A DNA stretch of 64,000 nt from Owenia fusiformis (taxonomy: Eukaryota > Annelida > Polychaeta > Sabellida > Oweniidae). Position 1 is the first letter of the stretch. Each line of letters opens with the position of its first letter. The notes below the pieces were generated by a model, which saw only the letters and a list, made by a program, of their open reading frames with translations, did not search any database and was not told the origin of the DNA. Both the position numbers and the translations under genes were made by a program. The DNA is taken from NCBI GenBank assembly GCA_903813345.2, contig CAIIXF020000010.1, positions 7,371,169 through 7,435,168 on the forward strand. The letters run 5' to 3'. Of this stretch, positions 1-64,000 are shown piece after piece.

Positions 1-298
1 TGGGGAGTAGTCGGCAATTTTGAAAAATGGCCACCATTTTTATGTGTGTTATTTTACAAGTTCGTGTGCGATTTTTCAAAAATTTTAGAGGTGGCTACTT
101 AAAAGCATATTATTTCTTCTGATGACAACTTGGCTAGTGAGCAACCATTTTGAAAATGGTGGCCTTTCTGGTGTGTTGTTTTATGATATTTGCTATTCGT
201 TTGTAAAAATGCCAGCCATTTCTGTTCGATGGGATTCGCTACGCTTTGGCGTTGCCGTTGTTCTGGTTTTTATAGATCATTGCTTCATGTATTTCCAG

Positions 299-457
299 AT
301 ATCAAAAAGAGACCCAGTGCACTCTGTATCAATTAAGGACTATCTGATGTCACAGCTTCAAATGTTACAGACAGTTAAGGGAACGGCAGAATTTGATAGA
401 ATAATGGCAACTGTGGACACTGAAATTCTTGCCCAACTTAAGGAATTTATTCACTGA
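299..457 (+). CDS. C-terminal exon of an unidentified gene (partial)
   Basis: This is a 52-codon terminal exon. A strong acceptor (polypyrimidine stretch ending in tgtatttccag at 298) precedes it and it ends in TGA. Translation begins ISKRDPVHSVSIKDYL and ends ILAQLKEFIH. The product is charged and looks helical, with no signal peptide, membrane segment or cysteine pattern. The open frame upstream of 299 (from 122) reads through intron-like sequence and was not taken as coding. Earlier exons must lie left of the window. I do not recognise the family. The amphipathic helical end is compatible with a HEAT/ARM-type protein, but that is only a guess. Splice-site quality and the balanced composition make it more likely real than not. 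Confidence 0.45.
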   Translation: MSKRDPVHSVSIKDYLMSQLQMLQTVKGTAEFDRIMATVDTEILAQLKEFIH

Positions 458-2300
458 TATAAGATATGGTACATTGGACCTACTCGTATGTTGTTGGGGA
501 TGATTTTACTATGATTTCAAGTCTTTTGTTTCAAGTCTCACTATAGAGGAACCTTTGTAAGTTGCCTCTCTAAATGGACTTCCTTTGATGGACTCTTGGT
601 ATAATGACCTAACTTCCATTTGGCTATACTGATTGATTTCATTCTGCATTCTGTATAAGCTTGAAACTCACAGTAGTATATGTCATGTATGTACCTACTT
701 GAATATCCTGAATTGCCTTTTGGTTGGACCAACAGAAGATTGAAGTAAAAAGTACCCTATTTTAGGGACCTTGCCTGATTTAGAAAAAAATATTCTGAGG
801 TTGTATTGTGAAAAACATGATCCAGTTTAGTCAGAAAAATATATTTTGTTCAGAGTAAAAATTTTCCCCCTCCAAAGTATAATGCTCTGTCTCTAATATT
901 GTGTCTTTCGTAAAATATGACCAAGAATTTTCTTACCTTTGTCAAGATAAATCCAAGTCAGAGACATTTTTCCAACTGTATGAATTTTCGGGGTGAATAA
1001 TACCTGAGTATAGATAGGGTCATATACAATGAGATGTTTTCGAGATTGATCTTATCAATACCCCCTCCTAAAAAACCTGTTGAACCATCCTTTATAATAA
1101 TGCTTTTAGTGTAATTGCACTACGTGTAAATAAAAGGACAGTATGTCTTATAGACTATACATGTCTAATGATTTTTTTAAAAAGTGGTGCTACTGTTGTT
1201 CTTCAGTGACATAGCAAAATGATTACATATATTCTGCATGTCCTGTTCATTTGTCTCGTAAAGCCTTAGTCACATTTGCTTCATGGCGGCCCTACGGCTG
1301 GCGTAACATCATAAAATCGATATAGAAAATCGACATCATACTGCTTATCTTATTTTATGCTGGATATAACCTCGATTTTGGGAAGTTACAGGAACTGTAT
1401 TGTTGCCATAATTCAAATGTGACTGAAGTATTACTACTGCCATGCTAAATTGACTCATGTACAGTTGTAATTTTCTCTTAGACTGAAAGCCAGGATTTCA
1501 AAGCATATTTTGAAGTAAAAAATGATCTACTGTATCCATGTTTAATTTAGGCCTTGCTTTAATTTGGGAATTGCAAAAAAAGTCTATGGGGAATTGGCCA
1601 TCATGGGCTAAATTAAATCTTTACCAATTGAAAATGCTAAATTAACCATGGTTACTAAACTGTACTGTATACCTACAATTTTATCCATTTTAGTGAAATT
1701 GCTCCATCTTGTTTTTATATACTTATCAAGGCTGATATTTGCTGCCTCAAAACCCTTGCCCTGGTCCTAAGTGTATCTATGATGTTTGTTCACTCCTCCA
1801 ATCAAAATGTTTTAGTCCATTTAAATTTGCCTGTAGTATTTATAAGCAAATTCACATGGGACTTGTTTGTGACTGATTGGGTTATTTGTTGAATTACATG
1901 AATGATTCAATATCAACCTGTGCTTGATATTACCAATTTTGATTGTGATGCAAAATTAACAAAAATGAAATACAAATCAATTTATTTAATACAATTTTTA
2001 TTTATGAATTTTATCTATTTTGTTTACACTAGTAGCCTATACATAATAGTTTGTACCACTCCTTTAACAGTGTCACAGACATCAGACAAGATGGTGAAAT
2101 ATCTGTCTACTTTTGCATGTATTTTATAAAATTGGTGTACATTTTGAGCTAAAAATCATGTGTAAAATTTGAAATGTGAAGAATAAAAACATAAACCATA
2201 AAACAGAAGTTAAAATGTTCATGTCATGCATTGATCATGAATTCATTAAATTTGGAGATTTATAGCCAATTTGGTGTCTCCTATAATAATGCTACTAACA
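458..2300. other. Non-coding: probable 3' UTR and intergenic DNA
   Basis: AT-rich sequence with no credible exon in any frame. It probably holds the 3' UTR of the gene ending at 457. The small open frames at 541-732 and 1902-2129 have no splice context and a composition like the background. Confidence 0.4.
1129..1134 (+). promoter_or_regulatory. Possible polyadenylation signal for the gene ending at 457
   Basis: AATAAA lies about 670 bases after the stop at 457. A second AATAAA is at 2182-2187, just before the convergent gene, so either could end this transcript. Confidence 0.3.
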
Positions 2301-2305
2301 TTAAG

Positions 2306-2316
2306 TTTATTTTATT
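2306..2316 (-). promoter_or_regulatory. Polyadenylation signals for the gene at 2513-2923
   Basis: On the minus strand two overlapping AATAAA hexamers lie about 200 bases after the stop codon at 2513, a normal distance for an animal 3' UTR. Confidence 0.4.
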
Positions 2317-2512
2317 GGGAATTTGGATGATTTTTCTATATTGTTATTCCTTCAAGAGATGTACCTTTCACTTAACCAGTTCTGTCAAAGAAATCTAGAA
2401 GATCCCAATTTTAAATTTTCTATATTCTCAGCCGGTTTCGATTATATTTTTGAACAGTGGGTAGTGTTACTTTTTCTCAAATGGTAGTAATTGATATGAT
2501 GCTGGGGAAGTA

Positions 2513-2923
2513 TCATGAAATGTCAAGATATTTGAATACTCGCTCTGCATTTCCATAATACTCATTGGCAGCATGCATTATCTCTTTTTTGTACTGGGCA
2601 ATCAGTTTTGATGTTTGTCGTTGATCAGTGAAGTACCAGCCTAGTACCTCCCCAAATCGTTGCCATAGTCTGCCTTCCCCATTGTTGCATTTAAATACCA
2701 TGAAATCAGGTCCTGAGACAGCTGCATGTATAGCATGTAGCATGATCTCTTCTGCATCTTTATGGCTCCCTGATAGAGGGCTCTGTATGCATAACAGGAC
2801 TGCAGCAAATTGTTCCTCGGATTCCATTGGTTGTGTTGCTATTGCACCTTTAGCTGGTATAATTTCAGATGATTGGCGTTTTGTTCCGCCATTTGCCGTT
2901 CTTGGGTTGAAAAAGTGAGACAT
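2513..2923 (-). CDS. Hypothetical protein, 136 residues
   Basis: This is an open frame of 136 codons on the minus strand. It starts MSHFFNPRTANGGTKRQSSE and ends VFKYLDIS. An in-frame TAA lies about nine codons before the ATG, so the ATG is a plausible true start. A spliced start after the AG just before the ATG cannot be excluded. The N-terminal 30 residues are polar and disorder-like. The rest is denser, contains the segment GWYFTDQRQTSKLIAQYKKE, and looks globular and helical. There is no signal peptide or membrane helix. Two overlapping AATAAA signals (complement of 2306-2316) sit about 200 bases downstream. It converges on the gene ending at 457. I do not recognise the family. It could be a single-exon gene or the last exon of a longer one. 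Confidence 0.5.
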   Translation of the reverse strand: MSHFFNPRTANGGTKRQSSEIIPAKGAIATQPMESEEQFAAVLLCIQSPLSGSHKDAEEIMLHAIHAAVSGPDFMVFKCNNGEGRLWQRFGEVLGWYFTDQRQTSKLIAQYKKEIMHAANEYYGNAERVFKYLDIS

Positions 2924-3139
2924 GTCTGATGACTGACTCGATATATTTTAAAAAATATTTGTTTGTCAGGTATAATCGAGAAATTCAGTTTATTCCTTTC
3001 ATTGACACTTAGATTAGATAGAAACTAGTCCTGAATGATGTCCTAAAATAATTTCATAAACATACGTTTTTTATTCACTTCATAAGTCTCATTGTCTGGT
3101 TAAATCTGTTAATGCTGTGCTAAATATCTTGTTGTTTCA

Positions 3140-4170
3140 AGTCTGTTATTCCAGTGCTCAGTTTCCAACTGCTCTGTCCACTTTGTTATTTATGTGATCA
3201 ATCTGTTATATTGATATGTTACTGCTATGCCCAATATGTTATTGCTGTGTCCAATATGTTACTGCTGTGCCCAATATGTTATTGCTGTGCCCTATATGTT
3301 ATTGCTGTGATTGATATGTTACTGCTGTGTCCAATATGTTACTGCTGTGCCCAATATGTTATTGCTGTGCCCAATATGTTATTGCTGTGATTGATATGTT
3401 ACTGCTGTGTCCAATATGTTATTGTGCTCAATACATTACTACGGTGTCAAAATCTGTTATTGCTGCACATAATATTGTACTGCTTCGTGCATTCTCTTAT
3501 TGCTGTATTCAATACATTTCTGCCGTGTCCGATTTATTATTGATATACTCAATACATTGCTGCTAAGTCAAATCTGTTGTTGCTGTGATCAATATGTTGC
3601 TGCTGCGTCCAATCTATTATTGCTGTGCTCGATGTGTAACTGCTGAGTCCAATTTGTTATTGCTGTGCTCAATGTGTAACTGCTGAGTCCAATTTGTTAT
3701 TGCTGTAATATATACGTTACTGCTGTGTCCAATCTGTTATTGCTGTGCTCAATGTGTAACTGCTGAGTCCAATTTGTTATTGCTGTGATCTATACGTTAC
3801 TGCTGTGTCCAATCTGTTATTGCTGTGCTCAATGTGTAACTACTGAGTCCAATTTGTTATTGCTGTAATTTATACGTTACTGCTGTATCCAATCTGTTAT
3901 TGCTGTGCTCAATGTGTAACTGCCGAGTCCAATTTGTTATTGCTGTGATCTTTACGTTACTGCTGTGTCCAATCTGTTATTGCTGTGCTCAATGTGTAAC
4001 TGCTGAGTCCAATTTGTTATTGCTGTGATCTATACGTTACTGCTGTGTCCAATCTGTTATTGCTGTGCTCAATGTGTAACTGCTGAGTCCAATTTGTTAT
4101 TGCTGTTACTAGCCAGTCTGTGATTGCTTTATTATTTGTTATTCCTGTACTCAGGTTGTTATTGCTGCGC
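3140..4170 (+). repeat. 20-bp minisatellite with 80-bp higher-order unit
   Basis: About 1 kb is built from a 20-bp unit of the type tgctgtgtccaatctgttat. The left part (about 3220-3430) alternates simple variants such as tgctgtgcccaatatgttat. From about 3600 to 4105 four variants in fixed order (ending aatctgttat, aatgtgtaac, aatttgttat, tatacgttac) form an 80-bp unit repeated about six times. The edges are more diverged, as expected if homogenisation acts on the centre. Because 20 is not a multiple of 3, all frames are read in turn, which gives spurious Cys-rich open frames. Confidence 0.9.
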
Positions 4171-5487
4171 AGAGTTTTTGCGCATAGTTAAGATAGCAAT
4201 ACCACTTCTATCATTATACATGTACATTGAAATTTATGAGTATTGCTTTTACTAGTATAAAACAATTGGCACCAGTCTTATAAAGTTCTACAGATTAAAC
4301 CTGTACGTTAAGTTGAGTTGAACTTTAAGTTGAAAGGATATGTTGTCAGATAGTTGTACATTTGTCCACATACCGAGATAACAGTGCGCACAAGTTATAT
4401 GAACATTTGTAGAATTCAATTGTCAAGATGATAGTGCAAACAATATACAGGTATCCTTCAATTGTCTTTGTGATTTAAATGTAGCGTCTACTGTCTTACT
4501 GAAATTCAATCAGAACATCATGCATTCATTGGTAAGACAAGATGACCTATGGTTAATAAGAGATTTCCAGGTATAATATAAAAAATGTGACATATAATCC
4601 AGAACATTAATCAAACCCATTGAATATTCACCGCCCTGTCTGGGACAGACTCACGAAGGAACTATTCCATCACTTTCAATGCGATGATAGCATACACCAT
4701 TGTTTTACATAGTATATTTCAATTTGTAGATTACATTTTACAACAGAAAATATAGACATTCGCCTCAATTTTGTTGTTTTCAATCCTATCAAAGACCAAC
4801 TTGAAAATGTTTTAACCAACATGTGCCAATTAATCAAATCCAGGATTCCTTGTAGCCACCCGGTATATTTTCCGAAAAGTGTAGGGTCAACCCAAATATG
4901 TTTTGTTTTGCCCTTATGTAGCAAACCTGCCAAACTGGATTTACTTCTGAGGGGATCTTGGTCGTTGGACATACTGTCTTGCAATGCAAATGCAAAGTTT
5001 GCATGCATGCATGGCTACATCACCTTTTCCTTTCGACTTTTTTATCTCATTTAATCTCTAAGATGTATTAAAATTGTAGTATGAAACGCCCGTGGCTTAT
5101 ATGTTTCGGATTGTGGTATTGATTCCTGAATAGTGGTGAGGGGGGGGGGGGGTGGAGACAAGATATTGCTTTTGTAAATTGTGTGATATATCATGGTTTG
5201 GGATATTAGTGGTTTGCTTTCCTTAAAACTGGCGGTGCTCTTTTCTTCTTAAACTCTGTTTTTGTAGACCATCTTAAAATATCCAGTCAAGTATTTTCTC
5301 ATTTTTAAACTCTTTGATTCTCAAAAATCTCTTAATTTATAGAAATTACTGATCCTCATATTTTTGCTAAAATCTCTTTTATCCGAGAATCGTTAGCAAC
5401 TGCAAAATGTAGTGCAATATCAGGGTGACATTGTAAATCTATATATGTGTTAAAATTCTATTTCTGAAGTCCTTGAGTTAGATATCT
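4171..5487. other. No gene seen
   Basis: AT-rich intergenic DNA. It contains a 13-base G run near 5139-5151 and ends near the polyadenylation signal of the next minus-strand gene. The minus-strand open frame at 4676-5008 has no family resemblance or splice support. Confidence 0.4.
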
Positions 5488-5493
5488 TTTATT
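5488..5493 (-). promoter_or_regulatory. Polyadenylation signal for the first LTD receptor gene
   Basis: AATAAA on the minus strand, about 450 bases after the stop codon at 5946. It is the first such hexamer I found downstream. Confidence 0.4.
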
Positions 5494-5945
5494 AGATAGC
5501 CTTGTAGTAAATGATTAACAAAACTCTTCTTCGTAATTTGTCCACTATCATAACACAAGGAGTACCGTAGATAAATTCATCTCTGGAATTTAGGTTTCGA
5601 TAACGAGAAGTGCTTAAAATCCCTTCCCCTCCACTCTTCACTTCTCTACAATCGTACACTTTCCAACTCATCCCTATCACGAATGCAAGCTGCACATAAA
5701 GATTCGTCCAGACATTGTGGCAGTTCTTGTTTTCTAGTCCTTTTACAGAAGGCAAAAAATTATTTTTATCACAAATTCATCTTGGTCAGTCAGAGACAAT
5801 TCTTCAGCACGTACTGTACATTGCATTCATATATGTCATACGAACTCAACATTCTGCGAAAACGCCCATTCGTACTTGAATGACATTTTCACTTTCATTT
5901 AATCATTTTGTTCAAACGAATGGAATAGCCTACTGATTGGAACCA

Positions 5946-8900
5946 TCAAACTATTTCTTCGATTGTTTCAAGTCTTATTTGATCTTCTAAAATGATTGAT
6001 TTTTCGGGTTTAGGTGCAGGAGACACTCTTCTTGAGGATATTTTCAGAGAATTATTGATTACTGCTTTATTGGTAGTGCCCGCTTGTTCCGGTGCTATAG
6101 AAATGTCTCTCTTTTGAACACATTCCCCTTTAGATCTAGTTTGAGAATCAATGTCATTTGCATTTATCGTTTTCGTAGTTTCTACAACAATCTGGATTGG
6201 TGTAGCGGTTTTATTATTGCTATCAGTATTGAGATTACTGTTTTCGGATATTGTTTCAATATTTTCATTGGGTTTATAATTGGGGAAATTATTGCCTTGT
6301 GGTTTGGGAATGTTAGGAATACTTCTACTGGTAGTTTGTTCAATCAATCTCGCATTGTCACTTTCACTATATATTTCATTCAATGCTTCAGCTTCGGATA
6401 TATCTCTTCCACCTTTTCGCCTGTACACAATGACATCTTTGGAGCATGGCAAGGATGATTTCACATTTAAGTAGCCTTTATACAGGTGCCGTATCACGGC
6501 TGGAAGGTCTAGTAGTATTATGAATCCTAGGCAGGAGAGAATGATGACCACCCACACTGTCCCAATAGCTTTGCTCACTACTGGCTGGTCCACAGCTTCA
6601 TATACAATCTTCTTGACTGGAATATATGGAGGCTTTGTGGTTGTTACTGGGTGCTTTGGCGCAGGTGTATACATGAGGATAGTGGTGGGATATAGTGTCC
6701 TTGACGATGTTGTCGTGGTTGGTGAGGTTGCGGTAGTTTGTGCGATGGTTGGTGTTGTGGTAGGTATTGTGATGGTGGTTGGTATTGTAGTGGTGGTTGG
6801 TATTATAGTGTTGGTTAGTATCGTTGTGGTGGTTGGTGATGTTTTGCGGGTTGGGGTGGTTGTTGGTGTTGTAGTTGGTATTGTGGTTTGTGTTGTTGTT
6901 GGTATTGTGATGGTGGTTGGTATTGTAGTGGTGGTTGGTATCGGTGTGGTGGTTGGTGATGTTTTGCGGGTTGGGGTGGTTGTTGGTGTTGTAGTTGGTA
7001 TTGTGGTGGTGGTTGGTGCTGTGGTGGTGGTTTGTGTTGTGATCGGTATCGTCGTGGTGGTTGGTGTTGTGGTTGGTATCGTTGATGTGGTGGTTGGTGT
7101 TGTGATCGGTATCGTCGTGGTTTGTATCGGGGTGGTGGTTGGTATCGTTGTGGTGGTTGGTCTTGTGGTTGGTATCGTTGATGTGGTGGTTGGTGTGGTG
7201 GTTTGTATCGATGTGGTGGTTGGTGTTGTGGTTGGTATCGTTGTGGTGGTTGGTCTTGTGGTTGGTATCGATGTGGTGGTTGGTGTTGTGGTTGGTATCG
7301 TTGATGTGGTGGTTGGTGTTGTGATCGGTATCGTCGTGGTTTGTATCGGGGTGGTGGTTGGTATCGTTGTGGTGGTTGGTCTTGTGGTTGGTATCGTTGA
7401 TGTGGTGGTTGGTGTGGTGGTTTGTATCGATGTGGTGGTTGGTGTTGTGGTATGTATCGTTGTGGTGGTTGGTCTTGTGGTTGGTATCGTTGATGTGGTG
7501 GTTGGTCTTGTGGTTGGTATCGTTGATGTGGTGGTTGGTGTTGTGGTTTGTATAGTTGTGGTGGATGGTGTTGTGGTTTGTATCGATGTGGTGGTTGGTG
7601 TTGTGGTTGGTATCGTTGTGGTGGTTGGTCTTGTGGTTGGTATCGTTGATGTGGTGGTTGGTCTTGTGGTTGGTATCGTTGATGTGGTGGTTGGTGTTGT
7701 GGTTTGTATAGTTGTGGTGGATGGTTTTGTGGTTGGTATCGTTGTGGCGGTAGTTGTAGTTGTGGTTGATTGACAGGATATTTTTATGTCAGCACTCTCT
7801 GAAAATAAATGTGGTAATGAATTAATTGTAGACAAAATGCAAAAATCATAATTTGGATGAATGATGCCATGGTCACTAAAATGTTAAACATTTAGAAATG
7901 TGTAAACGCTCGGTGCAGATATATGCGTGCGCTGGGGAGTTAACGGGCAATTTTGAATTTGAATTCGTGAGAATTTATAAATCAAGCCGTGTTGGGTACT
8001 TCATATTCATATAGTTATGTAGATGATATTGGTGAAACGATTTGCCGTGATCCAAGCCCATTCATGATACAAAATATCATGATATCATCAAATTACAAAG
8101 TTTATTAATAAGCTTCTTCGAGTATTTAGGGGAAGCGCATATCTGATATTTTTCATATTCTTTATGTAATCACACAGAAACTATAGATGACTTTCAAGAT
8201 GCAAAATCAATATCGTATCAACGGGATATCTTGCTCATCAATACTGACTGTATGCTGTGAACGGTGTATAAAAGCGTCAATTTTAAAATACAGGGTGGTA
8301 AAAACGGCAACCCCACTGGCGGATTAGGGGGGGGGGGGGGGGCCCGGGCCCCCCCCCCCCCCCCTTGGGTGGGCCCAGAAAAAAAAAGTGGGCCCAAAAA
8401 AATTTTTGGGCCAAACAAGGCCTTCAGGCTCCAAAAAGTGGGCCTTTTAAGGCCTTATTTGTTAATTTCAGGCCAAATTTTGAAGCAAATGGGCCTCAAA
8501 ATTTCAAAATTTGGGCCCACTTTTGGATTTTAGGGGCCCAAAATTTTTTTCCGCCCAAGCGCGGACGTTTTTTTCTCTGACCTGAAAGTTGGGCCCCCCC
8601 CCCCTTGTTGGTTCCTGGATCCGCCCCTGAACCCTGCCGCTATTTTCCTCATATCTTTGCGAAATTACTTCTTGATATTTGGCACATATGTACATCATCC
8701 AATTTTCTATCGCCCTGCCACATTACATGACCATCGCACTGTCCGTAACTGATATCACCCGATTGCCAAAGATAGAGTGTACAAGAATGACCGCAAGACA
8801 ATTGCATACCTCAAAAGGGAGATCATCCATGTCTTTCAGGCCATACCTGCTGAGGAATGGACTCGGGTCATTGACAACTTGTGCAGGTTTACGCGATGAT

Positions 8901-10691
8901 AGCCACGCCTGGGGCATGCTGTTCAAAGTGCTGTAACATTGCGACTGTCGGTCTGATTTTCATGAAATATAATAGGATGGTAGGACATTGAATAATGTTC
9001 AAATGTGCCAAATATCACATGACAAAGATATGAGGAAAATTCAGAGTTGCCATTTTTGACCACCCTGTATATGAGTTGGAGAAAGGTTAATTGCTGACTG
9101 CGTCGCTGTAGAATGAAGTTTCAACTATTTCAGAGTCAACCTTTACTCAATGCTTGTATTCCTAAGGATGGTAAAGGCTCTGGATCCCAACATGCTATTT
9201 ACACAATTTCCATTGTATCAGGTATAATCAAGGACATAGACGTATGGTCATAATTTTGAATCGCCAACACTGCTTATGGCTGCGGCGCAACATTATCCGC
9301 ACCGAGCGTTTTCTGCAAGCATCCTCTGCATATGGTGCACCGTTAGTATACAAAATGCTTACCAAAAGTTGCCAAAGGATATGGTAAGTTGGAGTCATGC
9401 CAATTGTCATTTGTGTTACTGAAGACACTCGCATGACTGTCCCAGTTCCGTTCCACAAAGTCGCCATCTGGACCAGTATTGTTCTTCCGATGCGCCCAAC
9501 CCATTCGATAATTCCAGGAATATTGTGGTGAGCTAGATACTTCGACAATATCACCATATCTATCATGGACTTTCCCATCTTTGTAGATGGTAACCGCCTC
9601 GTCATCCCCAACGAAGCTAATACTAGAGGTCTTGTAGAAGAAAACCGTGTAACAACCGAAAAATCCGGACAACGTGGACCTTTTACTAACATATATAAAG
9701 CTGCCAGCAGGAATGAAGAATTCTGGGATGAATCGGAAGGTTTTGACCAAGTTACTCACTCCTGTATTTGTGACCTCTATTCTATAGCGCCCGAGATCAG
9801 GGATGTCTATTGGCGTGTAAAGCTCCACTATATCCATAGACCCAGCTGATATGACTCCCGTCAACACCAAATCATCTGAAAATAAAATTGTCATTCAAAA
9901 CGATGGTTTCTGAATAGTGGAGAAGGGGATGCTAGATGTTACGTCTATGCGTGTTGGATCATTGTTTGGAATACTAGAATAGTATTTGGGTTCCCTGTCA
10001 TGATCTTTTGAATGGTTGTGTAATTGTGTATTGCTTTTTTGCTTTGTTTTGAAACACTCTTTGGTGTTTTCCCCTTGTCAATTTGCTTATTGTGCTTATC
10101 TAGATCATGGGCTTGTCTAGATATTGCGTATTTTTAATAAAGACGCAATTCCAAAATATACGATTATTAATATGAATACAATTACAATTTACAATACACA
10201 GTAAAACCTGTAAAAGTGCAACATGGTACTATGAAAGTCGTTCCACTTGCAAAAGTGTTCCACTTACACGGGTATTCTACATGACGGGTTTTATTGTCTA
10301 TTCATTACCTGCAGATCCCATTACGGCAATCAACGAGAAGAGACACTGAAAATGAAAACACAATTAATCACCTTTATTAACGTACCATTCTGCTATTATG
10401 AATATCACTGACATGTGTCATATATACCCATTTAAAGCAAGCTGGCTACAATTGAGATTTAGAAATATCATCAAGTCGAATAAATCAAACAAGTAAAAAT
10501 AAAATTGTTAATAAAATAAATAGATAAGATACATCGAACATCATTCCCATGTTGTTTGAAGGATTTTATTTTTAAAATAAGATATATAAATAAAAGTATA
10601 CCAGTAAAAGGAACGAATAATGCTTATACTTGTTTATTGATTGTAATCCACGGTTCCATCATAAATAAACAAATGTTTTATTTACCTGCAT
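5946..10691 (-). CDS. LTD-domain, mucin-stalk, single-pass membrane protein (copy A)
   Basis: Exons on the minus strand are 10691-10686 (ATGCAG, codes MQ), 10345-10309, 9875-9363 and 7798-5946. All junctions are GT/AG, and the joined length is 2409 nt, giving 802 residues. The 37-nt second exon codes a hydrophobic run (CLFSLIAVMGSA) that completes a signal peptide. Residues about 15-185 resemble extracellular lamin-tail domains: LTGVIS, ELYTPIDIPDLGRY, AGSFIYV, FFGCYT, DDEAVTIYKDG, HDRYGDI and GWAHRKNNTGPDG. Then come a Thr/Pro stalk of roughly 380 residues, a membrane helix near 598-621 and a cytoplasmic tail of 181 residues ending ETIEEIV, which fits a class III PDZ ligand. The paralogue at 14811-18520 has the same exon phases and ending. 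The short first exon is the least certain part. The protein probably sits at the cell surface. Its ligand is unknown. Confidence 0.8.
6640..7770 (-). repeat. Tandem repeats coding the Thr-rich stalk of copy A
   Basis: Degenerate units of about 12-15 codons (for example TTTPTTTSIQTTTP and TIPTTRPTTTT) are repeated through the final exon. The stalk would be heavily O-glycosylated if expressed. On the opposite strand the same DNA reads as Val/Gly repeats, which is an artefact. Near-identical blocks of roughly 200 bases recur within the array, so its length is likely to vary between individuals. Confidence 0.85.
8289..9069 (+). mobile_element. Internally deleted Tc1/mariner element (copy 1)
   Basis: The element is bounded by TA dinucleotides and inverted ends tacagggtggtaaaaacgg and its complement gaccaccctgta. 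Inside, on the plus strand, is a relic of the C-terminal end of a Tc1-type transposase: DRVYKNDRKTIAYLKREI followed by QAIPAEEWTRVIDNLCR, then a stop. The catalytic part is missing, so the element is dead or non-autonomous. A second copy of the family is at 35004-35570. It lies in intron 3 of the first LTD gene and is interrupted by a G/C-rich insertion. Confidence 0.8.
8313..8630 (+). mobile_element. G/C-run element inserted into the Tc1 relic
   Basis: Comparison with the uninterrupted copy at 35004 shows extra DNA here. It starts ctggcggatt plus a long G run and ends in a C run plus ggatccgcccctga. The ends are imperfect inverted repeats (ggcggatt/ggcggatcc next to poly-G). The bases accc(c) flank both sides, a possible target-site duplication. 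The interior is full of gggccc/ggcctt strings. A fragment with the same start (cactggcggatcc, then ggcctttttggcctt) is at about 26623-26690. Confidence 0.6.
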
Positions 10692-10743
10692 GTATATAAG
10701 GTTTGTTTTCATAATCCTGACTTTGGTGAAACATCTCTCATCT

Positions 10744-10751
10744 TATTTATA
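10744..10751 (-). promoter_or_regulatory. Candidate TATA box of the first LTD gene
   Basis: TATAAATA on the minus strand lies about 53 bases before the proposed ATG at 10691. This spacing would allow a start site about 30 bases downstream and a 5' UTR of about 20-30 nt. It supports the short MQ exon but is not proof. Confidence 0.4.
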
Positions 10752-13205
10752 CACTGCATTTTACGTTATCATACAGTTCTTCAACTGGACCTGTTTTAAA
10801 AAGCACTTCTTCATTTGAGACTCGCTGGAGAAATAAATAGCTTGGGATCAACGTTAAGAAGTGAAATAAAAATGTATTTACCATATTAAAGAGGCATCAA
10901 TGTTATCTTTTTACCAGGTCATATCCCTGACTTCAAAGAATTATAAGAAAGAATGGAAGAGTCTAATTAAGATATTAGAATGACGTCGGAATAAATAAGG
11001 AGAATTTTATCTGTTTCTCTGGTGGAATTAGCGGCTTAATGGCGTATAGATAGATAAAAGCCATAATAGACGGAGGAGAGCTTGATTAATAAGCTAGTAG
11101 AGTAGCCTATAACTTATAATATTATTTTCAATAGTTGATAAGTAAGTGGTATTGTCCATTAGGATTCGACTAGCCTCCAAAGGATTATCGAAACATTGTC
11201 ATGCTTCTAAGCTGTCGATTTATTGATGTTGTTGTTGTTTGTGTATGTAGCATTTTATGTCCTCGACACTATAGTGTTGGATATATCATCAGCCAATAGT
11301 CTACAAGGAGACATGGCATGCTATCAGAAAATCTGATGAGCGCGACACAAACGATTTTTTGAGGCAAAACACAAAGGGTAAGAGTTTAATGAGGATATGC
11401 TTGAATGGCATACTTTAATACCAAGATATTTATTGATTCTACACATTTAGGGAACGCGACAAGTTTCACAGAGCATGGTTTAATATACAGTGATCGCGTA
11501 TTCGTACAAGTGCGTGAGTAATGACTCGACATGATTCGCAAAATTCTAAATGTCGGAGGAAAGGTATGCTTGTTTCTCTTTTCTTTACCATTGTAATATT
11601 ATTTTACCTATAAATGGTATTCCATATGCTCTACAGGGTGTCAAATAAGTCCCGTCCCCCCTTCCTCTACAGCCAAAACCAAGATATTTGGTACTAAGTG
11701 TAATATACCATTGGAAAGGTCTTCCAAAGTTACGTTGATTGTCATATATCTGACACATGTCAATCAATCTCACAAATTTTTACATTGTATCAATTGAGGA
11801 GACCATAGGCCTAGAAACATGGCAATTTGGTGCATTTGGCAGGATTATTTAGATTAAACATGCATATGGCAGTGAATTTAACCAATTTCTGGATAGGGTT
11901 ATATATGCAGAAAATAGAGGTGCAAGGAAAGTGGTGAAAACCTTTTTGTAACAAGTGGAATGTGAAAAAGGTTAACTTTTTGACGTATTTCTGAGGTCAT
12001 ATCCTTGTCATTTTGACGCAAAAAAACTGCTTAAAGGAGGGTACGTTAGCCATAAAGGACATCATGAAAATTTAGGTAAATTTCATCCAAAATACTTGAG
12101 AGTTGGTGAGTTAACATTAAGAGACCCAAGAATCATTTGTCAAAAGGATCCAGTGATTGGCTTAACCGAAATACCTGAACTTAGTTGATAAATGAATCAA
12201 AATCAATAACCCGCCGAACGAAAATGTATATTTCACCAAATTTTCTGTTTTTAGATTACCAAAACCACAAAACCAACATACCTATGGTTAATATATATAA
12301 TACTTTACATTCCATGCATACCAGACGTTCCAACTCCCCTTCAATACTGAGAAAAAAGGGATGTTATGAAAAATAATTATGATCAGCCAAGTGTGAGAGT
12401 CTGGATTCTTTGCATTTCAGAGTGCTCGGATTCACATGTTATAACTGTCCTTCTATATGAACTCCTAAATCCCCAAACATTATTAACTACATTGTGGAAC
12501 ATCATACCTTGGAATCAGAGGGTGAAATTTCTGGCCATGTCTTATTGTTTTGTCACAGATTGATTGAGGATTTTAATGAATGATCTTATTCAGTGTAGAT
12601 TATGCACTTCTGGGTAAATAGAACCTGGTCAGTCAACCTCTATCTTGATTCTCAAGGTTTTAGTTTCTCGAACTTGGAATACAATATATTTTGCGGATCT
12701 TGTCAAGTCATCACTCACGCACTTGTAATAGTAGGCGATCACTGTACATGCAGCTAATTCTTATAAATGTGCACGTTGTAAAAAGCAGCTTGAAAAGTCA
12801 ATTGAAAAAAAGAAAGAGGGACATGCACAAATACTGTATCAAATTGCTTTCCAGTTATAAAAATAATCCAAGTGTCTATTACATAATTGAATTTGACACA
12901 TGATAAATCCAAATGCCACATCTGTGACATTCAGGTATCGATCATGCTTGTTGGATTGAAACTTGATATTTTAGAAATAATGACAAAAGCATGTCAATTA
13001 TGATCACCAGACACTGAGTATACGATCCATTCAGAAAACTAAGATGAAGAGAATCATAGGCCATATACACAAATGAGCTTTGCGACTCTTCCTCTGACCT
13101 TTTTGTAGCGTATGACTGAATGATTAAAGAATAACGTAATGTATTTGACATCAGAGAGTCAATAAAAGATACATATATGACTTTTCAAGAAAAATGTATG
13201 TATAT
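10752..13205. other. No gene seen; one TIR-like end
   Basis: AT-rich DNA between the two LTD genes. The string ctacagggtgtcaaataagt near 11632 matches the terminus of the TIR element at 24182, but I could not find a clear partner end nearby. No exon was found on either strand. Confidence 0.4.
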
Positions 13206-13212
13206 ATTAGTA

Positions 13213-13646
13213 TTTTTTGTCCGCTGTGACGGAGCATTTTCACAGTTCACATTTGCAACTGCTCCGTCACAGCGGACAAAAAAATTAAACATTATTTTTT
13301 ATAAAAGAATTAAAAAGACCAATACATCAACATCTCATTTATACCTTCATAGTTCTGCTAAAACCATGTGTAAATATTATCGTGTCACTATATCGTGCCA
13401 TTAGAAAGTTAAACAAGAAATAGTACATTTTGAACTATGATACTCCGGCGCCATTTTCAATAGCTTTTCTTCCCAGCGTAATTGGACTTCAAACAGAAGT
13501 GAAAGTTACCCGCAAATGATATATCCATTGCATGGAGTAAGTAATTTTGTATGGTATAACGAAACATATGAGTTAAAAAATAAATCGTGAAGTATTCTTA
13601 GTGTTTTTATGAAAAATAGTATGCTCCGTCACAGCGGACAAATATT
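13213..13646. repeat. Hairpin with a third copy of the arm (possible MITE)
   Basis: The arm ttttgtccgctgtgacgg plus agca (13217-13236) is followed after 23 bases by its exact reverse complement (13260-13281). The same complement arm recurs at 13622-13643. Either end of a small inverted-repeat element (13213-13646) has duplicated one terminus, or this is a compact hairpin plus a solo copy. The flanking sequence is AT-rich with no coding potential. Confidence 0.65.
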
Positions 13647-14417
13647 TCGATACCAGCCTGTGAGAATACCAAATGCAAAATTAAACTGAATATGCACTTG
13701 AATATAAAATAATTCTTGGGTATAAATTCTTAAGATTGGTCTACATGTAGAATACACAAAATTCGAAAGAATTTGGTATTATTTCCGATCAAACGAGAAA
13801 ATTTTCACTTTTGCCACATATGCATATTAATATGTGGTCAGTATTGCATTATTGTAATACACAATTGACACAAATTATCAATTTACTGCTACATACTACT
13901 TTCAGTGTTTGATACATTTCTGAAACACATTTCCGGTCCCATTTTCCTCCCATTTTCCTCCCATGTTAAATAAACTTGAAATCTGAACACCTCCTCATTC
14001 GAACAGTGGACACTCATATTTGAAAAATAACCTATCTAATCTGAAAACTTTTAACACAATATCACACATTTGAATTTGCTCAGATATTTTCAATTTAACT
14101 AAGTATGATATCAGAACTTTTGAAAAAACTATCAATTAATCTCAATCATGATGCGTCTTTCTATGTCATAAAGCTATATGGTCGATTGAATCATTAATAT
14201 TCATTGAGAAATATTACTTCAAAATCCAAAAATCTTGCGGATGCAAACACCTCGAGGTAAGTCTGAACACCTTCTAATCCGAATGCTTTTAGCCGGTTCC
14301 AATGCCGTTCGGATGAGAAAGTTTTACTGTACAAGGTGTACAGTAGAAAAAGCTGTTGCTTTTAAGCCTAATTTCTAGGTCACGGTTGGGAAGTGAACAT
14401 GTCAAGCAAAAAGAATT
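13647..14417. other. No gene seen
   Basis: AT-rich intergenic sequence. Strings related to TIR ends that begin cagtaaaac occur at about 14320-14345 and, elsewhere, at 10200. No exon is supported. Confidence 0.35.
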
Positions 14418-14423
14418 TTTATT
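14418..14423 (-). promoter_or_regulatory. Possible polyadenylation signal for the second LTD gene
   Basis: AATAAA on the minus strand, about 390 bases after the stop codon at 14811. Confidence 0.3.
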
Positions 14424-14810
14424 CCAGAGTAAGCAGCATACAATTGCAATACATAAAAAAGGAAATACAAAGACAATTTAACAAGGTTTTTGTACATATT
14501 AATGTTTCAATAGGCTGCAGAAAGTGCGAAGAGCACAATTTACATACATCTGATATTATATATATAACTTTGACGTATTGACATTATTATTAGCCTATAC
14601 TTGAGTATGTAATCAAAATCCCGGACAATCCCGTCAATTTTCAATTATTAGTAATCGACATATTAACGTATCTTGTGAAACAATCACATGTCTTACTTGT
14701 TTCTTGTATCATTATTGTATCAGGCTTTTTTAGGAACATTCTGTCAGATTATACTAGATACTAGATATAGTATTCATTTGGTGCATATTTTGCCTTGTTA
14801 TTGGAATATG

Positions 14811-17800
14811 TCAAACAAACTCTTCTATAGGTTCAAGGCCCATCTGATGTTCCAAAACAATCGACTTTTCAGGAAAAGGAATTACTGGCGACGTTCTATG
14901 TTTAGATGGTATTTTGAGTGTATCACTCTCACATATAACCTTATTTCCATGCCCTAATTTAGCATGGAGGTCAGTATATGGATCATTTTGAATTTTATCA
15001 AAACCGGAAGTTTGATTTGCATCCTCTCTTTGTAGTACAATATGAATCCCATGAGTTGGTTTGTCAATGTTTTCGGCAGTCAAATAACTGTCATGAATAT
15101 GCCGACTCTTGGCCGTGTCATATTTTGCATCATCTCTATCATACGTTTGTGATTTAGGCGGTTCATTGATGAGATCAACACTACCAGCATCATTGCTTAT
15201 CACAGTAATGAAGCTGTCATCATCACCAATATTAACGATGTTTCCTTTCTTAACAAATGCAGCCTCCGATGGTCTCCTATTTCCATTACGCGACCTCTTA
15301 GTTACGCCATGGGTACATGGCATACACGACTTCACATTCAAATAGCCCATATGTATATGTCTAATAAGGGCAGGTGCATCCAACAGTATCACTAATCCCA
15401 CGCAGGAAATCATTATCACAACCCAAATTGTCCCTATGGCTTTACTGACCACCGGCTTGTCCTCTGCCTCATATACTATCTTCTTCAATGGTGCATATAC
15501 AGGCTTTTTAGTTACACGAGGAGGTGGTGTTAACATTATGATAGGTGTTGTACGTTCTAGGAAATCATCTAACTGTGTGCGTTTGAATGGCCTCTCAGAT
15601 GTCTGATGGGTGCTAAATGTTGATATGGATGTGATGATTGATAATGGAAATGATGGAGATATTTGCTCTCGAGTTGTCATGGACTCAGAAATAGTTGTTT
15701 GTTCTTTTGTTGTCGTTTGCTTTGGACGTGATGTTGTAGTTTGGTCAGAGGTTATTTGCTCTAGAGTCAGTGTTGTAGATTGTTCAGTTGTTGAAGTCCG
15801 TTTTGGAGTGGCGGTGGGTTGTTCAGTTGTTGCACTTTGTTCAGTAGTTGTAGCTTGTGCATTGGTTGTAGGTTGTTCAGTGGTTGCACTTTGTTCAGTA
15901 GTTGTAGCTTGTGAAGTGGTTGTAGGTTGTTCAGTAGTTGTAGCTTGTTCAGTGGTTGTAGGTTCTTCCGTAGTTGCACTTTGTTCAGTAGTTGTAGCTT
16001 GTTCAGTGGTTGTAGGTTCTTCAGTAGTTATGGTTTCTTCAGTCGTCGTTGCCTTAGCAGTTGTTGGAAATAAAGTGGTTGACGCCGTGGTTAAAGGCGG
16101 ACAAGATACTGTGATGTTTCCATTTTCTGAAAAATACAAAATTCATTTGATGTTTTCCAAGCAACGGGCATTCACAACAACGGTTTGCCATTGGATGTGG
16201 TATAGTTGCCTGGTTGATGTTCTCTTGAAAAGTAGCTATATAGTGAATGTTATGAGCGAGTTCGAACTTCGAACCCCTGGTAATTTCCAACCTTATTTTT
16301 GGATGACAATGAACTAGCTCAGAATGACTGAGTGTATTCACAATTATTCATTATTATTTATTTTTAACAGAATATCATCTGTATAAGTCTGCCAATTAGA
16401 TACTAATTAACCTACTTACCAAAACTGGCAAGAGGATATACTTTATTATTTGCGTTGTCCGTGTTGTCATTTGTTGTAAACACTTCTTTGTTGATCACCC
16501 AGTTGTCTTCCGAAAAGCCAGCGTCAGGTCCAGTATTATCTTTTCGATGGGCCCAGCCCATATTATAACTCCAGGAATTGTTAATACTTTCTTCGGGCAC
16601 AATGTCCCCAAACTGATCATGTACAGTACCATCTTTAAGCAAGATTACAGCTTCATTATCCCCTTGGAGTTTAACTTTTCTATCTCTATAGAAATGGACC
16701 GTATAGCAACCGAAAAAGTCATCCAATCGGTCCCTATAACTGCTGACGTAGATGAAACTTCCTGCAGAAATACTTGCTCCAACAGGAAAGCTCATATTGT
16801 TTGTTCTACTTGTCAAACCCTGATTCGTAATCTCTATCGTATATCTATCAATGTCAGGAATCTCTGCATCTGTGTATAGTTCAATGATATCGAACATTCT
16901 GACGGATATAACACCTGTTATCACCAACCTCTCACCTGAAAAGAAATTGAAATGTCCTGTTCACATACAGCTAGTATTTAACTCCTTTTGATTATTGTTT
17001 AAGAGCAATACAGCCACCAGGAAAACATTTTGACAAATCACCTCCAGGCGACTGATAAATAGAAATAGGGACTCTGATAATTTCTATTTGGAATGCTAAA
17101 TAAAGTATACATGTAGAATAGATATGTAAATTTCTAATTGTATTGTATTTTGTTTACCACCAATGAAGGCGAGCAATACCTCTTGAGTATATCCCGTATA
17201 TATACGGTCGTAATTTACGTAATTAGTTTGGAAGATAGACCCAGAAACCACCCTCTCAAAGGAGCCCTGTGTTCTTTTATGTGCACTTATACATAGACAT
17301 ACAAGTACACACCACAGCCTTTTGTACGAGTTGCGGACTACTCAGTCAAACACCCTGAAGTACTTCACGCAAACAAGCAAATTAAGTTTTGCCTGAACCG
17401 GGGATCGAATCCGGACCTATTGCGTAAGAGGTACCTGCGCTACCGCTGAGCTACACATTAATCACACTAATGATACGAAATAAAACAGATTTGAAGACGA
17501 TATTTACAAAATCTATCTACAGTTTATTACCATATGCACTAATTCTTAGAGGTCGGGAAGGACTTACGAATTACGGCGAATTACGCGGCAGAAATATACT
17601 GTGATTACTTCTTAAAAATGAGTTTTACTTCAGTATCATAATGTGTTTATAATGTTCCATGTACCAATAGTGACAACCTTATTTGATTCAAAACATCAAG
17701 AAGTGTCCAACGGCATAACGGGGACCTATCAACTTTTAAAAATAATTAAGACCAAAGCCATTAAAGGGTCATCATTGAGTCAACTTGACCTGTCAACTCA

Positions 17801-18520
17801 TGAAGTTACCTTGACCTGACAACTGATGAAATCACCATGACTTCTCAATTGAAAAAGCAAGAATGACCCATTAGTATAATTTATTGAGTCACCATGACCG
17901 TTCAACTCATCAGTGAACATGACATATCAACTCATGTAGTCACCATGACCTATCAACTCATGAAGTCAACATTACCTATTAATTCAACACAAATTAGTTC
18001 AACACAAATGTTAAATTGATTAACTTTGTTGAATTTTCATGATATTAAATGTTATAATATATGAACTTGAAATAAAAATGATTAATAAAAAAACTATTAA
18101 TTCATTGGGTTTGCACGACGTGTCAACTCATAAAGTCACCATGACGTGTCAACTCATCAGTCAACATGACCTATCAACTCATGAAGTCAACATTACCTAT
18201 TAATTCATTAAGTTAGCATGACGTGTCAACTCATAAAGTTAATATGACCTATCAATTCATTGAGTTAGCATGACATGTCAACTCATAAAATCACCATGAC
18301 ATGTCAACTCATCAGTCAATATGACCTATCAACTAATGAAGTCAACATTACCTATCAATTCATTGGGTTAGCATGACCTGTCAACTCATAAAGTGAATAT
18401 GACCGATCAACTCATTGAGACATCATGACTTGTCAGTACATGACAATTGACAAAGTCGAAGTTATATAAAAATGTTCTCTTACCAGTCGAAACCATTATC
18501 AAGTTCAGCAAGATGACCGT
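14811..18520 (-). CDS. LTD-domain, mucin-stalk, single-pass membrane protein (copy B), first exon not found
   Basis: Exons on the minus strand are 18520-18484, 16935-16420 and 16126-14811. Junctions are GT/AG and the frame stays open for 622 residues. The 37-nt exon codes TVILLNLIMVST, the core of a signal peptide. Its size and phases match the equivalent exon of copy A exactly. The LTD-like part has LVITGVIS, IELYTDAEIPDIDRY, AGSFIYVSS, FFGCYTVHFYRD, DNEAVILLKDG and GWAHRKDNTGPD. The stalk is built of TTTEQ-type repeats, shorter than in A. Near the membrane it has KKIVYEAEDKPVVSKAIGT, nearly identical to A, and the tail of 183 residues ends PIEEFV. The starting Met must lie in an upstream exon. 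ATGCAAAGG before a GT at 19694-19686 would fit in phase but lies in a repeat. This is probably a surface receptor or mucin of unknown ligand. Confidence 0.75.
15790..16060 (-). repeat. Tandem repeats coding the TTTEQ stalk of copy B
   Basis: Units of 18-36 bases code variants of ATTTEQ, SATTEQP and TTTSQ. The unit differs in sequence from the stalk of copy A, although the flanking domains are homologous. This means the stalk repeats arose or were replaced independently after duplication. Confidence 0.8.
17391..17458 (-). pseudogene. tRNA-like sequence (SINE head or tRNA pseudogene)
   Basis: The minus strand reads TGTAGCTCAGCGGTAGCGC, close to a pol III A box, and GGATTCGATCCCCGG, a good B box, at normal tRNA spacing. 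The anticodon loop could be CTTACGC (TAC, Val type). The 5' side does not pair with the 3' end GTTCAGGC, so no acceptor stem forms. This fits a tRNA-derived SINE or dead tRNA copy inside an intron of the second LTD gene. Confidence 0.5.
17775..18445. repeat. Degenerate minisatellite, unit about 30-35 bp
   Basis: About 20 diverged copies of a unit such as catgacctgtcaactcataa followed by agtcac. Spacing is irregular, with one AT-rich interruption near 17990-18100. The array lies in the first detected intron of the second LTD gene and ends about 40 bases from its 37-nt exon. Confidence 0.85.
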
Positions 18521-18879
18521 CTGCAAATAAAAAAATATATATAATTTAGTATCAAATAAATAACTTTTCTGGGTTAGCCTGCTGTTGAATTGTTCTAGTC
18601 TTCACCTTAAGTTTGTCATGGGCCAGAATCTCAAAAGAAAAGTATCTGGACATGGATTAGACAAAACTACCCTGTGTCTGGTGAAAATTGAACTTTGATA
18701 GGAGGGTATGCGATGTTCACCTTTTATTGCGAAACCATTATTGGTTAGGTTTCTACTTGGAATTGCTTTAAAAGGCTATGTTATAATGAAATTGTACATA
18801 TCTAATAATAAGGTGTCTTGAAGACGGCTGTATCAACATTTAATTACTACTTTATAAATCGGGGCAATGTCACCACTAT

Positions 18880-19500
18880 TACGCGGTAAACACGATACAA
18901 AAATATGTCATATTCCGCAACGAATATGGCATATTCACTTGCGGTGTATGACAAATTCACCTGCGGTATATGGCATACATACTAACCAATGAGAATGTGA
19001 TACGGAAGTACGCAATTGTCAATTGCATCGATTAAACGAACTAGTAAAACGTTATGAATTATTATAATAATTACTGAATCAACAGTACTGTGTATCGAAT
19101 ATATTAACTTAGCAGAAGTATCAGTCACCAATCTCGCGTAATAAACTTACTCAATCAATCCAGGATTCATATATTAGTACTCGACACACTAACTATATTG
19201 GTAATCCAGCGTAGTTTTACATTTAGAGTCGATTCTCGCAACCAATCAAATCAAGGCTTTCTGTATCACGTTTTCACCTGCCGTATATGTCATATTCACC
19301 TGCGGTATATGGCATATTCCGCAAGTGAGTATGACATATTCCGCAAGTGAGTATCGGCTATTCACTGTAATGGATGTATCGCATATTCACTGCGGAATAT
19401 CGCATACTCACCTGCGGAATATGCCATATACCGCAGGTGAGTATGGCATATTCACCCGTATCACAAATACCGCGCAACCATGAATGTATGCCATATACCG
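18880..19500. repeat. Cluster of nested palindromes
   Basis: Many direct and inverted copies of a core related to cggtatatggcatattcacc, both singly (18900-18985) and densely (19265-19500), so almost any part can pair with another. The block 19380-19450 is a near-palindrome around gcatactcacctgcggaata. It resembles the self-complementary elements at 28.3-30.9 kb in design but not in sequence. Confidence 0.75.
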
Positions 19501-19681
19501 CGTAACAACCACGATCGGATAGTTTTTCGCATGATGGAAATCTACATAGCTCGGCTTTTGAACTGTAAAAACAAATTAAATTATTTATTTCTGTAGGGAA
19601 CGAAACAATATTTTTCTTTTATAGTGAATGAACAGGAATGTTCTACTCTTCCCTGTTAGTTTAGTTGAAATGTTATCATAG

Positions 19682-19764
19682 ATACCCTTTGCATTCGTTC
19701 GACTTCACTTCTTAAAAGAGAGCTTCGTCTTCAGTTTATATAGTTTTGACTGTGCGCAGGGTAA
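19682..19764. mobile_element. Short dispersed element with inverted ends (copy 1)
   Basis: An 83-bp sequence that begins ataccctttgcattcg, contains cttaaaagagagcttcgtct and ends gcagggtaa. A close relative in the same orientation is at 39504-39593. The ends taccct and agggta are inverted repeats, as in a MITE. Confidence 0.6.
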
Positions 19765-22700
19765 TCAAACACCAGGTAGGTGAATTACGACCAACACAAA
19801 GCCCAGTACATGGTAGTGTCCGTCAATTCTGTTATTATAGTAAAACACTGGATTAATCTGAAGTTATCAGGGATGCTTCTTGGTCTACAACTGATTAATA
19901 TTTGGGCATTCTGAGTAATTTTTTTATCTAGAACTAATTACATTTTGAAGTTTGATTTGAAATTCCCAGTGATGTTCCTTGGCACAAAAGTCTAGAACTG
20001 AGTTTTGTAGTATTAGTCTGAAGGTTTACATTGATTACTTAAATCCTTAACATCCTACACAATTGTTCACATCATCATAATATTGCGCACGTTGTATGCC
20101 GGGTTATGTGAATCCCTCTTGATATTTCATTCAATGGAAAGTGTCATGTCTGTATTAATTTTGTCGATAGTTTGATGAAATTTTGTGAGACCGTGCCAAG
20201 TATGTTCAATAAGACGATCATTTGAATAAGAAACCCAGATTTGTAACCTGTTCGTCATTCAATTATTATGCATCAAAAAGAATATCCAAAGAAAGTATGG
20301 CCTTATAATCAAACGGACCCTATTCATCATTCTTGATTAGCTTGCTAAACCTGCTTGTCATTTCATGTACATTTATTGGAGCAATGTCTTATAAAACGCC
20401 ACAAAGATCTGTTGAGGAAGATAATGAATATCTAATAAAAGATGAAATTGTTCAGGAAAATCATTAGTTTAAGAACTTTAAATTTTTACAGCAAACATCA
20501 GTACTGCATTTGATACATGTACAGTATATTGCGTTTGAAAACATTTTAAATTGCAATTCTGTATATCAATCACATGTTACATGTCATTGTGGTACTCAAA
20601 AATAAATGTCTGATCCCTCAATCATGAATATTATGACATCATCTAGATAAACCAACGATCGGATTCAGGTTAATTTCATAGAATTGTCACGTGCTAAATA
20701 AATGCTGCAGAACACATCCCAAACCACACTCGTTTTACTCATCGGGTAATTTGTCCACGCAATTATTTTGTGAAATATTGTTTTCTCCCTGTTTACGCCC
20801 ACCGACGTAACTTGTGATACTCATATTTTGGCTCGCTACCTGAGAAGTATCCTAGATACGGATGCGGGATGACTCGCTAGTGTTGTCTATGTATATCCTT
20901 AATAATTGTAAAGTATATCTACAGGATCATATGACACTTATTTGTGCTAGAAATATTTATTACTTGAGATAATGACTAATAGAAAATGAATTATCCCCGA
21001 TATCAATTCAAATATGATTTCAAAGCAAATTACTCCAGCTTTTACCACCAAGACAATATCTGAAAATAGCCAAAATGTGAAACATAACACTGTAAATGAC
21101 AAACTTTTTATTCGAATACAGTTTTTATCCTTGTATTACATTCTTACTCATGCTATGCCCAGAATAAAATTAATATTAAGAATAGTTTGGTCGCAATCAA
21201 GCATTATGATAAAAGATTTAAACCCAGGGCTTAATGAATTGTGGACTTTAAATGAAAGCGGGAGCCCAAATTCAAAGGCAAGAATGTCTAAATCACCCAA
21301 TGTAATGTGCTTTAGTTCTTATCACACATTGCAAAAGATTTTGTACAAAAGGAACTCGACCAGAAACTATCTGCAAGGGTTTTGAATTTGAATTTCACAC
21401 ATAGCAAAATGCTACTTCAAAAACATTAATTTGATTGTGCCATTTTGAAAATCCTAAATTTTGCTTAAAACCAGATGATTTGAAGAAGAGGATCTTTGGT
21501 CCACGGGTATTGCACTTCATTCCATTCCGAACCGAAAGAGCAACGGCGCCTTTTGATGAAGGATGCAGAAGGGCGTTTAATGTAAAGAATAAAGAGGTAT
21601 CATTTCATCATTAATTTTTAAGACAAAAATAACCTAACCGTATACAACCAGCTCCGGTTTGACATTCAAAACGAGGCTATTAATAAGTTTAATCAATCCT
21701 GGATAATGGTGGAACGGATTAAGAGCATTGGTATTCATAAGTTTAATGAATTGTAGCATCCTTAATGTGCAATGCCTTATGCTTATGGAATGAGAAAACA
21801 ATGTTTTATCATCTGCGAGCGATTTCAAATTACTTTTAGTTAGTTACTACCTAGATGGGGTGTTGTTGTTTCAATTTCATTATCTCACCTCGCTCGCTCG
21901 TAAATGCAATAAATAACATTGATTATGGCTAAAGTTGGGTCATAGTATTTCGATGGCTTTTTACACGAAAGCAAACTATTTTTCTGATTAGAACAAGGAG
22001 GACTGGCTCCCAGGATCGACACTCGATATTCTCAACAATTAAAAAGTCGAAATGTCAATTTTCTGAAATTATAACCGACCATAAATTCAAAATAATCAGT
22101 TCAAAAGATTGAAACCAATATCTCGATCATTTCTTTTGAGTTTTTGAATTTTTCGTTAGGAAATAAGAAAAAAATCAACGATTCAAATGTTGAAGTGAAC
22201 AAAATGGCGGCTGTTTGAATTCGAATTTTGTATCACTGCATGCCCATACGGCATATGGGACAGAATATCGATGTTGCACTCTGGGAGCCAATCCTCCTTG
22301 GATTAGAATGGGTTTGTATGATAACGACTGGACAACGTATTTTCCTGTCAATCATATGACATGTAAGATGTTTTTCATGCCTTGTATCCAGCAGTGTTAC
22401 GATATGGGGTAGAGATTTTTAATTTGTTATGATTGTGACATTTTCTCAAATTGACAGGACACGCTGGAATATTGTCAGCTTAGCTTAAAAATATATACTT
22501 TTTTGTAGACCATCACAAATGGGCCGGGGTAACTGAAAAATGTACCTTTTTGTAGACAATCACTAATGGTGTGCAAACATCACATTTTTAGAATATAATC
22601 ATAGTCCAATTTTTCAATCGGAAAAAATACCTTTTTTCTAGATCATCACAAATAGGGCTAAAACATCACATTTGCAAAAAATTGCAGAAAACAGAGTCCA

Positions 22701-23090
22701 ACTTTTTGATCGAAAAGCTTCTCTAAGAATATGACCAAGGAAACAGAATAACGTGGTTTCACACACGGAAGATCCAGTTGCATTGGAGTTTGGCTCAGTT
22801 CGAATGGTATTAGTAATACAAGCTGTAAAGAAGCTTCTATGGCAATTAATACAACACACTCAACGACCCATTAGATAGTAATATCAATCTATTGTTAAAA
22901 AACAAATCTGATAAATATTTCATGTAATTACTAAGAGTACGGTCATTACATGTTCATTAACTGACAAAGACATGTTTATTCTTTTCTCTGCTGTAAAGAG
23001 CACAGTCGATCCTTGAAACCAATTTATGAATTGATTTATGAAAAAACTCTTGCGTCCATTGGCTTCTATTCACTCACCACCACGAGCTCG
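19765..23090. other. No gene seen
   Basis: AT-rich DNA without supported exons. The open frame at 21014-21385 lacks splice context and protein-like composition. Around 22490-22700 a segment of about 60-110 bases (tttttgtagac..atcac..atgg..catcac) is loosely repeated in tandem. Confidence 0.4.
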
Positions 23091-23095
23091 ACCAT

Positions 23096-23626
23096 GAGCT
23101 TCACTGGTGATCCGCTCGGTTACGCTGGTAACAAAATGTCGGAACGTCGAAGGTTCGATTTTTCTTATTTCCTTATTTCACGCGTTGTAGTAGGCAGAAT
23201 CTCCAAGACGTTCTTTCTGACAAACGTGTATCAGCATCATTTATTTTAGAAAATGTACATGTTTGCGAAAAAATGGCTTAGAAGACAACAGAATCGTCGA
23301 TTTAATTCCTCACTTAAGTTCCATAAACGGTTTGGGTTAAAAGTGCAGATCTTAATTGTTTTCGAAAAACCGTTTATGTAACTTAAGTGAGGAATTAAAT
23401 CGACGATTCTGTTGTCTTCTGAACTATTTGTTCGCAAATATGTACATTTTCTTAAACATATGATACTGATACACGTTTGTGTCAAAAAATGTCTTGGGAA
23501 TTCTGCCTATAACGTGTGAAATAAGGAAAAAAGAAAAATCGGACCTACGATGTTCCGACATTTTGTTACCAAAACGAACCGTTTCGGTAACCAGCGCAAT
23601 CGAGTGGATCACCAGTGAGCTTGTGT
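23096..23626. repeat. Long inverted repeat (hairpin, arms about 240-260 bp)
   Basis: The left arm (23096-23336) and right arm (23364-23626) are reverse complements at high identity, separated by a loop of about 25-30 bases. The best-matched part is aatcgtcgatttaattcctc and its neighbours, over 50 bases nearest the loop. The right arm carries about 22 extra bases next to a ggtaac/gttacc string. No transposase is present. A transcript across it would form a long double-stranded RNA. Confidence 0.85.
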
Positions 23627-24181
23627 AATCTTGATTCCTGAGTATATAATCATCCATTATGAACACTTGAGTATTGGAATTGAATATACGAGGTTAGTTC
23701 AATAAATGTTTGAATCTGAATAATAAGAGTTCCTCTTTATCTGACGATCGGGAGTCTAAGAAAAAATAGATGCTGTGGGTAGCACAAGCTGATATGGCGT
23801 TTCGAATGCACTGATCTCAGAGTATTTTATATGAAGTAAAGTATGATCTTCGAATGGTGAATGATCAGATAATGACAAAATGGGGAAAGATAGCGTAAGG
23901 TAAATTATGAAATACGCCGCAGTGAATTTCATTCATCTTAGAAATCTTCGCTATGAATGAAAGATAAATCTTTAATGGCACACTAAAATAAGCTATAGCC
24001 TCTTTTATAATGAATCTTTTATGTTCAAGGTGTTCAAAGTAATCCAGAGTTCAAATGTAAATGTAAATTATTCAACTGTTATTCACTCCGATAGTGGTGA
24101 TAAACATCGTCCCCTGGATTATTAGAATTCTACTGAGTTCTGCGAGATTATCAACTAGTCTATTATTGAGTCAAATAACTA

Positions 24182-25307
24182 TACAAGGTGTCAAATAAAT
24201 ATGTTTTCCCCCCAAGCCCCAACATCCGCGTTATGTTTTTGTCTGCATGATATCTACAGGGCGTCCAAAAAAAGTATACCCAACTTCAAAGCCAGGATAC
24301 TAAAATTCTGAGCATTTAAAAAAATACAAATGTAGCAGTAAAATGCCTATTTACTGTCATGCATGACTGAGCAATCGTGACTTTTATGAAAGGTGGTAAA
24401 ATCAGCACTGTGCCAAGTTAGCATTCAAGTAAGAATGACAAAGTGGATGTTTTTTTGTGTTCAAAACATTATTAATGTTCAAATTCAAACTTGTTTCGTG
24501 TTCTTCACACTTTTACATAATTTTCCATAACTTTTTGTTTGTACCTCCCTCTCAAGGAATTGGATCCGAAGAGCCTTTTAATCAGCAATGCAACCTCTAC
24601 TTGATGATATGCAGCTTTGAAGTCAATTGTAACCCCCATGTAAAGTCAATAACCCTTGCTGAAATCCTCATTTTCTGAGAAGAACTCAAGTTTATTGAGT
24701 CTAAACAAGTAGATTCATATGGGACAGTATTGCTAGAACTCATTTCAATAGTAAGAATAGGGGTTCTGTAAACAGTACATGAGACTTGCTGCTCAGGTGT
24801 CAGTTGAACCATTTTTGCAGGCCTATTTTAAAAGTTTAAGCTTTTTGCCAAACCTTTCTTCATATGAGAGTTACCCAGTCCTAAAGTCCTGTTCAGTATG
24901 GCAGGCCTGTCATCTCACTTATTGTAACAGAAAAAGAATACTAAGCCAATTACACATCAATTGCCACACAGGAAGGTAAATTGGCATAGTGCTAATTTTA
25001 CCACCTCTCATAATGGTCAAGATTACTCAGTCATACATGACACTTACATGATGATCTTGGTACCATTTGATGGAGAATAAATCAGGCTTTTACTACTACC
25101 TTTGTATTTAAAAAAACTGCTTGAAGGATTCTAGTAATTTGGTTTTAAAGTTGGGTATACTTTTTTGTGGACGCCCTGTAAATTGGTCTTTAGCACTTAG
25201 GCTTGATGGAGCAACTTCACAAGAAGTTTCAGATGACTGGCTTAACTAGATGCACATTATTGCATTAAATATCATACTTATACATATATTTATTTGACAC
25301 CCTGTAT
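24182..25307. mobile_element. TIR element of TA-target type, hosting a second element
   Basis: The ends are tacaaggtgtcaaataaata and its complement tatttatttgacaccctgta, both beginning and ending in TA. Most of the interior is another element (24255-25180). No transposase frame is visible in the short host remnant. Confidence 0.7.
24255..25180. mobile_element. Inner TIR element with inverted repeats of roughly 170 bp
   Basis: The termini are tacagggcgtccaaaaaaag and its complement. The inverted arms continue, diverged, past the shared catgactgagcaatc/gattactcagtcatacatg strings. It inserted into the element at 24182-25307. No intact transposase was found, so it is probably non-autonomous. 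Confidence 0.75.
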
Positions 25308-28295
25308 AAGAAACGTTGGTGGAATTCGGTGAAAGTGTGCACTTTTTTGTGCTACGACTAAAAAGTGGTCATATATACATCATTTAATTTTTGTACTTAA
25401 ACTGTTATTTTTATTCACTTTTCATGCTTATCAAATTTGAAATGTAAGTGAATACATGTAGGTGATAAATAAATGAAAAAATAATTTTGTTTCAAACTAT
25501 TGTATTACAAAGTCAAACTGTTTTATAGGGCAATGAACCGTTTATGGCAAAACTGACTCTAACACGATTTATCAGCTACAGGCAATCACTTCACGGAAAG
25601 ATATAATCATAATGATTTTTTATGTTTATCATTTATAACGCTTGAACACTTTACGTTAGCGTAATACATGATCTTTCTGCATTGAGAATCATCCGATAAT
25701 TATCTATTAATTAATCTAAAAACATGCTTAACGACATTGCATCGATTCATATCTTCAGAGTCATTTTCCATTATTAAACAATATCAGTTCATATATGGAA
25801 ATGATGTTGTTTTACCATCAGATTTACATTTACGTCATGCCTAATTAATAAGTTAAAACAGCAACAAAATTAATATAACGATTTATTGTACAATCTTAAA
25901 AAACTAGTTATGAGCCTTTCTCGATAACATTTTCATCCCTGGTCTCGAACGCACGCATCTCTGCTCGAATCCATCAAGGTAATTTAAATCAAACCAATGA
26001 TTCGAATGCAACATCTGATCTGTGAAAAAGTAGAAAGTAGAACAATCTCTAATATTCATATTTTTTCTAAAATTGCTCTATTTTCACGGAGCTTGGAAAT
26101 CAGACTCATTCAGATATTTCCCCGAATTTTTTGAGGTGTCAATACATGTTTTGCCCCCAATCCAAAATTTCTCCCGAATTTTTCTAGAAATCCCAATTTC
26201 TGATTTTCACCCGGATTTTTTTCAAACAACTCAAATTTTAAAATCCATATTTTCTTCCAATTGTCAATATGGATTTTATAATTCCAATTTTTCTCCTGAT
26301 TTTCTTTAGAATATGTAGCCTATATAATTCAATAACTTTATGACTGTCATTCACCATTTATTAAGCAGTAAAAATAATTTGCTACATTGGTGACAAAATG
26401 ATTTTCGTTTCCTGTTGAATGTCGAGTCTAATTGTGTTCATCGTTTTTGACAGTTCAGTGCAGTCTGATGTAACACCATGCCCCAGACTGTCGTTACAAT
26501 AATGTCATTTATACTTTATAATTATCAGTTCATAATAACTTTTTTCAGGAATCATAAGCACTTGGTACGATGTTCAAGAACATAATTTGGCGTTTGCGTC
26601 GTTCAGAACTTGTGCTATTCACACTGGCGGATCCCTAGCATGGGCCTAAAATATTTTGTAGCGCCTCAAATTAGTTGGCCTTTTTGGCCTTATTTTTTAT
26701 AACAATGACACTGGTCCACAGCCAGTTGGCACAGTCACAGTTCATCCCGACAGCAGGATGCATGTAACCCAATATAATTTGAAAAGTTGAAAGTCCGATA
26801 ATCTTATAATTTTATCTCATGGAAGAAATTAGTTCACTGACTCTAGCATATTAAAATGTATGATCTCTTCACTAATTGTTAAGTTGGTGTACCATCTTTC
26901 TAGCTTAATATAAACTACGCAGTTTAACTTAACAGTAATTGTAAACTCGTTATACTCACAGCAGATACGCAGTTAATTCCACACATGTTTTCCAATGTCG
27001 CGAACCATGCCTGAAGAATCCATTTCTACATTTCCGGCCAATATTTTGGGAATACGTTTTCTGTTTTGCAAGAGTGCGTTATCAAGGTTTTTACGTAATC
27101 ATACATCCATACTGACATTTTTGTGGGTTCATTGACTTGTGTTCATAATTTTGTTTTATGTTCCCCACTTTAAAAGAGTTAGCCTGAATTATAACGAATA
27201 CTAAACGCAGCTCGTCTATAATTGGTAGCTACAACAAAATCCGTACAAGCGATATAAAGCAATTCCATTGTGCGATCATCTGATTTGACACGAAGAATTA
27301 TTTGATCGGCGAATTCTCGCAAGTAATTAAAGTTGCTGATAAACAGTTATTTACGTCCCATGGTTTTTCTGATCAGTATCATATGCCGCAGTGATCATTT
27401 CCATGGAAACAGACTTTTGATTCAAAACGGCTGTTTAATGGATTTTAAGATGAAGTCATTATGAATCTTCTAATTGATAATGATAAATTGCAATTCCATG
27501 TTTTGTTCAGAGACCGTAAGCGACAACACATCAATTCAATTCATTTCTTACCAATAAGGTGAGCTGATAGAATCGCCCACTCGTCTGTCTTTCTGTCCGT
27601 CTGTCCGTTAACAATTAACTGAACTAAAGCTTAGATTTATTTATAGGGGTCCATACTGGTATTTACACCATTGGGCCCAGGTCTTACCTTTGTCTGATTT
27701 AGGCATCTTCGACGTCCAGGGTGGTTATACCGTTATAACACACCTTGGATGCAAATACTTGATTTTTCTGTCCTGTTACTAGGTGGTGTGTCAGTTATCA
27801 AAGTGAAGTTGTGGTTTAGGAATAATCGGCTTTTTACTCGTTAGAATATCACATTTCACATTTTTCACATTAAACAAGACTGTAACATTTCTTCAAATAA
27901 AATGATTATGTTGCAAATGTAACTTAGACGTACTATATCTTGTATCAGTATCAGTGTCAGTTTAAGCTCCCTCGGTTTTGACATAATCTTTAAAAATGTC
28001 CAAAGTATGCCCATGATATGTTATATTTTTAAAGGATCTGACACTATTCTGTAAGTGTCACTATAAATAAGGTAGATATCCAATGTACAATCATATGTTA
28101 AATTCTTAAGAAATAATAAAGATAATAGTCTTAACTCACTGATACCATACTTATTTTGAAATTAAATCAACCCAAGAACACGTTTCGGGCAATTCAAAGA
28201 GTGACTCATTTCTCTGCCAAAATTGTGTTTTTCTCTTGATAATCATTTTTCCGACGTCTAAGAATATATTCACATTCAATATTCTAACTATATAT
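25308..28295. other. No gene seen; small element fragments
   Basis: AT-rich intergenic DNA. It contains a fragment of the G/C-run element (26623-26690). It also holds the string atcgcccactcgtctgtctttctgtccgt (27572-27600), a relative of which is at 31998-32033. I see no exon. Confidence 0.4.
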
Positions 28296-28370
28296 AAGGG
28301 TTATGTACTGGGAGGTTTTGGATATGGGGTTTATCCAGAGGGAGATATGCATATATACCTGAGGGACCGT
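28296..28370. repeat. Half-copy of palindromic element, inverted relative to 29991-30064
   Basis: This 75-base stretch (starting aagggttatgtactggga) is almost the exact reverse complement of the right half of the palindrome at 29920-30065. The two bracket the LINE fragment. Confidence 0.8.
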
Positions 28371-29630
28371 ATTGTATGTATGTATGTATGTATAATTTAT
28401 TTACCTCTTAAATAAAAGAGAGTTACATTCATATTAACATGTAGAGAAAATTAAATAAAATTATAAAACATATTTGTGTAACTTGATGTAAGGTAAAGAG
28501 GATAACTAACTTTTATCCACAAGAAATTGCCTATGCCTGTGTAACTCGTACACATGCATAGCTATGAGTAACAGAGTCTCCTTATCATCATTGTATACAG
28601 TTCCTAGGATCACTCTAAGGATATAATCGTCGTTCATTACATTCATATTACCTCTCGCTAAATTGAGTAAGGGTTTTCTAACATCAGTAAAAGCTGGACA
28701 AGTAATCAAGAAATGCTTAACACTTTCTCTTTCGTTAAGATCACAAAAAATACAGATTTCTGATAAAGTTGTGTCACCCTCACGGCGTTTACTGTTAAAA
28801 TATGTCGAGGTTAATAATTTGACCATCATTTTACACAGGTATAATACATTGGGGTTTTCTTTTGCGATCACCCACCATACATTCGGTTTTAGGATAGACA
28901 ACGATCCTGTCACCACGTTTAGATTTTTATACATTAATGATGATAAAACAGTACAATAGTTGTGAAAACTCTTGACATGTCCGTAGACTACAGTTCTAAA
29001 TTCTTGTTTTGAAGGGATTTCTGCATTAAAAATCATGTTCTTAACATAGTCTATGAGGTTGTACTGCACAACAGTATCCAACATTTGAGATAATGGAGAT
29101 TTCAGACCTTGAGATGGTGATTTTAAATACATCATCCGTATTAACCTTTCTAAACATATGACCTTATAAATACAGCTTACAGGTAGCCTTAACAACATAT
29201 ACAGAAACATCAATCTATCACAGTCAATTTTTGCTTTAACAGACATCCATCCAAGCAGACTAGTGGCGACAGGGTCTGGCGTATTCTTTGGTAATGTCTG
29301 AATGCGTTTTCCGACCTCTTTGTGCAGACCTTCCATTAGATTAATGTCATTGTTAGTGTAAGGTATTACTGCACAACCATAAGTCAGAGTTGGATAGGAG
29401 AATGACCAGTACAGCTTTGATCCAAGCAAGGGATGTATACCACCGCACCCATTGCCTAGACCTAAGAGTGAACAAAATTTTCTTCTTGCACAAGATATTG
29501 CAGTTTTAACATGTACATTTGTACTACCTAGTGGTATTCCAACATGCTGAGCAGAGTTAACAATTTTAAGCGAATTTTTACCAAGTTTAAAATCTTGAGC
29601 AGCCCTTTTCCCTGGACCAAAATACATGAT
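28371..29630 (-). mobile_element. 5'-truncated non-LTR retrotransposon (LINE) fragment
   Basis: One open frame of 373 codons (29627-28506) on the minus strand corresponds to the end of a non-LTR reverse transcriptase. It has the region after the catalytic core, with YPTLTYGCAV, HKEVGKRIQTLPKNTPD and SLLGWMSVKAKI. Near the C-terminus is a Cys/His cluster, CIFCDLNERESVKHFLITCP, typical of such ORFs. The YxDD active site is absent, so the copy is truncated. About 115 bases after the stop the sequence runs into (ATAC)n at 28395-28372, a microsatellite tail like those that end several LINE clades. The frame has no stop over 1.1 kb, so the insertion is fairly young. Confidence 0.85.
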
Positions 29631-29739
29631 GACACATTTGTCTGGATGAAATTATCTCCCTAAAACTCTACTTGGCATAAGATATATCCCGTATTCTGAT
29701 TTTGAGGTTTCCATATCAAGAACCTCCATATCTCCCGCC

Positions 29740-29803
29740 TCGGTGCATATCTTCCCGCTTCGGTGCATATCTTCCCGCTTCGGTGCATATCTTCCCGCTT
29801 CCG
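29740..29803. repeat. 20-bp unit repeated three times
   Basis: The unit cggtgcatatcttcccgctt is repeated three times in tandem. It belongs to a degraded copy of the palindromic element family just upstream of the LINE fragment. Confidence 0.8.
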
Positions 29804-29919
29804 GTAAGTAGTGGAAATGCAATAAAATGACTTTGCATATAAATGATTTGTTTATTTTTACACCTTGTACTATTAAAATGGCCATATGCCCCTGAAAACT
29901 CTACTTAGTATAGGATAAA

Positions 29920-30065
29920 GCAGTTATGTACGGTCGGTTTGGATATAGGGTTCATCCCTCGTGAGATATGCACATCTACCTTCGGTCCCTACGGTCCTTC
30001 AGGTATATATGCATATCTCCCTCTGGATAAACCCCATATCCAAAACCTCCCAGTACATAACCCTT
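29920..30065. repeat. Palindromic element (family of 28-31 kb)
   Basis: A 146-bp self-complementary unit. Left half: gttatgtacggtcggtttgg then atatagggttcatccctc. Centre: ggtccctacggtcc. Right half: ccctctggataaaccccata then tccaaaacctcccagtacat. The two halves have diverged by about a quarter. No open frame is maintained. Confidence 0.75.
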
Positions 30066-30437
30066 ATTTATTCATGCCTTATAGTTTGGAAGCACTATAC
30101 TCATTGGATGCAATCAAATGTGACCCAGCTTTTTTATATCATGGAGTGTAGTTTTAATGTGGAAAAAATGTCAAAATTTCTTCAGACAAAAAAGTTATGA
30201 AACATTATGTGGATCTGTGTCAGTTTTTGTGGCCCACGGATTATGCCCTTACTGCTTTTAATAGTAAAACGGGACACATACCTTATATTAATGATCTAAT
30301 AATGATCAAATGCATTATAAAGAAAGAAAATTTAGGACAACAACTAGGCCAGTGCAATCTACGATAACCTGTTTTATCCCATACTTGGACGTGTTACAGG
30401 TACATAAAGCCAGTTTGTAAAAACTTATATTTTCATC

Positions 30438-30499
30438 AGCGGGCAGATATAGCTTTACGTCCCGCTCCGAGCGGGCAGATATAGTATATCTGCCCGCTA
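30438..30499. repeat. Compact palindrome agcgggcagatata
   Basis: gcgggcagatatagtatatctgcccgc (30470-30496, given here as arm plus arm around one base) is a nearly perfect palindrome. A third copy of the arm lies at 30439-30453. Confidence 0.75.
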
Positions 30500-30739
30500 C
30501 GTCATAATCGTCGCTCGCAAATTTGTTCATAATTTGTAACGTTCGCGTAATGACTGTAAACGACAATGGAGAAAACACAGACAATCGGGATCTGCGAGAA
30601 AATAAATATGGGAATATTTGAGAGAACAGGGAAAATCCACCCACGGCCAAGAAAACAAAACTGGACATGAATATTCTAAAATATTTACACGATTGAACAA
30701 TGTGAACCAGATGACCAAGATTGGTATGGGATAAACATA

Positions 30740-30878
30740 TTATCCTATAGTCGGTTCAGGATATTGGGATTATCCCTTGGCCAATATAACATATTTTCCC
30801 TCGGGACCTGCGGCCCTCGGGCAAATATATTATATTTGCCTCGGGATAATCCCAATATCCTGAACCTCATATAGGATA
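30740..30878. repeat. Palindromic element with ctcgggacctgcggccctcggg-type centre
   Basis: The left part tatcctatagtcggttcagg, then atattgggattatccc, is mirrored by gggataatcccaatatcctg, then aacctcatataggata. The centre is a short GC-rich inverted repeat of cctcggg. It has the same architecture as 29920-30065: AT-rich arms, a GC-rich tip and motifs of the form aaatat/tccc. Confidence 0.8.
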
Positions 30879-32384
30879 ATCTCTATATATATTGCGACGT
30901 TTCCTGTGGGAGAAACGGCTGGCTGTGAACTGATCTGTCACTATAAATATATAAAAAGTGCCCCCAGAGCATTCATAACCATTATGTCATATAATATTTA
31001 TTTAGTAAGGAGTTAATTATGGCATAGTGTTCAGGTACATCCTAAGTGTTATTGAGGTCATCGTGACCTTGTAAAGGTCAAGTCAGTGCATATCTGCAAA
31101 TCAAGCATTCTTGTGTGCAAAATCATAATTTATGAAATCTAAAATGTGAAAATATGATAAAGAATGTTGTTAAGAACATTATTTTGTGTTTAATCGAATG
31201 GACTTCATTTCCCTGAAAGTACAAGCCAAAATCATTAGTATTTACAAAGTTATGATACAAAACCTGATTGGCATTTTTGTGTAGAATCCATGTGCGTCTG
31301 CATGGAATCGAATGGACGACAATTAGAGCAAATGTTGTTACGCTCATAAAATTTGACCCACTTGAGCTACACATCTGAAATTCTTTGAATTTGGCAAAGG
31401 ACAAGTTATATATTAATGGACAAACAAGTTATACAACGTAAGGTGGTCTCACCCTGTACATAACCACTGAAACAAATATGTATTGATAGTGATGAAATCA
31501 GTTATTAACCATAGTATAATTTACAAATACGGTTCATTCACAAATACTTTATTTCCTTAGAGTTGTCCATGAGTTTAGATGTGAGGAATTTTACAAGAAA
31601 ACAAAAAGGGCAACATGTAAAATACAAATCGAAATTAACTCAGTGGCTGCCTTTTGATTAAATGCCGCGGTTGGTGCTTACGTATGGTATTCTGACCTTT
31701 GATTAGAGTTAATATACTTTAAAAGGTTCTTTTAATAGTATTTAAAAATAGGAAGGACCAATGATGGTATGAATTACCAGCATTCTCCAATTGTAGTCTC
31801 GTATCAGCAGAACTAGCGGTAAATACCTTCCAAAGAAGACATGAAAACATTTAGAATGACGGAAACCATCCGAAGGGTCAATAATTAATTTACGACCGGA
31901 GGTGTATGTGCACCTGTGTCATGTAAAATTACCCTTTCTGATAGGGAAATATGTAGTATCTTAAATATTTTCGTACAAGATTGGAAGGCATGGTGTTATC
32001 GCCCACTTCTCTTGCCGTCTGTCTGTCCGTATGTCCATTGGTAGCTAATTCGAAATCCTCAAGCCACGACGATTGAAATAATTTTACTTTTCAAATGTGC
32101 CTATACAAAGGAAAAATACTATTTCAGCTCGTTTCTTGTCATAATTTCATAATTATTCCATCAATTTGCTTAAAATTGTATAGGTTCCTTACTTTCTAAA
32201 TAAGCAAATTGTGGCAGATCTGTGGCAGCTCTGATTATCATTATTCCACAAGTACTTATCAGATTTTCAATGATTTCTACAAGTTTCAGAAAAATAGGTT
32301 CCAAAGCTTCAAAATGACCGCCACTTTTATTTTTAGCTTTTTGATTTGTTATCAATAATGTGTACACGTTTCGGCAAAATACTG
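30879..32384. other. No gene seen
   Basis: AT-rich intergenic DNA. The minus-strand open frame at 31123-31404 has no splice or family support. Confidence 0.4.
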
Positions 32385-32948
32385 TACAGTGCATCCCCAA
32401 AAAACGCAACAAAGAAATACATTGTAAAATCACAAAACCAGTGATGACTATATCAATTTCATTTAGTTTATCATGAAACCATGTGTCTCCCCTTTCCAAT
32501 GATATGTCATTTGTTCATATCTGATCATGGAACACTGAAAAATCAGTGTTTTTTCATTTTCATGTCTGTCATCTTATGAAAGATTACTCATGGAAGATTA
32601 CATTCCATGCCCTTTCACATGACCACTATTTCTCTACACACAGAGACTGGCTTGTGTCTCCATGTCACACACCTCTTTGAATCATCTGGTGTTCTGGCGG
32701 AGAGCAGCAACCTCATTGGTGACTCTTTGTTTAACTGTTGCAATGTCTAAAACTTGGTCCAGAGTAGATTTTGGAACGTTTTGCAAAAGGAATAATTATT
32801 CAGTGGTCTGTGGTCGTATATGAATAATTGACATACCATTGGAAAGAGGAGACACATGGCTTCCTGGTGAACCAAATTTATGTCATCACCAATGGTTTTG
32901 TGATTTTACAATGTCTTTGTTTGTTGCGTTTTTTTGGGACGCACTGTA
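32385..32948. mobile_element. TA-flanked TIR element (MITE), arms about 135 bp
   Basis: The ends are tacagtgcatccccaaaaaa, then cgcaacaaag, and the complement ttgcgtttttttgggacgca, then ctgta. The arms extend through catgtgtctcccctttccaa/ttggaaagaggagacacatg. Both arms therefore translate outward into similar peptides (NxFVILQCxxLLRF), which is a by-product of the repeat and not a gene. About 300 bases of unique sequence lie between the arms. Confidence 0.75.
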
Positions 32949-33789
32949 TGGCAATTCAAAATGGCCCCCATTTTGAAATCATAAAGCTCCATATAAGTGT
33001 GGTTGTGGCTCAATCAGTTCTTTAAAGGGTGGCAAAATTACAAGCAACGTATACAACTGAACTCCCAATCTATTCTTTACAATCTCAAATACAATATCTA
33101 CCAAATGATTCACGATATGAGTATAAATTGCAAAAATGCAAAATGGGTTAAAAATGTTCAAATTTTCCCAAATGACAAAACTGCAACCATATTTGTATAA
33201 AAAGAAAAAAATCATTTTTTTAAGACTGGTCGCTTTGTCTGATTTTCTCTTTAATTACTTCTAGCCTGTGGTTGTCAGGTTATGTATAGTACTGATCATA
33301 TCCCAAACAAATATCGTGTCCTAATCGGCTGCGTCATTTAACAAAACGATATGATGCCGAGCCATATATTATTAATTTTGAAATAGATATTGTTTCAAAT
33401 GATCGTGAAACCGAGTCGGATATGCGACGAAGGCGTTATGAGTTGGGATAAAAATGATCATTCTTTGAAGGCGTCAGCCGTCAGTGAGCGAGGACATCCT
33501 AGAGTGGACAACACAAAGGAGGACACTTAATAGTATGCTAGGCGGATTATCTAAGGAGTGCCCTGTGTTCTTCATAGTGGCATTTCTTTCTCAACTTCAG
33601 GTATTTTAATCAAATTATTTTCTTCATCGTTTATTCGTGCCTTTTTACTTAACAAACGTAATATTTTCTCATGTAAAGACATCTTGGTTAAGTGTGACGA
33701 TTGTATGGTTATACAATCTGACAAATCAATGTTAATATTAATGCTTTAGACATCTATTTTGGTTAAACGAAGAGTAATGCGAACTAAAA

Positions 33790-34250
33790 ATAAAAAAGCA
33801 GGGAGGTTATCGCAAACAATTTCAGACGATTCTAATACCTGAATTCTAAATATTTTCTGATCATGAACACATGTGAACCTTTTCGAAACATTCAATATCA
33901 TTATCTTCAAGAAAAGTGTATGTAATGATAATTTCGCTAATTAGACTTGGTGATATTAAAGGGGCGATGGACCAATTAACACTCATTTTCAAATATGTCG
34001 ACCTAATTTTCACTAAAAGTGGAACCTTTTATAATAATGTTGAATACATAATTAGAATGTGCTTGGAGAATATTTTATTTCCTAAAAGGAAACGTGGATT
34101 CCTCCAGGGACTTTAAATATACTGAATTGGGATGACCAAAATGAGTCTAAACCAATGGATAGCATGAGTTTTTTTATTGGGAAAATAACATGGGGAACAT
34201 TGATCCTAGAGGAATTCCGTTTTTCTTTCAAGAACTAATAAATACATCAA
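33790..34250. mobile_element. Partial copy of the foldback element found at 49912-50549
   Basis: Shared strings include gattcctccagg, gggatgaccaaaatgag, aaccaatggatagcatgag and gggaaaataacatgg in the same order as in the second copy. The inverted arms are largely lost here. Confidence 0.55.
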
Positions 34251-34285
34251 AATAACGAATTGAAGTGCATCAAACATTGTAAAAT

Positions 34286-34645
34286 ATGAAAATATCAAAG
34301 TTAAACTTAAAGAGACAATTAGAAATCAAATTAAACAGAATGAGGTGTTACTTATCCCTACGCTCAGATTTTTATAGACATAATTTTGAAAATGTTTCAG
34401 ACCTAAAATGTGGGTATAATAATCAGACAAAGGTACATTTCTTACTTCATTGCCCTCTTACACTTGAAGCAAGGCAACAATACATGAAAAGTTTATCTCT
34501 GGCTGAACGAAACTCATTCAACTTTTCAGATAAAAGTAGTCCTGACAAAATAGAAATGATTCTGTTTGGCGTTTCAAATGTGACAAGAGATCAAAATTCA
34601 ATTATTATATTTTTATCAGCAAAGTTTATCGATAAGATAATTTAG
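34286..34645 (+). mobile_element. LINE ORF 3' end relic
   Basis: A 119-codon frame on the plus strand carries CGYNNQTKVHFLLHCPLTLE, a C-x(n)-H-x4-C pattern like the C-terminal Cys/His cluster of non-LTR retrotransposon proteins (compare the fragment at 28371-29630). No reverse transcriptase core is present. It is a truncated, unrelated-looking copy from another LINE lineage. Confidence 0.55.
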
Positions 34646-35003
34646 GATTTTTGAAGTACTTTATTCTGTTCATCACTCTTCATTTCATCTCATTCTCATT
34701 ATCAATCTTCCAATAGAGTAACTTATATTATTTTTGTTGTATACCAAGCCAAAAATGTCTGTTGACCTAGGTTGGGTTTCATTCACATTAGTTTTATGCA
34801 ATTTATGTGGTCTTTAAAGAGTTAGTGAAGGATAGATGGTGCTCACTATGTAATTGCAAGTCAGAAATTAAACATAAGTGTAAATGTAAGAACATTTTTG
34901 TTAAATTTGAATGTATTTGTGTATATTATGTAAGAAAATGACACAAATTATTGGTCATGACTGTATATTTTGTAACTATTATATTGGTAGGTAAGACCAC
35001 ATG

Positions 35004-35570
35004 TACAGGGTGGTCAAAAAAACTGGAAACCCTTACACCATTTTCCTAATATCTTAATTATTTTACAAAATAACTTTGCACATTTGTACATCACTCAATT
35101 TCCTACCAGCCTACCATATTTCATGAGCATCTGATTCATAGTCACCGTGTTACTGCACTTTAAAGAACATTCCCGGTGGCCACTATTGCGCTGAAGACCA
35201 ACCTGCACATGTCGCCCAATATCTCCCTACCTATGGATATATGGCAGAGATAGAGTGTATAATAATGACCCCAGGTCAATTGCAGACCTCAAAAGTGAGA
35301 TCATCTGTATCATTCAGGCCATACCTGCTGAGGAATGCATTTGGATCATTGACAGCTGTGCAGGTTTGCCTCCAGAGCAATGATGGCCAAACCTGAAGCA
35401 TGTTGTTCAAAGTGCTGTAAAATTGTGACTATCAGTCTGATGGTCATGAAATATGGTAGGGTGGTAGGAAATTGAATGATTTACAAATGTGTGAAATATC
35501 AGCGAGTAATTTCTTAAAATGACAAGGATATGAGGAAAATCCAGGGTTTCCGTTTTTTGACCACCCTGTA
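35004..35570 (+). mobile_element. Internally deleted Tc1/mariner element (copy 2)
   Basis: TA-flanked termini tacagggtggtcaaaaaaac and ttttttgaccaccctgta extend into inverted arms of about 50 bases. The interior codes the same transposase tail as copy 1: DRVYNNDPRSIADLKSEI and QAIPAEE. It is followed by a degenerate WPNLKHVVQSAVKL-type end. It lies about 110 bases before the Trunk-like exon, so it may sit in that gene's intron or promoter. Confidence 0.8.
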
Positions 35571-35682
35571 TTTGATTTAGAGAGTCAAATATGTAACTTT
35601 CGTTGCACTCATGACTTCTCTTATACTTTTGAGAAAATGTTTCTATGTATTACAGCTACACTCATAAAAACTGTCATTACAG

Positions 35683-36447
35683 GTACTTCTGGCCAGCCAA
35701 GTATCACTGAATCAAATACGACAGACTCACGACCAACTCTCAAAATATGCTACCAAAAACTTTCAAATCCCGCCTCTGGAAGATTCCAACACTCAAAATT
35801 CGCCTCCAGATCACGATGAGAAGATCAACTTTGAGGTACGGGAGCCTAAAAACGAACATAGAAGTGAAGACAGTGATATTAAACATGATTTTATCGGCCC
35901 AGTGGATGGACAGATTCGTAAGAAAAGAACTACTTCGGGGTGTCCCGATCCGACCCGCGATACTTTACATTCAATCCTTGGTCAGTCATTCAATCCCAGC
36001 ATTATGGTCGATAGAAGGAGCGACCTTCCAACGGGAACACTGCCCCCCACGGAATACCGCCCTTACTCGAATAATCCAAAGAGGTCCTCAAGGAAAAATC
36101 TTCTGCTCGACTTGGCCCATAATTTAGGACGTTCAAAACGCTCCCGTCGGGGTCAAACAGACCCATTCTCGGCAGCTCTTCCATTGCCATGGGAGTGCGA
36201 GTCTTTGGAAGTCTGGCGAGATTTGGGAACTGATTATTACCCACGTTATATTCGAGAATATGAATGTATGTCCAATCAAAACTGTTGGTATGGACATTAT
36301 AAATGTAAGCCTAAGTACTACAAGGCGAAGGTGTTACGTCGCAACACGGAAAGATGTGCCCCAGATATGTCTCTTCCAGCTGAAATAAGGAACAATTGGT
36401 TGCTCAGGGATATCGGTATCGCCATCTATTGTGAATGCGGCAGATGA
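35683..36447 (+). CDS. Trunk/PTTH-like cystine-knot ligand precursor, main exon (5' exon missing)
   Basis: The exon starts after tcattacag at 35682 and ends in TGA, giving 254 residues in frame. It begins VLLASQ, which looks like the end of a signal peptide, so the Met exon lies upstream and was not found. Two basic cleavage sites are present, RKKR (residues 79-82) and RSKRSRR (150-156). Between them is SGCPDPTRDTLHSILGQSFN, resembling the conserved pro-region block of Trunk. The last 98 residues hold seven Cys and the family hallmarks WRDLGTDYYPRYIREYEC, CWYGHYKCKP, KAKVLRR, SLPAEIRNNW and a terminal CEC. In insects Trunk and PTTH activate the receptor tyrosine kinase Torso. The role here is unknown but should be as a secreted, processed ligand. 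Noggin is a more distant alternative. A polyadenylation signal follows closely. Confidence 0.85.
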   Translation, partial: VLLASQVSLNQIRQTHDQLSKYATKNFQIPPLEDSNTQNSPPDHDEKINFEVREPKNEHRSEDSDIKHDFIGPVDGQIRKKRTTSGCPDPTRDTLHSILGQSFNPSIMVDRRSDLPTGTLPPTEYRPYSNNPKRSSRKNLLLDLAHNLGRSKRSRRGQTDPFSAALPLPWECESLEVWRDLGTDYYPRYIREYECMSNQNCWYGHYKCKPKYYKAKVLRRNTERCAPDMSLPAEIRNNWLLRDIGIAIYCECGR

Positions 36448-36493
36448 ACACGTTACCATGCTTTAACGCTTATACATTCTATAAGGGTGGACC

Positions 36494-36499
36494 AATAAA
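36494..36499 (+). promoter_or_regulatory. Polyadenylation signal of the Trunk-like gene
   Basis: AATAAA 47 bases after the stop codon, giving a very short 3' UTR. Confidence 0.5.
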
Positions 36500-36609
36500 A
36501 CTCTTGAAACCACATGTTTTTCCTGTTTAATTTCAACATACATAGTATATATAGCCACAATTTCGGTGGGGGGGGGGCGTATTTCTGTTATACCGGTTCT
36601 TAAAAGGTA

Positions 36610-37000
36610 ACGCATAACGTTTAAAGTCCCCGTCTAAAGTTTGAAAATATTTTTTTATCATTCATTTACTATTTGTCAGGACTTAAAAAGTAATTTTAGA
36701 GATTTTTGAACAAAAAAAAATTTTTATAAAAAAGTTGTGAGCATTTCATTTCTCAAATATTCAAATTTCCCGCAATTTTTCAAAAAAAGTTGAAATTTCT
36801 TAATCATCAAATATTTCTTAATGCATTTCAAAAAAGATTATCTTTTTAACACCAATGCAAAGATTGAACAAAGGACACACCATTTCAATAATAAAATGCC
36901 ATATTTAATGGGCCACTTCAATGTTTTAGCATATCAAAACTATTTTGAAACATTAGTGATGTCACTAAGGTACCAAAAACTTTTTGAAAAAAATTGAAAT
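36610..37000. repeat. Dispersed repeat, related to 42130-42350
   Basis: Shared strings in the same order and orientation include aaagtttgaaaatat, tttatcat, atttacta, ttaaaa and a following aaaaagttg..catttct. The sequence is AT-rich with many A and T runs. A 9-base G run sits nearby at about 36569. Confidence 0.5.
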
Positions 37001-37399
37001 TTTTTTTCGATGTCAATCTTTTCTAAATATATATGACTTTCACAAAAAAACAATGTTGATTGTGTAACCAGATTAAAAGTAAGAATAAATTATGTTTTAG
37101 ATATCATTGTACCATTGGTTTCTATGAGAACTAAAATTTTGAAATGCATTTTTCTCAGAACCATTTTCATGCACTGATAAGTTCATTTCTCGCTTATTTA
37201 TGAACCGATTTTCTTAATTTTTTCGGCAAAAAACATGGGAGGATGAATGCTATGCATTGGTATGAATTGTGGCTAATTAGAAGATATGAGTGACCTCTAA
37301 AAGTTGGTTTTAAATAAATTCACAAATTTTGGAACAAAAAGTCTATCAAAAACCACATTTTGAAATTTAAAAAAAAAGTTTCACATATCACACTTTGAT

Positions 37400-39050
37400 A
37401 ACATTGGGTAAAACTACAATATAAGCCAAAGTGGTTTAAACTTTATATGGGGCCTTTAAGCTAACCGTACACCAATTTGGACATGATCGGACATCAAGAG
37501 ATATATGTGAAATATTTTCAGCGGACATGAGCGGACAAGTCCGGACATTTCCATCAAATATCAACGGACACTGTTGCTGTTGTTCGCCGGGCGTTGTCCA
37601 TTGTTGTCGGGTTTTGTCCTTTTATGTCCGATAAAAATGAACGCGTTAATTCTTTTCAACGAACATTACCGGACAAATCAAGACAAGTTACAACATATGC
37701 CCATTTTCTGACAAAATGGCACTGTACTCCGGCCAGCATCGGAAAACAGGACACTATCGGACAAAACAGGACAACGCCGTTTTCTTTGTCAGTGGACCGG
37801 GCTAACTGTAAGAGTCGCCGGTAATAGACCGTCAACGGTTGTCATATCGTGAACCATTCAGACAACCGCAGTTATACTGTAAACATACTGACATTCGGTC
37901 TTACCTAATCTCAGCTGCAGTAAGAATCTTAAATGGCGGAGACTCAGATATGTTTAAAGTGGCCCCCTTTAAAAAAAATGCGGGACGTCCATCCTTTCAA
38001 TTGCTTATTTAGAAGTATATTTGCAAGTCTGATTGGTGGTATTTGTCGACAAGTGCATACATTTAAGAAAAAAGATATGGCGAAGAAGACATTAGGCCAA
38101 ACGTTGCACTTATAGCTCGGGAAAGGTAAAATGATTTCCAAATTTCTTCTATGGTCTTTATTGAACCTTTAAGAAATGGACCTCTCGGGAACCTCTATCT
38201 TAACAACATCTTGCTTCATCAAGCTTCGGACCTATCCTCATATAGAACCTTTAGAAAGTAGTGATTGAGCGTGGGAACCGACGATGTCTTAAGAAATCGA
38301 ACGCTCGTTTTGGTGTTGCTCGTGTGTATGTATGTATAAAAGGCGCAATCCCGCAATATACAGTTGAGGTCAACGTGTCTGTTTATTTTGCAATAGTACA
38401 GATCGCCTCGTATTTATATAAGGTAATCTCCCGGGTAATCTTTAACGTTTTACCTTTTTATTAGTGAAGTTTCAGGATCTTTTAAGGGAACAATTGGCAT
38501 TTTGATTTCCTATCAAGATTACGATGATATAAATGGGATACCCCGCCTCTATTGCTATGGTTGTGCCTTCAACTAACTTGAGAAAAGTACTGCATTTTCT
38601 GAAAAAGTAGGTCACAAAATCAAATCAAATCGAGGTCAACATGACCAAGAGATGAAAATTTGTGATGGAACTATGATCAAGGTAAACGCTTTTCAATAAC
38701 TGCTCTTTCAAAGAAAGGAGGTATCGCGAAATCCCATTGAAACCAATGCAACGTGAAATTGAATAATCAACAATTTCAAGTTAAAATTTTTTGTCTTTAG
38801 CATTTATATTTCAAGATGTACAATTTTCAACCAGAGATTTAGCACGAAAATACAATGTAGATAAATGCTTGACTTGGTAATTTTGGTATTATAATTTTGG
38901 TCCATCATTTTGCCTAGCAACCACCTAGCATTAGCAACGGCATAAACATCAAATGATTGTAGAGCATTTGTAATTTTACGGTGCGCATGTCAAGCTGCGC
39001 GCGTACTAGGCGCGCAGTTTGAAACCCTGACAAACTGCGCGCATATTTCA
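37400..39050. other. No established gene; ggaca-rich block
   Basis: Around 37480-37790 there are about a dozen direct and inverted copies of ggaca/tgtcc (for example cggacatgagcggacaagtc), which suggests a degenerate inverted-repeat element. The rest is AT-rich without supported exons. At 38988-39046 is a small GC-rich inverted repeat around ctgcgcgc. Confidence 0.4.
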
Positions 39051-39052
39051 AA

Positions 39053-39106
39053 ATGGAAGACGGAGAGGACACGACTCCCAAAAGACCTAAAATACCAAAA
39101 TACAAG
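39053..39106 (+). CDS. Weak candidate first coding exon
   Basis: ATG opens a frame reading MEDGEDTTPKRPKIPKYK and is followed at once by a good donor (AAG/gttagt). The acidic start and the KRPKIPKYK stretch look like a nuclear protein N-terminus. No second exon could be identified downstream, and it sits beside a GC-rich inverted repeat. It may be a true first exon with distant partners or a chance open frame. Confidence 0.2.
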
Positions 39107-39244
39107 GTTAGTCTCGCTAGTCTCGCTCTTCAGACAGTGCCATTTTGTGAAGATGAACATTATAGTATGTTGTTCCCGATGTAAACCTAGTTTTCTCAAG
39201 TTAAACTAGTCAAACAGATGTCATGGTGATGAATGGATTCTTCA

Positions 39245-39375
39245 CATTGGATTTGATGACCCTTGCAAAAAAATCATTGAAAATGTGTTCTTCTAGTGAT
39301 TTTGTTCCTTTTAGATGATTTTAAAGAAAAAATTGCAATGTGTGAAAAGAACTTAAGACCAAAACTCAATGCATT
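39245..39375. repeat. Dispersed repeat, second copy at 58925-59090
   Basis: Both copies run cccttgcaaaaa, atc(a)ttgaaaat..tgt, tgatttt, ttgcaatgtgtgaaaag, then aactcaatgcatt, in the same orientation. No coding potential is seen. Confidence 0.6.
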
Positions 39376-39503
39376 GTAGCTGCTTCATTCCACTCAGAAA
39401 CAAACTACCCACCTCGCGCGCAGGTTGACATAAGCATCGTGATCATAGAGTATTAGAAACAAGGTAACGATCAATATTTTATGAATTTCAATTTTATTGG
39501 CAT

Positions 39504-39593
39504 CATACCCTTTGCATTCGTTTGACTTTACTTCTTAAAAGAGAGCTTCGTCTTCAGTTTCTGTAGTTTAACTAGACTCTGCACGCAGGGTAT
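39504..39593. mobile_element. Short dispersed element with inverted ends (copy 2)
   Basis: It matches 19682-19764 over most of its length (taccctttgcattcg ... cttaaaagagagcttcgtct ... gcagggta) with small differences near the right end. Confidence 0.6.
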
Positions 39594-40419
39594 TGGCATC
39601 ACGTTCCAACTATCATAACTTTGCGTCTTTGCGCCAATCACCTTGGTTTTTACGCCAAAAAGTGTCTTGTATCTGTGGCTTAAGCCAAAAAGTAACGGAA
39701 AATGTGCAAAAAGTACTGCTGAAAAAAATCAAATGGGGGTCGGATTGACACAGATATGGGAGTTAATCGAATCGAATCGAATCATGCAAAGCCAGATGCC
39801 CATACCTTTTTCAGATTTCAGACGAGACCATACCCTCTGCCCTCAGTAGGGACAAGTATGACGACATCCGTGCCAATATAGATTTTAGATTTAGATTCAT
39901 GTGACGTCGTCATGAACAAGGTAACATACGACGGAAAAGCATTAAATTGTTGCATGTCATACACCTACAACGAGTTAGTCCTGGTTATTACCCGATATTA
40001 TTTAGCAATACAAAAAATGATATTCTTTTGGCATACGAAAGCTAAAACGTTCGTTCCTAAATGAAAAGGGCTCACATAATAACAGGATAAGGCCAGGATA
40101 ATTGATTCTGATCTAAAATAACAGATCTCTAAATATGTCCATGGTCTGGTATGATTTGAGATTTTGTTTCATTGTCTAAAATTACAATTCAACGATTTAT
40201 TCTCTGTTTGAACTGCCTACGCCAATGATCAATTTGTGATCGTGATCATACGGTTGCGGTTGATAAACATTGTAATGATAAAATGTTATAAAATTCAATG
40301 AAAATTCAATAAAATCAGAATGAAATATAACCTAAAATCAAAATTAAGTGCGCATGTGAAACATTTGTGTAAAATAGTCCTAAAATAGCATAATGTTGCA
40401 GTAATTTCATAATTTGTAA
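39594..40419. other. No gene seen
   Basis: AT-rich sequence between a short dispersed element and a minisatellite. No exon is supported. Confidence 0.4.
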
Positions 40420-41570
40420 TATTAAGACTTATATTACTCAGTTACATCTGTATGCGTCACACTTGTGTTATAATTCATAACCTGAACAAGACTGCAACGC
40501 TCACTTAAATTATTCTGTCATTCCTGAGTTATAATTTATAATCTGTACAAGATCGTCACACTCACTTGTGTTATTCTGTCACACTTGTGTTATAATTCAT
40601 AATCTGAACAAGACTGCAACCTTCACTTCTATTATTCTGTCATTCCTGGGTTATAATTCATAATCTGAACAAGACTGCAACCCTCACTTCTATTATTCTG
40701 TCATTCCTGGGTTATTATTCATAATCTGAACAAGACTGTAACCGTCACTTCTATTATTCTGTCATTCCTGTCCTGGGTTATAATTTATAATCTGTACAAG
40801 ACAGTCACTTTCACTTGTTGTATTCTGTCACACTTGTGTTATAATTCATAATCTGAACAAGACTACAACGCTCACTTATATTATTCTGTCATTCCTAAGT
40901 AGTAATTTATAATCTGTACAAGACCATCACACTCACTTGTATTATTCTGTCACACTTGTGTTATAATTCATAATCTGAACAAGACTACAACGCTCACTTA
41001 TATTATTCTGTCATTCCTGAGTAATAATTTATAATCTGTACAAGACCGTCACACTCACTTGTATTATTCTGTCACACTTGTGTTATAATTCATAATCTGA
41101 ACAAGACTGCAATGCTCACTTCTATTATTCTGTCACACTTGGGTCATAATTCATAATCTGAACAAGACTGCAACCCTCACTTCTATTATTCTGTCATTCC
41201 TGGGTTATAATTCATAATCTGTACAAGACAGTCACATTCACTTGTTGTATTCTGTCACACTTGTGTTATAATTCATAATCTGAACAAGACTGCATGACAG
41301 TTCAAAATCTAAACAACACTGCCACACTCCGGTGTATTATTCTGTCACAGTGTTATAATTCATAATCTCATACCTACACGATTACACTAACTTGCCAAAT
41401 CATGTCACATTTGTGTTATTCTGTCAGAATTGTGTCACAAATTATGATCTGAACTACACTGTCATACTCACTTGTATAATTCTGTCATATTTGTCACACT
41501 TGTGTAAGATATTGTGATCTGAACTAGTCACACTCACTTGTATTATTCTGTCACACTTGTGTTATAAAGC
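40420..41570. repeat. Minisatellite, about 60-bp unit in alternating two-type arrangement
   Basis: About 18 copies of a unit of the form ttctgtcacacttgtgttat, aattcataatctgaacaaga, ctgcaacgctcacttctatta. Two variants alternate in most of the array: one with cacacttgtg/gaacaagactgcaac, the other with cattcctg(a/g)g/gtacaagac(c/a)gtcac. This gives a higher-order unit of about 120 bases. The right end (41290-41560) is more diverged. Confidence 0.85.
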
Positions 41571-41599
41571 CATATGTTGCAATTGAATTGTGATAGAAA

Positions 41600-42000
41600 G
41601 TGACCTAATAATTGTAAGTGCCAAAGGGAAAGGACCAAGAAGAAAAAGAAAATATCTAAGTGTACACCCTCCAGTAAGGAAAAACAAACCCCAACTATCC
41701 CAAACCATAATCCAATGTGAAGAGAAACAAAGTCTAATACTCCTCCCCTGCCAATCAAGTTCCATTATCACAATCCAGTGTCCCAACACCAATTAACATT
41801 TCTTTCAGAAGCCATTACAATATAAGTTAAAGAATTAATTTAAATTCATAAGGAATACCCATAAGATCAAAAATAGTTGTAGATACTAGTATTCATACAA
41901 GATAGGGCATTCAGTTTCAAATGATGTGGGATAGACATAATCCAGTATCAAAGTCCACATTAGGATATCAAACGGTCAACATCCATCTGCAAAGCAGACG
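41600..42000. repeat. Dispersed repeat, second copy at 46800-47195
   Basis: The two copies share, in order and orientation, gccaaaggga, atatcccaaaccat, gaagagaaacaa.gtctaa, atcacaatccag, aacaccaa, catttc, cattacaata, cataa.atcaaaaatagttg, caaatgatgtgggata and ggtcaacatcc. The second copy lies in intron 3 of the chitinase-like gene. Divergence is moderate and no open frame is kept. Confidence 0.7.
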
Positions 42001-43440
42001 TCATAATCCATAAAACACAATACTTTGTGACAATGATTTCCTGAATAGTGAGAGAAGAAGATGGGGGTGTTATATGATGGTTTGGGAAAGTGATCGGTCT
42101 ACTTGAAACCACAATGATTAATTCTGCTCAGTACTTAAAGGCCCCATGCAAAGTTTGAAAATATATTTTTATCATTTATTTACTATTGTTCATGACTTTA
42201 AAAGTTTTTTTAGAAAAGTTATTTTCGAAAACATTTTAGAAAAGTTGTCAACTTTTTATTTCTCATATATTCTTTCCCTCCATTTTTCAAATAAAAGTTG
42301 AAACCTTTACAGTGCACAATACACTATCTTCTTAACACCATTGTTAACCTCTTGACTACCTGGAATGATCCTGAAACCCAGAGTGACAAGAAAATCTGTC
42401 ACAAAACTTTTCACTAAAATTGCTCTTGTTTGAATTTTCATCCAATATACACAAAAATTGTTTTAAAATGTGTAGAAATGATTTTTGAACCAGCTTACAA
42501 TATTTTTTACAGTTACCACAAATAGAATCTGGATCTCTCAAAAAGGTTCATTACTGATGGTATTTTAGGAAAGAGTACCCGTGAAAAATACCACTAGCTA
42601 AATCTAAAGCCACAAAATGAAAGAGTACAATTATATTTTTGATGATCTTACACAAGGTCATGCCTAGATGGAAATTTATATCTCTAAAATACAAAATCAT
42701 TGGTGCTATATATATATATTTACACTACTGTTTCAGACATTGGACATTCTATCTTTACAATCTAAACAATAAAGAAAGGATATCATCATTATTGAAAAAG
42801 CAAAAGTGTTGCAATTCTAATCACCCTGTATATAACACTCATATATTGTTCACATGGAGGTATGCCAAGTATTAAAATAGAACTCATGGCATTTTAGCGT
42901 TAACTGAGTACTCATTTCAGTAAATATTAGTACTAATTGAGCACTTATGACATGAGTACTAATTTATTGCATTTTTAGTACTAAATGAGTACTCATATGA
43001 TGAGTAATACAATAGCACTAATTTCATTGATTTTTCAATTTAATCAATTTGATACTCATGCATATGCAAAGTGCTCAGTTAGCACTAAATTAGCACTTGT
43101 GGCATGAGTGCTCATGAGCAGAGTGCTAAATTACTACTAATTTTGTAAAAATTGAGTAGTCCGCACATCTCCCTGTGTATGTAATCCTAAAAACTAAAAC
43201 CCCTCAGTTAAAGACTGCAACAAAAGCGTGTAATTTATCAGAAACAAAGAATTGAGTATTGTGCTTAAATCCTTAATTCAGGAGCTATTTAACATTTCTG
43301 AAGCATTCACACATTATTATTATTAAATACATTGTATTTCAAAAGCATATGCATTTAAATATCGATATATTTCTAAAATTTCTACACATATTCTTGTTTA
43401 ACAAGTATCGCTGTTATTACATCATTGGTTCAGCTAAAGT
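42001..43440. other. No gene; includes a block of overlapping short repeats
   Basis: A relative of the dispersed repeat at 36.6 kb lies at 42130-42350. At 42885-43160 there are many direct and inverted copies of agtact, gagtactcat, tagcact and gagcactta, forming a self-complementary low-complexity patch. It ends before the 3' UTR of the chitinase-like gene. Confidence 0.5.
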
Positions 43441-43452
43441 AACCACATAATA

Positions 43453-43458
43453 TTTATT
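43453..43458 (-). promoter_or_regulatory. Possible polyadenylation signal of the chitinase-like receptor gene
   Basis: AATAAA on the minus strand, about 190 bases after the stop codon at 43647. Confidence 0.35.
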
Positions 43459-43539
43459 CTGTATTTTACATCCCCTCAATTCCTTGATATACACGTAACA
43501 GAAATGAAAGTGTCTGTCTGAATAATTATTGAGTGACCC

Positions 43540-43680
43540 TCTTATTTCTGAAGACCATGTCTTCATATTTCTGAAGTGTTCACACATGTTCTTCATGTTT
43601 TTGAAGTATTCACAAATATTCTTCACAGTTCTGTATGTACAACTATTTATATTTCTGAAGTATTCACATATTCAGGATAA
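43540..43680 (-). repeat. Repeats of the last codons running into the 3' UTR
   Basis: The end of the coding region (tgtgaatacttcagaaatat, coding VNTSEI) is repeated with changes at least twice more in the following 110 bases (gaatacttcaaaaacatgaa and gaacacttcagaaatatgaa). Confidence 0.6.
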
Positions 43681-46600
43681 ATCTCTAGCTGGTGTTTATG
43701 AGGTCTATTAGCATGAAGAATCTGAGAATATACCACCGAGTTCTGAGCTTTCAATTTATTCACTTCATCAACCTCTTTCAAGGTGTCCTTTTTATCAACT
43801 TTTGGAAAATTAACTTCAACATATTTTAATGATTTTGGAACGTCATACTTATTTTCCATCACAGTTGAAATCGTGGCATAGGAGCTGTCACTCATATCAC
43901 TTTGTATTGAGTGAACCCTTGCTCTGGGTTCAGGCTTTGGCTTTTTCTTTTCTTTGGTCATATATAGTTGACTGCAACAGCAACTGACCCAGAGTTTGTA
44001 TTTTATACTATTGTACAGTCGCCTCATACAACCTTGTGTATCATCCAGTGATTCCTGACATCCTTTCCTCAGCGCCATTCTATTGGATTTCTTCCTGCAT
44101 ATGATTGCCCACACAACCACAAATACTATAAGGCACACACAACACAGAACAATACGCATGATTAACACCTCTATGCGCTTTTCAGATTTGATATCATCAT
44201 CCACGTCGTTATACCAATTTGGCATGTACATATTTCCATTGAGTACCTCATTGACTCGACGTAGTAATGGGTAACGTGTGTCGCAAACTGCATTAAAGTC
44301 ATCAAAATCTAAACTCCAAACCATCACACCTGCTAGTTTCATTTCTTTAGCATACTGTGTCTAAAAGAAAACATGAACATATACTACCTTAATTGAATAT
44401 ACACAAAACATGCATCCTTCAACATGCTTGGTCCAATAGACACAAAGAGGTTAAAACACATGCTCCAACTGGTTCAATATGTTTAACTTGTACAATCACA
44501 ATGTGTCAGATTAAATTATCACAATGTGCTCCTCTTAAATGATCAAATCGGCCAAACTTGTGTTTTGCTTAGTTTGCAAGCTAGGTCAAGTGAGCAAGAC
44601 ACAAAAGTTCAATACATCAATTTAAGGACTCTCACCTTTATTCCAATACTATCTTGATCCTCATAGCCTATCCATTGCTTTTGATTAACATTGTGAAGGT
44701 ATGGCGTCTTCTGATTTTCTTGCCAATGTCTTGTCCATCCCTTGTCAAAGTTGGGACAAATCTATAAATCATTTTTAATATGGGTCAGTTTATTGTTGGG
44801 GGATAGACCAATCTAGATGAGCATGCTCCCTTTTGGCTATGATATCAATTTAACAGTTTTGGGGCAAAAATAGAGTTAACATATTTTAATATTATCTTAT
44901 ATCAAATGCTGCTTTCAGCATAACACAGCCATTAATAAATAATCAATCATTTGTTAAGATGGTTTAAACATAGCAGGTGCGTGAAAAGGTGATAAGAAAA
45001 TGACTAAACACGACTTTCATAATATGGAGGTTATATATAATGATTTATTGATGAAGGTGGTTTGTGCAAATTACAGTGTACTATAGACTGATGAGGGGAA
45101 GAGTTTACCTCATAATAAGAAAGAGTGCCGGCTGTGTTGGTGTATTTCCCTGGCAATCCTGAGGCGCAGCTCCTATCTCCAACATTTACCTCTGCAGAGC
45201 TACAAATTGCAAAACTTCGTCCATAAAATGGCAGTCCCAGGTTTAGTTTCTCTCTTGGAGCACCCCTGCGTATCCAGTCCTTTACTGCCCAGTCCTGAAG
45301 AGTATAAGAAAATCACAAATCACAAATCAATGATCCAGACCCTCGAAACAGACTTTACTGTCCCCTAGAGATGGCTTCACCTTATCAAGAAGGCCTAAGC
45401 TCAGAGGTAGATTTAGAAATTAAGCCCAAAAACTGAGGACAAATCATGGAGCATACATTAATCATTCAATTGATTTAATTTTGCATAAATTTTGAAGAGA
45501 AAAAGACAATACAATCTGGGTAATTTCCAATATCAACTAACCTGAGAAAACTCATCATCTGCACTGGTACCATATAAAGGACTATGGAGTCCAAGCTTTC
45601 CATCCCATGGTCCATGAAGGTCATATGTCATCAAGCTGATGAAATCAAGGTAACTGCAAATTCATAAAGATATCTCAACTATGACATCTATCTCCTCAAA
45701 TGAATCTATATATGTCTGAAGGTAATATTTACCATCTACTCTAGCCTTGATTAAATTGGCAGATATAAGACATCCGAGAAATATCAGAATACCCTGTCAT
45801 TTAGGATTTTCAAAGGCACAAATCATAAGGGCAATGCAATATTTAAGATCTAATACATCTTGATACATAGTTCTACTACAAAAACTTTGTAAAAAAATAT
45901 GTTAGTTTCTTACTGAGATATTTTCTCTACTTCATAAGCAGTGTATGACACAAGTCTTCCAACCCCTACTGCAGCTGTCAACATAAGCTTGCTATCTGCA
46001 GAATTTATTGAGCCTTCAACGTCAAATGCGTATCGAAATTCCTGTAATTACAGATAAAACTTCAATCAGGCATTTATGATTTATTAATGGCATATTCTTT
46101 ATTTTGGTCAAAATATGTTTTCAGTACATAATTAACCTGAATTGAGATGACATAAAATTCTAAACAAAGCCAAACATAATATGTAATTATTACATCTAAA
46201 ATAGGCGTTAATGTTGTTTTACTGTATCATATTACAAAAAAATAGTTTGTACTCAGAGATATAATTGCCAGTGATGTTTGCATTTGACAATAAGCAAATG
46301 AGAGTTAGTAGGTCAAGTAATTAAACACAGAAAGCCAAGAGACTGTTACTGAAGAACAAAGGCAAAAAAGCAAGTAAACAGGAAAACTGAATGGGACCAA
46401 GAGATTGATTATAAAAAAAGGCAAAATATGAAAGTTAAGGAAACAAGACACTGATTGTGAAAAGCAAAGCCAAAAAAATAAAATCAAGTAAACACAGAAA
46501 ACTGAATCAGGATTAAAATAAAAATTCATAAAAACCAAAGCAAAAGCAAAAAAAGCAAGTCAAGGAAACAAGGAGAAACAAAGGCCGGCAAGAAAGTTCA

Positions 46601-49600
46601 TATAAGTTCAGTAAAAAAAACAAGGAAAACTCTATAAGAGACTGGGGGTAGACCACTAGACCTAATATCTGACTTATAGTATCAAATATGAACCAAATCC
46701 AAATTACAGCCAAAAACTCCTCTGACACTTCGAGTTACATATTTAAGTTAGAAAATGTGTGTTAAAAGGAACTCATGGACAGCCTCTATATCCATCTACA
46801 ATATATAAGCGCAAATGCCAAAGGGAAGGGTGACTAAAAACTTTAAAGAAACCCAACAAGAAAAGCAAACTGTAAGTGGAAATCTGTCATAAGAAAAGAA
46901 GCCCCAATATATCCCAAAACCATGATCTAACGTGAAAAGAAACAATGTCTAACATACCCCTCCCCCTCCGATCGAGAACCAATATCACAATCCAGGACCA
47001 GAACACCAAGGGACATTTCATTCATACTAAAGTCATTACAATACATGTTGAAGAAAAATTGAAAAAATTGATAGCCAATACTCATAACATCAAAAATAGT
47101 TGCAGATACTATAAAAGATAGGGTTTTCAGTCTCAAATGATGTGGGATAGATAAAATCCAGTCTCGAAGTCCATAGGCAATTCAAAGGGTCAACATCCGT
47201 TCGTTTTTTCAAAATACTCATAGACAAATCTTTGTTGGATTATATTCAATGACAGTTATCCTACATGCTGTGCAATGTTTCTCTTCAAACAACCTCAAAT
47301 AACTCAAGTATAATTGTTTCATTTTCCAGTATAGACTAGAATCATATGATGATAAAAGCCTCTAGAAAGTGAAAGTACTTATATTTTGACGAGCCGGCAA
47401 GAGACCTGTATCAAAATACTCCTTTATATATAACAAAAGATTTGTGAGATTTAACATGGTGAACGAGGTGTCAAAAGGCACTAATTTGACAATTAATTAA
47501 AAGAATATTCCTCATTTCTTGACTAGTTCAACATATACAGTCAGTGTTGATCACCACATAAATAAATGTGGTCAACTTGTCAATATGCCAGGCTGGAGCC
47601 CTGCCAACCAATCAGTGTTTTGGATTTTGCACACTGGTTTCATATAGATTGTACTTTATCTGGTTTGATTAACTTTATTGAACTAGTACCAATAATCACC
47701 AAACACAATCAGCTCCCTATCAAAACAGATTTGTTAGCCATTGGTTCAGTAAATGGGATCTGTCATTTATCTCATCTCAACCTATCGTATAAAACAGAGA
47801 AAACAGGATGTGTCTTCTGTCCACAACATGGTTTAACTTTATGAAATGCTCAACACAAATGCAATAGAGGGAACGATGAAAATATGATTGATGCATAATA
47901 TCCAAACAGAATAAGATAACAGATAAATGTGATGACATTTTCAGCAATGTGAAAGGTATAACTCCGGAACAGTAAAAATGGCACAATACACTTCCAGTGA
48001 TACGAGTTCACACAAATCAGTAAATTAAATGTAATTCTCAATGGTACATCCATCATAGGGTGTAAGACTAGATAATATGAAAGACCTTATGTCAAGAAAT
48101 GTATAGATCACTAAGACTGTTTTTTACAAATTTAAAAGTGATATGAAGAAGTCTTCCACTATCACCAGTAATTATTTGACATGCTGCATTCTCTCACAAG
48201 TGAGCTATCTTCTGCTGCTAAGAGGAACATGTTCTTAAGTTGTCAGCTGTGACAGAAATATACTATATGTATGAGCCGGTGATTCTAAACAATAACTTGA
48301 CAAAAAATCTAGGACATTTGCAATTGCGAAAAGCATTAGAGCTGCACATTATCTACAAGATAATTGTCCCATTACAAGGTGGTATGGCATAAACTGTTAT
48401 TTTACCCGTAAACTATGCTGATCAAGACTATGGATTATCATGCTATATCATTGGTGCAGCAAAATACCATTTTCAGGAGATGGTGCACACAGCACTGCAA
48501 CTTAGTAAGACTGATGTGCTAAGGCTGTCAAAAATGATTTTATTGCTCCATCCCCATTGTTTGCCCTTCCCCAGTGTTCATAGTTTTTTAATCAAATAAA
48601 AGAAGTCATAATTGTTTGAAGCAAGAATTCTTTTTAATCGCTATTTAGACTATTACTCAAAATAATAAACGAAAGCCTCCGCTAAAAACGTTAAAAATTA
48701 ATAATGAAAAATGATCGTTTTGAGTGGAGGATGTTCACGCCTTTTCATTAACTTCGTATTCAGTCATTAAAGGTTTCTTATTGTGCAGAAGTATGATTGA
48801 CAATTGTCACTGCTTGCGCCGGTTCATTTTATCTGAGAAAAAGAAGTAGTTTTCGGTTAAATAACAAATTGTGCGGAAACATTGAAACTTGTAAAAATGA
48901 CCTGCTCCACCTCATTGTACAAAATAATCGATGATAGGCTGTGATGATGATAGTGACAATTATGTTTCCACATAACATTATATGTTTGAATATCCATTTT
49001 ATATTACATGTAATAGTAAACCAACCATCGTATCTGCAAATGTTTTGAGGATATATCAAAGTATACATTGGTGACATACACCACATTCGAATATTTTACT
49101 TATATGATCATTTGAGTAGTATGACATATGAACTGGAATATGACACAATGGAGTGTGAAATAAAATTCAATTGAAATATATTATATATTTCTTGGTGAAG
49201 TGCGAATTCGGGTTGTAAACCTTAATAATATCTCTATTATTAATGCATATAAATAGTACATTGACAATTTAATTCACGTATGAGCCAACCACAAGCAAAT
49301 TCCCTAAAAGCTCCCAAAAATCTCCAAAATAAATCAAATATGGTTTATTTTCACTTTTTTATAGTTAAACAGACTGTTTGTACTAAAACAAATTTTCAAA
49401 AAAAATCTTTTAATTTTAAAATTTTTTTCTGCAAAAAAACACAATTTTTCACCCAAAAACACATTTTGACACCTATTTCTTCTTGTTAAATCTCAGTTCC
49501 AATTTAGGAACCCTTTACCTTTCAATTGGTAAACATGAATTGCCGGCTCGTCAAAATATAAGATGTCATGATATTTTCAACCCTCTGATTCTAGTCTAGT

Positions 49601-52600
49601 AGCCATACATAGTTTGTTTAATAAAGTAATGATATATGAAACATTAATATGTGCTGACAATGTTTTATTACTGCCCTTCTGATATTACTTACTCCATCAC
49701 TATTATTACAAGTGCTTGTCTTATCCTGCCCCACACTCGTGTGCGTTTCATGTTTAATTTTAGAAGAATAAACATAAAATGGTAATGATAGTATTGAATC
49801 TCATGCTGTTATTACGTTCAATAAGTATTGCTAATTTTGTTATATTTTGGTTTTCTTTTTTTTTCTTCATGAAACAATACATATCTTTGTCAATTCTAAA
49901 TTGATTGTCATGAAAGGAGGAGGGAAAGTATCGCAACAGATTACGGACAGTCATATGTTGGATTTTGGCTATTTTCTCAGGACTAAAACAGGTACATATG
50001 TTAGGCCAATGCATTATCTCCAGGAAAAGCTCTCATAGAGATGATAAAATAATTTTGACTTGAATTTTTGTTGCATCAATATGTTGCGTTTTGACGCACA
50101 ATTAAACCAAAGGAATAAGTAATTCCTCCAGGAGTTTTAAAGATATCCATTATGGGTGACCAAAATTAGCTGAAAGCAATGGATCGCATGAGTTTTCCTA
50201 TGGGAAAATAACATGGCTAATATTATTTCCACTTTATCGAAGAGGAATCACTTATTCCTTTAAAGGGGTAACTGTGTCTTAAAATGCAACATATTGATGC
50301 AAAAAATTTGAAAAAGCAGGAGTGGAAGGGGTTGAAAATCAGGACAACATTTCAGAAAAAAAACATGTGGGTGGGTTGTTTGCATCTCACCTGTTTCAAA
50401 ATCGAAATTATTTTATCTGCTCTATGAATGCTTTTCCTTGAGATAATGCATTGGCCTAACATATGTATCTGTTTAAATCCTCAGAAAATAGCCAAAATCC
50501 AACATATGACTGTCCAAAATCTGAAGCGATACTTTCCTTCCTCCTTTTAACAGAATAAGGTCAAATATATGTTCCTTAAGTTGGGAAAGTTTCATGAAGT
50601 AAAAAGCAATAAAAGTTATAGCAAAATTAGCAATGCACCCTATAAGGGCCTGTATTGTACCAATATATAGATCATTACATTAAATAATGGGTAGCAAATA
50701 ATGATATCAAAACAATTTAAACCTGAATGATGATCTCAAGACTATACAATTTTACATTGAGAAGTTATTGTGTTAACATAACCCATTCCTCTGTCTTACC
50801 TTAAAAAGTTGTGTACCCTGTCTTCAGACTTACCTTTTGAAGTAATGTGAACATCAGCCTGTTCTCTGTCTTACATTGAGAAATTGTGTAAAATTACCCT
50901 GTCTTTTGTCTTACCTTTACAAGTTGTGTGGGCATTTTCTTGGCTTCTGTTTTACCTTAAAAAGTTGGGCAAACATTTCTCTTTCTTTTACCTTAAGAAG
51001 TTGTGTGAACATTTCCCTATCCTCAGGAGGGCTACCTCTATTTGCTGGATACTCCCAATCAATATCCAATCCATCAAAACCATGGTGGCGTAAGAATGAT
51101 AAGGAATGTGTTATAAACCTTCGACGACCTTCAAGTTTCTCCACAATGTTTGTAAAAGGCTTTGAGGCAGCACTCCATCCTCCAATTGCAAGAAGTACCT
51201 TAAGGGTAGGTACAGTGTTCTTAAGTTTTAGGACTTCTTTGTACAGGTCTGAAAAATCAATTTCAATATGTAGCAAAGCAATAGATTAATTGATTAACTG
51301 ATGAATCTCTTAATTGTTTATACTCAAGTGATGAAAGGGTAGACAAAAAATGTTATAGAAAAATGCTATGTTATATAAAATGTACTTAAAAACTGAATTT
51401 TAAGAGTGCAACAAGAGCATAATAGCAATCAAATATGACAGACTTGCCTAACTAGTACATTTAAGTTATTCATCAAAACACAATGCATTATTATTGATGC
51501 ATAATACACCTGGTTGTCTTGACACCTTCATTGTACCTAAGGTCATACTTAACTTAGATGTAATTCATAATACTATGTAATTCAAACAGTCAATTTATTT
51601 AAATATGAGAACCTTCATAATAAATTGTACCATGGGTATTAGATTCACATGGGAATTAAAATAGCTGCCATTGCGAATAGGTGAGCTTTTGAGATTCCAC
51701 TTATGATATAACTGAAGATTTATATAAACATGTTTTCAAAGTGAAACATTTGAGAATTACAATCATAATTGAAGATTACAACTGTGCCACCAATGTGTTG
51801 ACAGATAGAAATATGGTTGGACAGACAGACAGATGGACAGTGGGGGATTACAATAGCTCACCCATAAACAGTCACAGGGAAAATAAATGCCAAATATTCC
51901 AAGCTTTGATATTTTGATATTACACAGACAACTGAGACAGACAAAATAGGAGGTACAATGGAATGACTTAAAGTAAAATTTACAATTACAAAAAGGTTTG
52001 GTACAATACAAGGGGGATGTTAATATATAGATTTACCTTCATCATTATGTTCAGCAGTTTTAATTATCTCATCCACATTAGCAAATGCAAATATGATATG
52101 AGTGCAGAGTTGTGGCACAATATCACGAGGCTGGAATTTGGCAGGTTCAGCTCTATACTGGGACCAGTTGGTATAATAACAGAATATGTTCTTGATAGGC
52201 TCTGCAATACAAATACAGTTGCTACAACCAGAATACAAAGTCAATATTTCACCCAGTATTTATTCGTCAATAAATACCTGGTCTGTACTAAGTGTTTCGT
52301 TCAGTGCACTGGAAGTTGGAAATTAAGTGAAGATTTTGCAACATTTTGGTGAGTTTTCATGTTTGAATTGTAATATAGACCTCAGATCAGGTATTTTATC
52401 GTGTAATAAAGACCTTAGGCCTAGGCACAAAAACTTCTGTACAGAAAATGTTTGTGCCTAGCCCTGTGGTATTTATTTGTGGATATATAAGTACCTTCTC
52501 TTCAGTCTATATTTCTTAATTAGGTAACAGAGAGCTGAGTATTGTTGCAGTACTGTTGGTATAGGGCCCAATTCATGATAATTGATATTTCAAAAAATAC

Positions 52601-53815
52601 AAAATTCGAAAATTAAAATATTCATTTGGCGATGTTTTTTCTTGAATTGCAAAGGATACACATTATATTTTATAAAATCGTAAGCGGCATCAATGGAACT
52701 ATATTTTTGTTGCATTTCGTAACCTGAGCTATTTTCAAAGAAATGGAAAATTAACATATTTTCGTTAATCGTTCAATAAGTCTGGTTTTATTTTGAATAA
52801 GATATTGTTTATTAAATTTGTGAGTGTCAAACAAACAATAAACATGTTTCCTTGGATATACGTATTGAATTGTAAAAATAAAAATGTAAATAGAGTCAAC
52901 GTAATCGCAAGATACGTTCATACAATTTCACATGTACAGTTCTTCCCCGATACCCTCCCTATAGAACACAATTTGTGGCTTCATTTAATATGGTTTTTCA
53001 AGAAAAGGGTGTTTAATAATCATGAATCCTCCAATTTTTTAAAACATCTGTTTTGGAGGACATATTTATATTAGACTCCATTAATCATGATTACCCCTTT
53101 TACAACGACATTTAGTTGAACAGTTGAATGTGCAGACAAGGTGATGACATTTGAGCAAACTGATGTTTCATCGTTTCAGAAAGATCTGATCTAGTTTCTC
53201 AATATCTTTTATATGTTAATGTTAATGTCTGTAACAACATCCTAGACGGTGAACTTGACCATGAATTTATTAGTTCAACCTCCACAAACTATCAATGTCA
53301 GTATACAATACATTTAATTAACATGATAAAAAATATCAAGGCAAAAGATACATTATAGTGAAATCCGAGTTTATATTTGCCGAAAAATAAAATATTTGTT
53401 AATTGTCTAAAAATCCATCATTAAAGAGATTTTTTTACAAAGATAAGCAATGTTCCAAATAGGTACCTTGTGGTAATGATTACTTGAAGGCTCATCAACA
53501 AAAAATAACACATTGCTTGTCCATGAAATAAACATATATGTGCAGTTTTACAACAGTTTTTTAAAATATCAATTATCGTAAATTGGCCCATATTTACAGA
53601 ATATGTTCTTGGTAGGCTTTGCAACACAAATATGGTTTGTATTTGTTTATAATGTATATCATTGATTGTAATAAGTGAATAAAAAAAAGATGGTACAACA
53701 TAGAAAAAGACTCACCTGTTTTGTTTGTATCACTGGTTACTATGGACACAATCTCCATGGAGAAAAGAAAAGAAACTAAGCATGCTTTTAACCAAAACAT
53801 TTTGCTGAAATGCAA
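43647..53815 (-). CDS. Transmembrane GH18 chitinase-like receptor with tyrosine-motif tail
   Basis: Eight exons: 53815-53716, 52201-52037, 51248-50992, 46041-45914, 45653-45542, 45294-45109, 44761-44636 and 44360-43647. All are GT/AG, phases agree, and the total is 1788 nt (595 residues). Residues 1-30 form a signal peptide (FWLKACLVSFLFSMEIVSIV). Residues about 34-400 are one GH18 domain: FCYYTNWSQYR, LLAIGGWS, DGLDIDWEYP with the catalytic acid near Glu154, YLDFISLMTYDLHGPWD, LGLPFYGRSF and VMVWSLDFDDF. Chitin hydrolysis is therefore expected. No chitin-binding module is seen. A membrane helix (about 422-446, IVLCCVCLIVFVVVWAII) precedes a basic, Cys-rich stretch and a tail with SSYATI, KYDVP, LKYVEV, VVYSQI and EYVNT. 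These match ITIM, ITSM-like, SH2 and Grb2-type (YxN) motifs. Family and topology are firm. A signalling role is inference. Confidence 0.9.
47335..49600. mobile_element. Possible TIR element in intron 3 of the chitinase-like gene
   Basis: agactagaatca ... tatattttgacgagccggcaa (47335-47408) is mirrored by ttgccggctcgtcaaaatata ... tgattctagtctag (49540-49600). The arms match at their outer and inner ends but differ between. The interior of about 2.1 kb has no recognisable transposase. Confidence 0.5.
49912..50549. mobile_element. Foldback element, arms about 150-190 bp
   Basis: Left arm aaggagg(a)agggaaagtatc, then catatgttggattttggcta, then taggccaatgcattatctcc, has a matching reverse complement at 50400-50549. 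The centre keeps shorter inverted pieces (aaaggaataagtaattcc/aggaatcacttattcctt and ttgcatcaatatgttgc/gcaacatattgatgcaa). A degraded relative is at 33790-34250. It lies in intron 3 of the chitinase-like gene. Confidence 0.75.
50788..51020 (-). repeat. Tandem copies of an exon end with its splice donor
   Basis: The end of exon 3 plus donor (gaaatgttcacacaacttct then taag/gtaaaag) is repeated about five times downstream on the minus strand with decreasing similarity. Each copy keeps a form of acaacttttaaag/gtaaga. Several could act as alternative donors. The nearest one would add about 14 codons (VKEREMFAQLFK and so on) in frame. Confidence 0.65.
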
Positions 53816-54488
53816 ATGTTTAAACTCCAGACCATATTAAATCCATGGTTCTATTTCAATTAAATTTGAATATCGTTTTGAGACAATATTCAATACTCGA
53901 TTATATTAAAGGTATGTTAATGTATTCAATTCTGTATTGTTGTTAAATCATCAGGCAATCTCTAAAAATATTCTAATTAAACTATGTGTATCCAACTTTC
54001 ACATGATCACAAATTAAAATAATGTTGTTATTATAGGCATTGTCCATTTTGCTAATATGCCTAAGGGAGGCCTCTCAATCCACTTGATTTCGGAAAAAGT
54101 TATTAAAACATAATTGTTGATAATGGCCTTATGTAATTACCTCAGTAAATTGGTCTATACAATATGGCAATTAAACCCTGGCATGTTAAACTTTATTTTA
54201 GCATATTAAATATATTTGTTATATGTTTTTTAATATGGTAAAAAAGAATACATTTGATTTTTATATGATCAACATCAGCCTTTGAAAATACAGACAAAAT
54301 CTCCATATGATTACAAGAAGATATTTTACTGTATTCCTTCCCATACTAAGGAAATCTCAACTTGTGTATAAGATGGCACATCTTTTATCTATTAAAATAA
54401 TTTCAAGTAATAGTAACATAAGTAGCTCACAATCTGCTTACATTTTTATTAGACTCCTATATGTTCTTCTCAAGTGACTGATTAATAA

Positions 54489-54558
54489 TACAGGGTGTCT
54501 ATTTCGATTAAAATACAATGTCTGTGCAAAGTGTATGAGACTTTATGGAAACCCTGTA
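54489..54558. mobile_element. Very short TA-flanked inverted-end sequence
   Basis: tacagggtgtc and accctgta bracket 70 bases. This is like a minimal deletion derivative of the Tc1/mariner families seen elsewhere here, but only about eight bases pair, so chance is possible. Confidence 0.3.
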
Positions 54559-55144
54559 TGATAAAAGAAAGCATGTTATGTCCCACTCATGCATCACTTT
54601 CCATATATATAATGGGGACTGTAGGGTATGGAATGTGAGCGGGAGAAAATATGGTATGTAGGGAAAAATAAATTTCAAAAATATGAAATGTGACATTACA
54701 AAATGATAGGAAATATATAAAATATTGCTATTCCTGATGCATACTCCCTATGTACATGCTAGATAGATTTCCTCAAGGTTATCTAAAGCGTGTTGCTGTG
54801 ACTTGATTTCTGTCATAAAAAATGTGATTCAAGGCTGATGGGCTGTAAGGGGATAAAGAGGTTTCTCTTTACCTCCTGTAGAAAATGAAACATCATATTG
54901 ATTGTTCTTCTTTATTGTGGCATATCACGATCTCAAACAAAATGTATATCTAGGCCTACTCAAAAATATTAATTCTATCATATTTCGCCTATCAGCGAGG
55001 GTATCACTGCTATTGAGGCTGATTGAATGGAAATAATATGTTTAATATGATATGTCTGTCAGAAAATGACCGCATATTTCATCTATTTTAATATCAGAAT
55101 TAACATAATGTACTTTTGCTGCTAGTATTAAAGTGTGCGCCAAA

Positions 55145-55215
55145 GTTTAAAACTGCGCAGGCGCAGCACTCACGCTAACCTATATAAAGAGATTACAGGG
55201 TACAGGCTTCAGAGG
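55145..55215 (+). promoter_or_regulatory. Promoter-like stretch with NRF1-type and TATA motifs
   Basis: tgcgcaggcgca (a consensus-like NRF1 site) is followed within 20 bases by ctatataaag. About 25 bases later comes a potential start region and then cagag/gtaagcc, a good donor. It could drive a plus-strand non-coding or 5'-UTR exon. The motifs are also readable on the minus strand and could serve the chitinase-like gene 1.3 kb away through a 5' UTR intron. Confidence 0.3.
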
Positions 55216-58200
55216 TAAGCCAGGAAGGTGTACAACTATCGTCCCGTGTTGATTTCCCGTACAATCGTAACCAGGCAAGTTTCACCATTGGAATTGAAAA
55301 TGACTATTAGATATACTTTGTAGATGTTTATATATGAAGGTATTAAGTGTATGCATCAAACAAATGGCTCATTTTGAACATATAAAAAGTATTTGTGTTT
55401 TGTTTCCCAGGGAATTGTATTCCCATGTAGTTCGTATACACACATAAATAGTGTACATTATGTTGTACTTGAATAGCCTGGCTTATATAATATTGAAGGG
55501 CATGCTGATTGTACACACGAGTACATGCATGAAGGCCTAATATTGATATTGCTTGCATACCTAAGTAAAAATAAACTCTTCTAATCCCCTAATGTAAACA
55601 CGGCGGTATACGTAGCCCGATTTATCGGGGGCTTTAAGGATCATAGTTCGTAAAAAGTAAAAATGTCCTCCATAATATCTGAAATACTAGTCTAGTACCT
55701 TATGAAATAGGAAAAATTAAGATTCAAAATGCAAAGTGTAAATTGGCATCATAATAAATGTATATATATATGTACATGTAAATGTACATGTTCAAGTACA
55801 TGTATCTACATTTATATGAGAATGAACAAAATCTTCAGTTTCCATGTACAAAGTATAAACTTTTTAAATACAAACAAGGAATAGTATGAGCCAAAAATAT
55901 TTCAAAATTTAAAAACTATTCTTAAATATTGCATATTCACATATATCTAAAGATCTAATGACAAAGTACATGGAAATGAAACCAATTTTTTTGCTTGATT
56001 ATGAAGCACGTATTTCAAACAATCTTATATAAAATCATGTACACTTTATTGTTTAAAGTAATGTAATAGGCCTCTCTGTGTATAACCACCTTAATAATGT
56101 GAGAACCAGTCTAACTGTCTTTTCATGACATTCAAACCTCAATATCTGAATTAGTTCCTTGACATTATCATCACAACATTTATTGAAATTTATAGAAAAT
56201 GGCAATTCCACGGAGTAGCAAATCCCAATGAACACTATAACTATTTTTTTTAGATATATATCAGAATTTCTACCAATTTAAGCATTTGGGTGACCATTTA
56301 AGAGTTTCAAAGGTACAAATAAATGAGACAATTTGAATTTTCTGAGGCACACATCAGGAAAACAATACCTAAATAGTGATCTGCCCTAAATTTCCTTCAA
56401 GTTGAGAATAATAAAGCCATACTTTGAAGAGATCAGAAAATAATCGCGAACTCTCACATAAGGCGGCCATTTTGAATCTTACGAGGCCCAAATGACAAAA
56501 GCGATCTACTCTTAATAGCCGTCATTTGAGCATAATAAACCTATACTTTAAAATCTAAAAAATAACGCAAATTCACGTTTTCCCGACCCCCAATTCATGG
56601 CCCCTGGGGGTCATGGTGAAAAACTCGGAATATATATGAGATATATATAGATAGATGTTGTGAATATACTACCGAAATTTCAAACAATAACATTTATTAC
56701 TTTGGTTTAGAATGAAAAACTAAAGATTTTCTCAAAAAATTCCCCCAATTTTTAAAGCGTTTCTTGGGATAATAATGTATGAATGGCTCTAAAAGAAAGT
56801 GATCAGCTTTTCAAATACTTTTTATTTGAAATAAAGCTAAATTTTGAAGATATCTCAACGTTAACACAAAGAACTTCCATAAGGTTGCCATTCTAAAAAA
56901 ATGATGTTGTAACAGAAAGAAATGTGTTTATCTATTAAAACAACCTTGTGTACAGGCGTTGTTGTTGTCTACATTTGAAATTTACTCATATATAGTCATG
57001 CATAACAATAGATCAACAAATTATTTTATAAAAATTTATAATACAGTTTATTAATAAAAACGAATGTCCCACTGTACAATTTACTTTATAAATTTCCTTT
57101 TTTATATTTTTACTATCTGAATTACGAACTAACATTACACTTAAAGGAGAAACATACCAATCTGTTTGGATTAAACACACCAGTGACTACTCACTTTGGG
57201 CAAAGCTTCCCTTTAAGTGCCAAAGATCCAACTATTATATTCAATGAATATGCAAATGTAGTAATGCAATGTAAATGCCAATAAGTGAATATCTATATAG
57301 TACATACGCATTGTACATTTCATGTTTAAAGGCATTGATCATTGATTTTATTACATTTTATCTTATTCTACCAATAATTATTGCTGGCACAATCATTTAT
57401 GTATGAACCATATTCTTAAAAATTATACTGTGAGTCTTATGATACGCAAAACTAAATGAAAAACCAAACAACGTACAACTTACAAAAATTATTAGATTTC
57501 GGTACAAACCCTATTTTACAGGCTGTTGGGACGTTTTTATGTTGGGGTATTTAAAGTCAGATAAAGATACTAGGCCCTTTTAAATGTAAAATGTACCTAC
57601 ATTTCAGAGTAAAATCATATCTTAATACAGAAACTGAATTTCAATAATTATTGATACATACTTACCGGTAGTCATTTTATATGGTAGTGTAAGCATCTAT
57701 ATTGTTTCATTGAATGTGTATACGCTATATCATATCATATCATATCATATCATTCAGCAACATATAAAAATATTATATATATATACATCATTCTAATATA
57801 TGGTACTATATATTCACATGTTCTTTATTTTGGGTAATATCCATAATTAATTGTGAAAGCAGTGAAAATATCAATGACATCATGTTGAACATGGGTTTAA
57901 ATAAGATGAAATATACAGATGATGTATGCAGCTTTAAAATGGTATATAATATACACTTTACAAGCACCAATACCATTTCTAATCTAGATTCTTAAAGTAT
58001 GAATAATAGTAATATGTACTTGATTTATCAATAACTAAGAATATTCATTAAATACTTGATTATAGGAACAAGTTTGTTATAATTAACAAACAAGGCATAA
58101 ACATGCAAAGTGTCACCACCTGCCATTTGCTACAGATGCCAAACACTGAAATCCAAACACTGACCAAAAAAGTTGGAGACTATAACAATATGTCACCACA

Positions 58201-60102
58201 TAATGCGCAAATTCAAACAAATTCTGTCAAAAGCACAACTAAAATGTGCATAAAAATATGGATAAAGCGGTACACTAAAACCTGTTTGAGTCAACATTTC
58301 AAGAATCACAGAGAAGTGACTCATGAAAAACATTCAGATTCTTAGTGTGATCACTGGCATCAAATTAACACAGGGAGCATTTATCAATGTTATAATGAAG
58401 TCCACTATATAAAATATCCAATGAAAAAACTCCTGATCAAAGTAGGATCATTTTGAAACTATACAAGTGCAGTAATACATCAATATGGTCGCTAGTTCTG
58501 ATCCATTGAATAAAAGAAATGTGTAGACACTTCATCCACATTTCTTGGTGTTTTTCTTCAGTGCTTTGATTCTACTGTACATCTTACATAATATACTTAT
58601 AATGTCAATAGATCTTTCCAATAAATCCTGACCCCTTTTTGGTGATCCAAGGAAATTTATACTTCTGCCCTGAACTGTTAGAATGACATCATGACCAATA
58701 GGTGTCATGATATAATGGATTGGTCTATTGTTCTTGCAACCTCACAGTTTTCTTTTTACTTATGAATATTAACATATTGTACATGATTAAAAGACAAAAT
58801 ATATATAGACATTTACACATAGCTTGGTAAGATGTGTCTTATTCCAGCCAATCTGAACACAGTATTTTCACATGACAGCAGTGCATGAAATAACCAATAA
58901 CGCATTCTTTTATGTCCTCGTCATGGTGAGGGAGCTGGACTCACTGAGCGTTGCCAATTTGGCCCTTGCAAAAAGTTTCATCGAAAATATGTTGTTTTGA
59001 TGATTTTATATCTTTTAAGTGACATGGAAGTACATATTTTGCAATGTGTGAAAAGTATTTAAGCCCAAGACTCAATGCATTATTGAATGACAATGCCTTT
59101 CAGGTGTGTTCCCTAAAATTAACACTCAATGCTGGCACACCTCATGCCAATTTTAGAAAGCAACATCTTCAAGAAATGGTCATTCAACATAGCAATGGGT
59201 CAAAGGCTTAAATCCTTAAGCCTTGTGAAATACCATTATTAATTTCACTGTAAAATCTCACACACATTCGAACTCAGGCTATGTTCACTGAATTAATCAT
59301 TAAAATTATGATCAAATAATATTGATTTTTCAAATAATACAAATTGTCTCTTCATGTATTAATGACTTCCCTTATGCTATGTCCAGAAAAAATCATTAAA
59401 ATAATTTGCTCTTAAAATGTTAAACCTAATTAAAATTTTGCGTAGAATATGTCCATATATGGTATGTACTTAGGCATGACTAAGTCACTACACTACTGAG
59501 AGTCTACAAATGTTACGCAAGTCGATGAACAATGAGCCGTTTATGTACAAAACTTGCCCAAAATGTTATATACATTTTATACAGTTCTATATACATGTAC
59601 ATTCTGATTTTTGTTAACCAGCGTGGTAACAATTTGCTTTCGCTAACTAGAAAATGATATGGAAAAACAAGCGACAGTTTATATGCTGTCCATAAAACTG
59701 GTTCATGTATAAAATTTTCACATTAGTGTTTTTTCTATAACTGGCCTTCACGCAAAACTAAAAACATTTGTCAGAATAAATGAAATAAATATTTTACGGT
59801 TTCGAAAAAAGATGATCTGGAAAAATATAACGACAGCGCTGTGCTGCTCATAAAACTGGCCATATTTAAAAGTCTCCTATTACTGGCTTTTTGTACTGGC
59901 CTTCGCACAATACTACTTATACTGCCAAAAATGACCGTGATATATGTCCACGTAAAATATTAAAAATCCTGCATTGTTGAATTCCAGCTTGAAAGTACTC
60001 AAGTTACATTCCTCTTATAAAAATGAACACTCCTTGTAGAAAGATCAGTCCATTATTGTATATGTGTAAGTTTTTGAGAATATTGGTCCCATCATTAATA
60101 TG

Positions 60103-60246
60103 CTACACCCGAGGCTGGGGTTGAATTTCAGCATATTGAGTTCTACTGTCATACACAGCCCTGGGGGGCTTCACTGGAGGATCAGTTGACACTGGGATTG
60201 GAGCTAAGTCTGCGTACTGTAAGCCTTCAGCATTTAGAGACTTGGG
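60103..60246 (-). CDS. Last exon of a receptor-type gene with ITIM/ITSM motifs (partial)
   Basis: The exon starts after tcttacttccag and ends in TAG, giving 47 residues in phase 0. The peptide is Pro-rich and disordered: PKSLNAEGLQYADLAPIP ... PPVKPPRAVYDS ... TQYAEIQPQPRV. LQYADL fits the ITIM consensus (I/V/L/S-x-Y-x-x-I/V/L) and TQYAEI fits the ITSM consensus (T-x-Y-x-x-V/I). PPVKPPR could bind an SH3 domain. Tails like this end many immunoglobulin-superfamily adhesion or inhibitory receptors, which is my best guess for the family. No ectodomain exon was found in the remaining 3.7 kb, which is mostly transposon. It is on the same strand as, and upstream of, the chitinase-like gene. Confidence 0.65.
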   Translation of the reverse strand, partial: PKSLNAEGLQYADLAPIPVSTDPPVKPPRAVYDSRTQYAEIQPQPRV

Positions 60247-61449
60247 CTGGAAGTAAGAAACTTAACTATACAAGTATGTTATAACACTTTAACTGCATGT
60301 TACTGGCAAATCCTATGATTGAACACAAAAAATTGGCAAGTTTAATGTATCATACTTTTAAATGTCTACTAACAACCCCCTCAAAACAATCTTCAACAAG
60401 AGTGATAGTCACTCAGGGAAAAGGAGGCTAAATAGATTTATTTCACACTTCAGTTAACAGAAAGATCTAAAAGCCATGATATGGTAAGTGATTCTAGACA
60501 GTATTTATCTAATATCTTTGACCATGAGAAATTTCTCAACACAAATTCAACAGTCTCCTCAAAGTAAGACATTTTCCTCTCATTGAGGTCCCCTGGATAA
60601 TAACATTATCAATTCAACTCTTAAAACATGGATTAGGACCCTCCTTCAACACATTTTTCAAAATATTTGGTTATTTTCCGAAGAAAATTATATTGTTTTT
60701 CTTTGACTAAAGACTTGACTAAAATAATTGATAATGAATAAGAATTTGCGATGAATAATAGGATCTGCCAGGTCTCCTTGATATGAAACATTCATAAATC
60801 ATTTTAATATAAAATCATTATTTACAAAACATGTTAACAGTTAACAGTTGGAAGCAAAAAGTTTATTACAAAATCATATAAGCTGATGAGTGATTATGTT
60901 TATAAAATGATAACCTTTAATTTAAATTAGAGATAGTTAATGCATATCAAACCTTACGTACATAATGGACATAATTACTACTACCACCATCAAATAATAA
61001 AAGCTAATTAGACACAACAAAGATATATACAGGGTGTTCCAAAAGTAACAGGACTGGTGCTGGCATTTTGTCAATTCTGCACAGAGTGTGTTCAAATTTT
61101 CACAAATTGTACTTTGACGTAGTCCAACTAAACTTGTAAAGTCTCAGAAAAAATTATAAAATGTGGGTAAAATTATGGTTACTATAGTAACGTGACATCA
61201 CAACACCCGGGGCAACTTTTTCATGAAAATGTAGTATCTAACATTTTTATATAACTGATGAAAGTATCTAATTCACATATTACAATTGCAATACAACATT
61301 TCTTGTTTGTTTTATTAGTTGCTTTATAGTTATGATGTTGCTATAAAACTCAGATTCAAGTATGATTTCATAATAATAATATTTATTCAATTTCCTGAAA
61401 TATCATTATGTATAACAGTCTTCACAATTCACTGTTGAGTTTTTAAGAC

Positions 61450-61535
61450 CTAATTTGAAGCGAGTCATCCAACTTGATAAGGCGCCTGCCTGCAAGTCAG
61501 CGTTAAAGACCACTGCACTATAGCGGAGCTAGGTC
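61450..61535 (-). pseudogene. Possible tRNA-like fragment inside the TIR element
   Basis: The minus strand reads tatagtgcagtggtctttaa, then cgctgacttgcaggcaggcg, resembling the D-arm and anticodon arm of a tRNA (loop with GCA, Cys type). The expected B box is degraded. It may be a SINE head captured by the element. Confidence 0.25.
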
Positions 61536-61855
61536 TTGAAGTCTAAGACCATGCACCATAATCTCCTGATCATGCAATATCTCATTTTTACTTTTATATG
61601 GAGAATGGAATGCTAATCAGCGCGGTAAGATAGTTAAAGATGAGAATGACCTTCTCCAAGTCCTATCGACCCTGCATGACATGTCATCAAATGGGTTCAC
61701 TCATGTGTTTGAGTCATGGATACTGAGTGCTACTCTTGTACTAACCCAAGAGGATCCTACTTTTCAAAGTAGAGGATACATAGAAATATCAAATGATGTA
61801 TTTAGCAAAAATGTAATTCCCACCAGTTGCTCGATTCTAACTTTGATATGGGATG

Positions 61856-62923
61856 TACGAGGGGTGATCAATAAGTAATGGACGCTTTTTTACACAGATG
61901 CTTTTTATGGACCAATCCCTTCGATTTTCTTACCAGTGATACATCATTCAATTATCTATCAACTCTGAAGATTTGAAGACAAAATATATAATACATGTTG
62001 ATATATTCTTATTTCCGTGAAGGAGGTACAGGTACCCCGGGACCGACATTTACGTCACATATTCTGAAGCTTTAGCTTGTTTAACATACAATGCAGTTGA
62101 ATGCAGGCTGAACAAAACAAACCATTATGGTCATGAATTACCCCATTTTGTTTTGCCATAGTTGATTTTGAATATTTTATCATCACTACGTGGTATTCAT
62201 GCCACATTCATTCCACAGGGCCCTCTAAATAGGTTCCATCAAGTGCTACATGTACACAATTCCTCATCCTCTTAACTCAAGATTGTGAGAGAAAGCTGAA
62301 TCCATTCTCTGACATGGTAGCAAGATGCAGTTGCACGGGTTGTTTTATTTCATCAATGTCAATAGACCTGCGTCCTTTCTCTATAGAAATAAGTAGTATA
62401 GAAATAAACAAGTCACATATGAGCAGATCTTGACAATATGGTGCATTGGCAAAGGGCTCAATTTTGAGGTCCAGGGATATTGTTTTCTGAATTCATTTTG
62501 AGCTCTGTGGGCAGGTGCATTGTCCATATGGAGTAGGGTGTTCCCTTCTCTCACCAACCCTTTCTTCCATAATGCTTTCTAAAATTGACCTGCAAATCCC
62601 TTCCATACAAAACTCTGACATCACAATACTTTCTGTTTATGTGTTACCAGTCAGCAAAAAATTTCAAATAACACAACACTTGTTGCATATACAAAAAGTT
62701 CAAATCTAACTGAAATTTACCAAACTGGCTAAAAACTGAATATGTGACGTAAATGTCGGTCCCGGGGTACCTGTACCTCCTTCACGGAAATAAGGATATA
62801 TCAATATGTATTATATATTTTGTCTGATTGAATGATGTATCACTGGTAGGAAAATCAAAGGGATTGGTCTATAAAAAGTATCTGTGTAAAAAAGCGTCCA
62901 TTACTTATTGATCACCCCTCGTA
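61856..62923 (-). mobile_element. Mariner-type element with transposase relic, nested
   Basis: The ends tacgaggggtgatcaataag, then taatggacgc, are mirrored by gcgtccattacttattgatc, then acccctcgta. Inverted arms reach about 190 bases (to gtaccccgggaccgacattt). On the minus strand, broken frames carry TLLHMDNAPAHRAQNE and then APYCQDLLICDLF, matching the mariner blocks around the second and third catalytic Asp. They are followed by EKGRRSIDIDEIKQ. Frameshifts and stops make it inactive. Confidence 0.85.
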
Positions 62924-63150
62924 CAAAATGCTTAAATTCTCTGTAACTTTCTGCGTGGAATGTTGCCCCGGGTATTGTGATGTCATGTTACCATAGCAAC
63001 CATAACTCTACCCCAGTTTCATAATTTGTATCGAAACTTTGCAATTTTAGTAACAATACATGAAAGTATCTCATGTACAATTTTGAAGACAATTGGTGCA
63101 TATTCAACAAAATGCCAGCACCAGTCCTGTTACTTTTGGAACACCCTGTA

Positions 63151-64000
63151 TAAAAGATGATAGTTTATAGAAAAGAAACATGTATTTAATAACTAAAAGC
63201 TATGTAATTTCACAAATGACAAAACATGTATATTGTGTTGTTACATAATAATATTACGAGTATATCTACAAAAGTAGAAAGACAGTGATTTGCATATTCC
63301 CAAGATATCTGGAAAATAGCCCTTCCCCAAACTCATTTTATACATTCTTGTACTCTATATCATTTAGGAGGTATAGACTGAATTTGTTAATCTTTCAAAG
63401 CTGTGAATTTTACGTGTACAGACCTAGAAATATGGTAATGCTAAGGTGACTGTTTGTTAATGTGCACATCTAAGATGTGTCAAGACAAGATCAGGTGTGT
63501 CAGTGTCAAAATCTGTGATACATCAGACACGCCTAATACTTCGGGACACAAAAATTAAGATTGAAGCACCCTGTGGCTGTATTCAGAAGTTTGCTACGAT
63601 CATACTCTGCAGAAGTGAAAGCAAAATCATATATGATACTGTCTTTGTTGCTAAGGCAACTCAACCTTATGGAGTCTGGTAATCAATTAGTTGGTCAACC
63701 AATGATTAACTGGATACTCAGCTTTGTATTGCTCAGCAACAAATACGACCAATCACAACAACTGTTTCATTATGAAATAAGTACATGAGTGTTAAAGCTT
63801 GTGATTGGTCTAAACAGATCAAAGATTTCTTTTTCCTACAAAGAGTATAGCAGTAGCGTATATGCTCTGATACATGTAAAGGGAAATTCAGGGACACAAA
63901 CAAGCAGTATTACCTGTTTATGTTTAAAACATTTAGCACATGGATCAATGGCAGTTAGTTAAACCTAAAATAAACCATTAAATACTTTCATTCAGTTTAT
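63151..64000. other. No exon identified
   Basis: AT-rich DNA, possibly intron of the gene ending at 60103. The plus-strand open frames at 63497-63682 and 63561-63788 overlap in two frames and lack splice context. Confidence 0.35.

Follow-up and report, generated by a model that had tools for sequence, protein, structure and literature searches.

A predicted membrane-anchored chitinase with a tyrosine-motif tail in the annelid Owenia fusiformis

Could an animal chitinase also act as a receptor? This question is raised by a gene in a 64,000-nucleotide stretch of the Owenia fusiformis genome (contig CAIIXF020000010.1, positions 7,371,169 to 7,435,168; hereafter the window), in which a GH18 enzyme domain, a putative membrane helix and a tail with several tyrosine motifs are encoded in one reading frame. 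To our knowledge, the sensing of chitin by invertebrates, be it their own, fungal or from prey, is poorly defined.

Gene structure and GH18 domain

The chitinase gene is located on the minus strand, and its coding sequence starts with an ATG at 53800 and ends with a stop codon at 43647. Joining of the exons from the raw sequence yielded 8 exons and a protein of 590 residues, and all 7 introns had GT-AG boundaries. The following features were assigned (window coordinates):

53716..53800, minus strand: exon 1, start codon and a hydrophobic leader, signal-peptide-like by eye
52037..52201, minus strand: exon 2, beginning of the GH18 domain
50992..51248, minus strand: exon 3, GH18 including the catalytic DGLDIDWEYP
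45914..46041, minus strand: exon 4, GH18
45542..45653, minus strand: exon 5, GH18 including MTYD
45109..45294, minus strand: exon 6, GH18 including YGRSF
44636..44761, minus strand: exon 7, GH18
43647..44360, minus strand: exon 8, end of GH18 (VWSLDFDDF), putative helix 423-441, 149-residue tail with the Y514, Y525, Y533, Y564 and Y584 motifs, stop codon
43453..43458, minus strand: possible polyadenylation signal AATAAA, a motif match only, approximately 190 bases past the stop codon

The gene is real and well formed, and its architecture, as a transcript-free gene model, can be considered secure. Exon 8 (714 bases) has an acceptor AG preceded by a pyrimidine-rich stretch and carries the last GH18 segment, the helix and the tail together. 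Because these parts share one exon, skipping of exon 8 would remove the end of GH18 as well, and a soluble form of the chitinase would need splicing within this exon.

A profile search of the protein detected the complete Pfam GH18 domain (PF00704; model positions 1-317 of 317, residues 33-373, E 2.1e-94). The segment DGLDIDWE, which fits the catalytic DxxDxDxE pattern, starts at residue 142, MTYD is found at 220, and VWSLD, which contains the late tryptophan, at 367. Since DGLDIDWEYP, MTYD, YGRSF and VWSLD are all present, the enzyme is probably active, in agreement with the original prediction, which had described an apparently active GH18 domain with an intact DGLDIDWEYP. Among solved structures, the best match was chitotriosidase (E 8.3e-101, residues 34-400), to which the catalytic and other active-site segments could be aligned. 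Human chitotriosidase (CHIT1), the closest solved relative of the Owenia GH18, is a secreted protein and, unlike the Owenia chitinase, lacks the helix and tail. It is described as carrying an appended chitin-binding domain (PMC5459812). A C-terminal chitin-binding domain of the CBM14 type was not found in the Owenia protein, in which GH18 was the only Pfam match.

A leader and one membrane helix were read from the sequence by eye, as for a membrane-anchored chitinase. The helix was placed at a hydrophobic stretch of 19 residues (423-441) and is followed by 149 residues starting with RKK, consistent with the single helix and tail of about 150 residues described previously. The tail would face the cytosol, and a CCC cluster noticed in it by eye could be palmitoylated. 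The structure prediction for exon 8 had a mean pLDDT of 44.3 (one sequence); because confidence was low over the end of GH18 as well, this prediction is a poor guide to whether the tail is disordered.

Other features were also observed at this locus. Intron 3 contains perfect 23-base inverted repeats, 2.1 kb apart, which resemble DNA transposon ends (window 47378-49562), and a 158-base inverted repeat, 87% complementary, which resembles a foldback or MITE element (window 49904-50556). Elsewhere in the window, an ORF on the plus strand (35668-36447) matched Pfam Noggin (E 1.1e-8) and, judged by eye, may encode a noggin-like or trunk/PTTH-like ligand. Two ORFs on the minus strand (5946-7883 and 14811-16142) are related to each other, with 40% identity over 256 residues. 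Each has mucin-like stretches rich in Thr and a single hydrophobic helix, their C-terminal tails are similar, and no Pfam match was found for either.

Tyrosine motifs of the tail

Nine tyrosines are present in the tail (Y469, 474, 486, 514, 525, 533, 564, 581 and 584). The five tyrosine motifs that had been claimed could all be located, within 76 residues (512-587): Y514 SSYATI, Y525 KYDVP, Y533 LKYVEV, Y564 VVYSQI and Y584 EYVNT. As proposed, three of them match the ITIM form, here [SIVL]xYxx[IVL], and one, YVNT, fits YxN. The ITIM matches are paired, with spacings of 19 and 31 residues. YDVP, to which no role had been assigned, fits the Crk SH2 consensus YxxP. The ITIM consensus accepts I at the last position, and spacings of 19 and 31 residues suit tandem-SH2 phosphatases. 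A published form of the motif is I/V/L/SxYxxL/V (PMC9570199).

When the tail was shuffled 200,000 times, three or more ITIM matches occurred in 0.8% of cases, in 0.9% when tyrosines were fixed, and in 1.2-1.4% when T was also permitted at -2. YxN alone (approximately 40% of shuffles) and YxxP alone (approximately 35%) were both ordinary. The joint pattern of at least three ITIM matches, YxN and YxxP, which was defined after it had been seen, was found in 0.08-0.09% of shuffles. The ectodomain served as a control: 1 of its 21 tyrosines matched the ITIM form (2 with T). Comparison of 3/9 in the tail with 1/21 gave p 0.07 (0.14 with T), and these enrichment p-values should be read in light of the fact that the gene had been chosen for its motif pattern. 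Thus, the ITIM enrichment in the tail is modest.

The YxxPhi consensus is a tyrosine-based sorting signal, and four tail tyrosines also fit it (YNSI, YATI, YVEV and YSQI). Sorting is a serious rival to signalling: the tail may be used for trafficking, its YxxPhi signals binding clathrin adaptors and cycling or internalising the enzyme along with chitin fragments, all without SH2 signalling. In the available portions of their reports, the anchored chitinases Ca-Chit and TcCHT7 are described without mention of tyrosine signalling, which would suit such a role. However, the YxxPhi motifs are not enriched, as four or more of them appeared in 10-12% of shuffles, and sorting leaves both YDVP and YVNT unexplained. 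We consider trafficking a possible function of the tail, held with low confidence.

Coding signature of the tail and other GH18 genes

The frame remains open for 188 codons past the end of GH18. At the local non-coding stop frequency, such a run has a chance of about 2e-6, and 0 of 20,000 simulations stayed open. In addition, a codon score was trained on the GH18-encoding sequence of this gene, with intron 3 and approximately 3 kb of downstream sequence as controls. The tail scored 0.039 in its own frame, better than in any of the other five and higher than all 2000 non-coding controls, which reached at most -0.158. Of the other frames, one on the reverse strand (-0.145) lay slightly above this maximum, and the remaining four did not exceed it. 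Given that 188 open codons are unlikely by chance and that the codon score is coding-like, we read the tail as coding.

In a genome search, 86 matches to GH18 exons were listed, and these were grouped by hand into approximately 30 genes. A second copy of the tail was not found in the genome: the three matches at E up to 10 were the gene itself and two hits no better than chance (E 3.63 and 6.55). For this reason, there is no independent conservation of the tail.

The 3′ ends of the other GH18 genes were analyzed in 30 pieces of 1-6.5 kb each. In 23 of these pieces the last GH18 exon could be identified, 20 by pattern and 3 (L027-L029) by tblastn; it was not found in L013, L014, L020, L023, L025, L032 and L033, and L023 may belong to the gene that ends in L005. 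For a GH18 N-terminal match at C9:4679610-4679759 (+), corresponding to L033, the open frame was given as 8833 residues, and elsewhere as 78 for nearly the same place. Among the 23 recognised last exons, none was seen to continue in frame into a helix and tail; these scans require a single reading frame, and tails that are split between exons or lie beyond the 1-6.5 kb would escape them. A hydrophobic stretch (mean at least 1.7) was present in 3 of 20 last-exon frames (L011, L022 and L024), each time a few residues from the end. By eye, these ends look like GPI signals, suggesting that the genes may encode GPI-anchored chitinases. The 30 pieces were also scanned more widely, for a hydropathy of at least 1.9 with 40 or more in-frame residues downstream. 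The single match, in L015, was rejected as a helix and tail: CBM14-like cysteines follow, and it looks by eye like intron read-through.

The remaining ends, also judged by eye, were diverse. Some genes stop soon after GH18, L005 and L026 have threonine-rich or long charged extensions, and L004 ends in a CBM14-like cysteine domain. Longer matches pointed to two close relatives of the ectodomain. The first (C11:23402494-23404542, 56% over query 57-141) ends just past GH18, and the second (C9:34745456-34753290, 50% over query 6-142) has a linker and a CBM14-like end. Within the reach of these scans, no other gene in the genome shares the tail.

A lineage-specific tail may have no specific tyrosine function, the protein being an anchored enzyme for local chitin remodelling. 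That no second tail copy was found in the genome and that motif enrichment is modest are consistent with this reading, and insect CHT7 works as an anchored remodelling enzyme (PMC5891080). On the other hand, the tail has a coding signature, and three ITIM matches, YDVP and YVNT fall within its 76-residue segment. We regard an inert tail as unlikely. It is very improbable that the gene model is wrong and that the chitinase is made without helix and tail: the gene is known from DNA alone, but both parts are in frame with the last GH18 segment, in the same exon and after its pyrimidine-preceded AG acceptor, and the tail shows a coding signal.

Known systems and a candidate signalling role

Several known proteins resemble parts of this architecture. 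In the oyster Crassostrea, a transmembrane anchor is present at the C-terminus of Ca-Chit, and a family 18 chitinase of C. gigas is cited in the Ca-Chit literature for its transmembrane domain and its role in immunity (PMC4457423, PMC1945033). Ca-Chit and Cg-Chit (chitinase-3 type) are, like the Owenia protein, lophotrochozoan GH18 chitinases, and Ca-Chit is likewise anchored at its C-terminus. However, Ca-Chit has 1095 residues, a threonine-rich region and two active sites, and no tyrosine tail is mentioned in the accessible parts of these reports. Insect group III CHT7 is also a membrane-bound active GH18 enzyme that faces extracellular chitin, but it is described as having an N-terminal anchor, two catalytic domains, CBM14 and a role in chitin organisation (PMC5891080). 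Plant GH18 receptor-like kinases, such as tobacco CHRK1, were represented by 91 sequences in one survey and similarly join an extracellular GH18 to an intracellular signalling part (PMC5485988). These proteins signal by their own kinase domain, whereas the Owenia gene has a tyrosine tail; an intracellular kinase domain of the CHRK1 type was not found in it, as no Pfam match besides GH18 was detected. Because anchored chitinases and plant GH18 receptor kinases are already known, only the tyrosine-motif tail would be new.

In Siglecs, PD-1 and SIT, a type I helix is combined with a tail in which ITIM and YxN sites are spaced apart. These ITIM receptors and adaptors have Ig-type or short ectodomains and no enzyme, in contrast to the GH18 enzyme of the Owenia protein. 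Homology of the tail to ITIM receptors was not seen among the matches listed, which covered Pfam profiles and solved chains only. In addition, among the listed matches to open-licence literature (mainly titles and abstract openings), we noticed none that described tyrosine signalling motifs in an animal GH18 protein.

A type I membrane chitinase coupled to SH2 signalling is, in our tentative view, the most likely single reading, followed by tyrosine-based sorting and then by an inert or enzyme-only anchor. The gene, its domains, the hydrophobic segments and the motifs are seen in the sequence; from these we infer topology, activity, phosphorylation, partners and cell type. A chitotriosidase-like GH18 enzyme would be placed outside the cell, with one helix across the membrane and the tyrosine-motif tail in the cytosol. 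Clustering of the enzyme on chitin would lead to phosphorylation of the tail by a Src-type kinase, and the phosphotyrosines would recruit SH2 proteins. The paired ITIM-like sites, with their spacings of 19 and 31, may recruit a SHP-2-type phosphatase, YDVP may recruit Crk, and YVNT may recruit Grb2. In this way, the cutting or holding of chitin at the surface would influence what the cell does; phagocytes, or the cells responsible for shaping chaetal chitin, are possible examples.

Signalling by the tail is plausible from its motifs. It is favoured by the intact GH18, by the helix followed by RKK, by a tail that shares its exon with the helix and is open and coding-like, and by the three ITIM matches at a shuffle p of approximately 0.008. 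Analogy with other systems points in the same direction: phosphorylated YDVP peptides were reported to bind a choanoflagellate Crk SH2 domain by calorimetry, and cytosolic YxxP repeats to occur in pre-metazoan membrane proteins (PMC5043372). The Owenia genome also has SH2 exon matches, at least 48 among the matches listed, of which 48/48 were above the Pfam cut-off. Against signalling stand the modest ITIM enrichment (p 0.07 versus the ectodomain) in a gene picked for its pattern, the fit of four tyrosines to YxxPhi and the failure to find a second tail copy in the genome. For an annelid host, chaetae or immunity would be more natural guesses than shell formation.

A bolder proposal is that an animal chitin receptor is itself an active chitinase, which would cut chitin and report it via phosphotyrosine sites of the ITIM, Crk and Grb2 types. 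Such a route to chitin sensing would parallel the plant GH18 receptor kinases while being independent of them. We consider this proposal speculative and, in its full form, doubtful. Nevertheless, a chitinase and an immune-receptor-like tail in one gene would provide a direct candidate for testing chitin sensing in invertebrates. If the proposal is true, animals, like plants, would have turned a carbohydrate-cutting enzyme into a receptor.
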